Assembly (NCBI RefSeq): GCF_009759685.1
Contig: NZ_CP046654.1
Span: 682,001 to 746,000, forward strand
Source of the DNA: Acinetobacter baumannii
GTDB taxonomy: Bacteria > Pseudomonadota > Gammaproteobacteria > Pseudomonadales > Moraxellaceae
DNA length: 64,000 bases
Direction: 5' to 3'
Every line of letters begins with the position of its first letter. Position 1 is the stretch's first letter. The position numbers were made by a program, and so were the translations under genes. Under the pieces are notes generated by a model. The model made no database searches and was not told the origin of the DNA. It saw nothing but the letters and a program-made list of their open reading frames with translations. Shown here one piece after another: positions 1-64,000 of the stretch.

Positions 1-563
1 CGACTTAATGATGGATGATCTTTCCAGCAATACCGTTCAGGCCAGTCTTTTGCCTCCTCGGCATAATCAATTCCAATACGTGGCGTTAAAACCACTTCTG
101 GCTGTATAGTGGCTGCCTCGATCCATAGTCCAGATTCTTCACCCAAAGTCTGGCCTTTTAAAGTCCGATCAATGCCTAAATAACGCGTCAGTTTGCCGGG
201 TCCAGCCAAAAGCTTATATTCTTTTTTAGTTGAAGCACTATTTAAAAATGCTGATCGAATCATCACTCCTTCAGGTACACCTTCTGTTTGAGTAATAATG
301 TTGAGCATTTCATACATGCCATAAATTAAATAGACATAAATGGTACCACCATGGCGATACATCACCTCTGTTCGTGCGGTACGTTTGTCATTGTAGCTAT
401 GGCAGGCTTTATCGCGGACGCCCAAATAAGCTTCTGTTTCACTAATTGTACAGCGGATAACTTGTCCATCAGGCTGTCGCTTACATAATACGCAGCCGAT
501 TAAATCATATGCTACTTCCGAAGTTTCTCGTTGAAACCAGCTTAATGGTAAAATATCTGACAT
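1..563 (-). CDS. DNA-3-methyladenine glycosylase, AAG/MPG family (3' end cut by window edge)
   Basis: A base-excision repair enzyme that removes alkylated purines such as 3-methyladenine from DNA. About 187 residues are readable from the ATG at 563, and the frame is still open at base 1, so the C-terminus lies outside the window. The family signature is visible: TEAYLG with the likely catalytic Glu44, DKACHS, TEVMYRHGGTIYVYLIYG and a downstream AGPGKLTR segment. Most of the roughly 200-residue family length is present. It is divergent from mutM, with 75 bases between the two starts, so two glycosylase genes share one promoter region. The family call is firm; the exact substrate range is inferred from the family. 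Confidence 0.9.
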   Translation of the reverse strand, partial: MSDILPLSWFQRETSEVAYDLIGCVLCKRQPDGQVIRCTISETEAYLGVRDKACHSYNDKRTARTEVMYRHGGTIYVYLIYGMYEMLNIITQTEGVPEGVMIRSAFLNSASTKKEYKLLAGPGKLTRYLGIDRTLKGQTLGEESGLWIEAATIQPEVVLTPRIGIDYAEEAKDWPERYCWKDHPSLS

Positions 564-638
564 AGTATTCTCTGAAATATTACATACCACACGTTATACT
601 TGATTAATCCAGTATATCTGTTAATTCTGCGAGTTGGC

Positions 639-1463
639 ATGCCTGAGTTACCCGAAGTCGAAACCACTAAAACCAGTTTATTTCCCTTATTGAATCAAAA
701 AGTTCTAAGTGTTGAAGTACGCAATCCTAGCTTACGCTGGCCTATACCAGATAATGTTCAGAAACTTGTTGGACAACGTCTCATTGGGTTAAATCGACGT
801 TCAAAATATATTTTGGCAGAGTTTGAACAAGATCAAATGCTCTGGCATTTAGGAATGTCGGGTAGTTTTCGCCTGTGTCAACCAAACGATGAACTGAGAA
901 AGCATGATCATCTCATTATTCAATTTGAAGACCAGCAGTTACGTTACCATGACCCACGTCGTTTTGGCTGTATTCTTTGGCTTAACCCTGAAACTCAAGG
1001 CAAACTCATCGATACTTTAGGGCCAGAGCCTTTAAGTACTGACTTTCATGCAGAATATTTAGCTTCTAAACTTAAAAATAAAGCTGTCGGCATAAAAATT
1101 GCACTCATGGATAATCATGTAGTGGTTGGGGTTGGCAATATCTATGCAACTGAAAGCTTGTTTAATGTTGGCATTCATCCAGCACAGCCTGCTGGTGATT
1201 TAACCATGCAACAGATTGAGAAACTGGTTGTTGAGATTAAGCGAATTTTAAAGTCAGCAATTGATTTAGGCGGCTCGACTTTACGAGACTACAGCAATGC
1301 CATGGGTGAAAATGGTTATTTTCAACAGACTTTACTCGCTTATGGTCGTGCCGGTGAAATGTGTGTTAACTGTGAAACCACATTAGAAAACTTAAAACTC
1401 GGTCAGCGTGCCAGCGTATTTTGCCCACAGTGCCAACCACTTAAAAAGCTGAGAAAGCCTTAA
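639..1463 (+). CDS. mutM: Formamidopyrimidine-DNA glycosylase (Fpg/MutM)
   Basis: Bifunctional glycosylase/AP lyase that excises 8-oxoguanine and formamidopyrimidines. I start it at 639, giving 274 residues beginning MPELPEVET, because Fpg needs Pro as its second codon: after Met removal that proline is the catalytic nucleophile. A longer frame from 600 would destroy this. Other hallmarks are the Glu next to that Pro, MDNHVVVGVGNIYATE in the helix-two-turn-helix region, and the C-terminal zinc finger C-x2-C-x16-C-x2-C (CVNC...CPQC). Length fits the family (about 270). The next gene, ppiC, starts 19 bases downstream and is probably co-transcribed. Confidence 0.97.
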   Translation: MPELPEVETTKTSLFPLLNQKVLSVEVRNPSLRWPIPDNVQKLVGQRLIGLNRRSKYILAEFEQDQMLWHLGMSGSFRLCQPNDELRKHDHLIIQFEDQQLRYHDPRRFGCILWLNPETQGKLIDTLGPEPLSTDFHAEYLASKLKNKAVGIKIALMDNHVVVGVGNIYATESLFNVGIHPAQPAGDLTMQQIEKLVVEIKRILKSAIDLGGSTLRDYSNAMGENGYFQQTLLAYGRAGEMCVNCETTLENLKLGQRASVFCPQCQPLKKLRKP

Positions 1464-1482
1464 TTTTTTGGAGGAAGACAAC

Positions 1483-1773
1483 ATGCAAACAGCAATTGTC
1501 CGACATATTTTAGTCAAAGATAAAGACTTAGCCGAACAGCTGAAAAAGAAGCTACAAAGTGGTGCTGACTTTGCCAAACTTGCCAAGCAATACTCCACCT
1601 GTAATTCGGCAAAACGTGGTGGTGAACTTGGTGAAGTCAAAAAAGGGCAATTGGTGCCTGTCATTGACAAAGTAGTTTTTACGGCTGCTGAACGTGTATT
1701 ACAAGGTCCAATCAAAAGCCAGTTTGGCTATCATCTCTTAGAAGTTAAATTCAGAATGACTGGCTTACGTTGA
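1483..1773 (+). CDS. ppiC: Parvulin-type peptidyl-prolyl cis-trans isomerase (PpiC-like)
   Basis: Small single-domain prolyl isomerase of 96 residues, close to the 93 of E. coli PpiC. The ATG at 1483 follows a strong GGAGG (1470-1474). Parvulin features are visible: VRHILVKD at the N-terminus, SGADFAKLAKQYSTC, the KRGGELGEV loop and SQFGYHLLEV at the C-terminus. There is no signal peptide, so it is cytoplasmic. It is 19 bases downstream of mutM and likely in the same transcript. It converges on the next gene with only 10 bases between stop codons. Confidence 0.93.
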   Translation: MQTAIVRHILVKDKDLAEQLKKKLQSGADFAKLAKQYSTCNSAKRGGELGEVKKGQLVPVIDKVVFTAAERVLQGPIKSQFGYHLLEVKFRMTGLR

Positions 1774-1783
1774 TTTCAGCATT

Positions 1784-2137
1784 TTACTTGTAATTGTGGG
1801 GAGCTTTAGCCTGCATATTGATTTGATATGTCCAGGCTTTAACATACTCACCCGATTCTAATTTTATATCTGCTGTCACGCGTTGGTATTGAAAGCCTTC
1901 AAAATCATCTAACATTTGCCAGTTTTCTGCTAACTTTTCTGTGCTAAACAAATAGCCTTCTACCCAATCTGCTTCTGGATCTAATTCTAAGGCCTTTAAG
2001 CCTTTGTCTGGTCCCCAATCTAAAATATGAATCACTCCTCGTACACTCGCTTTTGTCCAGTTACCACCAATCTGCTCTAAAATATGAGCATTTGCTTTAT
2101 TAGGGCATAAAGTTCCATATACAAAAAGCTGATTCAT
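1784..2137 (-). CDS. Gamma-glutamylcyclotransferase-like (GGCT/AIG2/YtfP) protein
   Basis: 117 residues starting MNQLFVYGTLCPNKAN. The ATG at 2137 follows AAGGAC at a good distance; a longer frame to 2245 would run into the mscL terminator and is not used. The VYGTL phosphate-binding motif and the acidic LDDFEGFQYQR segment, which carries the conserved Glu, place it in the GGCT/YtfP fold. The substrate is unknown: these small bacterial members need not act on gamma-glutamyl amino acids. It stands alone, convergent with ppiC and downstream of mscL, from which a strong hairpin separates it. Confidence 0.8.
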   Translation of the reverse strand: MNQLFVYGTLCPNKANAHILEQIGGNWTKASVRGVIHILDWGPDKGLKALELDPEADWVEGYLFSTEKLAENWQMLDDFEGFQYQRVTADIKLESGEYVKAWTYQINMQAKAPHNYK

Positions 2138-2231
2138 TAATTTATGTCCTTGTTCTATCTGCTTAGCTAAACTTAACTGTGATTTAGCAAGTTTATCAAT
2201 ATCTCTAGTCCAGTATAAAATGCTATGTAAT

Positions 2232-2260
2232 AAAAAACGGTACACTAGGTACCGTTTTTT
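2232..2260 (-). terminator. Rho-independent terminator after mscL (bidirectional)
   Basis: A perfect 12-bp stem (2232-2243 with 2249-2260), GC core ACGGTAC, five-base loop, with A-run and T-run on both sides. It ends mscL transcription on the minus strand and could work in both directions. Confidence 0.85.
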
Positions 2261-2278
2261 ATACTTAAATACTTTTTA

Positions 2279-2710
2279 TTAAGCTTGTTTTTTCAACTCA
2301 TCACGAATTTCACGTAATAATTGGATGTCTTCTGGAGTTGCAGCTGGAGCTTCTGGCTCATTCTTATCACGGCGAAGTTTGTTTAATAATTTCACCATTA
2401 AGAACACAACCCAAGCCAAAATCAGGAAGTTAATTAAAATGGTCAGGAAGTTACCATAAGTTAATACATTGATACCTGCTTTTTGTAAGGCATCTAGAGA
2501 TTGTAAGTTATTAGGGTTTGCACCTAACACGATAAATTTCTGCGAGAAATCAACACCACCACCAGTAATTACAGTGATAAGTGGCATGATGATATCTTTT
2601 ACTAACGAGTCTACGATTTTGCCAAAAGCACCACCAATAATTACACCAATGGCTAAATCCATCATATTGCCTTTAATGGCAAATTCTTTAAATTCTTGAA
2701 TAATACTCAT
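2279..2710 (-). CDS. mscL: Large-conductance mechanosensitive channel MscL
   Basis: Inner-membrane homopentameric channel that opens under membrane tension and releases solutes during osmotic downshock. 143 residues, normal family length (about 136). Order: N-terminal amphipathic helix ([13 protein letters not shown]), TM1 with the pore-lining [19 protein letters not shown], a periplasmic loop, TM2 ([19 protein letters not shown]), and the charged C-terminal bundle helix. It is a single-gene unit ended by the hairpin at 2232-2260. Confidence 0.98.
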
Positions 2711-2915
2711 CTAAACATCTCCAGATGTAGGGGGGAGGAACACATCATATTTTTCTTTTTTCACTGGCCTCTTATCCGTCTAGATAGTACTCGCCATGAT
2801 ATTGATAATTTAATATTTTTTTCAAAAAAAGAAAGCTATTTCACACTTTAACAACATATTTGCTTACAAGAAAAATATGACTTTAAGTTTACTTTCAGCT
2901 TTACCAGTAAGCAAT

Positions 2916-2950
2916 AAAAAACCGCTAAACGAATTTAGCGGTTTTTCTTT
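2916..2950 (-). terminator. Rho-independent terminator after typA
   Basis: Nine-bp stem ACCGCTAAA (2921-2929) with TTTAGCGGT (2934-2942), four-base loop CGAA, flanked by A and T runs, 24 bases beyond the typA stop. Confidence 0.85.
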
Positions 2951-2965
2951 TTCATTTAAGAAAAA

Positions 2966-4801
2966 TTATTTATCACGGTTACGTTTACGTTCATTTTCAG
3001 TCAAGTAACGCTTACGGATACGAATTGATTTTGGAGTAACTTCTACTAACTCGTCATCTTCAATAAATTCAAGAGCTTGTTCAAGCGTGAATTCAATTGC
3101 AGGTGTTAAAGTTAAAGCATCATCAGTACCAGACGCACGAACGTTAGTTAACTGTTTCGCTTTAGTTGGGTTTACAACCATATCGTCTGAACGAGAGTTA
3201 ATACCTACGATCATACCTTCGTAAACTTCTAACTGTGGCTTAGCGAATAAACGACCGCGGTCTTGTAAGCTGAATAATGCATAGCCCAAGCATGTACCTT
3301 GAACCATAGAAATCAACACACCGTTTTGACGCTTCGCAACAGTACCTTGTTTAAGAGGACCATAGTGAGAGAAGCTTGAAGTCATAATACCAGTACCAGA
3401 GGTCATGGTTAAGAATTCAGAACGGAAACCAATTAAACCACGTGAAGGAACAGTTGCTTCAATACGGATACGACCCTTACCGTCAACTTCCATATTGGTC
3501 ATTTCGCCTTTACGGTGACCCATTTGTTCCATTACAGCGCCTTGGTGCTGCTCTTCAACGTCAAACGTTACGTTTTCGTAAGGTTCTTGTTTTTCACCAT
3601 CAATTTCTTTAATGATTACTTGCGGACGTGATACACCTAATTCGAAGCCTTCACGACGCATGTTTTCAATTAAAACTGAAAGGTGAAGTTCACCACGGCC
3701 AGACACTTTGAAACGGTCTGGACTGTCAGTATCTTCAACACGTAAAGCTACGTTGTGAATTAATTCGCGATCAAGACGCTCACGAATATTACGTGAAGTT
3801 ACGAATTTACCTTCTTTACCAGCAAACGGAGAGTTGTTTACTTGGAAAGTCATAGACACTGTAGGTTCATCTACAGATAAAGGTGGTAATGCTTCAACGT
3901 TTTTCGGATCACAAATCGTGTCAGAAATGTTAAGTGCATCAATACCAGTAATACATACGATATCGCCTGCAGATGCAGAATCAACATCAATACGCTCTAA
4001 ACCATGGTAACCCATGATTTTTAAGATACGACCGTTACGTGTATTGCCTTCTTTGTCAATTACAGTAACAGGAGTATTTAGTTTTACAGAACCACGTTGA
4101 ATACGACCAACACCGATAACACCTACGAAGCTGTTATAGTCAAGTGATGAAATCTGCATTTGGAATGGACCATCAACATCAACAGCTGGTGGCTCAACGA
4201 TGTCTACAATCGTTTCGAACAACGGAGTCATGTCTTCTGCAAGCTCTTCAGGAGCAGGACCCGCTACACCACGTAAACCTGATGCATAAACGATTGGGAA
4301 ATCAAGTTGCTCATCAGTTGCGCCAAGGTTATCAAACAAATCAAATACTTGATCGATTACCCAGTCTGGACGCGCACTTGGCTTGTCAACTTTGTTGATA
4401 ATCACGATTGGTTTTAAACCACGGGCAAAGGCTTTTTGAGTCACAAAGCGAGTTTGTGGCATTGGGCCTTCTTGTGAGTCAACAAGAAGTAGTACGCAGT
4501 CAACCATCGACATTACACGTTCTACTTCACCACCGAAGTCGGCGTGTCCCGGGGTATCCACGATGTTGATACGGTAAGTTGTATCTGTACGTTTGTCTAA
4601 CCAAGTAATAGCGGTGTTTTTCGCTAAGATGGTAATACCACGTTCACTTTCAAGCGCATTCGAGTCCATGACACGCTCAATCTCGCCTGCTCGGTCACCG
4701 AGAGCACCTGATTGCTGAAGTAGTTTATCGACAAGTGTGGTTTTCCCGTGGTCGACGTGCGCAATAATTGCGATATTACGGAGATTTTTGATATCTGACA
4801 T
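2966..4801 (-). CDS. typA: Ribosome-associated translational GTPase TypA/BipA
   Basis: 611 residues, a translation-factor GTPase that binds 70S ribosomes and supports 50S assembly and growth under stress or cold (family knowledge). The G motifs are complete: [10 protein letters not shown] (G1), the RGITI switch I segment, [12 protein letters not shown] (G3) and [10 protein letters not shown] (G4). EF-Tu-like domain II, EF-G-like domains III and V, and the TypA-specific C-terminal domain follow, ending in a basic tail ([10 protein letters not shown]...KRNRDK). No clear Shine-Dalgarno precedes the ATG at 4801. Upstream, TATAAT lies at 4839-4834 with an 18-bp inverted repeat across the -35 region (4848-4865). 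Confidence 0.98.
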
Positions 4802-4833
4802 GAAAATTCGAAACGCCTAAAATTTGAGGGCAA

Positions 4834-4865
4834 ATTATACAGAAAAACACTACTCTTGAGTAGTG
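4834..4865 (-). promoter_or_regulatory. typA promoter region with overlapping palindrome
   Basis: On the minus strand a perfect TATAAT (4839-4834) lies 33 bases before the typA ATG. A perfect inverted repeat, CACTACTC-TT-GAGTAGTG (4848-4865), covers the place of the -35 box, which is itself poor (TACTCA). This layout suggests an operator or an activator site; the protein is unknown. Confidence 0.5.
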
Positions 4866-4979
4866 ACAGTTTATTGACATTGACAAAAAAATTTTCCAAT
4901 AGTCTGTATTTCGTTTTGTAAAGATAGGTATCTCGATTAGAATAGCGCCAATTTGCGAAATTGCGGCGTATTTACTCCC

Positions 4980-6338
4980 ATGTCCAATCAACCATCACAA
5001 GACAGTCTTGACCTCGTTTATGGGCTAGATGACCGACCAAAACCGTTCGTGGCTTTTTTGGCAGCCTTTCAACATTTGCTTGCAATTATTGTCCCGATTG
5101 TTACTCCCGGACTTCTAATTTGCTTAGCATTAGGCGTTCCACGAAATGAAACCAATATGATTTTATCAATGTCTTTGGTCATTTCAGGAATCGCGACTTT
5201 CTTACAATGTAAAAAAGTTGGTCCGTTTGGTGCAGGCTTACTTATTGTTCAAGGTACAAGTTTTAACTTTATTGGCCCGATTATCGGTATTGGCAGTGCA
5301 ATGGTTGCTGCAGGTACACCAGTCAATCAAGTTATGGCTGCTATTTTTGGTGTTGTGATTGCAGGTTCATTTATTGAAATGGGCGTATCACAAATTCTCC
5401 CATGGGTAAAAAAGCTAATTACTCCCCTTGTGACAGGTATTGTGGTACTCCTGATTGGTCTAACGCTCATTAAAGAAGGTTTGATTAGTATGGGCGGTGG
5501 TTATCAAGCCATGCAGGACCATACTTTTGCCAGTGCTGATAACCTTATAATGTCGTGTACGGTTCTTGCTATTATTATTGTCCTAAACCGTATTCGTATT
5601 GTCTGGATTAAAAGTTCAGCTATTTTAATTGCTTTAGTGATTGGCTACATTCTTGCCGGCTTTATGGGATATCTAGACTTCTCTGGTCTAAAAGATGCGC
5701 CCGTGATTCAAATTCCGACACCGATGCATTTTGGCTTAAGCTTCTCATGGGGCTTATTTATTCCAATGGCATTTATTTATTTGGTTACGTCTTTAGAAGC
5801 AATTGGTGACGTAACGGCAACCAGTAAACTATCAAACCAACCTGTAGATGGTCCTCAGTGGATGCAACGTATTAAGGGTGGTGTGTTAGTAAATGGTGCA
5901 AATTCACTACTTGCTGGCCTATTCAATACTTTCCCAAGCTCCGTGTTTGCCCAAAATAATGGTGTTATCCAATTAACTGGCGTAGCAAGTCGTTATGTAG
6001 GAATCTGGATTGCTGCTTTACTCATTTTATTAGGTCTATTCCCTGCTGTAGCTGGTGTAATACAAGCTGTTCCACAAGCCGTATTAGGTGGAGCAGTCAT
6101 GGTAATGTTCGGTGCTGTTGCTGCCTCAGGTATTAATATTCTTTCATCAATTCATTTAGATCGCCGCGCTCTTTTAATTATTGCAATTTCACTTGCATTA
6201 GGTTTGGGTGTTGCTCAAGTGCCACAAATTTTGGAGCATCTGCCAGAATTATTTAAAAATATTTTTAGTTCCGGCGTAGCAACAGGCGGTATTGCAGCAT
6301 TAATTTTAAATGTTGTACTCCCAGAAACACATAAATAA
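4980..6338 (+). CDS. Nucleobase:cation symporter-2 family permease (uracil/xanthine/uric acid type)
   Basis: Inner-membrane transporter of about 452 residues from the ATG at 4980 (MSNQPSQDSLDL). The 27-base upstream extension is not convincing and neither start has a clear Shine-Dalgarno. NCS2 features: N-terminal QHLLAIIVPIVTPGLLIC, about 14 hydrophobic segments, SLEAIGDVTATSKL (the conserved acidic region that contacts the nucleobase and cation) and the NGANSLLAGLFNTFP signature. Xanthine or urate transport is the likeliest role from family resemblance, but the sequence does not fix the substrate. It is divergent from typA and ends at a hairpin (6359-6378) before rsmC. Confidence 0.88.
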   Translation: MSNQPSQDSLDLVYGLDDRPKPFVAFLAAFQHLLAIIVPIVTPGLLICLALGVPRNETNMILSMSLVISGIATFLQCKKVGPFGAGLLIVQGTSFNFIGPIIGIGSAMVAAGTPVNQVMAAIFGVVIAGSFIEMGVSQILPWVKKLITPLVTGIVVLLIGLTLIKEGLISMGGGYQAMQDHTFASADNLIMSCTVLAIIIVLNRIRIVWIKSSAILIALVIGYILAGFMGYLDFSGLKDAPVIQIPTPMHFGLSFSWGLFIPMAFIYLVTSLEAIGDVTATSKLSNQPVDGPQWMQRIKGGVLVNGANSLLAGLFNTFPSSVFAQNNGVIQLTGVASRYVGIWIAALLILLGLFPAVAGVIQAVPQAVLGGAVMVMFGAVAASGINILSSIHLDRRALLIIAISLALGLGVAQVPQILEHLPELFKNIFSSGVATGGIAALILNVVLPETHK

Positions 6339-6358
6339 CCAATTTTAATTTTGATTAC

Positions 6359-6385
6359 TGCCCAGTTTTCACTGGGCATTCTTCT
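6359..6385 (+). terminator. Terminator after the NCS2 permease
   Basis: Eight-bp stem TGCCCAGT/ACTGGGCA (6359-6366 with 6371-6378), then TTCTTCTT. It lies just before the rsmC start. Confidence 0.7.
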
Positions 6386-6400
6386 TCATGAGAGATGTAC

Positions 6401-7414
6401 ATGGACCCTAGAAGTGAAGTGATATTAAGACAACAAAACTATTTAAAAGGTAGGGTCTTGTTAATTAATGCACCGAATGACGCCCTAGTCAGTCAATTAC
6501 CCACTGAGATTGATGCATCAGTGTGGACTTGGAATTATGCTGACTATCAGGGTTTTGTGAATGCAGGCACACCAGCTCATTTCTCGGTTGAGTTTCCATC
6601 ACAAGAATTTGATCAGGCTATAATTTTTGTTCCAAAATCAAAAGAGCTTTTAAACTATATATTGCATGTAGTGATGAGCCATCTGAAAATTGACCAATCA
6701 GTTTTTTTAGTAGGTGAAAAAAAAGGTGGTGTTGAAAGAGCAGCAAAACAACTACAAAGCTTTGGCAAAATACTTAAACTTGATAGTGCCCGACATTGTC
6801 AGTTATGGCATTTAAAAATTGAGAAAACTGAAAAGATCAAACCTCTTGAAAGCTGGTTAAAAACCTATACTGTTCAAGTAAATGAGCAAGAACTTACCAT
6901 TTGTGCCCTACCCGGCGTTTTCAGCCAAACTCATCTAGATGCCGGAACTGCTGTTTTACTCCCTTATCTAAATCAGGTGAAATCAGGTAGAATTGCCGAC
7001 TTCGGGTGTGGAGCTGGAATTATCAGTTGCTATTTGGCAAAAGCAAATTCAAGTAATATTATCCATGCCCTAGATATTGATGCCTTCGCTTTACAGTCAA
7101 CGGAAATGACTTTTAGTCGAAATGGAATAGGTTCAGACCAGTTGAGATTGCAGCCTGTTACAGGAATTGCAGACGCCCCAACAGAACTTGATGCCATTGT
7201 CAGTAATCCTCCCTTCCATCAGGGTATTCATACCAACTATGATGCAAGTGAAGGACTCTGCCAGAACGCTAAAAAACATTTAAAGGCATCAGGTGAGCTA
7301 TGGATTGTAGCGAACCGTTTTTTAAACTATCCGATCTTAATTGAGAAGCACTTTGGTCAGTGTGAGATTAAAACTGATCTTCAAGGCTTTAAGGTGTTAT
7401 ATGCCTGTGCATAA
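6401..7414 (+). CDS. rsmC: 16S rRNA m2G1207 methyltransferase RsmC
   Basis: 337 residues from [11 protein letters not shown]. The ATG at 6401 is preferred to the one at 6395 because GAGAG sits at proper distance from it. RsmC has a non-catalytic N-terminal half and a C-terminal Rossmann methyltransferase half. The SAM site is visible as [15 protein letters not shown], with acidic ALDIDAFAL after it and the base-amino-methylating tetrapeptide NPPF in VSNPPFHQG. It modifies G1207 of 16S rRNA in the 30S subunit. lysP begins 21 bases later and is probably transcribed from the same mRNA. Confidence 0.95.
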
Positions 7415-7435
7415 CAAACTATGTAAGGAATCTCC

Positions 7436-8896
7436 ATGAGCGAAACACATGCTCCTGAAAAACTCCAGCGTAAGCTTGGGGCTCGTCATCTGAATATGAT
7501 CGCCATTGGTGGTTCCATTGGTACAGGTCTCTTCCTTGCTTCTGGGTCAACGATTGCAAATGCAGGTCCAGGCGGGGCGTTACTCGCCTACTCCCTCATT
7601 GGTATTATGATTTACTTCTTAATGACCAGTTTAGGTGAACTTGCGACACACACACCAACATCCGGTGCATTCTTTACCTATGGAAGTCGCTACGTCGAAG
7701 AAGGTTTTGGTTTCGCTCTAGGCTGGAACTACTGGTACAACTGGGCAATTACGGTTGCGTTTGAACTCGTTGCCGTACAGTTTATTATGAAATTCTGGTT
7801 TCCAGATGTTCCCGGATTCTATTGGAGCGCCCTCTTTCTCGTCATTATCTTTATGATTAATGCGATGACCGTAAAAGGATTTGGTGAAAGTGAATTCTGG
7901 TTCTCCATGGTTAAAGTAATTGCCATTGTTGCCTTTATTATCATTGGTATCGCCATGATTATTAAGATTATGTTGACACCAGGAGTAGCAACTTTTGGCA
8001 ACTGGACTTATAAAGAGGCACCTTTCGTAGGTGGTTTACAAGCCATGATTGGGGTAGCCATGATTGCCGGGTTCTCATTTCAGGGAACCGAGATGGTGGG
8101 TGTTGCAGCGGGTGAATCAAAAGATCCGAAGAAGACGATTCCGCTTGCAATTAAACAGATTTTCTGGCGAATTTTATTATTCTATATCTTGTGTATTTTC
8201 ATTATCGGCACCCTAATTGCCTATGATGATCCAAACTTATTACAAGCAGCAGCAACAGAAAATATTGCTCTTTCTCCTTTCACCTTACTTTATGAAAAAG
8301 TAGGTTTTGCTTTTGCTGCAAGCTTAATGAATGCAGTTATTTTGACTGCTATTTTGTCAGCAGGTAACTCGGGCATGTATTCTTCTACCCGTATGTTATT
8401 TGATATGGCGCAACAAGGCCGTGCACCAAAATGGTTTGCAAAACTCGATAATCGTGGTGTTCCAATGAATGCGTTATATGCAACTACATTCATTGCTGCA
8501 TTCTGCTTCTTAACGACTTTTATCGGAGAAAAGCAAGTATTTAACTGGCTCCTCAATATGTCAGGAATGTGTGGTTTCATTGTCTGGTTAGGTATTGCAA
8601 TTTCGCATTATCGTTTCCGTAAAGGTTATATTGCTCAAGGTTATAAATTAGAAGATCTTGCATACCGCGCTAAGTTTTTCCCATTCGCACCTTGGTTTGC
8701 CTTTATCCTCTGTTCTGTCATTATTTTAGGACAAAACTACCAAGCGGTTTTAGGCGGTAAAATTGACTGGATTGGCTTACTTTCTACTTATATCAGCTTG
8801 CCTTTATTCTTAGTAATCTGGCTTGGATATAAATGGAAAAATAAAACTAAATTAATTCCTTACGATCAAATGGATGTAAAACCAGAGCAAGATTAA
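7436..8896 (+). CDS. lysP: Lysine-specific amino acid permease (LysP-like, APC superfamily)
   Basis: 486-residue inner-membrane proton symporter with about 12 transmembrane helices. The N-terminus (ARHLNMIAIGGSIGTGLF) is the APC substrate-binding signature, and PGGALLAYSLIGIMIYFLMTS and EGFGFALGWNYWYNW match my memory of E. coli LysP closely, better than GABA or aromatic permeases. FSFQGTEMVGVAAGE in the middle is the second conserved APC segment. The Shine-Dalgarno AAGGAA precedes the ATG. No lysine riboswitch fits in the 21-base gap to rsmC, so control would come from the upstream promoter. Confidence 0.87.
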   Translation: MSETHAPEKLQRKLGARHLNMIAIGGSIGTGLFLASGSTIANAGPGGALLAYSLIGIMIYFLMTSLGELATHTPTSGAFFTYGSRYVEEGFGFALGWNYWYNWAITVAFELVAVQFIMKFWFPDVPGFYWSALFLVIIFMINAMTVKGFGESEFWFSMVKVIAIVAFIIIGIAMIIKIMLTPGVATFGNWTYKEAPFVGGLQAMIGVAMIAGFSFQGTEMVGVAAGESKDPKKTIPLAIKQIFWRILLFYILCIFIIGTLIAYDDPNLLQAAATENIALSPFTLLYEKVGFAFAASLMNAVILTAILSAGNSGMYSSTRMLFDMAQQGRAPKWFAKLDNRGVPMNALYATTFIAAFCFLTTFIGEKQVFNWLLNMSGMCGFIVWLGIAISHYRFRKGYIAQGYKLEDLAYRAKFFPFAPWFAFILCSVIILGQNYQAVLGGKIDWIGLLSTYISLPLFLVIWLGYKWKNKTKLIPYDQMDVKPEQD

Positions 8897-8941
8897 TACT
8901 GAGTTCAAGTAATTAATCAGCGCTTATCAAAGGTCAAAAAC

Positions 8942-8969
8942 TTGATCTTTAGTTAAAAACAGGTAAAAT
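8942..8969 (+). promoter_or_regulatory. Putative sigma70 promoter for the rtcB leader
   Basis: TTGATC (8942-8947), a 16-base spacer and TAAAAT (8964-8969). A start near 8976 would give a leader of about 200 bases before rtcB. This is inference from motif match only. Confidence 0.45.
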
Positions 8970-8996
8970 GCCGTTCATATTTTCAACGGCACTTTT
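8969..8996 (+). terminator. Hairpin after lysP, probable weak terminator
   Basis: Stem TGCCGTT (8969-8975) with AACGGCA (8985-8991), nine-base loop, then CTTTTT. Its left arm overlaps the -10 box of the putative rtcB-leader promoter. Confidence 0.6.
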
Positions 8997-9140
8997 TAAA
9001 AAAGGAGGACATCATGCCAACACTACAAGGTAAAACACAGTAACGATTTGGCACGATGTCAGCTCACGGACAAGTGTACAAATTTAATTCACTTGTCCGA
9101 ATGCTTGAATTTAAGACCTAGCATTCGCTAGGTTTTTTTA
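8976..9140 (+). ncRNA. Structured leader / small RNA candidate upstream of rtcB
   Basis: The region has three nested or consecutive hairpins. GACATCATGCCA (9008-9019) pairs with TGGCACGATGTC (9049-9060) with one mismatch. CGGACAAGTG (9067-9076) pairs perfectly with CACTTGTCCG (9090-9099). ACCTAGC/GCTAGGT (9116-9122 with 9127-9133) plus seven T form a terminator 40 bases before rtcB. A perfect AAAGGAGG (9001-9008) precedes ATG 9014 of a 9-codon ORF (MPTLQGKTQ, TAA at 9041-9043), and the same frame reopens at ATG 9056 to a stop at 9121. The first stem hides ATG 9014. It could be an attenuator leader for rtcB or a free small RNA; the sequence does not decide. Confidence 0.6.
9116..9140 (+). terminator. 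Terminator inside the rtcB leader
   Basis: Seven-bp stem ACCTAGC/GCTAGGT with a four-base loop ATTC, followed directly by seven T. It lies before rtcB, so it either ends a small RNA or acts as an attenuator. Confidence 0.8.
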
Positions 9141-9172
9141 TTCCTATTCGGACAATAAATAAGAGAATAATT

Positions 9173-10378
9173 ATGGGCATACAAAAGATATTAAACGAAG
9201 AGGCACAATATGGTGTCCCCGTTAAAATTTTCACTCAAGACATAGATAGTGAAAGTATTGAACAACTCAAGAAGATGGCACAACTGCAATTTATATATTC
9301 TCATATTGCTGTTATGCCTGATGTGCATGTTGGAAAAGGTGCAACTGTAGGCAGCGTCATTCCTACTAAACATGCCATTATTCCTGCTGCAGTGGGTGTA
9401 GATATTGGCTGCGGAATGAATGCTATTCGTTTGAGCCTGAAAGCTTCACAACTTCCAGATAACTTAAGTCGCTTGCGGGACGCCATTGAACGGAAAGTGC
9501 CGGTTGGATTTGCTTTGCACAAACAAGTCAAAGCGAAAGCTTCTAGCATTATTCCACTTGAAAAACGCTTAGAACCTATTATTAAAAAGCATCCGGGTCT
9601 TGTCCGAATGCTTCGTCAGTTTGAGGCAACATGGCAAAAACAGTTGGGCACTTTAGGCGGCGGTAATCACTTTATAGAGTTATGTATTGATGAAAATCAA
9701 GATGTATGGGTGATGCTCCATTCGGGCAGCCGAGGTCTTGGTAACGTCATAGGTACTTATTTTATTGAGTTGGCCAAGAAAGAGGCACAACATCGCTTTG
9801 GGCACGTGCCTGATAAAGATTTAAGTTATTTTGCTGAAGGCTCGCAAAGCTTTAATGATTATGTAGAAGCAGTAGAGTGGGCTCAAGAATATGCTTTTGA
9901 AAATCGTAAAGAAATGATGCGATTAATATTAGAAGCAATTCGCCCTCTTCTACCTTCTTTTCAAATGACGAAAGAAGCAATCAATTGTCACCATAACTAT
10001 GTGAGTCAAGAAACACACTTTGGTGAAAACCTTTTTGTTACAAGAAAAGGGGCAATTAGAGCAGGTTTAGATGAGTTAGGAATTATTCCAGGCTCTATGG
10101 GAGCACGCTCGTATATTGTTAAAGGTAAAGCAAACCCTGAATCTTTTTGTTCTTGTTCTCATGGAGCTGGCCGCAAAATGAGCCGAAGCAAAGCAAAAGT
10201 TCTTTTTAATCAGCAGGACTTGATTGAACAAACACAAGGGATTGAATGCCGTAAAGACAGTGGTGTAGTCGATGAAATTCCAACTGCCTATAAAGATATT
10301 GATGAGGTTATAGCCAATCAGGCAGATCTCATTGAAGTCGTTCATACTCTTAAACAAGTTTTATGTATTAAAGGTTAA
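9173..10378 (+). CDS. rtcB: RNA-splicing ligase RtcB
   Basis: GTP- and Mn-dependent ligase that joins RNA 2',3'-cyclic phosphate (or 3'-phosphate) ends to 5'-OH ends, used in RNA repair. 401 residues, close to E. coli RtcB (408) along its length. Visible active-site parts: HIAVMPDVHVGKGATVG, GVDIGCGMNA (metal ligand Cys80), LGTLGGGNHFIEL, HSGSRGLGN, INCHHNYV, and CSCSHGAGR, whose His330 should carry the GMP. No rtcA cyclase and no sigma54 regulator rtcR sit beside it, unlike E. coli. Instead there is a structured leader upstream and a 52-residue basic protein gene three bases downstream. Confidence 0.96.
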   Translation: MGIQKILNEEAQYGVPVKIFTQDIDSESIEQLKKMAQLQFIYSHIAVMPDVHVGKGATVGSVIPTKHAIIPAAVGVDIGCGMNAIRLSLKASQLPDNLSRLRDAIERKVPVGFALHKQVKAKASSIIPLEKRLEPIIKKHPGLVRMLRQFEATWQKQLGTLGGGNHFIELCIDENQDVWVMLHSGSRGLGNVIGTYFIELAKKEAQHRFGHVPDKDLSYFAEGSQSFNDYVEAVEWAQEYAFENRKEMMRLILEAIRPLLPSFQMTKEAINCHHNYVSQETHFGENLFVTRKGAIRAGLDELGIIPGSMGARSYIVKGKANPESFCSCSHGAGRKMSRSKAKVLFNQQDLIEQTQGIECRKDSGVVDEIPTAYKDIDEVIANQADLIEVVHTLKQVLCIKG

Positions 10379-10381
10379 GAC

Positions 10382-10540
10382 ATGAAAATTAAAGAAATGC
10401 CGAAAATTAAGGTCCGTAATCAAGTAGCTCTATCCCCTCTACTTCACAAAGGTGGTATGCACGAAACAGAAAAACCTCGTGCTCAACATCGTAGAAATAG
10501 ACAAGATACTAAACAGCAATTGAAGAAAGGGGTTTGGTAA
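10382..10540 (+). CDS. Small basic protein encoded with rtcB (function unknown)
   Basis: 52 residues, strongly basic (about 16 Lys/Arg plus several His), with no membrane segment or signal peptide. The ATG at 10382 lies three bases after the rtcB stop, and AAAGG at 10370-10374, inside the rtcB end, serves as Shine-Dalgarno, so translation is probably coupled. Notable parts are VALSPLLHKGGMHETEK and the charged tail RRNRQDTKQQLKKG. I do not recognise a family with certainty. RNA or ribosome binding is plausible from composition and from its neighbour, but that is inference. Confidence 0.75.
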   Translation: MKIKEMPKIKVRNQVALSPLLHKGGMHETEKPRAQHRRNRQDTKQQLKKGVW

Positions 10541-10615
10541 CTATTTTAAGTAATGATTGGAAGAGATTATGAATCAGGAGATTTACAAATGACCAAATAT
10601 TTTAAAAATCGCCAT

Positions 10616-10645
10616 AAAAAAGCGACTCTAACGAGTCGCTTTTTT
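10616..10645. terminator. Bidirectional terminator between the rtcB operon and ompA
   Basis: Thirteen-bp stem: A-run plus AGCGACTC (10616-10628) with GAGTCGCT plus T-run (10633-10645), loop TAAC. It serves the convergent rtcB unit and ompA. Confidence 0.9.
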
Positions 10646-10663
10646 ACTGTTCAAGAACTCAAA

Positions 10664-11734
10664 TTATTGAGCTGCTGCAGGAGCTGCCGCTTCTTGACCA
10701 GGTTGAACTACTACAGTACGGCTACCAGTGATTGTCGCGAATACACGACGGTTCATAGCACGACCTTCTTTAGTTTTGTTGTCAGCAATCGGTTGATCCC
10801 AAGCGAAACCTTGAGTAGACAAACGAGAAGCATCAACGTTGTATTCGTTTACAAGAGCTGATTTAACAGAGTTAGCACGAGCTAAAGATAAACGTTCGTT
10901 CAACTTACGTGGACCAGTGTTATCTGTGTGACCTTCGATACGTGCAGTAGCGTTAGGGTATTCAGATAATTTTTCAGCAACTTTAGCAATTTCTGGCTTG
11001 TATTGGTCTTTGATGTTTGATTTGTTAGTATCAAAGAACACACGAAGTTCCATGTTAAGGTCTTCAGTTAACTCTTGTGGTTGTGGAGCAACTGGAGTTG
11101 GTTCAACTGGAGCAACTTCTACTACAGGAGCAGCAGGCTTCAAGTGACCACCAAGAACTACGTTTAAGCCAGCAAGAGCTGTATAGTTCCAGAACTCTTC
11201 ATCAGCATTATAAGTAGCACGAGCTTCAGTACGAAGAGATAAAGCGTCGTTTAAGCGCCAGAAAGCACCAACACCAGCGTTACCTAAAGTACCTTCTTCA
11301 GAAGTACCACGTGTACCACGGTTTACGCCATCAAAGTCGTATTTATAGTGACCAGCACCTAATAATACGTACGGCTTGATTTTGCTGTCGTAGTTTTTAG
11401 TAATTAAATCAGAAGTAACATAGAAGTTACCGTTGATTTGTTTTTGTTTATATTCAGCACCAGCAGAAGCGCCGTCTACGTCGCCTTTAACTTGGTTATA
11501 TTCAGCTTCGAAACCTAACCATGGAGTTAACTCGATACCAAGAGCTGCGCCAACGAATAAATCGTCTTGTAACTCAGGACCGTTAGTTAAGTTACCATCT
11601 TTACCGCCATTGTTGTGTTGGCTGTCTTGGAAAGTGTAACCAAGCAATAATGGAGTAACTGTTACGCCAGCATTAGCAGCAGCTAATGGAGCAGCAACAA
11701 GCATAGTAGCAAGTGCAATACGACTCAATTTCAT
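10664..11734 (-). CDS. ompA: Outer membrane protein OmpA (OmpA38-type)
   Basis: 356-residue major outer membrane protein. The ATG at 11734 follows GGAGG. The signal peptide ([22 protein letters not shown]) is cleaved after residue 22. The N-terminal eight-stranded barrel spans to about residue 200. A Pro/Val-rich linker ([18 protein letters not shown]) leads to the C-terminal OmpA-like peptidoglycan-binding domain with [20 protein letters not shown], and [16 protein letters not shown] carrying the expected diaminopimelate-binding Asp and Arg. It anchors the envelope to the wall and in A. baumannii is a known adhesion and virulence factor. The promoter is at 11840-11868, with a 5' leader of about 100 bases. 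Confidence 0.98.
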
Positions 11735-11839
11735 GGATATCCTCCAGAGATAACAATTGTTGTTCAAGCTCAGCCTAAATTTATTGGCCCCTGAGATATT
11801 TTTTTACCCCAGTATTATTTTTAAGCTATTCACATTTGA

Positions 11840-11868
11840 ATCATACAAACACTTGATAGACTTTCCAA
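11840..11868 (-). promoter_or_regulatory. Strong ompA promoter with inverted repeat
   Basis: On the minus strand TTGGAA (11868-11863), exactly 17 bases, then TATGAT (11845-11840). CACTTG (11850-11855) and CAAGTG (11866-11871) form an inverted repeat over the promoter, and more CTTGAT/ATCAAG copies lie upstream (near 11872 and 11885). Confidence 0.7.
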
Positions 11869-12115
11869 GTGCTTGATAATTTTAATCAAGTAAATTATTG
11901 ACAAAATTACTTACAATTTCCGTTGTAATTCGGTAATTTTTTACCCAACTAGCAAATATGAACAACTTCTTTGTTTCGCTTGCCGTGATTTTACCAGTAT
12001 TCTAGCCGACTGATAACCCTTATTTAATTTTGTGTTTCCTCATTATAAAAAATAATATAAATCATTGTCAGAAAACATAAAATTGCTCTATTTATACATA
12101 TATTAAGGTTTTTTA
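11869..12115. other. Divergent ompA / pseudopilin intergenic region
   Basis: The 381-base gap between ompA (start 11734) and the pseudopilin gene (start 12116) contains the ompA leader and promoter in its first 135 bases. Beyond 11890 it is very AT-rich and holds no ORF, RNA gene or clear terminator that I can support. Confidence 0.5.
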
Positions 12116-12631
12116 ATGTTTAAATCTCCTGGTTTTACTACAGTTGAGCTCACTATAACACTCGTAATTCTTGTGATTATGTCAGTTATAGCCATTCCTT
12201 TATACCATCAATTTATGGCATCTGTAGAACTAAAAAATACGCCGCGTATACTCACAATTCATATACAAAAAGCCAAATATGACGCAATTATTAGGCATAA
12301 GAATGTTGTACTTTGTCCAAGTTCTGATCAATTGGTCTGCAATACGAATTGGGATAACCGCGTAATCAGCTTTGTAGATAATAACCGTAATCTACAGCAT
12401 GATTTAAATGAAGAATTATTGACCTCTATAGATCTTAACCATCACTACGGTTCTATGAAATTACAACGTTTTGGAAAAAAACAAAATAGTATTATTTTTC
12501 AAGGTAGTTCTGGATTACCCATCGAGTCGAATGGCAGTTTTATCTATTGTTCTTATGACCAGCTTAAAAACTTTAAATTAATTCTTAGCAAAATGGGCCA
12601 TGTGCGCTTAGAAGAGCTTAAAAATTGTTAG
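12116..12631 (+). CDS. Type IV pilin-like minor pseudopilin (GspH/FimT type)
   Basis: 171 residues with a class III signal: MFKSPG before the cleavage site, then FTTVELTITLVILVIM, so the mature protein has Glu5 and a hydrophobic assembly helix. The short leader and Glu5 are diagnostic for PilD processing. The GspH-like domain contains paired cysteines (LCPSSDQLVC; IYCSY) and ends in SKMGHVRLEELKNC. The GHVR stretch sits where FimT DNA-binding pilins have a GRxR motif. The gene is alone, away from any pilus operon. A role in pili or DNA uptake is inference from the family. The ATG follows TAAGG. Confidence 0.85.
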   Translation: MFKSPGFTTVELTITLVILVIMSVIAIPLYHQFMASVELKNTPRILTIHIQKAKYDAIIRHKNVVLCPSSDQLVCNTNWDNRVISFVDNNRNLQHDLNEELLTSIDLNHHYGSMKLQRFGKKQNSIIFQGSSGLPIESNGSFIYCSYDQLKNFKLILSKMGHVRLEELKNC

Positions 12632-12739
12632 AACTCTACAGTCTAATGCAGAAGCTAACCCGTTCTTCATTTTGCAATATACTGCTTAGGTTTTAAACAT
12701 TTCTTATTTTGAGATTAAGAACAATCGGAGATTACAACA

Positions 12740-13915
12740 ATGACTGACATCGTAATTGTTAATGGTGCTCGTACTGCTATGGGTGGTTTTCAAGGATCAC
12801 TATCAGGACTAACTGCTCCTGAACTAGGAGCAGTAACAATTAAAGAAGCAATCGCACGAGCAGGTTTACAGCCTACAGATGTCGAAGAAGTCATTATGGG
12901 TTGCGTATTACCAGCGGGTTTAAAGCAAGGCCCTGCTCGTCAAGCCATGCGTAAAGCAGGTTTACCTGATTCAACAGGAGCTGTGACAATTAATAAACTT
13001 TGTGGTTCAGGCATGAAGGCGGTAATGCAAGCGGCTGATATGATTAAAGCAGGAAGTGCTGAAATTGTAGTTGCCGGTGGTATGGAGTCGATGACCAATG
13101 CGCCTTATGTCTTACCCAAAGCACGTGCGGGATACCGTATGGGCCACGGTGAAATTAAAGACCATATGTTCTTTGATGGCTTAGAAGATGCTGAAACTGG
13201 TCGTTTAATGGGTTCATTTGCTCAAGATATGGCAAATACACGTGGTTATACTCGTGAGCAAATGGATGACTTTGCAATTCGTTCTTTAAAACGTGCTCAA
13301 ACTGCGATTACTGAAGGCTACTTCAAAGATGAAATTGTACCTGTTACTGTTTCTACCCGTAAAGGGGATGTCATTGTCGATCAGGATGAACAACCCTTAA
13401 ATGCCAAGATTGATAAAATCCCATCTCTTAAACCAGCTTTTGCAAAAGACGGTACAATTACTGCTGCAAACGCGAGTTCAATTTCTGATGGTGCTTCTGC
13501 ACTAGTTTTAACATCGAGTGAAGTTGCAGCACAGCGCGGCTTACAGTCACTTGCAAAAATCATAGCCACAGCGTCAAATTCTCAACATCCTTCAGAATTT
13601 ACAATTGCTCCTGTTGGCGCTATTGAAAAAGTACTTAAAAAAGCAGGTTGGAATGCTCAGGATGTTGACCTTTGGGAAATTAATGAAGCATTTGCGATGG
13701 TTACAATGTGCCCAATTGATGATTTCAAACTTGATCCAGAAAAAGTCAATATTCATGGTGGAGCATGTGCACTTGGTCATCCTGTAGGATCGACAGGCTC
13801 TCGTATTATTCTTACGCTTATTCATGCGCTTAAACGTACTGGTGGTAAAAAGGGTGTCGCTGCTCTTTGCATCGGCGGTGGGGAAGCAACAGCTGTTGCC
13901 ATCGAAATTCTTTAA
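12740..13915 (+). CDS. Acetyl-CoA C-acyltransferase (thiolase, AtoB/PhaA-like)
   Basis: 391-residue thiolase that condenses or cleaves acetoacetyl-CoA type substrates. The catalytic Cys is in NKLCGSGMKA, the second site in NEAFAM, the catalytic His in GGACALGHPVGSTGSR and the last Cys in CIGGGEATA. VVAGGMESM is the usual dimer-interface segment. It is a single gene closed by a terminator, so no pathway partner fixes its direction. Biosynthetic (acetoacetyl-CoA) rather than long-chain substrate is my inference from similarity to AtoB types. Confidence 0.92.
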   Translation: MTDIVIVNGARTAMGGFQGSLSGLTAPELGAVTIKEAIARAGLQPTDVEEVIMGCVLPAGLKQGPARQAMRKAGLPDSTGAVTINKLCGSGMKAVMQAADMIKAGSAEIVVAGGMESMTNAPYVLPKARAGYRMGHGEIKDHMFFDGLEDAETGRLMGSFAQDMANTRGYTREQMDDFAIRSLKRAQTAITEGYFKDEIVPVTVSTRKGDVIVDQDEQPLNAKIDKIPSLKPAFAKDGTITAANASSISDGASALVLTSSEVAAQRGLQSLAKIIATASNSQHPSEFTIAPVGAIEKVLKKAGWNAQDVDLWEINEAFAMVTMCPIDDFKLDPEKVNIHGGACALGHPVGSTGSRIILTLIHALKRTGGKKGVAALCIGGGEATAVAIEIL

Positions 13916-13932
13916 TTAAAACCTTTTTTAAA

Positions 13933-13956
13933 ATCCCACTTCGGTGGGATTTTTTA
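13933..13956 (+). terminator. Terminator after the thiolase
   Basis: ATCCCAC (13933-13939), TTCG tetraloop, GTGGGAT (13944-13950), then six T. Confidence 0.9.
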
Positions 13957-14041
13957 TGAAAAAACTACAAAAAATGACCCACAAAATCTCTTTTCCGTTT
14001 TAACTTATTCTTCTAAATGAAAACAACAATGGACAATAACA

Positions 14042-14485
14042 ATGCAACTCAATCACTATCTCAATTTTCAAGGCCAGGCAGAGCAAGCTTTTAATTTTTA
14101 TAAATCAGTATTCGGCGGTGAATTTGCCATGCTGAGCCGCTATAGCGATATGCCGCCTCATGACGGTGTCACGTTATCGGAAGCTCAAAAAAATTTAGTG
14201 CTTCATGTTTCCCTGCCGATTAACGAATACACTGTACTCATGGCATCAGATGTCATTGATCAATTCTGTACACCAAATAGTGTATTTACTCAGGGCAATA
14301 ATCATTACATTGCAATTAACCTTGAAAAAGATGAGCAAGAAAAGGCAAAGCAACTTTTTGATGCCTTATCTGTAAATGGCAAAATTGAAATGCCACTAGA
14401 AAAAACGTTCTGGGGCGCTTTATACGGTGCTTTTACTGATCAATTTGGTGTCAAATGGATGGTTAACTGCCAGTTAGATACTTAA
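14042..14485 (+). CDS. VOC-superfamily protein, PhnB-like
   Basis: 147 residues with the paired beta-alpha-beta-beta-beta glyoxalase/bleomycin-resistance fold. The PhnB-like pattern is visible: LNFQGQAEQAFNFYKSVFGGEF at the start (read in pieces), a central acidic VLMASDV, and the C-terminal WGALYGAFTDQFGVKWMVN. Proteins of this group were once called 3-demethylubiquinone methyltransferase-like, but no methyltransferase motif is present. The substrate is unknown. It is convergent with an SMR transporter, with a shared hairpin between them. Confidence 0.85.
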   Translation: MQLNHYLNFQGQAEQAFNFYKSVFGGEFAMLSRYSDMPPHDGVTLSEAQKNLVLHVSLPINEYTVLMASDVIDQFCTPNSVFTQGNNHYIAINLEKDEQEKAKQLFDALSVNGKIEMPLEKTFWGALYGAFTDQFGVKWMVNCQLDT

Positions 14486-14491
14486 TTCTTT

Positions 14492-14527
14492 AGCCCTTAT
14501 AGAGATCTCAGTGTTTCTATAAGGGCT
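14492..14527. terminator. Hairpin between the VOC gene and the SMR gene
   Basis: Perfect 12-bp stem AGCCCTTATAGA (14492-14503) with TCTATAAGGGCT (14516-14527). There is no long T-run on the plus strand, so strength is uncertain. Confidence 0.65.
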
Positions 14528-14881
14528 TTAAACATCGATATTAGAGTATTGCGCAATAATCATTAAGCCGACTGTAATAAAACCAATCCCAATCCATCCT
14601 GCGACATCAATGTTTTGCCCAAGAAAAATCTTTGCGAGAAAAGCGGTCGCCAATACCCCCACCCCAGACCACAACACATATAAAATTCCAGCTTGCATAT
14701 ATTTCAAAGCAATAGCAGCACATGCAAAAGAGATAATATACAAAACTAGAGCAATTCCCTGAGCAGTTTTATTAACTAATCCATTGCCTTTAGCTGAATA
14801 AAAGGTTGAAAGTACATCCGTTGCAATAGCGAATATTAACCACCAAGCGCCAGGATTTATTTTTGAAATTAAAGCGAACAT
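14528..14881 (-). CDS. Small multidrug resistance (SMR) family transporter with Asp in place of the key Glu
   Basis: 117 residues and four transmembrane helices, typical SMR size. The motif YVLWSGVGVLATAF in TM3 and GWIGIGFITVGLMII in TM4 are clear SMR signatures. In TM1 the family's essential membrane-embedded Glu (E14 of EmrE) aligns with Asp22 in FAIATDVLSTF. Asp can still bind protons but normally lowers pump activity in EmrE (family knowledge). The sequence differs from what I recall of AbeS. It might work with a partner encoded elsewhere, as MdtI/MdtJ do. It probably exports cationic compounds; the substrate is unknown. Confidence 0.85.
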   Translation of the reverse strand: MFALISKINPGAWWLIFAIATDVLSTFYSAKGNGLVNKTAQGIALVLYIISFACAAIALKYMQAGILYVLWSGVGVLATAFLAKIFLGQNIDVAGWIGIGFITVGLMIIAQYSNIDV

Positions 14882-14919
14882 TTTTATTCTTCAATTCATT
14901 TATTTAAAAATTATTTATA

Positions 14920-14947
14920 AAAAAAGCTGAACCTCAGTTCAGCCTTT
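14920..14947 (-). terminator. Terminator after the cysI-DUF934 unit
   Basis: GCTGAAC (14926-14932), loop CTCA, GTTCAGC (14937-14943). On the minus strand it is followed by a run of T. Confidence 0.85.
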
Positions 14948-14962
14948 TCACTTAGAAGCTAT

Positions 14963-15448
14963 TTAAGCACCAGTTTGATAACTTGCTTTTGGCACAGCTG
15001 TTGAAGCTTGATAAGGATGAGTAAAGTCTTGCAAACCAGCAGCAGCTTCTTGCACATCTTTACCTTCTTTAATGACAAAACTATCAAAACCTGAACGTTT
15101 TAAATAATTTAAGACATCCTTAAATACATCACCTGTTGCACGTAGTTCACCTTGGAAACCTTGGCGACGTAATAATGCAGCGAATGAATAACCTCGCCCA
15201 TCTCCGAAACCTGCGAACTCGATAAAAATTGCATCAAGTTCACTAAGTGGGAATGTATGATCTTCTGGTGAATCGTTCACAGTCACATACAAAGCTTTTT
15301 TACCTTGAATGTTAGCCAGTTGATCGAGCTGTGCTGTTGTTAAAACAACGTCACCTCGAGGAATCACACCATCTTCAGCAATGATTTGATAAGTATTATC
15401 TGCAATCGTGCCATCTTTATAAAGCACAGGTAGAGCTGTATTAAGCAT
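14963..15448 (-). CDS. DUF934 protein, sulfite reductase partner
   Basis: 161 residues. I start at ATG 15448 (MLNTALPVLYKDG), since AAGGAG lies seven bases upstream; a GTG six bases earlier is also in frame. It overlaps the cysI end by eight bases, so the two are translationally coupled. DUF934 features are the FPLSELDAIFIEFAGFGDGRGYSFAALLRRQG core and a C-terminal VLNYLKRSGFDSF helix. The family is found almost always beside this kind of sulfite reductase and is thought to help it, perhaps in electron delivery; the actual role is not shown by the sequence. Confidence 0.9.
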   Translation of the reverse strand: MLNTALPVLYKDGTIADNTYQIIAEDGVIPRGDVVLTTAQLDQLANIQGKKALYVTVNDSPEDHTFPLSELDAIFIEFAGFGDGRGYSFAALLRRQGFQGELRATGDVFKDVLNYLKRSGFDSFVIKEGKDVQEAAAGLQDFTHPYQASTAVPKASYQTGA

Positions 15449-17084
15449 ATGCACGCTCCTTAAATGGTTGAATTCCTACACGGCGATATGTATCAACGAA
15501 ACGCTCACCTTCAGTACGTAAATCAAGATACGTATTTAATACTTCTTCAATGACATCAGGCACGGCTTCTGCTGCAAATGATGGTCCTAAGATGTCACCA
15601 ATTGAAGCATCATGGTCTGAATTACCACCTAATGTAATTTGATAGAACTCAGCGCCTTTTTTATCTACACCTAAAATACCGATGTTCCCCACATGGTGGT
15701 GGCCACAAGCATTCATACAGCCAGAAATATTTAAGTCTAAATGACCAAGATCATAAACTTTATCTAAATCTTCAAAACGGCGTGTAATCGCTTCAGCAAT
15801 AGGAATTGATTTCGCATTTGCAAGTGAACAGAAATCACCACCCGGGCAGCTAATAATATCGGTAATAAAGCCGATATGCGCACGAGCCATGTTGTGTTGT
15901 TCAAGCGCTTGCCATACATCGAACAAATCTTTTTGAGGTACATCTGCTAAAGCAATGTTTTGTTCGTGAGTCGTACGAAGTTCACCAAACGTATATTTAT
16001 CAGCGAGATCTGCAATGAAGTTCATTTCTTCAGTGGTCATATCGCCCGGTGCGATGCCTGCACGTTTTAAAGAAATCGTAACAATACGATAGCCCTTTAC
16101 TTTATGTGCATGCGTATTGATATTGAACCATTGTTTGAATTTTGGATGCTCAGCAAATAAAGCTGTAAAGTCTTCATCTTCTAAATCTTGATAATCAAAC
16201 GGCGTGAACTCTTCGTCTAATTTTTTCAAGATTTCTGGCTGAATTTTTAATGTTTCACGTGTGTGTTCAAATTCAGCTTCAACTTTCTGTGCAAATACTT
16301 CAGGCGTTAATGCTTTAACCAAGATTTTGATACGCGCCTTATACTTGTTATCACGACGGCCATGTAAGTTATAAACACGTAAAACTGCTTCTAAATAAGC
16401 AATTAAATCTTCACGTGGTAAAAACTCACGAATGACACTACCAATAATCGGAGTACGGCCTAAACCACCACCCACCATGATTTTGTAGCCCATCTCGCCT
16501 GCTTCATTACGCACGATATACACACCAATATCATGGAATGCTGTTGCTGCACGGTCTTTTTCTTCAAGTGCAGAAACGGCAATTTTAAATTTACGTGGTA
16601 AGAATGCAAATTCCGGGTGGAATGTACTCCACTGACGAATCAATTCACATGTTGGGCGTGGATCAGCAATTTCACCAGCAACTACACCTGCATACTGGTC
16701 AGTAGTCGTGTTACGAATACAGTTACCACTGGTTTGAATGGCATGCATTTGTACAGTTGCGAGTTCAGCTAAAATTTCTGGCACATCTTCAAGTGCAGGC
16801 CAGTTTAGCTGAATATTTTGACGCGTAGATACGTGTGCATAGCCACGGTCATATTGAGTTGATACTTCAGCAATTTTACGTAATTGTTTTGAGTTCATTA
16901 AGCCATACGGCACAGCAATACGTAGCATTGGTGCATAACGTTGCACATATAAACCATTTTGCAAACGTAATGGGCGGTATTCATCTTCAGAAAGTTTGCC
17001 CGCTAAATAGCGCTCTGTCTGATCGCGGAACTGAGCAACTCGTTGATTAATCAGCTGCTGATCGAAATCGGTATATAAATACAT
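15441..17084 (-). CDS. cysI: Assimilatory sulfite reductase hemoprotein subunit (CysI)
   Basis: 547 residues; reduces sulfite to sulfide for cysteine synthesis. Two pseudo-symmetric ferredoxin-like plus siroheme domains are present. The siroheme/4Fe-4S ligands are seen as CPGGDFC (C-x5-C) and CMNAC (C-x3-C) within GCMNACGHHHVGNIGI. The N-terminal domain has HVSTRQNIQLNW and NTTTDQYAG. No cysJ flavoprotein gene is adjacent; the partner is the DUF934 gene, as in Pseudomonas-type systems, where reduced ferredoxin or a remote flavoprotein supplies electrons. Confidence 0.94.
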   Translation of the reverse strand: MYLYTDFDQQLINQRVAQFRDQTERYLAGKLSEDEYRPLRLQNGLYVQRYAPMLRIAVPYGLMNSKQLRKIAEVSTQYDRGYAHVSTRQNIQLNWPALEDVPEILAELATVQMHAIQTSGNCIRNTTTDQYAGVVAGEIADPRPTCELIRQWSTFHPEFAFLPRKFKIAVSALEEKDRAATAFHDIGVYIVRNEAGEMGYKIMVGGGLGRTPIIGSVIREFLPREDLIAYLEAVLRVYNLHGRRDNKYKARIKILVKALTPEVFAQKVEAEFEHTRETLKIQPEILKKLDEEFTPFDYQDLEDEDFTALFAEHPKFKQWFNINTHAHKVKGYRIVTISLKRAGIAPGDMTTEEMNFIADLADKYTFGELRTTHEQNIALADVPQKDLFDVWQALEQHNMARAHIGFITDIISCPGGDFCSLANAKSIPIAEAITRRFEDLDKVYDLGHLDLNISGCMNACGHHHVGNIGILGVDKKGAEFYQITLGGNSDHDASIGDILGPSFAAEAVPDVIEEVLNTYLDLRTEGERFVDTYRRVGIQPFKERAYA

Positions 17085-17208
17085 GGCGTATGGCTAGTAG
17101 ATTCATTATTAAGGCGGATAGCATAGCGAGCTTTTATTCATCAATAAAATGCTTTTTTTGCATATTTAATAACGGTTTTATTGATAAGCTTTAATCTAAA
17201 TTGACATA

Positions 17209-17238
17209 AAAAAAGCCCAGATAAATCCGGGCTTTTTT
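17209..17238 (-). terminator. Terminator after gcd
   Basis: AGCCC (17214-17218) pairs with GGGCT (17229-17233), extended by A/T flanks, with a T-run on the minus strand, 12 bases beyond the gcd stop. Confidence 0.8.
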
Positions 17239-17250
17239 GATAGCAAACTT

Positions 17251-19656
17251 TTATTTGTTATCTGGTAATGCATAAGCCACTAAATAGTCGCCCATTTTTG
17301 TACCAAATGAACCATGACCACCGGCCATAATTACAACATATTGTTTACCATTAATTTCATAAGTCATTGGTGTTGCTTGTCCACCTGCTGGTAAACGCGC
17401 TTCCCAAAGTTTCTCACCATTCGTTACGTTAAACGCACGGATGTAGTTATCTTGAGTTGCACCAACAAACATGACATTACCTGCAGTAGAAATAGAACCA
17501 CCTAAACCAGGAACACCAATTTTTACAGCTGGTAACTGGAACAAGTTCGGTAAACTGTCACGAATTGTACCAATACGTTTTTTCCAAACGACTTCATGAG
17601 TTTTCAAATCTACGCCAGCAACATATCCCCAAGCAGGTTGTTTACAAGGTAAACCAAGTGGAGATAAGAATGCGCTGATTTCAACACCATAAGGTACGCC
17701 ATACATTGGCTGTACACCCTGCTCAGTTCCCGCACCTTTTGCAGTTTGCGCACGGTTTGGATCAGCAGGAATTAAACGACTCACGAATGGCAGACCAATC
17801 GGGTTCATTACAGCAACTTGACGGTCAGGGTTAACTGACATACCGCCCCATTCAAACACACCTAAGTTACCAGGGAAAACTAAAGTACCGTTTTCAGATG
17901 GTGGCGTATAAATACCATCGTAATTGAGGCGTTTGAAAGACACACGACACATAAGCTGATCAAGCATAGTGGCACCCCACATGTCTTTATCAGTTAATTT
18001 ATCTTGTGGTGCCAAGTTCAAATCAGAGAATGGCTGAGTTTTTGAATAATGCTCACCTTTAGTCTGTGGTCCGCGTTTAACTGTTTGTGGAACTGGTTTC
18101 TCAGTTACAGGAACAATTGGCTGACCATTACGACGATCAAGAACAAAGGCATTACCTGTTTTGGTCAAGACATAAATTGCTGGAACAGTTTTACCAGATT
18201 TGTCTTTAATATCTGCCAAAGATGGTTGTGACGGTACGTCCATATCCCATAAATCGTGATGGGTTGTCTGGAAGTTCCAAATCAATTTACCTGTTGAAGC
18301 GTTAATCGCTAACATAGAGTTCGCATAACGTTCTTTCAACTCGGTACGGTCACCACCCCAGATATCTGGAGTACCTACACCTGTTGGAACATAAACGATA
18401 TCAAGTTTGGCATCGTATGCTAAAGGTGCCCAAGCATTTGGTGAGTTATGAACAAAGGTTGTACCTTCACCTGGCATTGCATTTGGATCTGCTGCACCAG
18501 TATCAAATACCCAAAGAAGCTTACCAGTGTTTACGTCATATCCACGGATAACACCTGATGGCTCTTTATTTGAATAGTTGTCGGTAACTGAACCGGCAAT
18601 AACCACTGTTGAACCAGTAACAACACCTGGAGATGTTGGGTTATAACCACCTGGATAAGCATATGGCATGAATTCTTGTAAATTCACTTCACCATTTTGA
18701 CCAAAGTCAGTACATGCTTTACCTGTGTCAGCATTTACAGCAACTAAACGTCCATCATTGACTGGAACAAAGACTTTACGTGGACATTGAGTTGAAGTCG
18801 ACTTTTTAGTTTGTAAGCTTGTCGCAAATTCAGTTGTGTTGTTTGCATCGTAATACATTACACCACGACAAGTTAAATGCTGGAACGATTTATCCGTTTT
18901 AAGCTTCGGATCAAAACGCCATTTTTCTTTACCTGTAGCTGGGTCAATCGCAATTAATTGCTGGTGAGCCGTACAGATAAACATGTTATTACCAATTTTA
19001 ATTGGTGTAACCTGATTGGTTGTTTCGCCAGAGTCATTATCTGTTTTGAAATCACCAGTACGGAATGTCCAGGCAACTTTCAGATCTTTTACGTTCTGGT
19101 CATTAATCTGTTTCAATGGAGAATAACGTTCACCAGCTTGAGTACGACCATAAGCAGGCCAGTCGCTCTCTGCAACACCTGGAACGGCTTGAGCAGTTTC
19201 TGGTTGAGGTGTCTTGATTTCACCATTAATTTCTTGCGGATCATTGAAGATAGAATAAACCATCAACACGATTGCAATTGCTAAAGTTGAAGATAAGGCA
19301 ACTTTACTTGATCCAAGGTTGTTGATTCCATGAGTTACAGCCGGAACCAATAACCATAAACCAAGAATACCTAAAATATCTAAACGTGGTGCAAGCGCCC
19401 AAAAGTCTGTTCCAACTTCCCAGACACTCCAGATAATAGTACCTAGCATTAATGCGGCATAAATCCACAAAGCAGCAGAAGCGCGCTTGTAGAGTTGCCA
19501 TGCAACAATGAGAAGTAAGACTCCAGCTACAATATAGTAAATTGAACCGCCTAGTGTAGCGAGCCAAATACCTCCAATTAGCAGGAATAACGCCAATAAC
19601 CCAATAATAATTACGGTAAAAGTCGTTAAACCTGATCTTGAAGAAGGTTGATTCAT
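17251..19656 (-). CDS. gcd: Membrane-bound PQQ-dependent quinoprotein glucose dehydrogenase
   Basis: 801 residues from the ATG at 19656 (MNQPSSRSG), which follows GAGGTGG; an upstream ATG pair at 19680 is rejected. It oxidises glucose and other aldoses to lactones in the periplasm and passes electrons to ubiquinone. Order: five transmembrane helices in the first ~140 residues, then an eight-bladed PQQ beta-propeller starting at SDWPAYGRTQAGERYSPL with repeated tryptophan docking motifs (for example GKLLWVFDTGA, GKLIWNFQTTHHDLWDMD). The sequence closely matches the Acinetobacter enzyme as I recall it. No pqq biosynthesis genes are in the window. An OprB-like porin gene lies 173 bases upstream on the same strand. 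Confidence 0.97.
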   Translation of the reverse strand: MNQPSSRSGLTTFTVIIIGLLALFLLIGGIWLATLGGSIYYIVAGVLLLIVAWQLYKRASAALWIYAALMLGTIIWSVWEVGTDFWALAPRLDILGILGLWLLVPAVTHGINNLGSSKVALSSTLAIAIVLMVYSIFNDPQEINGEIKTPQPETAQAVPGVAESDWPAYGRTQAGERYSPLKQINDQNVKDLKVAWTFRTGDFKTDNDSGETTNQVTPIKIGNNMFICTAHQQLIAIDPATGKEKWRFDPKLKTDKSFQHLTCRGVMYYDANNTTEFATSLQTKKSTSTQCPRKVFVPVNDGRLVAVNADTGKACTDFGQNGEVNLQEFMPYAYPGGYNPTSPGVVTGSTVVIAGSVTDNYSNKEPSGVIRGYDVNTGKLLWVFDTGAADPNAMPGEGTTFVHNSPNAWAPLAYDAKLDIVYVPTGVGTPDIWGGDRTELKERYANSMLAINASTGKLIWNFQTTHHDLWDMDVPSQPSLADIKDKSGKTVPAIYVLTKTGNAFVLDRRNGQPIVPVTEKPVPQTVKRGPQTKGEHYSKTQPFSDLNLAPQDKLTDKDMWGATMLDQLMCRVSFKRLNYDGIYTPPSENGTLVFPGNLGVFEWGGMSVNPDRQVAVMNPIGLPFVSRLIPADPNRAQTAKGAGTEQGVQPMYGVPYGVEISAFLSPLGLPCKQPAWGYVAGVDLKTHEVVWKKRIGTIRDSLPNLFQLPAVKIGVPGLGGSISTAGNVMFVGATQDNYIRAFNVTNGEKLWEARLPAGGQATPMTYEINGKQYVVIMAGGHGSFGTKMGDYLVAYALPDNK

Positions 19657-19829
19657 AAACCACCTCTTATCAATCATCATTTTTATCGGAAAGATGTGCC
19701 AAAAAACTTATAGAAAAATGACATCACCAATACGTCTAAAACAAAATTCAGGCATAAAGAAAAAAACGGAAGGTCAGGATACTTCAATCAATGATTTAAC
19801 CCTCGACAATCCGTTTTCGGAATAATTAC

Positions 19830-21083
19830 TTAGAATGCAGTTGAGAACTTAATACCGCCTACCCAAGTGTTATCACCATTTTTTAATGCACCAACATGAC
19901 GAACATATTGCACATTTGGACGAATAGTTAGCCAGTTAGTGGCATGAATACCATAGTAAAGCTCGGTATTATATTCGGTGTCGTATTCTTTGGCTTGAAC
20001 ATCGCTCCAATCATCATTGATATGGATACGAGCAACACCAAGTGCCAACTCATCTTGAGGACGTTGATTCAGCAAACCTTTATAGACTAAGCCTATATTT
20101 TGCATGTTATCAACTTTGTTGGTATCTGAGTCGTGGAAAGTCAGGTTCACAAACCCTGTTAAACCACGGTCAGTTTGATCAGCTGGCTGGAATAATTTCT
20201 GTTTTGCAGTTACCCAAACACCTTGCTTATGAGATGTTTTAGTTGAATCTGCAATTTCTTTGGCATCGGCAGTACTATAGTAATAACCTAAACGGTATTC
20301 ACCAGGCATGCTTTGCACACCTAGTTTAGGTGACCAAACTACTTCTGCTGGAATAATTGCACCGTGAGAACCATCTGTACTTAGGTTGAAGCCTTTGCCA
20401 CGTTCCAAGTTTTCAGGGTTATATTCATATACACCCACTTGTGTATATAAATCAGGTTGCAAGTTATATTTGACACGCATTGCCCATTGGCTAACTGGCC
20501 AGTTATACCACTGATCGCCTACCCAGTTACCCACTTGTGAACCACAAAGTGCCAAGTTCTGGAAATCACAGTCAAAACTATTAAAGTCTTCACCCTCACC
20601 AAAACGGCCCACTTTAACATCTAACTTCTGATCAAGGAATTTTTTCTTGATCCATAAATCTGTTAAACGCCAAGTTTGTTCACGGCCCCACACTTCTTGA
20701 ACAGAACTTTGGTGCCCAGCCAATGCTGGAGAATGTTCAGAAAGCGATTGCCCATCACGATAAGTTAATGTGATTTGAGCTTCTGTATCTTGCCACCCTA
20801 AAATTTTACCTAGGTCCAAATGAGAACCTAAAGCAAGTTGCCCTGTATAAGCACTACCGTGTGTAGATGTTTGTTTGGAATCTAAAATACCGGCATATTC
20901 ACCGGTATATCCAAAAGAAAAATCATAACCTTGTGCTTGCAACGCTGTACGTTGCCCGTTCCAATCACCCAACATCCAAGAACCATTTGGGTCAAATGCA
21001 GCAGCAGCTTGTGCATGCTGAACAAAAAGAGTAATTGATAAAACGGATAAACAGGAAACCATCAAAGATTTATGCGTTTTCAT
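19830..21083 (-). CDS. OprB-family carbohydrate porin
   Basis: 417 residues. Signal peptide MKTHKSLMVSCLSVLSITLF...AQA, cut around residue 27. The mature protein begins near GSWMLGDWNGQRTAL, the OprB hallmark, and ends in Phe (KFSTAF), the outer-membrane assembly signal. Many alternating beta strands suggest a 16-stranded barrel. Glucose uptake into the periplasm is the inferred role, because the next gene is glucose dehydrogenase. In the mRNA, AACCTTTAT (21119-21111) can pair with ATAAAAGGTT (21100-21091), hiding the AAAGG ribosome site before the ATG. Confidence 0.9.
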   Translation of the reverse strand: MKTHKSLMVSCLSVLSITLFVQHAQAAAAFDPNGSWMLGDWNGQRTALQAQGYDFSFGYTGEYAGILDSKQTSTHGSAYTGQLALGSHLDLGKILGWQDTEAQITLTYRDGQSLSEHSPALAGHQSSVQEVWGREQTWRLTDLWIKKKFLDQKLDVKVGRFGEGEDFNSFDCDFQNLALCGSQVGNWVGDQWYNWPVSQWAMRVKYNLQPDLYTQVGVYEYNPENLERGKGFNLSTDGSHGAIIPAEVVWSPKLGVQSMPGEYRLGYYYSTADAKEIADSTKTSHKQGVWVTAKQKLFQPADQTDRGLTGFVNLTFHDSDTNKVDNMQNIGLVYKGLLNQRPQDELALGVARIHINDDWSDVQAKEYDTEYNTELYYGIHATNWLTIRPNVQYVRHVGALKNGDNTWVGGIKFSTAF

Positions 21084-21217
21084 GTTTACGAACCTTTTAT
21101 GTCTTTGTTTATAAAGGTTACGCTAATTTTATGTAAAGAAATTATTCAAAATGTTAATCAATTGATTATTCAGATAATAATTTCAATACATACTGTATAA
21201 GAAATAGCCCCTTAACC

Positions 21218-22336
21218 TCACCACTGCCCTTCGCCAAGTTTTTGACCTACAAAGGAATATCGCATTTGCGAACGTGAAAACTTAATTGGGCATGCAATTT
21301 GTGGTTCTGTATCTGGCGTATTATTTTGCAAAGGAACATTCACAATCCATCCACGTTGTTGTGCTAACGGTGAATTTAAAGCCTCACTTAAACTCAATAC
21401 GGGTTCTACACAAACATCGAGATTTGCAAAAATTTCATGCCATTCTTTGAATGTTTTGGCTTTAATTTTTTCTTGAATGGCTTGCTTAACTTCCTGTCGA
21501 TCTTGCACATCTAATGACGCACCTTTTTGTAATAACACAGGTAAGTCTAATGCCGCAGACAAACCTGCCATAAATTGTGGTTCAAGGCTACCGATAGAAA
21601 GATAACGGCCATCTTGCGTCATATAATAGTCATAGAAAATCCCCCCATTGAGCATCCCCTGCTCGGGAGCCTGTTCAACTTGTGCGGCAAGCGTGGCTGA
21701 AGCTGCCATACTATTTAGACTTGCAACACAGTCCGTCATGGAAATATCAATATATTGACCTATACCGCTACGGCTACGTTCAACTACAGCAGCCAAGATC
21801 GCAATGACTGCATGTAATGAACCACCAGCAATATCGGCAACCTGAATACCAAGCGGTGGTGGGCCGCTATCTTGTCGGCCGCTATACCCAGCAATACCAG
21901 CTAAGGCTAAATAATTAATGTCGTGTCCCGCCCTGTCCTTATAACTTCCAGTTTGGCCATAACCTGTAATTGAACAATAAATTAAACGCGGGTTAATTTC
22001 TGCAAGGGTGGCATAGTCCAGCCCTAAACGGCGCATGACATCTGGCCGAAACTGCTCAATCACAATATCAAATTCAGAAATCTTGGCTTTAATCAGATCA
22101 ATACTTGCAGCATCTTTTAAGTCGAGAACAATCGACTGCTTATTTCGATTTAGATAACTATGTGCAGTCGCCTGCCCATTTGCATAGGGCGGCATAATCC
22201 GAATGAGGTCTGGACGTGATGGAGATTCAATATGGATGACTTCTGCCCCCATATCGGCTAAATACATTGTGGCGAAAGGTCCAGGTAAGAGCGTCGAGAA
22301 ATCGAGAACTTTAAGTCCATTTAATGCAGTCGTCAT
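21218..22336 (-). CDS. CaiB/BaiF family: alpha-methylacyl-CoA racemase-like
   Basis: 372 residues from ATG 22336 (MTTALNGLKVLDFSTLLPGP); an ATG 15 bases earlier is possible. It belongs to the class III CoA-transferase fold. LPGPFATMYLADMGAEVIHIE, HSYLNRNKQSIVLDLK and the racemase catalytic pair GHDINYLALAG (His) and VADIAGG (Asp) favour 2-methylacyl-CoA racemase activity rather than CoA transfer. It would adjust the stereochemistry of branched acyl-CoAs before beta-oxidation. It is divergent from an AraC regulator, with a thiolase/FadB-like pair beyond, which fits that job. Confidence 0.85.
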   Translation of the reverse strand: MTTALNGLKVLDFSTLLPGPFATMYLADMGAEVIHIESPSRPDLIRIMPPYANGQATAHSYLNRNKQSIVLDLKDAASIDLIKAKISEFDIVIEQFRPDVMRRLGLDYATLAEINPRLIYCSITGYGQTGSYKDRAGHDINYLALAGIAGYSGRQDSGPPPLGIQVADIAGGSLHAVIAILAAVVERSRSGIGQYIDISMTDCVASLNSMAASATLAAQVEQAPEQGMLNGGIFYDYYMTQDGRYLSIGSLEPQFMAGLSAALDLPVLLQKGASLDVQDRQEVKQAIQEKIKAKTFKEWHEIFANLDVCVEPVLSLSEALNSPLAQQRGWIVNVPLQNNTPDTEPQIACPIKFSRSQMRYSFVGQKLGEGQW

Positions 22337-22546
22337 CGTTTTTTTAACCACTATTATTCGAATTTTCTTTTATATTAGTTAAGCAAATATTCTAAAACAA
22401 TGTCATGTTCAGCCATTTACCTTGATCATTTCGGCAATTTAACATGTAAAAAGTGCTTTTACACTGTTGTAAATCGCCAATTTATTTTTTTAGACGGTCA
22501 TTTAGGTCAATTTAAAGTGAACATCAAAGAGACTGAAGGATTCAAT

Positions 22547-23557
22547 ATGAGTCGCGATACGATTAGCATCCACTTCGTGAATGCGGCTTTGACAGGCGTA
22601 AAGCGCCTTGGCATGGATGTCGAGACGTTACTTTCACATGTGGGTATCGAAGCGGAACTATTACGTCAACCTAAAGCTCGAATCTCACCAGAACAATATA
22701 CCCGTTTTATAAAAATGTTATGGATGGTCACACAAGACGAACACGTTGGTTTCGATGTACAACCGCGTCGTTTGGGCACTTTTGCCATTATGTGTCAGTT
22801 GATTATTCATGCAAAAACCTTGGGCCAAGCCCTTGAACTTTCATCTCAATTTTACAAATTATTTGGTGATGAATGGTCAGTAACGCTGGAGCGTGACAAA
22901 CACGAAGCACGTTTAGTACCTCTCATTCCAAAAACATTAGATCCGGATCATTTCATTACTGAAAGTATGCTCATGATCTGGCATGGATTGGCATCATGGC
23001 TGATTGAACGTCGCTTACCATTAGAACGTGTTCATTTTAGCTATCCACGTCCTGCACATGCAGATGAATATGACGCGTTATTCTTTGCGCCGGTTATGCA
23101 ATTTGACGCACCGCGTACCGAAATAACCTTTGCGGCTGATTATCTTGACTTACCAATTCGCCAAGATGAAAAAACATTAGAAGAATTCTTAAAAGCAGCC
23201 CCTGCTCAGCTTTTAGTAAAATTCAAAAACACCAATTCGTTGACTTCACGTATTCGTGAAGTACTCAAAAGCCAAATTGGTGAAGAAATGCCAACGCTCA
23301 ATGACGTTGCATCAATGTTGTATTTATCTCCGCAAACTTTACGCCGCCGCCTAGCTGCCGAAGGTAAAAGCTATCAGGGCGTGAAAGACGCTTTACGCCG
23401 AGATGCTGCGATTCACTTATTACTCAATCCTGAATTAACACTTGAAGATGTTGCTCAGCAAGTCGGTTTTAGTGAAACCAGTACATTCCACCGCGCATTT
23501 AAAAAATGGACTGGCGTTACTCCAGGTCTATATCGCCAGCTCCATGGTTACCATTAA
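22547..23557 (+). CDS. AraC-family transcriptional regulator (Arabinose_bd-type N-terminus)
   Basis: 336 residues from the ATG at 22547 (MSRDTISIHF), with GAAGGA before it; an open frame reaches back to 22400 but lacks a ribosome site. The N-terminal ~190 residues resemble the domain seen in OruR/ArgR-like and fatty-acid-responsive AraC regulators, and the C-terminal ~95 hold two helix-turn-helices (MPTLNDVASMLYLSPQTLRRRL and LTLEDVAQQVGFSETSTFHRAF). It sits between a CaiB racemase (divergent) and the thiolase/FadB-like pair (same strand), so it probably controls both. The inducer is likely an acyl compound, by inference. Confidence 0.9.
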   Translation: MSRDTISIHFVNAALTGVKRLGMDVETLLSHVGIEAELLRQPKARISPEQYTRFIKMLWMVTQDEHVGFDVQPRRLGTFAIMCQLIIHAKTLGQALELSSQFYKLFGDEWSVTLERDKHEARLVPLIPKTLDPDHFITESMLMIWHGLASWLIERRLPLERVHFSYPRPAHADEYDALFFAPVMQFDAPRTEITFAADYLDLPIRQDEKTLEEFLKAAPAQLLVKFKNTNSLTSRIREVLKSQIGEEMPTLNDVASMLYLSPQTLRRRLAAEGKSYQGVKDALRRDAAIHLLLNPELTLEDVAQQVGFSETSTFHRAFKKWTGVTPGLYRQLHGYH

Positions 23558-23584
23558 TTCTTAAATCTCTTTAGTTTCACATTT

Positions 23585-23611
23585 AGCCCAAGTTCAACTT
23601 GGGCTTTTTTG
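23585..23611 (+). terminator. Terminator after the AraC regulator
   Basis: AGCCCAAG (23585-23592), loop TTCAA, CTTGGGCT (23598-23605), then six T. Confidence 0.9.
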
Positions 23612-23727
23612 TATCGCCATTGGCAAAAATCATCACCTGACTGGTGCGCTTATCGTCATTGCACTCCCTCTTAAAAACAGTACACTCAAAACACGACAAA
23701 GTTTAAGTAATAAAAAAAGGAACTGTT

Positions 23728-24933
23728 ATGAGCGAGGCTTATATTATTGACGCCATTCGCACACCACGCGGAAAAGGAAAAAAAGACGGCTCTCTTTACG
23801 AAGTAAAACCAATCACATTACTCACCACTCTATTAAACGAATTACAGCAACGCCATCAACTCGATACATCTAAAGTAGATGATATTGTTCTGGGCTGCGT
23901 AACACCAATTGGTGATCAGGGCGGTGATATTGCCAAAACAGCAGCGATTGCAGCGGGCTGGAATGATGATGTTGCAGGTGTGCAAATTAACCGCTTTTGT
24001 GCTTCAGGTTTAGAAGCGGTCAACATGGCAGCCATGAAAGTTCGTTCTGGTTGGGAAGATTTAGTGGTTGCTGGTGGCGTTGAATCAATGTCACGTATCC
24101 CAATGGGTTCTGATGGCGGACCGTGGGCGTTAGATCCGGAAACCAACCTTAAATCATCTTTTGTTCCACAAGGTGTTGGCGCTGACCTCATTGCAACCTT
24201 AGATGGCTATAGCCGAGAAGATGTTGATAATTTTGCCGTAAAGTCACAACAAAAAGCAGCGGCAGCTCAAGCAAATGGTTATTTCGATCAATCAGTTGTG
24301 CCGGTCAAAGATCACGCAGGTGTTGTGATTTTAGAAAAAGATGAATTTATTAAAGGCAATACTACACTAGAAGGTCTTGCAAAGCTCAACCCAAGTTTTG
24401 AAATGATGGGGCAAATGGGCTTTGATGCAGTTGCTTTACAAAAATATCCAGAAGCACAAAAAATCAATCATGTTCATCATGCTGGTAACTCATCAGGTAT
24501 TGTCGATGGAGCAGCTGTCGTTTTATTGGCCTCAGAAAAAGCAGTAAAAGAACAAAATTTAAAACCACGCGCTAAAGTTTTGGCGACTGCATTAGTCGGT
24601 ACTGACCCAACCATTATGCTGACTGGCCCTGCGCCTGCTGCACGTAAAGCTTTAGAAAAAGCTGGCCTTACGATTGATGATATTGACCTATTTGAAGTTA
24701 ATGAAGCATTCGCGGCAGTTGTTATGCGTTTTATTAATGAGCTCAACGTTCCTGCTGAAAAAGTCAATGTAAATGGCGGTGCGATTGCTTTAGGCCATCC
24801 CTTAGGAGCAACAGGTGCCATGATTTTAGGCACACTACTTGATGAGCTTGAACGACAAGATAAAAAGCGCGGTTTAGCGACGCTCTGTGTTGGCGGTGGT
24901 ATGGGTATTGCCACCATTATTGAACGCGTATAA
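23728..24933 (+). CDS. 3-ketoacyl-CoA thiolase (FadA/FadI-like)
   Basis: 401 residues; last step of beta-oxidation, cleaving 3-ketoacyl-CoA with CoA. The catalytic Cys is in [12 protein letters not shown], with [22 protein letters not shown] (His) and CVGGGMG. It is longer at the N-terminal third than AtoB types and carries [23 protein letters not shown] precedes the ATG. The FadB-like gene begins 20 bases later, so the two form a thiolase-then-hydratase pair, the reverse of the classical fadBA order and more like fadIJ. I therefore give no symbol. Confidence 0.9.
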
Positions 24934-24953
24934 AAATTTAGGGATATATAAAG

Positions 24954-27089
24954 ATGAGTGCAATTCAATACGAAAAAAATGCCGACAATATTGTCATTTT
25001 AACGCTTGATTCAACAGGTCAATCTGCGAACACCATGAATGCCGAGTTTCGTGACTCGCTTGATGAGGCGACTCAGAAACTTAAATCAGAAACAGAACTT
25101 TCAGGTGTTATTTTCCGCTCAGCTAAAAAAACTTTCTTTGCTGGCGGTGACCTAGATGAGCTGATTCAAGTTCAGCCAGAACATGCGACTGACTTTTTTA
25201 ATATGGTTGAAAAGCTAAAAGGTCATTTACGTACAATTGAAACGCTAGGAATTCCAGTTGTTGCAGCATTAAATGGCACTGCACTGGGCGGAGGATGGGA
25301 AATCGCATTAAGTTGCCATCACCGTATTGCAATCAATGACCCGAAAAGCAAATTTGGCCTACCAGAAGTTACCTTAGGTTTACTACCGGGCGGCGGTGGT
25401 ATTGTACGTATGGTCCGTCTGCTTGGTCTTCAAAATGCATTCCCATTTTTAATGGAAGGTAAGCAGTTCGGTGTCGATAAAGCCAAATCTTTAGGCTTAA
25501 TTCATGACGCAGCTGAAAATGAACAAGAACTTTTAGATAAAGCGATTGCTTGGATCAAAGCCAATCCAAAATCTCAACAGCCTTTTGATGTGAAGGGTTA
25601 TAAAATTCCGGGTGGCGATCCAAAAACTCCGGCAGTTGCACAAGTTCTTGCCATTGCGCCAGCCATGTTAAAAGACAAAACCAAGGGCTGCTATCCTGCT
25701 CCTGAAGCGATTATGGCTGCCGCAGTTGAAGGTGCTCAAGTTGATGTCGATACCGCCTTGCGCATCGAGTCTCGCTACTTTACACAACTAGCAACAGGCC
25801 AAATTTCTAAAAATATGATTGGCACTTTCTGGCATGGTCTAAATGCAATTAAGTCGGGTGCTAGCCGTCCTGCTGATATTGCAAAATGGCAAGCCACTAA
25901 AGTGGGCGTGTTGGGTGCGGGCATGATGGGTGCCGGTATTGCCTACGCCACTGCAATTAAAGGCATTCCTGTTATCCTTAAAGATGTATCTGTTGAAAAT
26001 GCTGAAAAAGGCAAAGCATATTCACAAAAGCTCTTAGATAAACGTGTTTCACAAGGCCGCATGACTGCAGAAAAACGTCATCAGATTTTATCGCTCATTA
26101 CGGCTACAGCTTCTGCTGAAGACTTACAAGGTTGTGACCTGATTATTGAAGCCGTATTTGAAAACCAAGAGCTCAAAGCGAAAGTCACTCAAGAAGCTGA
26201 ACAATACTTAGCGCCTAATGGTGTAATGGCATCAAATACATCCACCCTACCGATTACAGGTTTAGCGCAAGCAAGCAAGAATGATAAAGCATTTATTGGC
26301 CTGCATTTCTTTAGCCCTGTCGACAAAATGCAGTTGGTTGAGATTATTAAAGGTAAAAACACCTCCGCAGAGACACTTGCCAAAGCCTATGACTTTGTAC
26401 AGCAAATTGGAAAAACACCAATCGTTGTCAATGATAGCCGTGGCTTCTTTACCAGTCGTGTGTTTGGTACTTTTATTCAAGAAGGTATGCGCTTACTTGC
26501 AGAAGGCGTCCATCCAGCGCGTATTGAAATGGCAGCACTGAAAGCTGGCATGCCGGTAGGACCACTTGCGATTCAAGATGAAGTGTCTTTAACTTTAACG
26601 GAGCATGTTGCAAGTGAAACGCGTAAGGCACTACAAGCTGAAGGCAAAGAGTTACCGAAAACACCGGTAGATGAAGTGATTCATACCATGATTCATGAAT
26701 TAAACCGTAAAGGTAAAGCTGCTGGCGCAGGTTTTTATGATTATCCTGAAAATGGCAAAAAGCACCTATGGGAAGGCTTAAACCGTTGGCAAAAAGATCA
26801 TGATATCTCCGAGCAAGATATGATTGACCGTATTTTGTTTGTACAAGCCTTAGATACCCTACGTTGTTACGAAGAAGGGGTATTAGAGTCAGTGATTGAT
26901 GCCAATGTCGGTTCTATTTTTGGAATTGGTTATGCGCCGTGGACGGGAGGAGCAATTCAATTCTTAAATCAATATGGGATTGATAAAGCACAAAAACGTG
27001 CCGAAGAGTTGGCTGCCAAATATGGTGAGCGCTTCACGCCCCCAACGTTACTAAAAACTAAAGCTGAGCAGAAGCAAAATATTCAATAA
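24954..27089 (+). CDS. Bifunctional enoyl-CoA hydratase / 3-hydroxyacyl-CoA dehydrogenase (FadB/FadJ-like)
   Basis: 711 residues combining two beta-oxidation steps. The N-terminal crotonase domain (to ~residue 190) has KKTFFAGGDLDEL and ALGGGWEIALSCHHRIA with the catalytic Glu in LPEVTLGLLPGGGG. The NAD-binding domain starts about residue 310 with GVLGAGMMGAGIAYATA, followed by SNTSTLPITGLA and GLHFFSPVDKMQLVEII (catalytic His). C-terminal helical domains end near residue 700. Together with the preceding thiolase it would make a trifunctional alpha/beta complex. A good terminator follows. Confidence 0.93.
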   Translation: MSAIQYEKNADNIVILTLDSTGQSANTMNAEFRDSLDEATQKLKSETELSGVIFRSAKKTFFAGGDLDELIQVQPEHATDFFNMVEKLKGHLRTIETLGIPVVAALNGTALGGGWEIALSCHHRIAINDPKSKFGLPEVTLGLLPGGGGIVRMVRLLGLQNAFPFLMEGKQFGVDKAKSLGLIHDAAENEQELLDKAIAWIKANPKSQQPFDVKGYKIPGGDPKTPAVAQVLAIAPAMLKDKTKGCYPAPEAIMAAAVEGAQVDVDTALRIESRYFTQLATGQISKNMIGTFWHGLNAIKSGASRPADIAKWQATKVGVLGAGMMGAGIAYATAIKGIPVILKDVSVENAEKGKAYSQKLLDKRVSQGRMTAEKRHQILSLITATASAEDLQGCDLIIEAVFENQELKAKVTQEAEQYLAPNGVMASNTSTLPITGLAQASKNDKAFIGLHFFSPVDKMQLVEIIKGKNTSAETLAKAYDFVQQIGKTPIVVNDSRGFFTSRVFGTFIQEGMRLLAEGVHPARIEMAALKAGMPVGPLAIQDEVSLTLTEHVASETRKALQAEGKELPKTPVDEVIHTMIHELNRKGKAAGAGFYDYPENGKKHLWEGLNRWQKDHDISEQDMIDRILFVQALDTLRCYEEGVLESVIDANVGSIFGIGYAPWTGGAIQFLNQYGIDKAQKRAEELAAKYGERFTPPTLLKTKAEQKQNIQ

Positions 27090-27126
27090 GTTAGAGCTCT
27101 TGAATATTTAAAAATTGCATAAACCT

Positions 27127-27163
27127 TACCCATATAAATATATTTTATTTATATGGGTTTTTC
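27127..27163 (+). terminator. Terminator after the beta-oxidation operon
   Basis: Twelve-bp stem ACCCATATAAAT (27127-27138) with ATTTATATGGGT (27146-27157), then TTTTCTTT. Confidence 0.85.
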
Positions 27164-27253
27164 TTTATGACCTTTAAGATTTCAGCCTTATACCTAAATA
27201 TGCTATAAATAGACTTCATTTCTGTGCTTCTACAGCACATTCGAGATATCCTT

Positions 27254-27508
27254 ATGTCCGATAAAAATTCTTCCGAATCAGCAATTTTAGGCTGGAAATT
27301 TGTTCTAATCGTCGGTGTTTTAAGTGCGATCTTCCTTGGCTTTTTCTATTTAGCAATGAGTAATGAGCCTGACTATATGCCAGGAGCACAACGCAAAGCT
27401 CAACAGCATGAAATGCAGCAAAAAGCTGAGAAATCAACAGATCAGCAAACTCAGCATGACAATATGCCTGAAATGGACATGCAAGAACATCAGCATTCAC
27501 ATCAGTAA
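27254..27508 (+). CDS. Small single-pass membrane protein with a Met/His-rich tail
   Basis: 84 residues from ATG 27254 (MSDKNSSES); the frame is open further up but the ATG fits best. One transmembrane helix (FVLIVGVLSAIFLGFFYLAM) is followed by a polar tail that becomes rich in Gln, Met and His (DNMPEMDMQEHQHSHQ). Such tails can bind copper or other metals, but I recognise no family. The patatin gene starts 15 bases downstream, so the two are probably co-transcribed. Function unknown. Confidence 0.75.
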   Translation: MSDKNSSESAILGWKFVLIVGVLSAIFLGFFYLAMSNEPDYMPGAQRKAQQHEMQQKAEKSTDQQTQHDNMPEMDMQEHQHSHQ

Positions 27509-27523
27509 TCAGATATTTTTCAA

Positions 27524-28384
27524 ATGACAGATTTTTCTCGCAATGCACTGGTTGTAGAAGGTGGAGGCATGCGTGGTGCCTTTACCAGTGGTGTACTTGA
27601 TGCTTTTCTACAACAACGGTTCAACCCTTTTGATTTATATGTAGGCGTATCTTCTGGTTCGACCAATGTAGCTAACTACCTGGCAGGCCAACAGGGTCGC
27701 ACCTTAACCTTCTATATTGATCATTCACTACGTCCTGAATTTATCGATTACAAACGCTTCTTTAAAGGTGGTGATTTACTCGATTTAAAATGGATGTGGG
27801 AAATTGGCGAGCAAGAACATCCTCTCGATCAACAGAGCCTTTTTGCCAAAAATCCAGATTTTTATATGGTATTGACGCATGCTAAAACTGGTCATGCTGA
27901 GTATCTTCGTGCTGGTAAAGATAATTTGCTAAATGCACTGCGTGCTTCTAGCTCAATTCCGGTTTTAACTCGTCATCCCGTCGATATTATGGGTGAACCC
28001 TACTTTGATGGCGGCGTTGCAGATGCTCTACCCGTTCGCTGGGCGGCTCAGCAAAGTGGTGTCAAAAAGCTATTAGTTTTACGTACTCGTCCGAAGAACT
28101 ATTTTAAAGCCAGTAGCCGAGGCGACCAATTCCTTGCGAAATATGCTTTTAAACACCATTATGGTTTTGCAAATAGTTTGCGTAACCGCTGTGCCCGTTA
28201 TAATGCTTCAGTTGAATTTGTTCGTAGCAGTAACCCAGAACAGCAAATTTTAGAGGTATGTCCACCGCCTCTTAAAAATATGGCAGGGCGTTTAACGACA
28301 AATCCGAAAAAGCTTCGTTACAGTTATGAAGTTGGTTTGGAAACAGGCTTACAAGCCATCGAAAACTGGAATGCGATGAAGTAG
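27524..28384 (+). CDS. Patatin-like phospholipase family protein (YjjU-like)
   Basis: 286 residues, a serine hydrolase with the patatin Ser-Asp dyad. The oxyanion-hole segment VVEGGGMRGAFTSGVL comes first, the nucleophile elbow GVSSGS gives Ser43, and the dyad Asp is in YFDGGVADALPV. The rest resembles E. coli YjjU, a predicted esterase of unknown substrate. There is no signal peptide, so action on cytoplasmic or inner-leaflet lipids is likely. It is convergent with a GNAT gene; their ends share a perfect hairpin. Confidence 0.9.
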   Translation: MTDFSRNALVVEGGGMRGAFTSGVLDAFLQQRFNPFDLYVGVSSGSTNVANYLAGQQGRTLTFYIDHSLRPEFIDYKRFFKGGDLLDLKWMWEIGEQEHPLDQQSLFAKNPDFYMVLTHAKTGHAEYLRAGKDNLLNALRASSSIPVLTRHPVDIMGEPYFDGGVADALPVRWAAQQSGVKKLLVLRTRPKNYFKASSRGDQFLAKYAFKHHYGFANSLRNRCARYNASVEFVRSSNPEQQILEVCPPPLKNMAGRLTTNPKKLRYSYEVGLETGLQAIENWNAMK

Positions 28385-28388
28385 TTCA

Positions 28389-28420
28389 AAGTTGAGATTT
28401 CTAAAAAGGAATCTCAACTT
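28389..28420. terminator. Hairpin between the patatin and GNAT genes
   Basis: Perfect 11-bp stem AAGTTGAGATT (28389-28399) with AATCTCAACTT (28410-28420). The right arm includes the GNAT stop codon. T-runs are weak. Confidence 0.6.
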
Positions 28421-28833
28421 AACGCTAAAGTCATATCAATATGTGGAATACCACAGTCTTGGTACACTTCACCCTGCACTTTGAAACCTAAAGCTTCGTA
28501 AAAAGCCGTCACATAGGTTTGCGCGGAAAGCTTTAAATAAGGCAATTTATGTTGGCGCGCATATTCAATAATATGCTGCATTAGAATTTTACCTATACCC
28601 TGCTTTCGATAAAGCATTAAAACAGCAACACGCCCTACGCTATGCTGTGGCAACAAACGTGCTGTAGCGATAGGCTGCTCTTTGTCATACATCATAAAGT
28701 GCACAGCAGTGCTGTCGAAATCATCCCATTCATCTTTGGGCGCAATGCCTTGCTCTTGAATAAAGACTTGTTCACGGATGTATTTTGCAGCTTCCTCAAA
28801 CTGCGTCCAACTACCCGCTATAACTTTATACAT
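28414..28833 (-). CDS. GNAT-family N-acetyltransferase (ElaA/YjcF-like)
   Basis: 139 residues, single GNAT domain. The acetyl-CoA pyrophosphate loop is seen as VLMLYRKQGIGKILM (R-x2-x-G-x-G pattern), followed by the typical LKLSAQTYVTAFYEALGF strand-helix. N-terminal VFIQEQGIAPKDEWDDFD resembles the ElaA/YjcF subgroup. The acceptor is unknown. The methyltransferase gene upstream ends 12 bases before this ATG, so they are co-transcribed. Confidence 0.85.
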   Translation of the reverse strand: MYKVIAGSWTQFEEAAKYIREQVFIQEQGIAPKDEWDDFDSTAVHFMMYDKEQPIATARLLPQHSVGRVAVLMLYRKQGIGKILMQHIIEYARQHKLPYLKLSAQTYVTAFYEALGFKVQGEVYQDCGIPHIDMTLALS

Positions 28834-28845
28834 CCACTCACCTTC

Positions 28846-30084
28846 CTAGCATTTGCAGCCAATATTTTCGATCGGCAGCTGGTCTTGTAATAACAATTCC
28901 AAAGTCTGTTTTTTAATTCCATACATTTCTTTCAATGCTTGAATTTGAGCCATAATCTTGGCATCAGGTTGTGTCACGTTTTTGCGTTTAGTCGCCAAAA
29001 TCATTTTATTTTTACTGGTGTGTTCAAGCGATACAAACTCAAAAACTTTAGTTTCATAACCATATGCTTTTAAAAGTAACGCACGTAAGGTATCGGTCAA
29101 CATCTCGGCTTGTTGTCCCGCATGAATACCAAACTGTAGCATGGGTTGTAAAACTTCAGGACTATGTAGTTGTGGACGCAACTCTTTGTGACAGCATGGC
29201 GCGCACATAATCATCGAAGCGTTTAAACGAATTCCTGTATGAATAGCAAAGTCAGTCGCAATATCACACGCGTGTAAGGCAATCATAACGTCCAGCTTTT
29301 CCGGTTGATAACTACGAACGTCACCTTCAAAAAAGTCTAAATGATTAAAATGTACTTTTTCTGCAACGTTCTGGCAAAACTCCACTAAGTTACGGCGCAG
29401 CTCTACACCAGTAATGAGCGGAACCTTTTGTTGTTCTTGTAAATAATCATACAAGGCAAAAGTTAAATACCCTTTTCCTGAACCAAAATCGACAATATTT
29501 AACTCTTTTTGCTCAGCATCAATTTGTTCGTATGCACTCGCAAAAATTTCGATAAATTTATTAATCTGTTTCCATTTACGAGCCATGCTTGGAATGATTT
29601 GAGCTTTCTCATCGGTAATGCCAAGCTCTTTTAAAAATGCACTACCCTGCTGTACATAACGCTGTTTCTCACGATCATGCGCTTGTACAGTTGGAACGGT
29701 AGTCACGCTGTGTTTTTTACCCATATTAAGCATGGCTTTTTTCTTATTTTTTTTAAGCTGGATTTCTTGATGAGTGGAAAATAAATTCGCTTGTTTGCAT
29801 TGCGTAATCAGCACAGCAATCTGTTCTAAGCCATCTTCGAATGAATAATTTTTAGTCACATCTTGGGTAGTATGATGATATAGCGCGGAAAGTTGTTTTT
29901 TTCCATGTAGCTCCACAACACGGAAAGTAATTTTTTCCAGCTGTGTCAACTCTCCTTTATATTGGCTCAAAATCAAACGTTCAAAAGTCTGCTGATCAAG
30001 CATTTGTTTGATTTCATGAAAGAATTGCTGTTCTTGCTCAAAGGAGAAAACCGACACTGATATACCTAAAAAATGGTGACTCAT
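28846..30084 (-). CDS. Class I SAM-dependent methyltransferase (Methyltransf_32 / GSTCD-like)
   Basis: 412 residues. The Rossmann SAM-binding motif IVDFGSGKGYLTFALYDYL comes about mid-protein, then TGVELRRNLVEFC (acidic motif II), LDVMIALHACDIATD and MCAPCCHKELRPQL, a Cys-rich signature of this family, possibly involved in catalysis or in metal binding. The basic N-terminal half contains KKNKKKAMLNMGKKH. Likely an RNA methyltransferase from composition, but the substrate has not been deduced from sequence. The C-terminus IENIGCKC also has two cysteines. It is divergent from the hemolysin-III-like gene. Confidence 0.82.
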   Translation of the reverse strand: MSHHFLGISVSVFSFEQEQQFFHEIKQMLDQQTFERLILSQYKGELTQLEKITFRVVELHGKKQLSALYHHTTQDVTKNYSFEDGLEQIAVLITQCKQANLFSTHQEIQLKKNKKKAMLNMGKKHSVTTVPTVQAHDREKQRYVQQGSAFLKELGITDEKAQIIPSMARKWKQINKFIEIFASAYEQIDAEQKELNIVDFGSGKGYLTFALYDYLQEQQKVPLITGVELRRNLVEFCQNVAEKVHFNHLDFFEGDVRSYQPEKLDVMIALHACDIATDFAIHTGIRLNASMIMCAPCCHKELRPQLHSPEVLQPMLQFGIHAGQQAEMLTDTLRALLLKAYGYETKVFEFVSLEHTSKNKMILATKRKNVTQPDAKIMAQIQALKEMYGIKKQTLELLLQDQLPIENIGCKC

Positions 30085-30183
30085 ATAAAGTGAAAGTTTA
30101 AAGGGTATAGGATGAAAAATAAAATAACTTTACGACTGTTTTGTATTTCTATACATTTGTATTTTTAATCAAAAAATAAACTT

Positions 30184-30825
30184 ATGAGTAAATCGGTGTT
30201 AGAAACCTACGACCCAAAAGAAGAACTTTTTAATGCCTACAGCCATGGCGCTGGTGTGGTTATGGCAGTAATTGCCTCTGTCTTTTTAATTATAAAAGGA
30301 TCTTATCTTTCCACTGCCCAGTGGATAGGTTTATGGGTATATGCTTTTAGCTTAATTCTCGTGTTTACTAGTTCGACTCTCTATCATTTTGCACAAACAC
30401 AAAATTTACGTTACTGGTATAAAAAACTCGATCACACGGCTATTTATTATTTAATTGCTGGAACATATACCCCGTTCTTAAGTATTGCTATACCTACACA
30501 AAAAGCTCATATTTTACTTATTGCGCTCTGGAGCATTGCTGCAATTGGTACACTTTTCAAGTTAGTTTTTATTCACCGTTTTCAGAAAATTTCGCTACTT
30601 GCTTATGTTCTTATGGGTTGGCTTGCCGTTTTTGTAATGGATGATATGCGAACCTATTTAAGCAAAGATACTTTGATGTTATTGATTACTGGAGGTTTAG
30701 CTTACACCGTTGGAGCATTGTTTTACGCGTTAAAAAAGGTAAGATATACCCATGCGATATGGCATATTTTTGTGCTTTTAGGTGCAGGTGCACACTTTCT
30801 TGCTATCTATTGGTACGTTGTTTAG
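30184..30825 (+). CDS. Hemolysin III / PAQR family membrane protein (YqfA-like)
   Basis: 213 residues with seven predicted transmembrane helices. The metal-site residues of the PAQR superfamily are visible: SSTLYHF in TM2, KKLDHTAIYYLIAGTYTP in TM3, and HAIWHIFVLLGAGAH in TM7, giving Ser/Asp/His ligands. The name 'hemolysin' is historical; the E. coli relative YqfA is linked to membrane lipid metabolism. Actual function is unknown. It stands as a single gene. Confidence 0.88.
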   Translation: MSKSVLETYDPKEELFNAYSHGAGVVMAVIASVFLIIKGSYLSTAQWIGLWVYAFSLILVFTSSTLYHFAQTQNLRYWYKKLDHTAIYYLIAGTYTPFLSIAIPTQKAHILLIALWSIAAIGTLFKLVFIHRFQKISLLAYVLMGWLAVFVMDDMRTYLSKDTLMLLITGGLAYTVGALFYALKKVRYTHAIWHIFVLLGAGAHFLAIYWYVV

Positions 30826-30959
30826 TCCATTTTTCACTCATATTCAGTGATCCTGAAAGAGTCATGGATGATGTTCTTTCACGCTATTCTTTTAAGAAAA
30901 ATATGCCTTTAAAGAGAATAGTAAATTAAAAATAAATTTTAACTGATATAAGGACTTAT

Positions 30960-32270
30960 ATGGAGTCAACCTCTGCGACTGCTGCTCCTGTAGTAGCCAC
31001 CAATTCGAAAACACGGGTTTTGTTTGCAAGTTTAGTCGGTACAACCATTGAGTTCTTCGACTTTTATATCTATGCAACTGCTGCCGTTATCATTTTTCCA
31101 CACCTATTTTTCCCTGCCAGTAGTGGTAGTGCCGCAGTCTTACAATCACTTGCAACTTTTGCAATCGCCTTTATTGCCCGTCCTATCGGTGCAGCACTAT
31201 TTGGGCATTTAGGAGATCGTATAGGTCGTAAAGCAACATTGGTGGCAGCATTGCTCACTATGGGTATCTCAACCGTATGTATTGGCTTATTACCAACCTA
31301 TGCTCAGATTGGAATTGTTGCACCGTTATTGCTCGCCTTATGCCGTTTAGGACAAGGCTTAGGCTTAGGTGGTGAATGGAGTGGTGCGGTTTTACTTGCT
31401 ACAGAAAATGCACCTGAAGGCAAACGTGCATGGTATGGCATGTTCCCTCAACTTGGCGCACCTATCGGTTTTATTTTAGCAACTGGTTCTTTTTTACTTC
31501 TAAGTGCTGCTATTCCTGAGCAAGCATTCATGCAATGGGGCTGGCGTATTCCTTTTATTGCAAGTGCTGTCTTGGTTATTGTTGGCTTATACATTCGTTT
31601 AAAACTTCATGAGACCCCTGCTTTCCAGAAGGTTTTAGATAAGCAAAAAGAAGTTAATATTCCATTTAAAGAAGTGGTGACAAAACACACGGGCAAACTT
31701 ATTCTCGGTACAATTGCAGCAATCTGTACCTTCGTTGTGTTTTATTTAACTACAGTATTCGCACTTAACTGGGGAACAACCAAACTAGGCTATGCGCGTG
31801 GTGAGTTCTTAGAACTTCAACTGTTTGCAACCCTTTGCTTTGCAGCCTTTATCCCTCTTTCTGCCATTTTTGCAGAAAAATTTGGCCGTAAAGCTACTTC
31901 TATTGGTGTATGTATTGCTGCTGCAATTTTCGGACTGTTTTTCTCTAGTATGTTAGAGTCTGGAAACACACTCATTGTGTTTTTGTTCTTGTGTACTGGC
32001 TTATCAATTATGGGCTTGACCTATGGTCCAATTGGTACTGTCCTTTCAGAAATTTTCCCAACCTCAGTACGTTATACGGGTTCAGCTTTAACGTTTAACT
32101 TGGCTGGTATTTTTGGTGCTTCTTTTGCACCGCTTATTGCAACTAAACTTGCTGAAACATATGGTTTATATGCAGTTGGTTATTATCTTACAGCAGCATC
32201 ACTTTTATCATTAATCGCGTTTTTATTAATACGCGAAACAAAAAATGTAGATGTAAATAATCAGATTTAA
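30960..32270 (+). CDS. MFS transporter, metabolite:H+ symporter (MHS) family
   Basis: 436 residues with 12 transmembrane helices. The MHS hallmarks are there: TTIEFFDFYIYATAAVIIFP at TM1, the cytoplasmic loop GHLGDRIGRKATL, and GLGLGGEWSGAVLLATENAP in TM4-5. It is closest in my memory to E. coli YhjE; relatives carry shikimate, proline/betaine, citrate or alpha-ketoglutarate. The sequence does not settle the substrate. Monocistronic, ended by a strong terminator shared with the next convergent gene. Confidence 0.88.
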   Translation: MESTSATAAPVVATNSKTRVLFASLVGTTIEFFDFYIYATAAVIIFPHLFFPASSGSAAVLQSLATFAIAFIARPIGAALFGHLGDRIGRKATLVAALLTMGISTVCIGLLPTYAQIGIVAPLLLALCRLGQGLGLGGEWSGAVLLATENAPEGKRAWYGMFPQLGAPIGFILATGSFLLLSAAIPEQAFMQWGWRIPFIASAVLVIVGLYIRLKLHETPAFQKVLDKQKEVNIPFKEVVTKHTGKLILGTIAAICTFVVFYLTTVFALNWGTTKLGYARGEFLELQLFATLCFAAFIPLSAIFAEKFGRKATSIGVCIAAAIFGLFFSSMLESGNTLIVFLFLCTGLSIMGLTYGPIGTVLSEIFPTSVRYTGSALTFNLAGIFGASFAPLIATKLAETYGLYAVGYYLTAASLLSLIAFLLIRETKNVDVNNQI

Positions 32271-32292
32271 ATATTTTCAAACACCCTGATAT

Positions 32293-32325
32293 AAAAAAGC
32301 CGGTTCAAAATTGACCGGCTTTTTT
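32293..32325. terminator. Bidirectional terminator
   Basis: A-run plus AGCCGGT (32299-32305) pairs with ACCGGCT plus T-run (32314-32325). Serves the MHS transporter and the convergent secreted-protein gene. Confidence 0.9.
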
Positions 32326-32336
32326 ATATATAGAAC

Positions 32337-32780
32337 TTAGTTCAATGATGCAGGATTTGCAGGTGTAACACTGTTTGGTACAGCTGGGGCAGTTACATTA
32401 TTCGCTGCAACTGCTGCCGCACCAGCAACAGCAGCTTCACCAATTAATGCAACTTTTGCTTTTTCTTGGCTCTTTGGAGATAGAGCTGGGTTACTTGCAA
32501 CAATACGGTTAATATTTGCAGAGTTTGCTGGAGCGATCGCAGCAGTTTGTAAAATGATTGGGCGATTACCAGTGTTACCCAATGTGTAACGAATACCTGT
32601 ACGAGGGCTAATCACCGTCGTATTTTCTTGTTTCACTACAGCCTGAGCCGAAGTTGGGCCTTTTGCCGCAAGTACTTTATCAACCGTTGTGGTTTGAGGG
32701 GCTGAAGCTGTTTCTGCTGCGAAAACAAAACTTGGCACAGCAAGAACAGTTAAAAATAAAGGTTGTAATACTTTTTTCAT
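32337..32780 (-). CDS. Secreted Ala-rich protein of unknown function
   Basis: 147 residues from ATG 32780, with GGAAAG upstream. A signal peptide (KKVLQPLFLTVLAVPSFVFA) is followed by a mature part rich in Ala, Val, Asn, Pro and Thr. There are no cysteines and no recognisable domain; VISPRTGIRYTLGNTGNRP is the most structured-looking segment. The C-terminal third (AAVAGAAAVAANNVTAPAVP) is low complexity. Likely periplasmic. It lies downstream of secA but is separated from it by a terminator. I cannot assign a function. Confidence 0.75.
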   Translation of the reverse strand: MKKVLQPLFLTVLAVPSFVFAAETASAPQTTTVDKVLAAKGPTSAQAVVKQENTTVISPRTGIRYTLGNTGNRPIILQTAAIAPANSANINRIVASNPALSPKSQEKAKVALIGEAAVAGAAAVAANNVTAPAVPNSVTPANPASLN

Positions 32781-32869
32781 TGTCTTTCCAACATACACTC
32801 TGGATGAGAAGTAAATAGCATTTAATGCTTAAAACTGCAAACATTATTCACAGGCTTACTACAAACGAA

Positions 32870-32900
32870 AAAAAAGCAGAACAAACGTTCTGCTTTTTTT
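32870..32900 (-). terminator. Terminator after secA
   Basis: GCAGAAC (32876-32882), loop AAAC, GTTCTGC (32887-32893), with A/T runs on both sides. Ends secA on the minus strand. Confidence 0.9.
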
Positions 32901-32910
32901 ATAACACAAA

Positions 32911-35634
32911 TTAAATTTTGCCGTGACACTGTTTATATTTCAAACCAGAACCACATGGACATGGAGCATTACGACTTTCAGGTACAGGGAACGTTTGTTG
33001 TTCAGTAGCCGACTCATTAAGTGCTTCTTGAGAAGCGGTCACTTCACCTGTTAATCCATCCACATCATCATGTTCAAAAGAAAGCTTCATTGCTTCTGCT
33101 TGTTGCTGCTGTTGAGCTTCCATTTCTGCAAGCTCTTCTGGTGTTGGGATATGTACGCGAGACAGATCAGTTACAACATCAGTTTTAATTACACCCAGCA
33201 TGTTCACGAACAAGTTAAATGCTTCTTTTTTATATTCCTGCTCAGGATTTTTTTGCGCATAGCCACGTAAGTGGATACCTTGACGTAAATAATCCATTGC
33301 AGCCAAATGATCTTTCCAATGGCGATCAAGAGAATTTAAAACGAAATGACGCTCAAGCATTGCTGCCGATTCATCACCCATTTGTGCACGGCGCTGACGA
33401 TAACGCGCAATCACTTCATCACTGATGCGTTCAACCAAACCTTCTTCATCAAGACGTCGATCTTGTTCTAACCATTCTTGAACTGGTAGCTCAATACCTA
33501 AATCAATACGTAAAGCATTTTCTAAACCTTCCACATCCCATTGGTCATGGATTGACTCTGGTGGAATAAAGTTAGCAATCATCGCCTGCATTACTTCACG
33601 ATGCATTTCTTCAACGTATTCTTGTAAAGTATTTTCAGCTAAGATTTCGTCGCGTTGTGAATAAATGATCTTACGTTGTTCATTATTCACATCATCATAT
33701 TTAAGTAAGTTTTTACGAATATCGAAGTTACGTGCTTCAACTTTACGCTGCGCATTTTCGATAGAACGGCTTACCATTTTGTGTTCAATCGCTTCATCTT
33801 CTTTAAGCCCCATTGCACGCATCATGGCAACAACACGGTCGCCTGCGAAAATACGCATGAGGTCATCTTCAAGAGATAAATAGAAACGAGAAACACCAGG
33901 GTCACCCTGACGGCCCGCACGACCACGTAACTGGTTGTCAATACGGCGTGATTCATGGCGTTCAGAACCAATAATGTGCAAGCCACCTGCTTGCAATACA
34001 TCTTCATGGTCCTGTTCCCATTGCGCTTTTAGACGCGCTTCATCTTCAGGGGTAGGATTTTCAAGTTTGGCAAGTTTCGCTTTCCAGTTACCCCCAAGGA
34101 TAATATCTGTACCACGACCGGCCATGTTTGTTGCGATTGTTACTGCATTCGGGCTACCTGCCTGAGCAATAATGTCTGCTTCACGCTCATGTTGTTTTGC
34201 GTTCAAAACTTCATGATGAATACCAGCTTGCTTCAATTTAGACGATAGAATTTCACTGGCTTCAATCGTTGCCGTACCAATAAGAATCGGTGCAACACCC
34301 TGCTGACGAATATTCATAATTTCTTGAATAATCGCGTTATATTTACCATTACGGTTTAAGTAGATTAAATCGTTCTGGTCATTACGAATCATAGGTCGGT
34401 GTGTCGGAATAATAACGACGTCCAGACCATAAATTTCTTTCATTTCCGCAGCTTCAGTATCGGCAGTACCTGTCATACCTGAAAGCTTTTTATAAAGACG
34501 GAAATAGTTCTGGAAAGTAGTTGTTGCTAAAGTCTGGTTTTCAGGTTGAATAGCCAAACCTTCTTTCGCTTCAACTGCTTGGTGTAAGCCTTCTGACCAA
34601 CGACGGCCCGGCATGGTACGGCCAGTATGCTCATCAACAATAATGACTTCACCGTCATGAATAATATAGTGAACGTCGCGTTGGAATAGGAAGTGCGCAC
34701 GAATAGCCGCAGAAACATGGTGAACGAGGTTTAGATTTGTAGCTGAATATAAGCTTTCGCCTTCCGCTAACAAACCCATTTGAATAAGTTCTTGTTCTAC
34801 AGTTTCATAACCAATTTCAGTCATTTCAACTGAACGCTGCTTTTCATCAATCCAGAAATGTCCGCCATCGGCAACTTTTTCTTCTTTTTGCGGGCGTAAT
34901 TTTGGTGGAATCGTATTGATTGCAGTATAGAGGTGTGAAGAATCTTCACTTTGACCAGAAATAATTAATGGTGTACGCGCCTCATCAATCAAGATTGAGT
35001 CGACTTCATCGATAATGGCATAGTGCAAACCACGTTGTTTCTTTTCTGCTAAAGAAAACACCATGTTGTCACGCAAGTAGTCAAAACCAAATTCGTTATT
35101 GGTACCATAGGTAATATCAGCAAGATAGGCGGCTGCTTTTTCTGCTGGTTCTTGCATTGAATAAATTGTACCAATGCTTAGACCTAAAAATTCAAATAAA
35201 GGACGGTTTAACTCAGCATCACGTTGTGCCAAGTAATCGTTTACAGTAATTACATGAACGCCTTCACCACTTAATGCATTTAAATAACACGCTAAAGTAC
35301 CCATAAGGGTTTTACCTTCACCGGTACGCATTTCGGCAATTTTGCCTTCATGTAAGGTAATACCACCAATTAACTGGACATCGTAGTGGCGCATGCCCAT
35401 TACACGTTTTGCTGCCTCACGACAAACTGCAAACGCCTCAGGGAGTAACTTATCTAAACTTTCGCCATTATTATAACGTTGTTTGAATTCTGGAGTTTTT
35501 GCAGATAAGTCTGCATCGCTTAAAGCTGATATCGTCGGCTCGAGCGCATTGATTTGCTCAACAATTTTGCGCATGCGTTTGAGTTCACGCTCATTTTTTG
35601 TACCGAAGATACCTCCGATCAGACTTGCCAACAT
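32911..35634 (-). CDS. secA: Preprotein translocase ATPase SecA
   Basis: 907 residues from ATG 35634 ([11 protein letters not shown]), with AGAGAG upstream; a 10-residue extension to 35664 is not the normal start. SecA drives Sec-dependent export through SecYEG. Visible parts: Walker [32 protein letters not shown] (DEAD-like box), [16 protein letters not shown] and [20 protein letters not shown] (NBD2), the helical scaffold with [21 protein letters not shown], and the C-terminal zinc knuckle [14 protein letters not shown], which binds SecB. No secM precedes it; a folded leader element may. Confidence 0.98.
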
Positions 35635-35695
35635 GGATAAACTCTCTAAATCTTGCTTGGTCAAATGAATAAATTTTTTCTCAGTCGTTTATTAT

Positions 35696-35806
35696 GGTGT
35701 CAGAAATTTGAAGTACAAGGGGTTTGCACAAAACCCATAAAAAAAATCTGATCATTAGACAAATGGTTTTACCCATTTTCTAAGCCCCTTTAAAGCATCT
35801 GACACC
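35696..35806 (-). promoter_or_regulatory. Structured element upstream of secA (candidate leader RNA)
   Basis: GGTGTCAGA (35696-35704) pairs with TCTGACACC (35798-35806); AAGGGG (35717-35722) can pair with CCCCTT (35785-35790). Inside are two hairpins: GGGTTT/AAACCC (35720-35725 with 35731-35736, competing with the inner stem) and TTAG..AAATGG / CCATTT..CTAA (35755-35782). It ends 61 bases before the secA ATG. On the minus strand it would form a branched 5' leader of 111 bases. Whether it is transcribed is unknown. Confidence 0.45.
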
Positions 35807-36041
35807 TAAAAACTCGACATTAATGCTCATCTATTGAGCACAACTTCCGAGAAATCTAATTTAGCAAATTTATCTTAAAGTTACATTGATTCAGCCCATA
35901 AATTCATATGTTTTGATCATATATATTTACACTTATATAAAAAGTTCATAATAAAATATAAAAACAATAATTTTAATAATAAATAAATTGCGGCATAGTC
36001 ATTTCAACATATAACAAATTTTAAGCAATTGAGGATTTATC
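35807..36041. other. Divergent secA / peroxiredoxin region
   Basis: TGCTCA (35824-35829) and TGAGCA (35835-35840) form an inverted repeat that may be an operator. From 35860 to 36040 the DNA is extremely AT-rich with no ORF; promoters for both genes should lie here but I cannot point to one box pair with confidence. Confidence 0.4.
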
Positions 36042-36683
36042 ATGACATTACGATTAGGCGACACAGCCCCTGATTTTCAACAAGAATCAAGCGAAGGCAC
36101 TATTAATTTTTATGATTTTCTAGGTGATAGTTGGGGCATTTTATTTTCACACCCGGCCGACTATACGCCAGTATGTACAACTGAATTGGGTTATACAGCA
36201 AAACTAAAAGATGAATTTGAAAAACGTAATGTTAAAGCAATTGCCTTATCTGTAGATGATGTAGAGTCGCACAAAGGCTGGATTAATGACATTAATGAAA
36301 CTCAAAATACAACAGTCAATTTTCCAATTATTGCTGACAAAGACCGCAAAGTATCTGAGCTATACGGTTTTATTCATCCCAATGCCAGTGAAACCCTTAC
36401 TGTTCGTTCTTTAGTGATTATTGACCCAAATAAAAAAGTTCGTCTAATCATCACCTACCCTGCTTCGACTGGTCGTAACTTTAATGAAGTCTTACGTGTT
36501 GTTGATTCATTACAATTAACCGATAAGCATAAAGTAGCTACACCAGCGAACTGGCAACAAGGTGAAGATGTGGTCATTGTCCCTTCTTTAAAAGATGAAG
36601 AGGAAATTAAACAACGCTTCCCTAAAGGTTATACTGCGGTGAAACCTTATTTACGCCTCACACCACAGCCTGAGCAAGATTAA
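36042..36683 (+). CDS. 1-Cys peroxiredoxin (Prx6-like)
   Basis: 213 residues; thiol peroxidase that reduces hydrogen peroxide and organic peroxides. The peroxidatic Cys45 is in HPADYTPVCTTELG. No resolving Cys is seen elsewhere, and the C-terminal extension (GYTAVKPYLRLTPQPEQD) is that of the Prx6 group, so recycling needs an external thiol. GAGG precedes the ATG. Divergent from secA. Its 3' flank carries a hairpin at the stop codon, then three 44-bp tandem repeats and only then a strong terminator (36925-36957). Confidence 0.93.
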   Translation: MTLRLGDTAPDFQQESSEGTINFYDFLGDSWGILFSHPADYTPVCTTELGYTAKLKDEFEKRNVKAIALSVDDVESHKGWINDINETQNTTVNFPIIADKDRKVSELYGFIHPNASETLTVRSLVIIDPNKKVRLIITYPASTGRNFNEVLRVVDSLQLTDKHKVATPANWQQGEDVVIVPSLKDEEEIKQRFPKGYTAVKPYLRLTPQPEQD

Positions 36684-36711
36684 AGCCTTTAACAAGGCTT
36701 TAATCGAAGCG

Positions 36712-36843
36712 CAAGACAAACGCAGTGCGTAGGCAAGCATCTGAAAAGTTGACTACAAGACAAGCAAAGCGCGTAGGCAAGCGTCTGAAAGGTCCCCTGC
36801 AAGACAAGCAAAGTGCGTAGGTAAACATCTGAAAGATTCCCTA
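36712..36843. repeat. Three tandem 44-bp direct repeats after the peroxiredoxin gene
   Basis: Units at 36712-36755, 36756-36799 and 36800-36843 share the core CAAGACAAGCAAAG, then GCGTAGG(C/T)AA and TCTGAAA. Units 2 and 3 are most alike; the last 10 bases of each unit diverge. The repeats sit between the stop codon and the terminator, so they are probably transcribed in the 3' UTR. They are adjacent copies without spacers, so not CRISPR. Confidence 0.85.
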
Positions 36844-36924
36844 AAAAACCAATAAACGGCATATTCAATAATGAGAAAAAACAAAGAAAACTAACTAAAG
36901 CACATAAACAAATATTTCCATCTT

Positions 36925-36957
36925 AAAAGCCATCTCACCCGATGGCTTTTTTTACAT
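36925..36957 (+). terminator. Strong terminator after the repeat region
   Basis: AAAAGCCATC (36925-36934), loop TCACCC, GATGGCTTTT (36941-36950), then more T. Confidence 0.9.
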
Positions 36958-37030
36958 TAATGAATACACATGGTTTTTAGTGTTGAGATCAGTTATAACT
37001 TCCCAAGAGTTTGTGCAAAAAACAAAAATC

Positions 37031-37843
37031 ATGATCCATAAAATTCATCATTTAAAATGCGGCAGTATGTGCCCTGTATGTGCACCTTTATTTGGGCAGA
37101 GAGGCTGGAAAGCTGAAATTGTTTGTCATTGTCTTTTGGTAGAAACTGATCGAGGCCTTGTACTGATTGATACCGGATTTGGCCTACAAGATTATCTACA
37201 CATGCAACAGCGCCTTGGCTCTTTAGTCAAACGGTTGGGGAAAATTGAACCGAATCTTGAGTTCAGTGCTATTCAACAAATTCAGAAACTGGGTTTCCAT
37301 CCTAAAGATGTGCAGCATATTTTTGTGACTCACCTCGACTTTGACCATGCAGGCGGAATTTCAGACTTCCCCCACGCCACTGTCCATGTGCTAGCCACTG
37401 AATACAATGCTGCACAACTGCCTAATTTTAAAGGCAAGCTTCGTTATAGAACTAATCAATATAAACAACATCGGTACTGGAACTTTGTTGAGTATCAACA
37501 AGGTGAAAAATGGTTTAACCTTGAAAAAGTAAAAGGTTTACCCCTATTTCAAGATGAAATTTTAATGGTGCCATTATTGGGCCATTCTGCCGGACATTGT
37601 GGTATTGCGATAAAGCAACAAAATCAATGGTTATTATTTTGTGGAGATGCTTACTACTCACACCTAGAGCTAAATCCAGCAAATAAATTAAGATCTCTTA
37701 CCCTTCTAGAAAAGACATTTGCTGAAGACAATGAAAAGCGTCTTATTAACCTAAAAAAATTACAGCATCTGGCTCAACATGAGCCAACGATTGAAATCAT
37801 TTGTGCACATGACCCCCATGAGCTTCGGCGGTACCAAACATGA
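37031..37843 (+). CDS. Metallo-beta-lactamase-fold hydrolase (lactonase-like)
   Basis: 270 residues from ATG 37031 (MIHKIHHLKCGSMCPVCAP); a GTG at 36980 gives an extension without a ribosome site. MBL metal motif THLDFDHAGG, where the usual second His of HxHxDH is Asp; further ligands in LLGHSAGHCGI and CGDAYYSH and a late IICAHDPHE. The N-terminal CxxC (MCPVCAPLFG) and overall layout resemble N-acyl-homoserine lactonase-like and related soluble hydrolases. Substrate unknown. It overlaps the next gene by ATGA, so both are coupled. Confidence 0.82.
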   Translation: MIHKIHHLKCGSMCPVCAPLFGQRGWKAEIVCHCLLVETDRGLVLIDTGFGLQDYLHMQQRLGSLVKRLGKIEPNLEFSAIQQIQKLGFHPKDVQHIFVTHLDFDHAGGISDFPHATVHVLATEYNAAQLPNFKGKLRYRTNQYKQHRYWNFVEYQQGEKWFNLEKVKGLPLFQDEILMVPLLGHSAGHCGIAIKQQNQWLLFCGDAYYSHLELNPANKLRSLTLLEKTFAEDNEKRLINLKKLQHLAQHEPTIEIICAHDPHELRRYQT

Positions 37844-38418
37844 AATTTTTTTCACTTATTGCATTTGCGGTCTGTTTAAGCCTTCAAGGATGTATGCAAC
37901 ACGAAAGTATTGCCCATGAGCACAGACCTCACGATTGGGGAACCTTAGTTTCTCAAACTCATAATTTTTATCAAATTAGCAATGATGTTTTCCGGAGTGA
38001 ACAGCCCGATGCAGCCATGATTCCCGAATTAAAACACTATCAAATTGGGACTGTTATTAACTTAAGAGCCAAAGCATCAGATGATTTAGTCTTTAAAAAT
38101 GAAAACTTTAATCTTGTCCATATTCCGATTAATACATGGGCAATTGATCGACAAGATTTATTAGAAGTTATGCAGCAAATCCAGCTTGCCAAGCAAAATA
38201 ATCAACGTGTTTTACTACATTGCTATCATGGTTCAGACCGTACAGGGGCGAGCGTCGCCATGTATCGAATTATTTTTGAAAACTGGGCAATTGATGATGC
38301 AGTGAAAGAAATGAAACAAGGGGGTTATGGTTATCATATTATTTGGAAGAATATTGACCGTTTATTTACCCCTGAAAATGTAAAATGGATTCAACAGCAA
38401 CTGTCGAATCCATCTTAA
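37840..38418 (+). CDS. Lipoprotein tyrosine/dual-specificity phosphatase-like protein
   Basis: 192 residues. N-terminal lipoprotein signal with lipobox LQGC (Cys18), so it is predicted to be anchored in an envelope membrane facing the periplasm. The phosphatase P-loop HCYHGSDRTG (Cys128, Arg134) fits HC-x5-R, and WAIDRQDLLEV precedes it about where the WPD-loop region occurs. It is similar to the DSP group that includes bacterial inositol-phosphate and plant-like phosphatases. Coupled to the MBL gene through ATGA. The substrate is unknown; the periplasmic location is inferred from the lipobox. Confidence 0.85.
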   Translation: MKFFSLIAFAVCLSLQGCMQHESIAHEHRPHDWGTLVSQTHNFYQISNDVFRSEQPDAAMIPELKHYQIGTVINLRAKASDDLVFKNENFNLVHIPINTWAIDRQDLLEVMQQIQLAKQNNQRVLLHCYHGSDRTGASVAMYRIIFENWAIDDAVKEMKQGGYGYHIIWKNIDRLFTPENVKWIQQQLSNPS

Positions 38419-38436
38419 TTAGATTTCAGAATAAAA

Positions 38437-39501
38437 TTAATCTGACTTACGCTGATCTAAAGGCACCCAGTCAATCACCCAAGCTGACTTCATATTTAAA
38501 CTGGCGTCAGAAGTAATTTTCTTACGTGTAGTATCTGCCGTATCTCTATCTTTTGCAGGACCAACCATAATACGGATACCTTTACTGGTTGGACTCGTCG
38601 TGACCTTATAGCCTTTTGCACGTAATTTAGAGACTACAGCATCTGCATTTGCTTGGTTAGCAGCCAATGCAACCTGTACCATCCATTTTTTATCACCATT
38701 TTCAAGCAACTCACGTGCTTTCTCTGCTTCAGCTTTTTTCTCGGCCTCTGCCTTACGTTTCGCTTCAGCTGCTTTCTTATCTGCTTCTGCTTGACGTTTA
38801 GCTTCAGCAGCCTTTTTGTCCGCTTCTGCTTGGCGCTTCGCCTCTGCTGCCTTTTTATCCGCTTCTGCCTGACGTTTTGCCTCAGCTGCTTTCTTATCTG
38901 CTTCTGCTTGGCGTTTAGCCTCTGCTGCTTTCTTGTCTGCTTCTGCCTGACGTTTTGCCTCAGCCGCTTTCTTATCCGCTTCAGCTAAGCGTTTCGCTTC
39001 AGCAGCTTTTTTATCTGCATCCGCTTTAGCCGGATCTACTGACTTTTTTGTATCAGTTTGCTGCCCTTTTGCCTTATTCTCACTACCCGCGACTTCAGGA
39101 GGAATATTATCGGAACTTTCTTGTGCAGCAGCTCGGCGAGCATTAATCGCGGCATATTCAGCAGCAGCTTTACGAGCCGCATCCGCTTCTGCCTGTTGTT
39201 GCATTGCCAAGAATTCGGCAGCACGAGCCTCTTGTTCTGCTACAGCTTTTTCACGAGAACGGCGCTGTTCTTCAAGAAGACGTTTTTCTGTTTCAACATC
39301 AACTGCAAGTGGCTGTAGCTGTACCATCTGTCCTTCTTGTGCTGATTGCTTTGGTTTAGCTTGTAATTTCGGTGATGTTGAAGTTTGGGGTTGAACATCT
39401 ACCTGTTTTATTTCTTCATTTCCTTTTAGAAGTAATGCTGCCAATAAAACACCACCACCTAATAAAACAACGCCACCCATCCAGCGTTGTTTGTTATTCA
39501 T
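38437..39501 (-). CDS. SPOR-domain membrane protein with seven 13-residue repeats
   Basis: 354 residues from ATG 39501, which overlaps the folC stop as ATGA and follows GGAAG. One N-terminal transmembrane helix (WMGGVVLLGGGVLLAALLL), then a long charged helical stalk. Seven direct copies of DKKAAEAKR-x-AEA, TolA-like, lie in the middle. The C-terminal SPOR domain starts around KKWMVQVALAANQANADAVV; such domains bind denuded septal peptidoglycan. In other gammaproteobacteria the gene after folC is dedD, so this is its positional equivalent, with an unusually long stalk. Role in cell division is inferred. Confidence 0.88.
   Translation of the reverse strand: MNNKQRWMGGVVLLGGGVLLAALLLKGNEEIKQVDVQPQTSTSPKLQAKPKQSAQEGQMVQLQPLAVDVETEKRLLEEQRRSREKAVAEQEARAAEFLAMQQQAEADAARKAAAEYAAINARRAAAQESSDNIPPEVAGSENKAKGQQTDTKKSVDPAKADADKKAAEAKRLAEADKKAAEAKRQAEADKKAAEAKRQAEADKKAAEAKRQAEADKKAAEAKRQAEADKKAAEAKRQAEADKKAAEAKRKAEAEKKAEAEKARELLENGDKKWMVQVALAANQANADAVVSKLRAKGYKVTTSPTSKGIRIMVGPAKDRDTADTTRKKITSDASLNMKSAWVIDWVPLDQRKSD
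38743..39015 (-). repeat. Seven 39-bp in-frame tandem repeats in the SPOR-protein gene
   Basis: 273 bases encode seven units of DKKAAEAKR(L/Q/K)AEA: one with Leu, five with Gln, one with Lys. The units differ at silent positions (GCT/GCG/GCC choices), so the array is not a very recent expansion. Confidence 0.9.
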
Positions 39502-40784
39502 TGACATTCTTCCAAATACTCCCAAATCGCTTCTAAAGTATGAAACGAACCACAGGCTAAAATCAGCTGATTGTTATTTGTTTGCTCAAGCGCTGATTTA
39601 AAAGCCTCTTTGATATTGCCAAATTGTTGTATTGTCTGGCCTTGCAGGGCGTCATTCAATTGCTGAATCGGTGCAGCACGCGGCACATTCAACTCAGCAA
39701 TTTTCCAATGTAAAACAGTAGGTTTCAACAAATCGACTACTGATTTTATATCTTTATCTGCCAGCATTGAAAATACTGCGACAACTTCTGTGTACTGTTT
39801 ATTGTATTCTAAGAAATTTCGCAATTGCTTTAACAAAAATTCAACACCATGAGGATTGTGTCCGGCATCAAAAATAATGGTTTTTCCATTAACTTGACGC
39901 ACTTCGAAGCGTCCAGCCAAGCGGGCATTTGTAATGCCCTCCTCTAGCGCTAGTTGCGAGATTTCAAGTCCGCTATTTAATACGGCCGCAACTGCTCCTG
40001 CAATATTCTCGATTGCAAGTGTACCAAGCGGCAACCTTAAAGTGGTGCCTTCACTTGCAAAATACCAATGTTTTCCATCATCAGCGAGTTTATAAAAATA
40101 ATCCCTATTAATCGCGTATAGCGTGGCTTGTGAGCTATTTGCCTTATCTTGAATCGCTTGAGGCAAAGATTGCTCACCTGCAAAAATGACAGGAATATGA
40201 GGTCGGATAATACCTGCTTTTTCAAAAGCAATTTTTTCGATGGTATCGCCTAACCAATCTGTATGGTCGAGGCCAATATTGGTAATCACGGCGATATTAG
40301 GGTCAATTACGTTGACAACATCAAGACGCCCACCTAAACCGACTTCAAGAACCCATACATCGCATTGTTGCTGTTTAAAAATAACAAAAGCAGCCAAAGT
40401 GGTTGCTTCAAAAAAAGATAGGCTTAAATCACACTCGCGACGAGCCTGATCAACTTGTACAAAAGCATCAATCAGGCTTTGGTCATCAACTTCAACTCCA
40501 CCTAATTTGACTCGCTCGTTAAAACGATAGATATGCGGTGATTGATACAACCCAACTTTGTAACCTTGTGCTTTTAATATAGACGCAAGCGTTGTTGTGG
40601 TTGAACCTTTCCCGTTTGTTCCAGCAACGGTAAAAACTTTAGCGTTGGGTTTAGTCACGCCTAATTTTTCTGCTACGGGAATAACACGTTCCAGACCAAG
40701 ATCGATCCCTGTAACGTGAACATGGCTCCAATAATTGAGCCATGTATCTAAAGAGTCTGTTGAAAGTGGAGCTTGTTGTTTCAA
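39498..40784 (-). CDS. folC: Bifunctional dihydrofolate synthase / folylpolyglutamate synthase (FolC)
   Basis: 428 residues; adds glutamate to dihydropteroate and then to reduced folates. Mur-ligase-type ATP site FTVAGTNGKGSTTTTLASIL, VGLYQSPH, VLEVGLGGRLDVVN, ITNIGLDHTDWLGDT and the C-terminal IFDAGHNPHGVE are all present. The likely start is TTG (40784), overlapping the accD stop as TTGA; no nearer ATG gives a normal N-terminus. Tight overlaps on both sides show a trpA-accD-folC-SPOR operon. Confidence 0.95.
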   Translation of the reverse strand: MKQQAPLSTDSLDTWLNYWSHVHVTGIDLGLERVIPVAEKLGVTKPNAKVFTVAGTNGKGSTTTTLASILKAQGYKVGLYQSPHIYRFNERVKLGGVEVDDQSLIDAFVQVDQARRECDLSLSFFEATTLAAFVIFKQQQCDVWVLEVGLGGRLDVVNVIDPNIAVITNIGLDHTDWLGDTIEKIAFEKAGIIRPHIPVIFAGEQSLPQAIQDKANSSQATLYAINRDYFYKLADDGKHWYFASEGTTLRLPLGTLAIENIAGAVAAVLNSGLEISQLALEEGITNARLAGRFEVRQVNGKTIIFDAGHNPHGVEFLLKQLRNFLEYNKQYTEVVAVFSMLADKDIKSVVDLLKPTVLHWKIAELNVPRAAPIQQLNDALQGQTIQQFGNIKEAFKSALEQTNNNQLILACGSFHTLEAIWEYLEECQ

Positions 40785-41677
40785 GGTAAGTTCATCAATT
40801 TTGATACAAGACGAGATACAGTATCACGTAAAGCATGACGATGAACAATCTGATCGACCACACCATGATCAAGCAGATATTCTGCACGTTGGAACGGTTC
40901 TTCTAGTGTTTCACGTACAGTTTGTTCAATCACACGTTTACCGGCAAAGCCAATCATTGCTTTAGGTTCTGCAATATGGATATCACCCAACATTGCTAAA
41001 GAAGCTGTTACACCGCCATATACCGGATGTGTTAACACCACGATATAAGGTAAGCCTGCATCTTTTAATTTTTGGATTGCAGCAGAAGTACGCGCCATTT
41101 GCATAAGTGACAACATACCTTCTTGCATACGTGCACCACCAGAAGCTGCAAAGCAGATTAATGGCTGACGTTTTTCAATTGCAAGTTCAGCTGCCTTAAC
41201 AAAACGGTCACCTACTACAGTACCCATTGAGCCGCCCATAAAGTCGAACTCAAAAGCACATGCAATCATATCTACGCCATTTAAGTTACCTTGCATGGCA
41301 ATTAAAGCTTCCGTTTCACCAGTTTTAGTTTGCGCTTCACGCATACGATCTGGATACGGTTTGCTATCAACAAACTTTAATGGGTCTTTCGCGCTAAACT
41401 CTTGACCTAATTCAGCCACAACATTGTCGAAGAACCAGTTTAAGCGATCGCGAGCTTTCATTCGTAAGTGTTCGTCACACTGTGGACATACATACGCATT
41501 AAAAGATATTGCTGTACGTGTCACTAAAGCATGACATTCAGGGCACTCAATAGTTGGCTCAGTAAATGTTGCTTTGAGAGTCTGTTGCTCATCTGCAACT
41601 TCAATACCTGGAACTGGACGCTGTGTCCATGGCGTCGAAGGGCTAAGAACTTTCCCTGATTTCACTTCTTGATTCAT
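40781..41677 (-). CDS. accD: Acetyl-CoA carboxylase carboxyltransferase beta subunit (AccD)
   Basis: 298 residues; with AccA transfers carboxyl from biotin to acetyl-CoA, the first step of fatty acid synthesis. The N-terminal zinc ribbon is C-x2-C-x15-C-x2-C (CPEC...CPQC). The crotonase-fold core includes GGSMGTVVGDRFVKAAE, CFAASGGARMQEG and HPVYGGVTASLAMLGD. The ATG at 41677 overlaps the trpA stop as ATGA. Confidence 0.97.
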   Translation of the reverse strand: MNQEVKSGKVLSPSTPWTQRPVPGIEVADEQQTLKATFTEPTIECPECHALVTRTAISFNAYVCPQCDEHLRMKARDRLNWFFDNVVAELGQEFSAKDPLKFVDSKPYPDRMREAQTKTGETEALIAMQGNLNGVDMIACAFEFDFMGGSMGTVVGDRFVKAAELAIEKRQPLICFAASGGARMQEGMLSLMQMARTSAAIQKLKDAGLPYIVVLTHPVYGGVTASLAMLGDIHIAEPKAMIGFAGKRVIEQTVRETLEEPFQRAEYLLDHGVVDQIVHRHALRDTVSRLVSKLMNLP

Positions 41678-42477
41678 ACTAACTCATCGAGCGCTGCTCG
41701 AAGCTCCTTGACTTTATTCACCGTCTGTTCAACAGCTTCATCAGCTGCCAACGTTGCAAAAGATTTAACGAAAGCACTACCTACAATCACGGCATCTGCA
41801 ACACTACCCATCGCTTTCGCTGAAGCAGCATCACTAATTCCGAAACCAACGCCAACTGGAACGTTAGTCATACCTTTGATTTTTTCAATACGTGCAGCCG
41901 CTTCAGAAGTATCCAAAGTCGCTGCACCTGTTACACCTTTGAGTGAAACATAGTAGATAAACCCGCTTGCCTGATTCGCTACGTGTTGAATACGTTGATC
42001 AGTTGAAGTTGGTGCAAGTAAGAAAATCTGATCCATATCATGTTGTTTCAAGATTGCACCAAATTCTTTTGACTCTTCCGGTGGTAAGTCCACAAGTAAT
42101 AAGCCATCTACACCACATTGTTTCGCATAAGAAACAAACTTCTCGTAACCAATCACTTCAACAGGATTAAGATAACCCATTAAAACTACAGGTGTTTCCT
42201 GATCCTGCTCACGAAACTCTTTTACCATGTTCAGCGCATCTAAGGTGTTCGTCCCAGCCGCAAGTGCGCGTTCAGCAGCAAGTGCAATTACCGGACCATC
42301 AGCCATCGGGTCTGAAAATGGTAAACCAAGCTCAATGACGTCTACTCCTGCCGCAACCATTTTATGAAGTAACGGCACCGTTACTTGTGGCTGTGGATCA
42401 CCCGCCATGACATAAGATACAAGCGCTTTACGTTGTTGGGACTGCAGCTTTTCAAAACGGGTGGCAAGACGTGACAT
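41674..42477 (-). CDS. trpA: Tryptophan synthase alpha subunit (TrpA)
   Basis: 267 residues; cleaves indole-3-glycerol phosphate to indole, which passes to TrpB. TIM-barrel motifs: YVMAGDP, VIELGLPFSDPMADGP (catalytic Glu), VDGLLLVDLPPEES (catalytic Asp), YYVSLKGVTGA and VGVGFGISDA with VIVGSAFVK. trpB is not next to it but 3.9 kb upstream, with four unrelated genes between. It therefore needs its own promoter, for which a candidate lies at 42543-42570. Confidence 0.97.
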   Translation of the reverse strand: MSRLATRFEKLQSQQRKALVSYVMAGDPQPQVTVPLLHKMVAAGVDVIELGLPFSDPMADGPVIALAAERALAAGTNTLDALNMVKEFREQDQETPVVLMGYLNPVEVIGYEKFVSYAKQCGVDGLLLVDLPPEESKEFGAILKQHDMDQIFLLAPTSTDQRIQHVANQASGFIYYVSLKGVTGAATLDTSEAAARIEKIKGMTNVPVGVGFGISDAASAKAMGSVADAVIVGSAFVKSFATLAADEAVEQTVNKVKELRAALDELV

Positions 42478-42542
42478 AGGGTTGTGCTTTCCTTGAATTA
42501 TTTAAAATTGAGGAGTTGTTTGTAGAAATACAAGAACACCGC

Positions 42543-42614
42543 ATTTTAACGCTATTTTTTGTTCATTGAACAGGTCTAACGTTATGGCGATATTCGATTG
42601 TATGATTCATACAA
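42543..42614 (-). promoter_or_regulatory. Putative trpA promoter with two perfect palindromes
   Basis: On the minus strand TTCAAT (42570-42565), 16 bases, then TAAAAT (42548-42543). TGTTCA-T-TGAACA (42560-42572) covers the -35 box, and TTGTATGA-T-TCATACAA (42598-42614) lies just upstream. Both are perfect inverted repeats with a single central base, typical of dimeric regulator sites. Regulator unknown. Confidence 0.5.
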
Positions 42615-42721
42615 CCCATGGCGTACATTTATCAATATTTTGAAACTTTTCTCAATGATCAAAGCTTCCTATTTTTGGGCCATTATTGATTTACAAATTG
42701 AGCAAAAAAGCATCCAAAATT

Positions 42722-43771
42722 CTATTTCGTTGCATTTTTCTGGATGAGCTGTAATTGCTTTTTTCGAGTTAATAATGTTTGCCCTGTTAAATTTTTATAT
42801 GCTCTTGCCAGTGCAGACTGATCCGAATAACCCAACTGGTCGGCAATTGCAGTCAGACTTTCATTTTGGCTTAACAATATCTCGCAGCGTTTCATACGCT
42901 CAGCATCTAAAATTAATTTAAATGAAGTGTTTAATGCCTGTAATTGGCGCTGCAAGCTTCTTACGGAAACATTCAGTTCGATGGCAATATCTTCTATTTT
43001 GGGTGCTTGCTGCTTATGCTTAAAGTATTCCTGTACGATCCAATGTATTTGCTGAACTAAATCGGCATGTATTTTCCGCTGAACTAAAGCTTCTTCGGCT
43101 TGTTTCACCAAAAGTTGCACTAAAGTTGGGTCTGCATGTTGAGGGCGAACATTTAAACTTTCACTTGCAAAAGTTAATGCATAGTAAGGCCGTTCAAATG
43201 ACAATTTGCACTGAAAGAAACGTTGATAGTGAACCACTGCCCCACGCGCTCGGTGTACGAACTCTACATGCTGTAAAAGAAACTCATGTACAGGGGCAAT
43301 CTGTTTAGCAAGCTGTACCATTGCGGCCAAAGTCAGCTCACTCAGTAGAATATTACTGTCATCGACCAAAGGCCAATATAGGCGAATTTTGGAGGCATCC
43401 TGTTCAATTTGTATAGGGACAACCTGTGCACCATCAATGACCAAACGATGAAACTTTGCAATATACTCTACCACTTGACCTAAGGTATCACTTCTGGACG
43501 CCATATAACCCAAGACCCCAAAGTTGGCAGGGGTAATACAGGCTGCCATCTCTAAAGCCAAATTAGTCACATGTAATCGCGTTTCAGTTATCTCTAAAAG
43601 TTCAATAAAAAGGTCTAAAGAAGATTGAGCATCTATAGAAGCAGATAAAATATTTTGGACTTGACGTGTTTGAATTTCACTTAAATTAAGTGTCTGCCAA
43701 TCTATTCCTTTTTCTTTTAAATACGTATTCCAAAGGTAGAAGTAACCATTTGAGATAGTAAATTCTTGCAT
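42722..43771 (-). CDS. AraC-family transcriptional regulator
   Basis: 349 residues. The N-terminal Arabinose_bd-like domain (LALEMAACITPANFGVLGYM is typical) is followed by a C-terminal AraC DNA-binding domain with helices IEDIAIELNVSVRSLQRQL and LTAIADQLGYSDQSALARAY. It is divergent, 120 bases apart, from a PF10118-type metal-dependent hydrolase gene. Direct repeats in that gap look like its operator. Control of the neighbour is inferred from this layout. Confidence 0.9.
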   Translation of the reverse strand: MQEFTISNGYFYLWNTYLKEKGIDWQTLNLSEIQTRQVQNILSASIDAQSSLDLFIELLEITETRLHVTNLALEMAACITPANFGVLGYMASRSDTLGQVVEYIAKFHRLVIDGAQVVPIQIEQDASKIRLYWPLVDDSNILLSELTLAAMVQLAKQIAPVHEFLLQHVEFVHRARGAVVHYQRFFQCKLSFERPYYALTFASESLNVRPQHADPTLVQLLVKQAEEALVQRKIHADLVQQIHWIVQEYFKHKQQAPKIEDIAIELNVSVRSLQRQLQALNTSFKLILDAERMKRCEILLSQNESLTAIADQLGYSDQSALARAYKNLTGQTLLTRKKQLQLIQKNATK

Positions 43772-43798
43772 GGCGCGTCCTTTTTACTGCCATTTTGT

Positions 43799-43829
43799 CG
43801 CAAACTGTATAAAAATTGGCGATAACTGT
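43799..43829. promoter_or_regulatory. Direct repeats, likely AraC operator
   Basis: CGCAAACTGT (43799-43808) and CGATAACTGT (43820-43829) match at 8 of 10 positions and start 21 bases apart, two helical turns, as AraC-type monomers prefer. They lie between the regulator and the divergent hydrolase gene. Confidence 0.5.
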
Positions 43830-43891
43830 CAAAACAAAGCCGATCACTCGCGACATACTAATGAAAAGGTTATAGTTGCGAGAAATAAAAG

Positions 43892-44767
43892 ATGAACGCA
43901 CATGTTTCTTATCAGGTCGAACCAGTAGTTCGTAAAGATCTCGATTTTCATTTAAACGAAGCACCTCGCTTTTGGTTTAACAATGATCCTTTTTTAACTC
44001 GTATGTTTGATGCACTCAGCTTAACCTTTCCAGATGGAGAGCGTTACTTCATTGAATGTGTGCGTATGTTCCGCGATAAAATTGATGACCCTGAACTACA
44101 AAAACGAGTTGCGGATTTTATTAAACAAGAAGCTCAACACGGTATTGCACATGACAAAATGAATCAGCTCATGAAAGAGCAAGGCATGCCTGTTGACCAG
44201 TTCACAACCACCCTTAAAAAGATTTTCCGCTTTGAACTAACAAAACGTTCACCACAATATAATATTGCCATGACCGCTGCCGCTGAACATTTAACAGCGT
44301 TAATGGCAGAAACCTTTTATAGCCATAAAAAAACTTTAGAAAGCGCTCATCCTTATGTTCGAGCTTTGTTTGCATGGCATGCGATTGAAGAGATGGAACA
44401 CCGCGATGTAGCTTTTGATGTGATGAGACAGGTGGGAGAAGTTCCAGAGTCAACACGTCGCTTTGTGCTTGTTTTAACAACCGTACTCATGTTCGGTTTT
44501 ACGCTTTATCGTACCAATATCATGTTGAAATGTGATGGCTTTAGTCCAAGAGAAAGACTCTTGATGAACCTTAAAGGTTTACCTTGGTTCTTTGGCAAAA
44601 ATGGCACATTAACAGCTATGAAAAAACAATATATGGATTGGTTTAAAAAAGATTTTCATCCAAGCCAGCATCCTGTTATTCGTCAGTATCCCGTTTGGAT
44701 TGAAACTTTGGAAAAAACAAATGACCCTATTGCAGCGGGTGAAGCATTTTGGCAAGCAGGTTTATAA
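43892..44767 (+). CDS. Predicted metal-dependent hydrolase (PF10118 family)
   Basis: 291 residues, mostly helical. Ferritin-like di-metal ligand patterns are visible: DGERYFIECVRMFRD, FIKQEAQHGIAHDKMN, AAAEHLTALMAE and WHAIEEMEHRDVAFD, so two Glu/ExxH pairs could hold two metal ions. A hydrophobic segment (FVLVLTTVLMFGFTLY) follows. The family is annotated as hydrolase but its reaction is not proven; an oxygenase-like di-iron chemistry would fit the ligand pattern equally well. Divergently paired with an AraC regulator. Confidence 0.82.
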   Translation: MNAHVSYQVEPVVRKDLDFHLNEAPRFWFNNDPFLTRMFDALSLTFPDGERYFIECVRMFRDKIDDPELQKRVADFIKQEAQHGIAHDKMNQLMKEQGMPVDQFTTTLKKIFRFELTKRSPQYNIAMTAAAEHLTALMAETFYSHKKTLESAHPYVRALFAWHAIEEMEHRDVAFDVMRQVGEVPESTRRFVLVLTTVLMFGFTLYRTNIMLKCDGFSPRERLLMNLKGLPWFFGKNGTLTAMKKQYMDWFKKDFHPSQHPVIRQYPVWIETLEKTNDPIAAGEAFWQAGL

Positions 44768-44775
44768 CCTGCTTG
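44753..44775. terminator. Hairpin at the convergent gene ends
   Basis: Perfect 10-bp stem CAAGCAGGTT (44753-44762) with AACCTGCTTG (44766-44775). The stem includes the plus-strand stop codon; T-runs are poor. Confidence 0.55.
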
Positions 44776-45771
44776 TTACCATTTTGCATAATGTTGCTCT
44801 AGTAAACCGTATTGTTCTTTGCAATAGATTATATCGGTTGTCTCATGCTCAATCGTGCCGCTAATTTTAGCTTGCCATTGATTGAACTGACTGCCAATCA
44901 TTCTTAAGTTTATATTTTCATATCGGCACCAACCAATATGCACTTGTAGATTAAGTTTTTGATCTAGTGAGCTAATTTGCCAAAGTTCATCATTTACTTT
45001 TTCAAATAAAACGTCTGTTAGCGGAAATAAAACTCCGTTAATCCATAGGCAGTTTTCATTACCAAAACTTTCATTAACACCCGAGGCCAGATTTAACCCA
45101 ATACGACGCCCCTGTTCATCCCAGAAGTTACATGAGAGCCAGAACCAAGCTGTTTCAGGACGTAAAAATCCGCAAGTATCATCAAGTGAAGCAAATGTCT
45201 TTTCATCAAATTGTACAACTTGATTTTGCTTATTAATGAACATTCCCTCTACAGCCAAAGTGGTCTGCTTTTGGGTATAGGTCCAACCATTGATACCTGT
45301 TGGGGTACACAAGCTTAAAATATCTGTTCCGGCGCAGAAAATACGGGCGCTCAGACAAATTTCCCCATATTTAGTTACCCGAATGTATCGCACACCATTG
45401 GCATGCTGAATATCAAACTGATAAGGCGATTTAGAAAAATAACTTTGATTAAACAAAGGCTGTTCATCAAGATACGTCTTGTGACCTAACGGCTGAATAG
45501 CATTCCACTCAATGACTTGCCCTGTTTCATGGTCATAGATATAGAAAAAACCGTGTCCGACCCAGCCAATATCTGCAATTGCCAGACCAATACTATAATG
45601 TTTATGTTGAATGCCACAAAATTTAAATTTCTTATATTTTAATTGTTTGCGCCAGCCTTTTAGGACTTTGCCATAAGGAGTTTTATAAATATAACGTTGG
45701 ACATGAATGGTGAACGGTACAGATTCAAAACGCCCATAACGAGGCTGTCCATTTTCTTGAATTAAATCCAT
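44776..45771 (-). CDS. DUF2804 family protein
   Basis: 331 residues, cytoplasmic, rich in Trp, Tyr and beta-strand. Segments such as KFKFCGIQHKHYSIGLAIADIGW, GWTYTQKQTTLAVEG and RRIGLNLASGVNESFGNENCLWING match what I recall of DUF2804, whose fold resembles lipocalin-like AttH/CrtC domains. Function is unknown. It lies between trpB and trpA on the same strand, 37 bases downstream of a DUF1543 gene. Confidence 0.78.
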   Translation of the reverse strand: MDLIQENGQPRYGRFESVPFTIHVQRYIYKTPYGKVLKGWRKQLKYKKFKFCGIQHKHYSIGLAIADIGWVGHGFFYIYDHETGQVIEWNAIQPLGHKTYLDEQPLFNQSYFSKSPYQFDIQHANGVRYIRVTKYGEICLSARIFCAGTDILSLCTPTGINGWTYTQKQTTLAVEGMFINKQNQVVQFDEKTFASLDDTCGFLRPETAWFWLSCNFWDEQGRRIGLNLASGVNESFGNENCLWINGVLFPLTDVLFEKVNDELWQISSLDQKLNLQVHIGWCRYENINLRMIGSQFNQWQAKISGTIEHETTDIIYCKEQYGLLEQHYAKW

Positions 45772-45808
45772 TTACCCACTTCCATATGAATATTAGATTT
45801 CAAATGAC

Positions 45809-46321
45809 CTATCCCACAGTCAAATATGTATTTTCCCAAATTGTTGCAGCAAAATCGCCTTTTATTAAATGAATATAACGGCCTGCCACGCAATCTATCG
45901 CTAAACAGTCATCAATATCAATGACCCGGTCTGTATGTGCTTTTTGCCACTGCCGATCTATAAATTGTTTACCTAATTGTTTGGCAACTACCACATTCGG
46001 TGCCACCACAAACTCATAACGATGAAGTTCACCGAATTCACGTGCATTATATCCACCTAGATTAATTAAATATAACTTTAAATCATCTGGTTGTGGAGCA
46101 GCATCTGTAAAATGAATTTGATAGTTCTGTCCTTGAGAACTAACTCCTGAGAGCTTAGCCCAAGCATCAATATGTAATCCTTGAGCCTCACCAAACCAAG
46201 CTTGTTTAAGTTGAGGATAAACTTCTTCCAAAGTATCTCCTACAGCCATGACCACATCATGAACTTCTGTATTAGCACGTGCATGACGCCCGCCCAACAT
46301 CACCATAAACAAGCTTGGCAT
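45809..46321 (-). CDS. DUF1543 family protein
   Basis: 170 residues. The opening SLFMVMLGGRHARANTEVHD and the later LKLYLINLGGYNAREFGELH are the two DUF1543 repeats; the protein is a tandem of one small domain. No catalytic motif that I can name. It starts 9 bases after the trpB stop, so it is probably read from the trpFB transcript although unrelated to tryptophan. Confidence 0.8.
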   Translation of the reverse strand: MPSLFMVMLGGRHARANTEVHDVVMAVGDTLEEVYPQLKQAWFGEAQGLHIDAWAKLSGVSSQGQNYQIHFTDAAPQPDDLKLYLINLGGYNAREFGELHRYEFVVAPNVVVAKQLGKQFIDRQWQKAHTDRVIDIDDCLAIDCVAGRYIHLIKGDFAATIWENTYLTVG

Positions 46322-46330
46322 TGTATCCTC

Positions 46331-47560
46331 TTACATCTCGACCATTTCTACGCCATCAATGCGTGCAACTGTCATTAAGTCTTTATCGCCACGGCCTGAA
46401 ACAGTCGCAATAATAATCTGATCTTTAGACATCGTCGGTGCAAGCTTAGAGACATACGCCATCGCGTGCGAGCTTTCAAGCGCAGGAATAATCCCTTCGA
46501 TTTTGGTTAAGTCACGGAAACCTTGAAGAGCCTCTGTATCATTAATCGGCACGTACTCTACACGCTTCATATCTTTCAAGAAGCTATGTTCAGGACCAAC
46601 ACCCGGATAATCAAGGCCCGCCGAGATACTGTGTGTCTCAATAATCTGGCCCTGTTCATCACTCATTAAATAAGTACGGTTACCATGTAATACACCCACA
46701 TGACCCGCATTTAAAGGCGCAGAGTGTTTACCAGTCTCAATACCAAAACCAGCGGCTTCAACACCATACATTTTTACACTGGCATCGTTTAAGAACGGAT
46801 AGAACAAGCCCATTGCATTTGAACCGCCACCAACACAGGCAACTAATGCATCTGGTAAGCGACCCGCTTGCTCCAAAATCTGTTTGCGTGCTTCACGACC
46901 AATAATCGACTGGAAGTCACGAACAAGTTGAGGATAAGGATGCGGGCCTGCAACTGTACCAATTACATAATACGTTGTATCAACGTTGGTTACCCAGTCA
47001 CGCATTGCTTCGTTCATGGCATCTTTTAACGTTTTAGAGCCACTTTGCACAGGTACAACTGTTGCACCCAACAAACGCATACGGTAAACGTTCATCGCTT
47101 GACGCTTAACGTCTTCAGCACCCATATAAACAACACATTCAAGACCTAAACGTGCTGCAATTGTTGCTGTTGCTACCCCATGCTGGCCTGCACCAGTTTC
47201 GGCAATAATACGTTTTTTACCAGAAAGCTTTGCAAGTAGTGCCTGACCAATCGTGTTGTTTACCTTGTGTGAGCCTGTATGGTTCAAGTCTTCACGTTTA
47301 AGGTAAATTTGCGCACCACCTAACTCTTTTGACCATCGCTCAGCATAATAAAGTGGACTAGGACGACCTACATAGTAGGCGAGGTCACGGTCGAATTCTG
47401 CCAAAAACTGTTCATCATTTTTCATGCGGGAATAGAGATTTTCCAAATCTTCTAATGCCGCCATTAAAGTTTCTGACACAAAACGTCCGCCATGGATACC
47501 GAAATGCCCATTTGCATCTGGGAATTGGGTATAGTCAATCACATTATTTTGCTGATCCAC
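46331..47560 (-). CDS. trpB: Tryptophan synthase beta subunit (TrpB)
   Basis: 409 residues; PLP enzyme joining indole and serine to tryptophan. I choose the GTG at 47560 because AAGGAG lies six bases before it and the protein then starts [18 protein letters not shown]; the ATG at 47587 has no such site. The PLP lysine is in HTGSHKVNN, with [25 protein letters not shown], and the phosphate loop [10 protein letters not shown]. The start overlaps the trpF end by 17 bases. Confidence 0.96.
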
Positions 47561-48203
47561 GTTGGACTCCTTGCATAAATCGTTCAATGAGTTGTTGGTC
47601 TTTTATACCTTTTGCGGACTCTACGCCTCCGCTCACATCTACTGCAAAAGCACCGGTAGTATGAATAGCGTCAATGACATTGTCAGGGGTTAAACCACCT
47701 GCCAAGATTAATGGAATATCAAGTTTCGGGAATTTAGACCAGTCAAACTGATGTCCTGTGCCCCCTTTAAGCTCAGGATGCCATGCATCGAGCAATACAG
47801 CACTGGCACCAGCTGCCTGATATTTTTGAATTTCAGCAATTACATCCAGATCAGGTTTAACCTGAATCGCTTTATACCAGCGACGTTTACAATGACGCGC
47901 TATTTCCTGACATTGTTCTGGAGTTTCATCGCCATGTAGTTGTAATACATCTAGGGGAACACAATCAAGTATATCCTGAATTTCAGTAACACTCGCGTTT
48001 ACAAACAAACCCACCATTTGTACATAAGGCGGAACGAGTTTTGCTAATTCTTCTGCCTGTTCAACTGTTACATTTCTTGGACTCGGAGGAAAAAAAACAA
48101 AGCCTATCGCATCTGCTCCCGCTGCAACTACTGCCTGAACATCTTGCTTGCGAGTAATTCCACAGATTTTTGCTCGTGTACGTTTTTGGTTTGATTGGCT
48201 CAT
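47544..48203 (-). CDS. trpF: Phosphoribosylanthranilate isomerase (TrpF)
   Basis: 219 residues; third step of tryptophan synthesis, an Amadori rearrangement. TIM barrel with [11 protein letters not shown] (catalytic Cys), [37 protein letters not shown], and LLDAW (catalytic Asp), [11 protein letters not shown]. It is a separate protein, not fused to TrpC. First gene of the trpF-trpB unit; the region upstream is shared with the divergent btuB riboswitch. Confidence 0.95.
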
Positions 48204-48301
48204 GAGCTGCTTAAACTACAACCATTTCTTAAAATAAGCGCCATTGTAATGCAATTTTTGCCCCTTGCGTAAAAGTTCTCAGGGAATTGCTTTAAATGAC
48301 A

Positions 48302-48330
48302 TTGTACGAAGTAATTCGGCACTTTATACT
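48302..48330 (+). promoter_or_regulatory. btuB promoter
   Basis: TTGTAC (48302-48307), exactly 17 bases, TATACT (48325-48330). A start near 48337 coincides with the beginning of the riboswitch. Confidence 0.65.
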
Positions 48331-48336
48331 GCGTTC

Positions 48337-48562
48337 AAATGGAAGCAAGTGTAAGCAATTCATGCTTTAGGGAAGCTGGTGAAAGTCCGGCACTGCCCCC
48401 GCAACGGTAACAATGTAAAGCATATTTTTTAAGTCAAAATCGACTTACACCACTGCAGTAGTGTGGGAAGGTGAATATGTCCATAAATGAATTATGGCGC
48501 TGAAGTCCGGAGACCTACTTGTTTCATCTATCTACCCGATCATTCACGTGGGGTGAATGTAT
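48337..48562 (+). promoter_or_regulatory. Cobalamin (adenosylcobalamin) riboswitch
   Basis: The core GGGAAGCTGGTGAAAGTCC and CACTGCCCCCGCAACGGT (48370-48408) and the B12 box GAAGTCCGGAGACCTAC (48502-48518) are diagnostic. Ahead of btuB a hairpin CATTCAC/GTGAATG (48541-48559) could block the ribosome site when B12 is bound, so control is probably translational. Confidence 0.95.
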
Positions 48563-48572
48563 GGAGCATGTT

Positions 48573-50411
48573 ATGTCTAAATCTTTTCAACCTACTCGTC
48601 TGGTAGGGGCTATCGCTATTGCGATGGGGTGTTCACCTGTTATTTTTGCTGAAGATGCAACAAATGCAACTCAGCTTGACCCAATTGTTATCACTGCTTC
48701 AAAAAGTGCTGAAAAAGCCAGTGAAGTTCCAGCGCGTATCTCAGTGATTGATGAAAAAACAATAGAACAGAATCCAATTGCAGATTTGCCCTCGCTATTA
48801 AGAAAAGAAGCTGGCTTAACTATTCATCAAACAGGTGGTTATGGCCAAACAGCCTCCGTATTTATCCGAGGAGCTAGTGCTGGACACACTCTATTTTTAC
48901 AAGACGGTATGCGTTCAAATACTGCGACTGTAGCTGGTCAAAATATTCACTTATTTGATACAACAGATATTAAACAAATTGAAATATTACGAGGCCCTGC
49001 TTCAGTTCAGTATGGTACTGATGCTATTGGCGGTGTAATTCAATTAATTTCAAAAACTCCTACACAAAATAAAATCTTTACGACGATCGAAGCTGGTGAA
49101 AAGAATACTTATAAATCTATTTTAGGTATAGATTTAGCCCAAGATGGTTATTACGCTCAAATTCGTGGTCAACGTTTTGAAACAGATGGTGATCAAATCA
49201 TTAGCAATGACGATCGCAAAGCTGGATTTGATCAAAAAGGGTATTCAGCTAAAGTTGGTGTTGATAAAGAGCAATATGCTTTATCAGCTGAAATCAAAGA
49301 AAATAAAGGTACTGGTGACTTTTTTTCTTATGGCGCAGCGCAAGCGTATGATTTTACTAACCGCTTATATAATGTTAACGCTCGCCTTAATTTAACTAAC
49401 AATATTATTTGGAATACTCGTCTTTCTCAATTTGAAGATCAATATAATTTAATAAAAGCAGCGTATCCTTCAATTGTAAATACCAAGCAACAAGAGGTAG
49501 ATTCAAATATTAAATGGCAATTTACACCAAGCCAAAATATTTTATTTGGTGTAGAGCATAATAAAACAACTGCAGAGAAAGTAGTTGCTTATAATGGTGA
49601 CACAGGATTCGATAATTCTAATAAGACGACTGGCTATTATTTACAACATCAATATCAACATGATGGCATTAATACCCAAGCAGGCATTCGTGTAGAAGAT
49701 AATGACCAATTTGGTACACATACAGTTGGACAACTTGCTGGTCGTTTCCTTGTTACACCAACAACTAGCGTATATGCAAATATTGGTACAGCTTTCCGTG
49801 CACCAGTTGTAGGTCAAATTATTACAGAGCCAGCTTGGTGGGGAGGTAATCCAGATTTAAAACCAGAAGAAAGCGTGTCATATGAACTTGGATTTGATCA
49901 AAAACTAAACCACGGCTTCAATGTATATGGTTCAGTTTATCAAACTAAAGTTGATAACTTGATGGTATCTTCTGCTGCAACAAATTTCGTATTTTATAAT
50001 ATTGATAAAGCAACCTTAACTGGTGCTGAATTAGGTTTAAAGTGGTCACTAGATAATTGGTTTATCAATGCGGAATATGCTTATATTCAACCTAAAAATG
50101 ATGAAACTGATCAAGATGCGCCAAATCGCCCACGTCAAAACTTCAATATGAATATTGGATGGGATAATGGTGTATATGGCTTCAACACTGCTTTCGTTGC
50201 AAAAGGCAAAGCAAAAGATATACAAGATGTTCCAGGCTACACTACTCTTGATTTTAACGCTTATTGGCAAATGAGCCCAAATGTTAAAATCTTTACTAAT
50301 ATTCAAAACCTATATGATACAGACTATAAGACTGCATGGAATAAAGAGGTTGGTTCATACTATATTGCCAGCGGCCGCCTTGCATCAGCTGGTGTGACCT
50401 TAAGCTACTAA
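48573..50411 (+). CDS. btuB: TonB-dependent vitamin B12 receptor (BtuB)
   Basis: 612 residues from ATG 48573 (MSKSFQPTRLVG), with GGAG six bases upstream; ATG 48561 is an alternative. The signal peptide ends near SPVIFA. TonB box DPIVITAS, plug domain with LRKEAGLTIHQTGGYGQ, VFIRGASAGHTLFLQDG and IEILRGPASVQYGTDAIGGVI, then a 22-strand barrel with C-terminal GVTLSY. The length is typical of BtuB. The riboswitch just upstream and the adenosyltransferase downstream support cobalamin as ligand. The coding DNA is more AT-rich than its neighbours. Confidence 0.95.
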   Translation: MSKSFQPTRLVGAIAIAMGCSPVIFAEDATNATQLDPIVITASKSAEKASEVPARISVIDEKTIEQNPIADLPSLLRKEAGLTIHQTGGYGQTASVFIRGASAGHTLFLQDGMRSNTATVAGQNIHLFDTTDIKQIEILRGPASVQYGTDAIGGVIQLISKTPTQNKIFTTIEAGEKNTYKSILGIDLAQDGYYAQIRGQRFETDGDQIISNDDRKAGFDQKGYSAKVGVDKEQYALSAEIKENKGTGDFFSYGAAQAYDFTNRLYNVNARLNLTNNIIWNTRLSQFEDQYNLIKAAYPSIVNTKQQEVDSNIKWQFTPSQNILFGVEHNKTTAEKVVAYNGDTGFDNSNKTTGYYLQHQYQHDGINTQAGIRVEDNDQFGTHTVGQLAGRFLVTPTTSVYANIGTAFRAPVVGQIITEPAWWGGNPDLKPEESVSYELGFDQKLNHGFNVYGSVYQTKVDNLMVSSAATNFVFYNIDKATLTGAELGLKWSLDNWFINAEYAYIQPKNDETDQDAPNRPRQNFNMNIGWDNGVYGFNTAFVAKGKAKDIQDVPGYTTLDFNAYWQMSPNVKIFTNIQNLYDTDYKTAWNKEVGSYYIASGRLASAGVTLSY

Positions 50412-50453
50412 GCAAAAACTTTATTATAAAAATATTTTCTTAACTCCAGTTTC

Positions 50454-50488
50454 GGGGTAATGTTCTGACCGACATTATCCCCTTTTTT
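50454..50488 (+). terminator. Terminator after btuB
   Basis: GGGGTAATGT (50454-50463) with ACATTATCCCC (one bulged base), then six T. The adenosyltransferase gene lies immediately beyond, so it may rely on readthrough or its own promoter. Confidence 0.8.
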
Positions 50489-50506
50489 ATGTTCAGGATA
50501 TCTATC

Positions 50507-51085
50507 ATGGGACACCGTTTAAGCAAAATCTATACACGCACAGGCGATTCAGGTACCACAGGTTTAGGCGATGGCTCTCGTGTTGCTAAAGATGATCTAA
50601 GAATTGCGGCACTTGGTGATGTTGATGAACTAAACGCCATTATTGGGGTACTTCGTGCTCAAATCACAGATAGCCAAGTGGCTAATAAAGCTGATTGGGA
50701 CAAAAGCTTGAGTCTGATTCAACACTGGCTTTTTGACTTAGGCGGCGAAGTTTGTATTCCAAATTACAATTTGCTTCAGCCCGTTTGTATTGAATTTCTT
50801 GAAAAAGAAATTGACCGTATGAATGAAGATTTGCCTATGCTAAAAGAATTTATTCTGCCATTTGGTTCTTTATCTTGCAGTTATGCCCATCAAGCCCGTG
50901 CCGTTTGTCGTCGTGCAGAGCGATCGCTCATGTCAGTACAAACTCGCGATCAAAATATTCAAGCCACTGCCCTTCAACTTTTAAATCGTCTATCTGACTG
51001 GTTATTTGTCGCATCGCGTGCTTTACAGCGTGCTGAAGGTGGACAAGAAGTCCTTTGGCAAAAAAATATTAATGAGATGATTTAA
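50507..51085 (+). CDS. Cob(I)alamin adenosyltransferase, PduO type
   Basis: 192 residues from ATG 50507 (MGHRLSKIYTRTGDSGTTGL), AGGA upstream. It transfers adenosyl from ATP to cob(I)alamin, producing coenzyme B12. Family signatures: the N-terminal ATP-binding TRTGDSGTTGLGDGSRV, GDVDELNAIIG, ILPFGSLSCSYAHQARAVCRRAER and LLNRLSDWLFVASR. It follows btuB and completes uptake-to-cofactor conversion. I give no symbol since btuR/cobA is the unrelated type. Confidence 0.95.
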   Translation: MGHRLSKIYTRTGDSGTTGLGDGSRVAKDDLRIAALGDVDELNAIIGVLRAQITDSQVANKADWDKSLSLIQHWLFDLGGEVCIPNYNLLQPVCIEFLEKEIDRMNEDLPMLKEFILPFGSLSCSYAHQARAVCRRAERSLMSVQTRDQNIQATALQLLNRLSDWLFVASRALQRAEGGQEVLWQKNINEMI

Positions 51086-51157
51086 AAATAGATTAAGTTA
51101 AGAAAGATCTCTACGTTTAAAGAGATCATTATCAAAAAGAACGGACAATAGAAATCT

Positions 51158-51871
51158 ATGCGCATTATTGGTCATCGTGGTGCACGCCGAGAAGCTCCTG
51201 AAAATACATTAGGTGGTTTTCAGCACATTAAAAATTTAGGTATTCGTGGTGTCGAATTTGATATTCGTCAGCTGCAAGATCAAGAGTTGGTCGTCATTCA
51301 TGATGATAATTTTTTGCGCACGGCAGGTGTCGACCAGATTGTAGAGCAATCAACATTGGCTCAAGCATTATCATTTGATCATCGTCAAAATTGGCCTAAC
51401 TGGCCAACCTCTGAACCAACCCCTACGCTTACAGATGTTTTAAATTTACTTGATAACTTTGATCATATTGAAGTTGAAGTTAAAGCTGTAAGAGATATGG
51501 CATTAGCAGAAAAGTTAGTTCAAAAGCTTGAGACTGAGTTACAAGGTTTCGAGAAAGTCGTGACCATCACAAGTTTTGATCTTCAAATTCTAACCGCTTT
51601 ACGTGATATCAACTCTCAATTTAAACGCGGATTGTTAGTTGAACTTCCGGTTGGAGCAACGGCGATTGAACTTGCTCATCAATATGGGTGCTGTCATATT
51701 GGCTGGCATGATCAACTTGCAACAGATGAAATGATTCAATTGTCTCATCAAGCTGGTTTGAACATTAGTGTCTGGACAGTGAACGATGTAGAAAGAGCAA
51801 AGAGACTACAGGATTTAGATATTCAGGGCTTAATTACAGATATTCCAACCACAATGCTTGAAGCTCTTTAA
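51158..51871 (+). CDS. Glycerophosphodiester phosphodiesterase (UgpQ-like)
   Basis: 237 residues; hydrolyses glycerophosphodiesters to glycerol-3-phosphate and an alcohol. GDPD catalytic features: GHRGARREAPENTLGGF (His and metal-binding Glu), VEFDIRQLQDQELVVIHDDNFLR read in two parts (EFD metal ligands, catalytic His), IEVEVK and the late VWTVND. No signal peptide, so the cytoplasmic UgpQ type rather than periplasmic GlpQ. Single gene. Confidence 0.93.
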   Translation: MRIIGHRGARREAPENTLGGFQHIKNLGIRGVEFDIRQLQDQELVVIHDDNFLRTAGVDQIVEQSTLAQALSFDHRQNWPNWPTSEPTPTLTDVLNLLDNFDHIEVEVKAVRDMALAEKLVQKLETELQGFEKVVTITSFDLQILTALRDINSQFKRGLLVELPVGATAIELAHQYGCCHIGWHDQLATDEMIQLSHQAGLNISVWTVNDVERAKRLQDLDIQGLITDIPTTMLEAL

Positions 51872-51877
51872 ATATAA

Positions 51878-51902
51878 AAAAGGTGGTACTGACCACCTTT
51901 TA
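51878..51902. terminator. Bidirectional terminator
   Basis: AGGTGGT (51881-51887), loop ACTG, ACCACCT (51892-51898), with A and T flanks. Between the GDPD and META-domain genes. Confidence 0.85.
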
Positions 51903-52430
51903 TTTTTTCTCGGCCTGAATCAAACGCTGACCGCTTTGATCAAGTAGATATAAGGTATTACCTACCAACTGGAAGCGTTTAATACGTTGTAAAGAATCGA
52001 CCAATTCTGCTTCTTGAGCCAACGCGCCATCACAACTCGAATGACCTGCGTTAACTTCCATATCAAGTTTCTTTTGGCTGAAATCAAAAGTATATCGTCC
52101 AAAAACACGATTACATCCTGTATGACCAGTTACTGTTTTGACTGTAGAGTTCAATGAAAGAGTCGGCCACTGGTTAAAGAATTTTGCCTTATGACCATTT
52201 ATCTGGGTAATTTGCCAATCTATATCTTGAACACCATCTGGACTCACTTTCTTTTTCACAACTGGTGTTTGTACACGATGTGTTGGTTTTACTTGGCCTT
52301 TGTGATTATTTGGTTGCGGCGTGCTTTGACATGCTGCCAATACAAGGCTGATTGCGATGAAAAGACATTTCAATGGCAATTTCCTTGCAATATCAATGCT
52401 ATTCTTTTTTCTCAATCGCTGTATTTTCAT
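51900..52430 (-). CDS. META-domain (HslJ-like) lipoprotein
   Basis: 176 residues from ATG 52430. Signal with lipobox LVLAACQS after an unusually long basic N-region (KIQRLRKKNSIDIARKLPLK). A Pro/Lys/Val linker is followed by the META domain: DIDWQITQINGHKA, VTGHTGCNRVFGRYTF, and the second conserved Cys in NAGHSSCDGAL. HslJ relatives are linked to novobiocin or heat stress resistance in E. coli. Role here is unknown. Confidence 0.87.
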   Translation of the reverse strand: MKIQRLRKKNSIDIARKLPLKCLFIAISLVLAACQSTPQPNNHKGQVKPTHRVQTPVVKKKVSPDGVQDIDWQITQINGHKAKFFNQWPTLSLNSTVKTVTGHTGCNRVFGRYTFDFSQKKLDMEVNAGHSSCDGALAQEAELVDSLQRIKRFQLVGNTLYLLDQSGQRLIQAEKK

Positions 52431-52513
52431 TACACAACTTCTCCTATCTGAAATGTTGTCAGGCATGGTTTAATTCTGTTACGGTTCTTTCAATACATCT
52501 GTACAATAATGCT

Positions 52514-52542
52514 AGTGATTCTCACTAAGCACGTGCTAATAT
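52514..52542 (+). promoter_or_regulatory. Two palindromes upstream of the desaturase
   Basis: AGTGA-TTC-TCACT (52514-52526) and AGCACGTGCT (52528-52537) lie next to each other and run into TAATAT (52537-52542), a possible -10 box. They may be operators for a fatty-acid-responsive regulator; the regulator is not identified. Confidence 0.45.
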
Positions 52543-52638
52543 GATGTGCAAAATAGCAATATATCTTGAAGATTGGTTTTGCTATGTCGATTTGTCTTTT
52601 TACCTTGTATGACAAGGTTTCTAGGAGCGCTGCCGGAT

Positions 52639-53811
52639 ATGACTTCCGCCCCACTCAAGGCCCCAATTAACTGGACCGCTAGCATTACCTTAATTGGTTT
52701 ACCAATTCTTGCTGCAATCATAATCCCGATTTATGCGTATTATTATGATTTTAGTGTAAGCGCATGGGTAAGCTTATTTTTTCTTTTAGCTTTAAGTAGC
52801 ATGGGGATTACTGCTGGTTACCATCGTCTTTGGGCACACCGTGCTTATGAAGCGTCGTTACCACTTAAAATTCTTTTAATGATTGGCGGCACATTTGCTG
52901 TACAAAACAGTATTCTGTTTTGGGCATCTGGTCACCGTACCCATCACCGTCATGTCGACGATGTAGATGAAGATCCATATTCAATTGAACGTGGCTTTTG
53001 GTATGCCCATATGGGTTGGATGATCCGCGATCATTCTCCATCTGAACCAGATTTTAAAAATGCGCCAGACTTACTCAATGACAAACTGGTGATGTTCCAA
53101 CATAAATACTACGCCTTGATGGTCGTAGCAGTTCACGTTGGTATTTTAGGTTTGGTTGGCTGGGCAACTGGCGATTTATGGGGTGTTGTACTTCTTGGTG
53201 GTCTATTACGTTTAATCATTAGTCATCAAGTTACATTCTTCATCAACTCACTTTGCCACATGTTCGGTAAACGTCCTTATACCGATGAAAACTCAGCACG
53301 TGATAACTTCTGGTTAGCGATTGCAACTTGGGGCGAGGGTTACCACAACTATCACCATATTTTCCAGTACGATTATCGTAATGGTGTGAAATGGTGGCAA
53401 TATGATCCAACAAAATGGCTCATTTGGACATGCTCTAAGATCGGTTTAGCAAAGAACCTACGTCGTATTCCAAGCTTTAATATTAAAAAAGCAGAATTGG
53501 CAATGAAGTTTAAATATGCTGAACAAGACTTGGCTATTTATGGTCATGATGTAAATGCCGACATTAGTCAAATGAAGCAACGTATTGCTCAAGAGTATGA
53601 AGCATTTACACATACTTTAAATGACTGGGCGAAACTCAAAGAACAAGAGTTACAAGCAAAGAAAGCAGCAATGGCTGAAAAGATTCACAAAATGGATCAC
53701 AAGTTAAAAGTTGATTTCCAATTGCTTGAACATCGTTTGAGTCATCACCGTGAGTGTTTAGAAACTTTAATGCGTAACATTAAAAAGAACACAAACGTCG
53801 TACCAGACTAA
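52639..53811 (+). CDS. Acyl-CoA / fatty acid delta-9 desaturase with C-terminal coiled-coil extension
   Basis: 390 residues from ATG 52639 (MTSAPLKAPINW), preceded by AGGAG. Membrane di-iron desaturase with three histidine boxes: HRLWAH, HRTHHRH and HNYHH, and four hydrophobic helices. WGEGYHNYHHIF and FFINSLCHMFG are standard. The last ~100 residues form a charged helical region (KMKQRIAQEYEAF...KLKEQELQAKKAAMAEK in part) that common bacterial desaturases lack or have shorter. It makes unsaturated fatty acyl chains under aerobic conditions. Electron donor not encoded nearby. Confidence 0.92.
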   Translation: MTSAPLKAPINWTASITLIGLPILAAIIIPIYAYYYDFSVSAWVSLFFLLALSSMGITAGYHRLWAHRAYEASLPLKILLMIGGTFAVQNSILFWASGHRTHHRHVDDVDEDPYSIERGFWYAHMGWMIRDHSPSEPDFKNAPDLLNDKLVMFQHKYYALMVVAVHVGILGLVGWATGDLWGVVLLGGLLRLIISHQVTFFINSLCHMFGKRPYTDENSARDNFWLAIATWGEGYHNYHHIFQYDYRNGVKWWQYDPTKWLIWTCSKIGLAKNLRRIPSFNIKKAELAMKFKYAEQDLAIYGHDVNADISQMKQRIAQEYEAFTHTLNDWAKLKEQELQAKKAAMAEKIHKMDHKLKVDFQLLEHRLSHHRECLETLMRNIKKNTNVVPD

Positions 53812-53830
53812 TACGTCTTTATCCCGAAAA

Positions 53831-53868
53831 AGCACCTGTAGAGCCATACTTTGCAGGTGCTATTTTTT
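53831..53868 (+). terminator. Terminator after the desaturase
   Basis: AGCACCTG (53831-53838) with CAGGTGCT (53854-53861), 15-base loop, then ATTTTTT. Confidence 0.8.
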
Positions 53869-53923
53869 GGCTTGTTTTTAACTATGGTATAGTGAATTTT
53901 GCCTCAAATATTTAGTCCAGCCT

Positions 53924-55366
53924 ATGCAATTTAATCCGCTTTATTCATCGCTCAATCCTAAGCTTTTTCATATCCAGCAACCCTCTCCGCTTCGCGGTGC
54001 AAAGGCTGGACACTTTAATTTAGCTTTAGCCGAAGAGTTACAATGGACAGATGAAGAAAAACAGGCTTGGGTAGAAATTTGCAGTGGTCAGCGTACCTTC
54101 TCGGAATTCCCGCCTTTGGCTATGGTGTATGCAGGCCATCAGTTTGGGCAATGGGCCGGTCAACTAGGCGACGGACGTGGCTTACTCATTGCGCAGATTC
54201 TTAATAAAAAAGGCCAAACCATAGATTTACATTTAAAAGGTGCAGGCCCCACGCCCTATTCACGTATGGGAGATGGGCGAGCAGTTTTACGCTCTGTTAT
54301 TCGTGAATATTTAGCAGGACATGCTTTAAATGCTTTAGGGGTGGCTTCTAGTCACGCAGTAGGTTTTACAAGCTCCACTCAAGGTGTACAGCGTGAAAAG
54401 CTAGAACCTGGCGCAATGTTACTTAGAACATCTGAATGTCATATCCGTTTAGGCCATTTTGAATGGATCAATCAATATGCACCTGAGCTATTGGCCGAGT
54501 TCACTCAAAAATGTATTGAATGGCACTATCCAGAATGCCAACAAGAAGAGCAACCTATTTTAGCTTTTGCTAAAGCTGTGATTAGAAATACAGCCATTAT
54601 GATCGCCAAATGGCAGTTGGTCGGTTTTGCTCATGGTGTAATGAATACCGATAACTTAAATATTACGGGTTCTACACTTGATTTTGGTCCATACGGTTTT
54701 ATGGAACGTTTCCGACCAAATTGGATTAACAACCATTCCGATTACCAAGGGCGTTACACCTATCAAAACCAACCGAGTATTGCGCACTGGAACTTATGGA
54801 CTTGGTTAAATAATCTCATTCCACTTGCCGAACCTGAGCATAAAGAGCAGTTCAAAGAAGCGCTGGCCGCTTGCCTAGAAGAATTTGAGCCGACTTTTAT
54901 TGAGCATTACACCACTGGGTTATGTCAAAAAATGGGGCTTCCTCATTTTCATAAAGACAGTACTGAATGCGGCTTAAGCTTTTTGCGTATTCTGCAAGCG
55001 GAGCAGCTCGATTACACCCAAAGCTTCATTCGCCTTCAAAATAAAGAATACAAAGCTTTACGTGATGACTGCCTTGATATTCGACAATTTGATGCATTCC
55101 TTACGCAGTATCAAAACATCCGTGAATATCAAGATATTGATGAGCTTGATGCAAACATGCAGCAGGTAAATCCAATTTATATCTTACGTAACCATATGGC
55201 ACAGCGAGCTATTGAGGCAGCGGAGCGAGATGATTTTAGTGAGGTTGACCGCTTATTTAAGCTACTCAACCATCCCTATACAAGACAACCAGATTTGGAA
55301 AAACCGGAAGATTTAGGTCCGTTACCAAGCGATGTACCTGATGTAGCGGTGAGCTGTTCTTCTTAA
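53924..55366 (+). CDS. selO: Protein AMPylase SelO (YdiU)
   Basis: 480 residues; a pseudokinase-fold enzyme that transfers AMP to Ser/Thr/Tyr of proteins, linked to oxidative stress (family knowledge). Hallmarks: YAGHQFGQWAGQLGDGRG, LHLKGAGPTPYSRMGDGRAV, REYLAGHALNALG, GVMNTDNLNITG (catalytic loop) and DFGPYGFME (metal-binding). The C-terminus is CSS, with Cys at the antepenultimate place where animal SelO has selenocysteine and which is thought to form a regulating disulfide. Monocistronic; three DnaA boxes follow the stop codon. Confidence 0.96.
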   Translation: MQFNPLYSSLNPKLFHIQQPSPLRGAKAGHFNLALAEELQWTDEEKQAWVEICSGQRTFSEFPPLAMVYAGHQFGQWAGQLGDGRGLLIAQILNKKGQTIDLHLKGAGPTPYSRMGDGRAVLRSVIREYLAGHALNALGVASSHAVGFTSSTQGVQREKLEPGAMLLRTSECHIRLGHFEWINQYAPELLAEFTQKCIEWHYPECQQEEQPILAFAKAVIRNTAIMIAKWQLVGFAHGVMNTDNLNITGSTLDFGPYGFMERFRPNWINNHSDYQGRYTYQNQPSIAHWNLWTWLNNLIPLAEPEHKEQFKEALAACLEEFEPTFIEHYTTGLCQKMGLPHFHKDSTECGLSFLRILQAEQLDYTQSFIRLQNKEYKALRDDCLDIRQFDAFLTQYQNIREYQDIDELDANMQQVNPIYILRNHMAQRAIEAAERDDFSEVDRLFKLLNHPYTRQPDLEKPEDLGPLPSDVPDVAVSCSS

Positions 55367-55370
55367 TTTT

Positions 55371-55410
55371 TTATCCACATTTTCTGTGGATAACATTGTG
55401 GTTATCCACA
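55371..55410. promoter_or_regulatory. Cluster of three perfect DnaA boxes
   Basis: TTATCCACA at 55371-55379 (+), its complement TGTGGATAA at 55385-55393 (-), and TTATCCACA at 55402-55410 (+). All match the high-affinity DnaA consensus. They sit between the convergent ends of selO and baeR. Boxes 1/2 and 2/3 can also pair as hairpins, but neither is followed by a proper T-run on the plus strand. Confidence 0.75.
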
Positions 55411-55429
55411 GCATAACTTTTCTAAGCAA

Positions 55430-56116
55430 TTATTCTTCTGGATATTCGAAGCGGTAACCTACTCCATAAACAGCTTGAATCCACTCATGACGGTTACCAG
55501 TTTCGGCCACTTCCGTGATTTTTCGACGCAAGTTTTTAATATGGCTATCAATAACTCGGTCGGCAACATCAAAGCTATCCGGATTAATATGATCTAATAA
55601 TTGTGCACGTGAATAAACTTGCCCCACATGTTCTAAAAATAACTCAAGTAGGCGAAATTCTGTTGGCGTTAAACTTAAAGATTTTTGTTGATACCAAATT
55701 CTTTGCTGTGCTTTATCAATACGGAAAGAATCATTTTGCTCTGGCTCCGCCTTACGTTCTAAACGGCGTAAAACGGCCTGCACACGAGCAACCAGTTCTT
55801 TTGGACTAAAAGGTTTGCACACATAATCATCTGCCCCCATGTTTAGACCCAAGACACGATCAATTTCTTCGGTACGTGCCGTCACCATAATAATCGGTAA
55901 ATCAGACTGTTCACGTACCTTACGGCAAATCGTTAAACCATCCATTCTTGGAACCATTAAGTCCAGAATCATTAAATTAGGTTTACGTTGTTGAAAGCTC
56001 GTGTAAGCATCCTGACCATCATGAAACATGCTTACTTCGAATCCAGCAGCCTCAAGATAATCACGCACCAGATGCGCTAACTCGACTTCATCCTCAACCA
56101 ACATAATATGTTTCAT
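55430..56116 (-). CDS. baeR: Response regulator BaeR (OmpR family)
   Basis: 228 residues. Receiver domain with acidic pocket LVEDE and phosphoacceptor Asp52 in LDLMVPRMDG, switch VTAR and KPFSPKELVARV. C-terminal winged helix with SLTPTEFRLLELFLEH and VIDSHIKNLRRKI. Identity with Acinetobacter BaeR is by recall; in A. baumannii BaeR raises AdeABC-type efflux and envelope stress genes (established knowledge). It follows baeS by 19 bases and they form one operon. Confidence 0.92.
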   Translation of the reverse strand: MKHIMLVEDEVELAHLVRDYLEAAGFEVSMFHDGQDAYTSFQQRKPNLMILDLMVPRMDGLTICRKVREQSDLPIIMVTARTEEIDRVLGLNMGADDYVCKPFSPKELVARVQAVLRRLERKAEPEQNDSFRIDKAQQRIWYQQKSLSLTPTEFRLLELFLEHVGQVYSRAQLLDHINPDSFDVADRVIDSHIKNLRRKITEVAETGNRHEWIQAVYGVGYRFEYPEE

Positions 56117-56135
56117 GGGCCATTTTTCCTTTTAT

Positions 56136-57800
56136 TTAACTCTGCTTTTTAAAGGTCAGTACACAACGTAAACCACCTAATGGTGAGTGTTCAAAACTGA
56201 GTGTACCACCAAGCGCCTGCGCAATTTTACAAGATAAAGCTAAGCCTAATCCTGTTCCACCTGTACTACGCGTACGCGAATCATCGACACGATAAAAACG
56301 TTCACCTAAACGTGATAATTGCTCATCACTTAAACCAAATGGACTGTCATCAACATATAAAGTCCACTCCTGAGGCGTTTGATTTGTATGAATATGAATC
56401 TTTCCACCTGTTTCGGTATAGCGAATACTATTACCAATCAAGTTAACAATAATTTGTTTAAATCGATCACGGTCTAACAATAAAGAAGCGCCTTCACCTT
56501 CCACCTCAATTTCTAACCCTGCTTGTTCGAGTTTAGGTCTGAAATTTTCGACTTCTTGCAGTATAACTTCCCAAGGATTAACCGAACTCAAATAACATTT
56601 AAGTTGTTGAGCATCAGCCTGAGCCAAGTCTGCCAAATCTTGAGTCAATTTCTTTAAACTCGAAACTTGTCGCATCATGGCATCAAGATGTTCAGGTGTT
56701 GCCTTTCGAATACCATCTTGCATCGCTTCAATCTGCGCTTGCAGAACAGCCAATGGAGTTTTCAATTCATGAGAGGTATCTGCAACCCATTGACGTCGTG
56801 ATTCTTCATGCTGATGTAAAATTTCAGCTAAATGATTTAATTGAGTAGATAAATCACCTAACTCATCATTTCGTTTAATCACAACTTGGTGTTGATAATT
56901 ACCTTTTGTTAACTCATTTGTTGCATTTAATAGACGCTGAATTGGCTTTTTAAAATAAGTTGCCATTAAAAGTGCTGCAACTAAACTCGACAATAATGTT
57001 AAAGCATAAATTAAAAGTAAATAGCGCTTTTGATTACTGAAGAAATTAATACTTAATGCATCTTCTTTATCTAAAACTGGTTTTAGACCTAAATAACCTA
57101 CGACCCGACTATTAACCATAATCGGGCGATAAGACATCTGATCCGAAGACGGCGGTTCACCCACTACGAACTGGTGTTTGGCATCATATAAAGATAAACG
57201 AGAACTTAAGCCCAGCCGGTCTGGTAAAGCAATAAAACGCTTCTTACCATTTTGCGTCTCAATGTCTTTGAGGCTTCCTTTTTTTGATTTGTTTTTATCA
57301 TCGCTTGGACGAAACTGGTTTGCACTTAGCGGGAATCTTAAACCTTCAAACGGTTGATATTCCGAAGGTAAGTTTTGCTCAAGCGTACGTAGTTCTTCAT
57401 CACTAAAAATAGAGTTCTTATTTACCGTTCCCGCATCTGGAGAAATATTAATGAGAGTGTGTTCATCGAAAGAATGCTGCTGAATGGCAATATCATATTG
57501 GCGGCGTAACCACCACTGGGAAAGACGGTCATAATCATCTGGTGCTGCCGTTCCTTCAATTTGTAAGATTTGCGCCTGAATCGCATTCCCCCAATCATGA
57601 TAAACGGTATATACATTTCCCAGATTAGTAATAAGCCGATCTAGCTTTTGCATTTCAACATCGGCTACATATTTGGCAAAGTTCTTTTGCATCGTCCAGT
57701 GCAGTACACTCAAACTCGCAGTTGCAATTAACAGCGTGGTAAGCAAAACCGTTAAAAATAACCGCAAGGCTATGGGAACACGTAGAACGTTCAAAAGCAC
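56136..57800 (-). CDS. baeS: Sensor histidine kinase BaeS
   Basis: 554 residues. Start taken as GTG 57800; TTG 57794, with GAGAG five bases upstream, is equally possible and two residues shorter. TM1 (LFLTVLLTTLLIATASLSVL), a periplasmic sensor of about 230 residues including a lysine-rich stretch (DDKNKSKKGSLKDIE), TM2 (YLLLIYALTLLSSLVAALLM), HAMP (KKPIQRLLNATNELTKGN), H-box VADTSHELKTPL, N-box IVNLIGNSIRYTETGG, and G-boxes VDDSPFGL and STGGTGLGLAL. It phosphorylates BaeR. The ligand or stress sensed is unknown from sequence. Confidence 0.92.
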   Translation of the reverse strand: MLLNVLRVPIALRLFLTVLLTTLLIATASLSVLHWTMQKNFAKYVADVEMQKLDRLITNLGNVYTVYHDWGNAIQAQILQIEGTAAPDDYDRLSQWWLRRQYDIAIQQHSFDEHTLINISPDAGTVNKNSIFSDEELRTLEQNLPSEYQPFEGLRFPLSANQFRPSDDKNKSKKGSLKDIETQNGKKRFIALPDRLGLSSRLSLYDAKHQFVVGEPPSSDQMSYRPIMVNSRVVGYLGLKPVLDKEDALSINFFSNQKRYLLLIYALTLLSSLVAALLMATYFKKPIQRLLNATNELTKGNYQHQVVIKRNDELGDLSTQLNHLAEILHQHEESRRQWVADTSHELKTPLAVLQAQIEAMQDGIRKATPEHLDAMMRQVSSLKKLTQDLADLAQADAQQLKCYLSSVNPWEVILQEVENFRPKLEQAGLEIEVEGEGASLLLDRDRFKQIIVNLIGNSIRYTETGGKIHIHTNQTPQEWTLYVDDSPFGLSDEQLSRLGERFYRVDDSRTRSTGGTGLGLALSCKIAQALGGTLSFEHSPLGGLRCVLTFKKQS

Positions 57801-57925
57801 TCTCTCATTTTTACTCTATATTTTGCATTGTAACCAACAACGAAAAGAAAAACTCTCCATTGTTTCTTCATCTTTATTATCTAATCTTTAAGTCATCTTA
57901 AAACAAACATTAAAGGGTTTTAACC

Positions 57926-58306
57926 ATGAAAATGACGGCTAAAATTGCATTATTCAGTGCAGCAATTGTAACTATGGGTAGTTTGGCTGCTTGTCAATCA
58001 ACAACTCAACCACCTAAGCCAGAACATGGCATGATGCAAGATGGCCCACGTGATGGTCACCACCATCGTATGAAACACCGTGAATTTACGCCTGAACAAA
58101 AAGCAGCATGGGAACAACACCGTGCAGAGCGTAAAGCTCGTTTTGAGCAAATTCAAAAAGCATGTGAAGGTAAAGCTGTTGGACAAACTGTCAATGTTCA
58201 AGTTGGAGATAAAACACTTGAAGGTACATGTAACCTCCGCTTTGAGCCAAAACGTCCTCAACCACCAGTCAATGCACCTGCTCCAGTAGCATCTCAAGCA
58301 AAATAA
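57926..58306 (+). CDS. His-rich lipoprotein, Spy/CpxP-like, divergent from baeSR
   Basis: 126 residues. Signal with lipobox SLAACQS. The mature part has DGHHHRMKHREFTPEQK, then a charged helix AAWEQHRAERKARFEQIQKAC, a second Cys 20+ residues on, and a Pro-rich tail (KRPQPPVNAPAPVA). The FTPEQ motif recalls the LTxxQ of Spy/CpxP periplasmic chaperones, which BaeR or CpxR control in E. coli. It is divergent from baeS with a 125-base gap, so BaeR control is plausible. I do not claim orthology: the protein is shorter and has one LTxxQ-like motif only. Confidence 0.75.
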   Translation: MKMTAKIALFSAAIVTMGSLAACQSTTQPPKPEHGMMQDGPRDGHHHRMKHREFTPEQKAAWEQHRAERKARFEQIQKACEGKAVGQTVNVQVGDKTLEGTCNLRFEPKRPQPPVNAPAPVASQAK

Positions 58307-58320
58307 TTCTAAAAATAATA

Positions 58321-58352
58321 AAACAAAAGGCGCCAGAAGGCGCCTTTTGTTT
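58321..58352 (+). terminator. Strong terminator
   Basis: Perfect 14-bp stem AAACAAAAGGCGCC (58321-58334) with GGCGCCTTTTGTTT (58339-58352), loop AGAA. Confidence 0.92.
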
Positions 58353-58566
58353 ATACATAACTATTTACGATTTTGACTATTTGTCTCATCTAAACTTCAT
58401 CAAAAGTGTTTACACTCAAAGCACTTACATAGTTCAAGTATTTTTTTCTTGACTTTGCAGTCACAAAGTAAAGGCCCCGAGGTGCTTGTACAGTTATGCA
58501 AGTTGTTGCACGATGTAATAGTTCAAGGTGCCTTATGGCACATTATCGTAGATTAGGATTATAACT

Positions 58567-58579
58567 CTGGTTTCACCAG
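58567..58579 (+). promoter_or_regulatory. FadR-like palindrome before the first acyl-CoA dehydrogenase
   Basis: CTGGT-TTC-ACCAG lies 16 bases before the ATG. The half-sites and three-base spacer equal the E. coli FadR operator core (CTGGT-N3-ACCAG). Position within the leader would suit repression, or it may be a small hairpin controlling translation. Confidence 0.45.
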
Positions 58580-58595
58580 TATTGAGGAACCCGAT

Positions 58596-60398
58596 ATGCC
58601 ACAATACAAAGCGCCCTTACGTGATATGCAATTCGTTTTGCATGAATTATTAAATGCTGAAGAACACTATGCAAAATTACCTGACTTTCAAGGTAACGTA
58701 AGCCGTGAATTGGTTGATCAATATTTAGAAGCTGCGGCAGACTTCTGTGAAAATGAACTTTCTCCTTTAAACCAAGTTGGCGACCGTGAAGGTTGTACTT
58801 GGAATGATGGTGTTGTAACTACACCAACAGGCTTTAAAGAAGCTTATCAAAAATACATCGAACTTGGTTTCCCGTCTTTATCAGCAGAAGAACAATACGG
58901 TGGTCAAGGTTTACCTAACTCTTTAGGTATCGCAATTTCAGAAATGGTAGGTAGCTCTAACTGGGCATGGGGTATGTACCCTGGTTTGTCTCACGGTGCA
59001 GTACGTACATTAGAACATCACGGTTCTGAAGAGCAAAAAAATACTTACTTACCAAACCTTGTTTCAGGTGTTTGGACAGGTACGATGTGTTTAACTGAAT
59101 CTCATGCAGGTTCAGACTTAGGTATTATCCGTACTAAAGCAGAACCAAATGCAGATGGTAGCTATGCAATCTCTGGCGAGAAAATCTTTATCTCTGCTGG
59201 TGAACACGACATGGCTGAAAACATTATCCATATCGTTCTTGCTCGTCTACCAGGCGCACCAAAAGGAACTAAAGGGATTTCGTTATTCATCGTTCCTAAG
59301 TTCAATGTCAATGCAGACGGAACTCTAGGCGAACGTAATGCCGTACGTTGTGGTTCAATCGAACACAAAATGGGTATTCACGGTAACGCGACTTGTGTCA
59401 TTAACTTTGACCAAGCAAAAGGTTATTTAATTGGCCCTGAAAACCGTGGTTTGAACTGTATGTTCACCTTCATGAACACAGCACGTATTGGTACTGCGGT
59501 TCAAGGTTTATCTGCATCTGAGTCTTCTTTCCAAGGTGCTTTAACTTACGCGAAAGAACGTTTAGCTATGCGTTCACTTTCTGGTCCTAAAGCTCCAGAA
59601 AAAGAAGCAGATCCAATTATCGTTCACCCTGCCGTTCGTAACATGCTTTTAACTCAAAAAGCATTTGCTGAAGGTGGTCGTGCACTTGTTTACTTACTTG
59701 CTCAATATGCAGATATCGTTGAAAAAGGCGAAACTGAAGAAGAGCGTAAGTTTGCTGACAACATCTTGTCTTTATTGACTCCAATTGCAAAAGCATTCTT
59801 AACTGAAACAGGTTCTGAATCTGCTAAGCACGGTGTTCAAGTGTTCGGTGGTCATGGCTTCATTTCTGAGCATGGCATGGAGCAAATCGTACGTGATACA
59901 CGTATTGCTTGTTTGTATGAAGGTACAACTGAAATTCAGGCACTTGATTTGTTAGGCCGTAAAGTTTTACAAACTCAAGGTGCAATGCTTCGTGATTTCA
60001 CTAAGATTGTTCACAAGTTTGTAGAAGCAAATAAAGACAATGCTGCCATGAAAGAATTTGTTGAGCCACTTGCTGCGCTGAACAAAGAATGGGGCGACCT
60101 CACTATGCAAATCGGTATGCGTGCAATGCAAAATCCGGATGAAGTGGGTGCAGCGGCTGTAGATTACCTCTACTTCTCTGGTTACGTTACTTTAGCTTAT
60201 CTATGGGCTCGTATGGCGCTTGTAGCACAAGAGAAATTAGCTGCGGGTACAACCGATGTTGATTTCTACAATGCGAAAGTAACTACTGCTCGCTTCTACT
60301 TCAAGAAAATTTTACCGCGTGTACGCTCTCATGTAGACGTTATCGCAGGTGGTTTAGACCCATTGATGGCATTAGATGCTGAACATTTCGCTTTCTAA
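58596..60398 (+). CDS. Acyl-CoA dehydrogenase, long DmdC-like type (paralogue 1)
   Basis: 600 residues, FAD enzyme introducing the 2,3 double bond of acyl-CoA. GAGGA precedes the ATG. An extra N-terminal segment (MPQYKAPLRDMQFVLHELL) and a C-terminal helical domain make it longer than the ~390-residue classical enzyme. Core: MCLTESHAGSDLG, EKIFISAGEHDMAENIIH, YLIGPENRGLNCMF, QVFGGHGFISEHGMEQIVRDTRI, and ACLYEGTTEIQALDLLGRK carrying the expected catalytic Glu. Next gene is a paralogue; both have separate terminators. Confidence 0.92.
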   Translation: MPQYKAPLRDMQFVLHELLNAEEHYAKLPDFQGNVSRELVDQYLEAAADFCENELSPLNQVGDREGCTWNDGVVTTPTGFKEAYQKYIELGFPSLSAEEQYGGQGLPNSLGIAISEMVGSSNWAWGMYPGLSHGAVRTLEHHGSEEQKNTYLPNLVSGVWTGTMCLTESHAGSDLGIIRTKAEPNADGSYAISGEKIFISAGEHDMAENIIHIVLARLPGAPKGTKGISLFIVPKFNVNADGTLGERNAVRCGSIEHKMGIHGNATCVINFDQAKGYLIGPENRGLNCMFTFMNTARIGTAVQGLSASESSFQGALTYAKERLAMRSLSGPKAPEKEADPIIVHPAVRNMLLTQKAFAEGGRALVYLLAQYADIVEKGETEEERKFADNILSLLTPIAKAFLTETGSESAKHGVQVFGGHGFISEHGMEQIVRDTRIACLYEGTTEIQALDLLGRKVLQTQGAMLRDFTKIVHKFVEANKDNAAMKEFVEPLAALNKEWGDLTMQIGMRAMQNPDEVGAAAVDYLYFSGYVTLAYLWARMALVAQEKLAAGTTDVDFYNAKVTTARFYFKKILPRVRSHVDVIAGGLDPLMALDAEHFAF

Positions 60399-60432
60399 TC
60401 ATAGTTAGTTGCGATATGCAATGTTAAAAACC

Positions 60433-60468
60433 AAAAAAGGACTGCTCAGTTTTGACGGTCCTTTTTTT
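60433..60468 (+). terminator. Terminator between the two acyl-CoA dehydrogenase genes
   Basis: AAAAAAGGAC (60433-60442) with GTCCTTTTTT (60458-60467), then T. Indicates separate or partly separate transcription. Confidence 0.8.
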
Positions 60469-60565
60469 ATAAAATCAATGATAAATTTAGATTTTAAATT
60501 CAATATCCATTTCGTTTTACAGGATATCTAGCACAGGCCGATGTGCACAAAAAAGGTGAACGATT

Positions 60566-62347
60566 ATGCCAATTTACAATGCTCCTTTAGCTGATATGAA
60601 ATTCATCTTAAATGATGTATTTAAAGCAGAACAATTTTGGCAGGCTAATGAGAAACTCGCTCATGTAGATGCTGCAACAGCTGAAGCAATTTTAGAAGAA
60701 ATGGCTAAATTTGCTCAGAACGTGACTCATCCATTAAACCGTACTGGTGATGAAGAAGGCGCTCGCTACGAAAACGGCGAAGTCTTTACTCCTGCTGGCT
60801 TTAAAGATGCATTTCGTCAATATGCAGAAGGTGGTTGGATTGGCTTAGGTGCAGATGAAGAATGGGGCGGTCAAGGCATGCCAAAAATGCTTACCGTTCT
60901 TGCCGATGAAATGTTATTCGCGACAAATCCATCTTTCATGCTCTACCCACTTCTTTCAGTAGGTGCAGGTATGGCTTTAAGTAGCTACGCATCTCAAGAG
61001 CAAAAAGAAACGTATTTACCTAAGATTTATTCAGGTGAATGGTCAGGTACCATGTGTTTGACTGAACCGCATGCTGGTACTGACTTAGGTATTATCAAAA
61101 CTAAAGCCGAGCGCAATGAAGATGGTACTTATAATATTACAGGTACTAAAATCTTCATCACTGGCGGTGACAACGATTTAGCAGAAAACATCATTCACTT
61201 GGTACTTGCTAAAACTCCAGATGCTCCTGCTGGTTCACGTGGTATCTCGTTATTTATTGTCCCGAAATACCTTGTAAATGAAGACGGTTCTTTAGGTGAC
61301 CGTAACCATGTTGGTCCAGGCTCTATTGAACATAAGATGGGGATCAAAGCGTCTGCAACTTGTGTGATGAACTTTGACGGTGCGAAAGGTTACCTCGTTG
61401 GTAAAGAAAACGAAGGCCTTGCTGCCATGTTCGTTATGATGAACTACGAACGTTTATCAATGGGTATTCAAGGTTTAGGTGCTTCTGAATTTGCTTATCA
61501 AAATGCTGCTCAATACGCGACTGACCGTTTACAAGGTCGTAGTGCAACTGGTGTTCAGTCACCAAGCAAACCTGCTGACAGCATTTTAGTCCACGGCGAT
61601 GTACGTCGTATGTTGTTAAACGTACGTGCAAACAACGAAGCTTCTCGTGCCTTTGCAGTTTATGTAGGTCAGCAGCTCGATATCACTAAATTCTCAACTG
61701 ATGCAGAAGCCGTGAAAAAAGCCAATGACCGTGTTGCGCTTTTAACTCCAATTGCAAAAGCTTACCTCACAGATACAGCATTCCAAGCAACTTTAGATGC
61801 TCAAATGGTATTTGGTGGTCACGGTTATATTCGTGAATGGGGTATGGAACAATGTATCCGTGATCTTCGTATTGCTCAAATCTACGAAGGAACTAACGGC
61901 GTTCAATCTCAAGATTTAATTGGTCGTAAAACCATTAAATGTGGCGGTGCATTCATTGCTGAATACATCACTGAAATTCGTGACTTTGCAAATGACTTAG
62001 ACACTGATTTGAACTTCATTAAAGATGCAACTTTAGATGCTGCAACTGAAATCGAAGCAATCACTCAGTTTATTATTGAGCAAGCTGCAGAGAACGTAGA
62101 GTTCCCAAACTCTGCTGCTGTTGATTACTTACATGCAGTGGGTCTACTCAGCTTCTCTTATATGTTTGCAAAAATTGCTGCCGCTGCTAAAGACAAGTCT
62201 GGTGATTTCTACCAAAACAAACTTGCATTGGCTCAATACTTTGTTGAACGTATCTTGCCAGATATTGATGCACGTATTGCTAAAATCAAAGCTGGTTCAG
62301 ACTTAATTATGGGCTTTAGTGAAGATTACTTTACAAACCAAGCGTAA
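60566..62347 (+). CDS. Acyl-CoA dehydrogenase, long DmdC-like type (paralogue 2)
   Basis: 593 residues, same architecture as the previous gene: MPIYNAPLADMKFILNDVF at the N-terminus, MCLTEPHAGTDLG, TKIFITGGDNDLAENIIH, GYLVGKENEGLAAMFVMMN, MVFGGHGYIREWGMEQCIRDLRI and AQIYEGTNGVQSQDLIGRK with the catalytic Glu. AAAGGTGAACG gives the ribosome site. A small inverted repeat GCACA-N6-TGTGC (60531-60546) lies just upstream. Tandem duplication is likely old, since the two proteins differ at many sites; they may prefer different chain lengths. Confidence 0.92.
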   Translation: MPIYNAPLADMKFILNDVFKAEQFWQANEKLAHVDAATAEAILEEMAKFAQNVTHPLNRTGDEEGARYENGEVFTPAGFKDAFRQYAEGGWIGLGADEEWGGQGMPKMLTVLADEMLFATNPSFMLYPLLSVGAGMALSSYASQEQKETYLPKIYSGEWSGTMCLTEPHAGTDLGIIKTKAERNEDGTYNITGTKIFITGGDNDLAENIIHLVLAKTPDAPAGSRGISLFIVPKYLVNEDGSLGDRNHVGPGSIEHKMGIKASATCVMNFDGAKGYLVGKENEGLAAMFVMMNYERLSMGIQGLGASEFAYQNAAQYATDRLQGRSATGVQSPSKPADSILVHGDVRRMLLNVRANNEASRAFAVYVGQQLDITKFSTDAEAVKKANDRVALLTPIAKAYLTDTAFQATLDAQMVFGGHGYIREWGMEQCIRDLRIAQIYEGTNGVQSQDLIGRKTIKCGGAFIAEYITEIRDFANDLDTDLNFIKDATLDAATEIEAITQFIIEQAAENVEFPNSAAVDYLHAVGLLSFSYMFAKIAAAAKDKSGDFYQNKLALAQYFVERILPDIDARIAKIKAGSDLIMGFSEDYFTNQA

Positions 62348-62360
62348 TTAAATTTTTTAT

Positions 62361-62390
62361 AAAAACGCCTGAATAATCAGGCGTTTTTTA
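62361..62390 (+). terminator. Terminator after the second acyl-CoA dehydrogenase
   Basis: AAAAACGCCTGA (62361-62372), loop ATAA, TCAGGCGTTTTT (62377-62388), then T. Confidence 0.92.
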
Positions 62391-62418
62391 TTTCTAATCA
62401 TAAAAAGTAGAATAACTT

Positions 62419-63315
62419 TTAAGTTTTTAATTTCTCAACCAAGAAGTCAGCAGTAATATTGACACTGGGTAAAAGCCCTCGTCTTGTTAGCATCAATAAA
62501 CTTGTCGTTACGCTACCAGCAGACCATTCTGGCAAAACATGAATTAAGCTACCCTCAGATAGTTCATTCATACAAAAAGTTTCAGGTAAAAGCGTAATCC
62601 CCAATCCCCTTTTTGCAGCCCCCTTTAAAATCTCCGACTCATTTGCTACAAAGCGGATGTTTGGACGTACTATCTCTTTCTGACCATTTATATTTTGAAA
62701 ATGCCATGGATTCATTTGCAATTCAGGCCATATACCTTCGTGTTTGAGTAAATCTTCTGGTGTATGTATAGGAGACGATTTCATTAAGTAGGCAGGCGCT
62801 GCAACAGCGATGATTTTATCATTTTTAAGTACACGTTGAATTAACCCAGAATCCGGCAAGGGTTGAAAATGACTACGGATCACGATATCAAAGTTTTCAC
62901 TCATGACATCAACGTAACGATCAGTTACCTCTACTTGCAATAACAACTTAGGATAACGTTCTGCAAGTTCAGGCAAACAATCAGATAAAAGATACTGGGC
63001 AATGGGTACAGAAGCACTGAGCCTGACTACACCACTTGGCTCTTGTTGTTGTATTAATAAATTTTCTTCTGCATAACGAAACTCATCTACTGCATTTTTG
63101 GCATGTTGATAAAACAGTTTACCTGCTTCGCTTAAGACAAAACTACGTGAACTACGATGAATTAAGGTTAAGCCTAGCTTTTTTTCTAATATTGCAACAC
63201 GCTTACTGATTGTTGATTTAGGTAAATTAAGCCGTTTAGCTGCTGCGGAAAATCCCTGATGCTCTACAGCAACAACAAAGAGATAAACATCATTCAAGTT
63301 TTGTCTAAGTAGCAT
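62419..63315 (-). CDS. LysR-family transcriptional regulator
   Basis: 298 residues, normal length. Winged helix-turn-helix at the N-terminus: NDVYLFVVAVEHQGFSAAAK, RLNLPKSTISKRVAILEKKL, then LTLIHRSSRSFVLSEAG. The C-terminal effector-binding domain follows with typical LSASVPIAQYLL and the late GLGITLLPETFC. Belongs to the CrgA-like group by appearance. Divergent from a glutathione transferase gene 105 bases away, which it probably controls. The effector is unknown. Confidence 0.92.
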   Translation of the reverse strand: MLLRQNLNDVYLFVVAVEHQGFSAAAKRLNLPKSTISKRVAILEKKLGLTLIHRSSRSFVLSEAGKLFYQHAKNAVDEFRYAEENLLIQQQEPSGVVRLSASVPIAQYLLSDCLPELAERYPKLLLQVEVTDRYVDVMSENFDIVIRSHFQPLPDSGLIQRVLKNDKIIAVAAPAYLMKSSPIHTPEDLLKHEGIWPELQMNPWHFQNINGQKEIVRPNIRFVANESEILKGAAKRGLGITLLPETFCMNELSEGSLIHVLPEWSAGSVTTSLLMLTRRGLLPSVNITADFLVEKLKT

Positions 63316-63322
63316 TCTTCAA

Positions 63323-63348
63323 TGTCCATATATGTAGACAATAAGTCT
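63323..63348. promoter_or_regulatory. Candidate LysR operator between regulator and GST genes
   Basis: TGTC-N10-GACA (63323-63340) overlaps AGAC-AATAA-GTCT (63336-63348). Overlapping dyads close to the regulator's own start are usual for LysR autoregulatory sites. Confidence 0.4.
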
Positions 63349-63420
63349 CATAATACCTGACTACTAGAAACTTTTCTGGCGACTTAAGATGATTTTACAC
63401 ATCACAAAAGAGTAATCATC

Positions 63421-64000
63421 ATGTCTACTTTCACTTTATTTTATGGCGTCCCATCTGGCTGTTCATTTGGTTCTATTGTTGCCTTAGAATGGTCAGGTTT
63501 ACCTTATCAGCTCTGTAGAATTGAGATGCCGGCTCAGTGTAATACCGAGGAATACCGCCAAATTAATCCAGTCGGCGAAACACCCGCACTGCTCTACGAT
63601 AATGGTAAAGTTTTAACGGAAAGCATGGCTATCTTGAACCATATCATGGCAAAAAGCCTGAATGCGGCTTTTCATTATGAGCAAGGAACAGAACAATTTA
63701 ATCTCTTTAATCAGAAACTAGCTTTTTTGAATACGACTTTATTTAATGCATTTAGCCCACTCTGGTATAGCCTTGAACACTCTTCATCAGAAGGTAATAA
63801 ACAAGCATTACGTGAATATGGAGCAGTCCAAGTTAAAAAAGCATTTACCGCTTTAGAAAATAGCCTGACAAATCAAACTTGGCTAATGGGCGATCAATTA
63901 TCTTTTGTAGACGGATACTACGCAGGTATCGCACGGTGGTTGAAATATCATAATGTTATTGATATTGATCAATTTCCAAACTGCAAACGACTTTATGAAC
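63421..64000 (+). CDS. Glutathione S-transferase family protein (3' end cut by window edge)
   Basis: 193 codons are readable from ATG 63421; the frame is open at the right edge. The N-terminal thioredoxin-like domain starts MSTFTLFYGVPSGCSFG, with INPVGETPALLYDNGKVLTES containing the cis-Pro and Glu/Ser glutathione-binding motif. The C-terminal helical domain has LMGDQLSFVDGYYAGIARW with the N-capping box (S-x-x-D). The Ser/Cys near residue 12-14 could be the catalytic residue. Substrate unknown; probably detoxification. Regulated, by inference, by the divergent LysR gene. Confidence 0.88.
   Translation, partial: MSTFTLFYGVPSGCSFGSIVALEWSGLPYQLCRIEMPAQCNTEEYRQINPVGETPALLYDNGKVLTESMAILNHIMAKSLNAAFHYEQGTEQFNLFNQKLAFLNTTLFNAFSPLWYSLEHSSSEGNKQALREYGAVQVKKAFTALENSLTNQTWLMGDQLSFVDGYYAGIARWLKYHNVIDIDQFPNCKRLYE

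Follow-up and report, generated by a model that had tools for sequence, protein, structure and literature searches.

In attenuators of the trp type and in those of tet(M), erm, vmlR and the Escherichia coli topAI uORF, the position of the ribosome on a short open reading frame (ORF) picks which competing helix forms. The leader considered here, ahead of an rtcB gene of Acinetobacter baumannii, shares with them the competing helices and the short ORF, but differs in that the peptide of its mini-ORF is not conserved in Acinetobacter and that its output is an RNA-repair enzyme. RtcR is the known activator of rtcB and, with sigma-54, turns the gene on under RNA damage in operons of the E. coli type; to our knowledge, bacterial control of the widespread RtcB outside such RtcR-type operons is largely unexplained.

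The nearest known system is the PA5471.1 leader of armZ (PA5471) in Pseudomonas aeruginosa, a gene which we take to belong to the PRK09588 and TIGR03073 models. According to passages of the literature, PA5471.1 is an ORF of 13 codons, and when its translation stalls, termination ahead of the RtcB-like armZ is relieved; the leader is transcribed constitutively, has a terminator formed by its segments 3 and 4 and is induced when ribosome inhibitors are given or the tRNA CCA-adding enzyme is lost (PMC12057347, PMC3516279, PMC13041342). The likeness to the present locus lies in a short ORF and a terminator ahead of an RtcB-family gene. Whereas the armZ product is an anti-repressor of MexZ, the gene analysed here encodes an RtcB outside the armZ subfamily, which scores 193 bits with PRK09588 (NCBIfam, cut-off 407) and stays under the cut-offs of both PRK09588 and TIGR03073; a protein taken for an armZ relative (L132, 351 aa read) exceeds both, with 494 bits for PRK09588. 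Compared with PA5471.1 as described in print, the Acinetobacter leader adds a separate hairpin (A:B) before the terminator and a further element, D. A literature search reaching few subscription journals found no earlier report of an rtcB attenuator in Acinetobacter.

AbsR28 as a probable leader of rtcB

The window, a stretch of 64,000 nucleotides of A. baumannii (contig NZ_CP046654.1, positions 682,001 to 746,000), carries the features collected in Table 1. The element ahead of its rtcB is AbsR28, already in print as a small RNA: Rfam family RF02606 matches it with 231 bits against a cut-off of 50, over model positions 1–180. Passages of the published reports describe an RNA of about 180 nt, found by northern blot and RACE in every growth phase tested (PMC3976366), re-detected by RNA-seq and annotated with 203 nt in strain AB5075 (PMC5320573) and, in a later paper, credited with manganese-dependent repression of tssM (PMC11796373). 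While AbsR28 is thus a trans-acting tssM regulator in print, it is read here as the cis leader of rtcB. The term 'rtcb' is absent from the main text of the AbsR28 papers PMC11796373, PMC3976366, PMC11426457, PMC5320573, PMC12455925 and PMC5538643, and neither 'rtcB' nor 'AbsR28' occurs in the main text of two A. baumannii RNA–RNA interactome papers, where the RNA may go by another name. Direct reading of a weak secondary RF02606 match in the source genome (L002) shows nothing alike; secondary matches score 26–33 bits.

Table 1. Features of the rtcB leader and its surroundings (positions in the window)
Feature	Position	Strand	Basis or remark
Sigma-70-like promoter (−35 TTGATC 8942–8947, −10 TAAAAT 8964–8969)	8942–8969	+	Sequence read and promoter scan
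AbsR28 RNA (RF02606), a small RNA of 180 nt in print	8977–9156	+	Rfam match; exact ends taken from it
Shine–Dalgarno sequence AAAGGAGG of the mini-ORF	9001–9008	+	Sequence read; overlaps the published tssM 'seed'
Region 1, Shine–Dalgarno/start-codon arm	9008–9020	+	Pairs with region 2
Mini-ORF, MPTLQGKTQ and stop	9014–9043	+	Sequence read and 72 leaders
Region 2, arm just 3′ of the mini-ORF stop	9048–9060	+	Partner is region 1 or region 3
Region 3 (A)	9067–9076	+	Pairs with region 2 or B
Region 4 (B)	9090–9105	+	9090–9099 with A; 9093–9102 with D; 9098–9105 with terminator arm 9120–9127
Intrinsic terminator (hairpin 9116–9133, T tract to 9139)	9116–9139	+	Terminator scan and sequence read
Region 5 (D), ATTCGGACAA, immediately 5′ of the rtcB ribosome-binding site	9146–9155	+	Pairs with B
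rtcB, RNA ligase RtcB family	9173–10378	+	Pfam RtcB, 429 bits
Conserved 52-aa ORF right after rtcB	10382–10540	+	ORF with homologues

The promoter spacing suits an RNA start at 8977, on which the start of the Rfam match and the published numbering of AbsR28 agree; its A27GGA30 falls on 9003–9006, the core of the mini-ORF Shine–Dalgarno sequence. A −35/−10 pair such as this one is not rare by chance (one in the scan against a shuffle mean of 1.2); in the portion of the leader alignment read by eye, TTGA(C/T) and an AT-rich −10 are kept in most relatives. The terminator is the single terminator-like site in 8880–9200, with a shuffle mean of 0.0.

A sequence-only reading of this stretch had listed the promoter-like boxes, the Shine–Dalgarno sequence, the 9-codon ORF and a second, perfect hairpin of 10 bp (A with the first ten bases of B), all of which are present. 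Other details had to be amended: the stem said to enclose the ATG has its 12 bp but is not perfect, as the first base of the ATG forms an A.C mismatch; the in-frame continuation after the TAA exists and is 25 rather than 26 codons long; and the T tract of the terminator, put at 40 bases before the rtcB ATG, ends 33 bases before it. The RF02606 identity, the antiterminator-like pairing and element D had been missed.

So short a distance between T tract and start codon bears on the question whether AbsR28 and rtcB are separate transcription units, with rtcB expressed from an inducible promoter of its own that overlaps the terminator region. A published absR28 deletion without polar effect, mentioned in passages of PMC11796373, speaks for such an arrangement, which we nevertheless regard as highly improbable, as a simple scan of 8880–9200 for sigma-70 sites, the promoter type it covers, gave the AbsR28 site as the only one, and as the conserved ORF, the helices and D would be left unexplained.

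Downstream of rtcB, the 52-aa ORF has 61 homologues, from Acinetobacter wherever the source organism is named, has no match in Pfam or NCBIfam and may, next to rtcB, also be under the control of the switch; from its position directly 3′ of rtcB, AB57_3343 of strain AB0057 is presumably the same ORF. An exact repeat of 15 nt between the leader (9092–9106) and the rtcB coding sequence (9599–9613) was considered as mimicry and is probably due to chance, since most relatives are without it. Elsewhere in the window, a cobalamin riboswitch (RF00174, 80 bits) lies at 48330–48536 on the + strand.

A mini-ORF conserved in position and length

A strong Shine–Dalgarno sequence followed by a short ORF is found in all 72 aligned leaders, a set which includes L072 (32.9 bits, before rtcB), L060 (rtcB split over two frames) and L045 (rtcB remnant), while L074 and L075 (31 bits, no rtcB), L076 (second paralogue only), L077, L078, L083 and L084 stand outside it. 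The mini-ORF has 9 codons in 61 of the 72 and 7–10 in 71, and ends 14–20 nt before region A. Its peptides vary freely, as in MPTLQGKTQ, MLTLENTTN, MLKQERNFK and MSNFRKFFK. Among 21 representatives (leaders less than 85% identical), the first stop comes after 7–10 codons in frame 0 in 20 cases, against 8 of 42 in the other frames. The feature that is kept, as judged from the aligned sequences, is thus the position and length of translation and not the peptide. Sensing of a specific codon in Acinetobacter was set aside for the same variability, and because the peptide is unconserved a general stall seems to be sensed. The 25 codons in frame after the TAA run to a TAG, and at least 20 codons are open there in 14 of the 21 representatives; no role is assigned to this run.

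Competing helices and their covariation

Covariation was assessed by comparing each leader's own pairing partner with partners from other leaders, in the 21 representatives (19 for B:D). The own partner was better in 19 of 21 for helix 1:2 (p = 5e-4), in 18 of 21 for 2:3 (p = 3e-4) and in 21 of 21 for A:B (p = 1e-6), with control pairings near chance (7/19, 9/21, 10/19 and 7/21). The mutually exclusive helices 1:2, 2:3 and A:B are therefore backed by covariation. Compensatory changes, which an earlier proposal of a structured leader had called for, are found among the Acinetobacter leaders: in the A:B stem 677 of 710 cells are paired, with compensatory change at 4 of 10 pairs (71 of the 72 rows, L073 omitted), and in the terminator stem all 497 cells are paired, with compensatory changes at 3 of 7 pairs (71 of the 72 rows, L070 omitted).

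Element D, which follows the terminator, can pair with B. Within Acinetobacter alone the covariation of B:D is not significant (own partner better in 15 of 19, p = 0.13); with five leaders of other genera added, 19 of 24 favour their own partner (permutation p = 2e-4). In some of the leaders from other genera B and D are altered together, e.g. GGTAAATATC with GATATTTACC in L079; L087 is an exception, its B pairing no better with its own D than with those of others. Against the stretch after the terminator, B pairs better than with shuffles (p < 0.05) in 62 of 70 leaders. The idea that D is lost wherever rtcB is lost was dropped: of the two loci without rtcB, a D-like sequence that fits the altered B persists in L047 (p = 0.048) but not in L054 (p = 0.18).

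The 3′ part of B can in addition form an antiterminator-like pairing with the 5′ arm of the terminator. This pairing shows no covariation in Acinetobacter because it is nearly invariant there; antiterminator pairings of different wording were seen by eye in L099 and L109.

The Rfam model end, taken as the RACE end, lies 17 nt beyond the T tract and just beyond D. Since a simply terminated RNA would stop short of 9156, processing of a read-through RNA is possible.

Folding with a modelled ribosome

The ribosome was modelled as a masked footprint on the start or the stop codon of the mini-ORF. With the start masked, folding of the transcript as it stands before B has been made gives 2:3 in all 72 leaders; the free RNA gives it in 13 of 72, and masking of the stop in none. 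Such raw counts overstate the switch because masking the start by itself frees region 2, hence the shuffle controls, against which 19 of the 21 representatives switch at this stage where 3.9 are expected. In full-length RNA, 50 of 70 leaders, that of the window among them, go from A:B to 2:3 plus B:D with the start masked and show A:B when the stop is masked; among 19 representatives, 15 switch in this way against 2.3 expected when the stretch after the terminator, and only this stretch, is shuffled. The other 20 of the 70 leaders do not show the full-length switch, including 10 of the 13 closest relatives of the window's leader (L003–L015). Ribosome position is thus predicted to select the fold.

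In Acinetobacter, no modelled state opens the terminator at equilibrium (medians), and in the transcript ending before the terminator the antiterminator pairing is predicted irrespective of the ribosome, so that bypass of the terminator would rest on kinetics. Eight leaders of other genera were folded as well. Three (L079, L081 and L088) switch, with the seven pairs of the antiterminator plus B:D replacing the terminator when the start is masked and none of the seven forming in the free RNA; L085, L086 and L101 switch in part and L087 and L099 do not.

These folds raise the question of the level at which a switch would act. If its output were rtcB translation or mRNA stability, B:D would open the ribosome-binding site or set a processing point, and the terminator would only shape the small RNA. 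B:D does require RNA past the terminator and is seen in the start-masked full-length fold with the terminator still folded, and the probable RNA end at 9156 would fit a processing point next to D. As the main level of control we find this rather unlikely, given that the published rise of rtcB (passages of PMC7652931) was counted in transcripts, that the terminator is nearly invariant and that three of the eight leaders from other genera swap it for the antiterminator when the start is masked. Such an output overlaps with attenuation of transcription, and both could act.

Genomic company of AbsR28 and rtcB

Among 149 Acinetobacter genomes, 67 carry AbsR28 and rtcB, two rtcB only, three AbsR28 only and 77 neither, with the line for AbsR28 drawn at 41.9 bits or more after the listing had been seen; 64 genomes reach the Rfam cut-off of 50. 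The two rtcB loci lacking an AbsR28 call (L072, L073) carry B, the terminator and the mini-ORF on direct reading, and rtcB is present in 67 of the 70 genomes with AbsR28. In the remaining three, rtcB is gone (L047, L054) or left as a remnant with stops (L045), and the leader and a downstream ORF like the 52-aa one are still present.

The distribution can be set against the published role of the RNA. On one reading AbsR28 is chiefly a free-standing small RNA that acts in trans, depends on manganese and represses tssM and type VI secretion, and lies before rtcB by coincidence. Gel shifts, a compensatory mutation and a deletion phenotype, given in passages of PMC11796373, are in favour of this, as is the retention of AbsR28 where rtcB is lost or decayed. 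We consider it improbable as the main function, however: AbsR28 co-occurs near-perfectly with one rtcB paralogue; the published seed is the core of the mini-ORF Shine–Dalgarno sequence; a conserved short ORF, three competing helices and D are the features of a cis switch; and in all three loci without intact rtcB a cis target remains in the 52-aa-like ORF.

RtcR, by comparison, accompanies another gene. The source genome has no match to RtcR (E. coli control positive), unlike the E. coli-type rtcB operon, in agreement with the earlier remark that RtcR/sigma-54 control is not seen at this locus. In the genus, RtcR occurs in 44 of the 149 genomes, exactly the 44 with a second rtcB paralogue, which is 53–60% identical, is absent from the source genome and is present only in pieces in one further genome (G144); −24/−12-like promoter sequences (by eye in the loci read) lie upstream of it. 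Control of the window rtcB by RtcR was accordingly rejected.

Distribution beyond Acinetobacter

From a longer list obtained by a search with an alignment of this RtcB, 80 named relatives were kept and 78 loci examined, two with a short upstream region being dropped. A Shine–Dalgarno sequence, an ORF of 7–23 codons and an intrinsic terminator follow each other in this order in 36 of the 78 loci, from gamma- and betaproteobacteria; none of 78 reverse complements, none of 78 shuffles and none of 12 regions upstream of the other paralogue shows it, and the layout has no match in the other 42 loci. Seven of the 36 are Acinetobacter and 29 are not, the latter including Alloalcanivorax, Marinobacter, Cellvibrio, Microbulbifer, Massilia, Collimonas, Undibacterium and Thiobacillus. 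The stop lies 48–76 nt from the terminator in 30 of the 36.

For loci of other genera, the evidence for the helices is less firm than that for the layout. Helix 1:2 reaches p < 0.05 in 14 of the 36 loci, six of them Acinetobacter, and in none of the Massilia, Duganella, Collimonas, Undibacterium, Paucimonas and Thiobacillus loci. The predicted ribosome switch is found there in 13 of 23 leaders (23 of the 29 layout loci) where 5.7 are expected, a weaker support than within the genus. Rfam gave no family match in 20 loci, namely 15 of the 36 and five others. Of 20 further Moraxellaceae loci, six were folded; the other 14, a Moraxella and a probable Psychrobacter among them, show by eye at most a Shine–Dalgarno sequence and a short ORF.

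Two side observations concern relatives of the gene. In another genus, the rtcB of locus L085 (genome G201) is 86% identical to that of the window and has a closely similar leader, with a 17-codon ORF that is also found in L073 (genome G077); horizontal transfer is possible. Upstream of four armZ-like RtcB genes (L119, L125, L126 and L127), 37–39% identical to the window RtcB, a Shine–Dalgarno sequence and a short ORF were seen by eye, the latter with 13 codons in L125, as reported for PA5471.1.

Published expression and phenotype data

Passages of an RNA-seq study (GEO GSE131451) of A. baumannii under tigecycline (2.5 µg/ml, 30 min) give rtcB and the next gene (AB57_3343 in AB0057) as the top two induced, with 252-fold, note signs of ribosomes stalling after initiation and carry the authors' proposal of a toxin–antitoxin link or a tRNA-repair response (PMC7652931). 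A stall on the start codon is the position at which folding predicts the ON state. The published induction fits the model; the rise could also have another cause. With minocycline at half the MIC, rtcB went up 2.6-fold, a small change, according to a passage of PMC9741440.

Other data count against an attenuator: flanking transcripts were unchanged upon deletion of absR28 (passages of PMC11796373), and a passage of a study of the tRNA methyltransferase TrmB lists an RtcB family protein at 0.40, i.e. lower (PMC10653896). The TrmB passage and the 10 close relatives that fail to show the full-length switch take some weight from the attenuator reading. In Acinetobacter Tol 5, an rtcB_2, which may be either paralogue, is up under desiccation (passage of PMC13130816). 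In Acinetobacter baylyi, five of six LB-evolved clones of one deletion strain are mutated in or near a predicted AbsR28 homologue (passage of PMC11426457), which is compatible with an attenuator as well as with a trans-acting small RNA.

A probable ribosome-sensing switch ahead of RNA repair

With a probability of roughly three in four, we read the AbsR28 leader as a ribosome-mediated attenuator which sets rtcB, and the small gene after it, by the movement of the ribosome. Transcription from 8977 would be constant. With the mini-ORF translated and promptly terminated, the ribosome at the stop would cover region 2, while on an untranslated mini-ORF region 1 would hold it; in both situations A:B would pair, the terminator would form and the terminated RNA would accumulate as AbsR28. 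A ribosome stuck on the start or first codons, be it by a tigecycline-like block or for want of a usable tRNA, would mask region 1 and leave region 2 free, 2:3 would then form before B is made, and B, left unpaired, could engage the 5′ terminator arm and, later on, D by the rtcB start, so that the polymerase reads through. Translation of the mini-ORF, stalling on it as the signal, and bypass of the terminator by way of the antiterminator pairing and D are inferred parts of this model. The most likely reading of AbsR28 is that it is what a conserved, ribosome-sensing rtcB attenuator produces in its OFF state.

The sequence-only reading had proposed either a translation-sensitive attenuator or a small RNA, a proposal that has held up well: a transcript across the region is in print (passages of PMC3976366), the stems covary, tigecycline induction fits and the mini-ORF is conserved in relatives, by position and length and not by peptide. 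Its suggestion of an undescribed switch for RNA repair went too far in one respect, since AbsR28 is already on record as an RNA and control of the same type has been described for the RtcB-like armZ.

On a broader scale, we lean slightly towards the view that in many beta- and gammaproteobacteria one class of RtcB is coupled directly to ribosome stalling by a five-element attenuator that works independently of the peptide, in which broken tRNA or rRNA, by stalling ribosomes, would induce its own repair and AbsR28 would be the OFF by-product. A ribosome-sensing leader would tie RNA repair directly to failing translation. It would offer an explanation for the 252-fold tigecycline response of A. 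baumannii rtcB and recast a small RNA printed as a regulator of type VI secretion. With loci of like layout in other genera, the question reaches beyond Acinetobacter.
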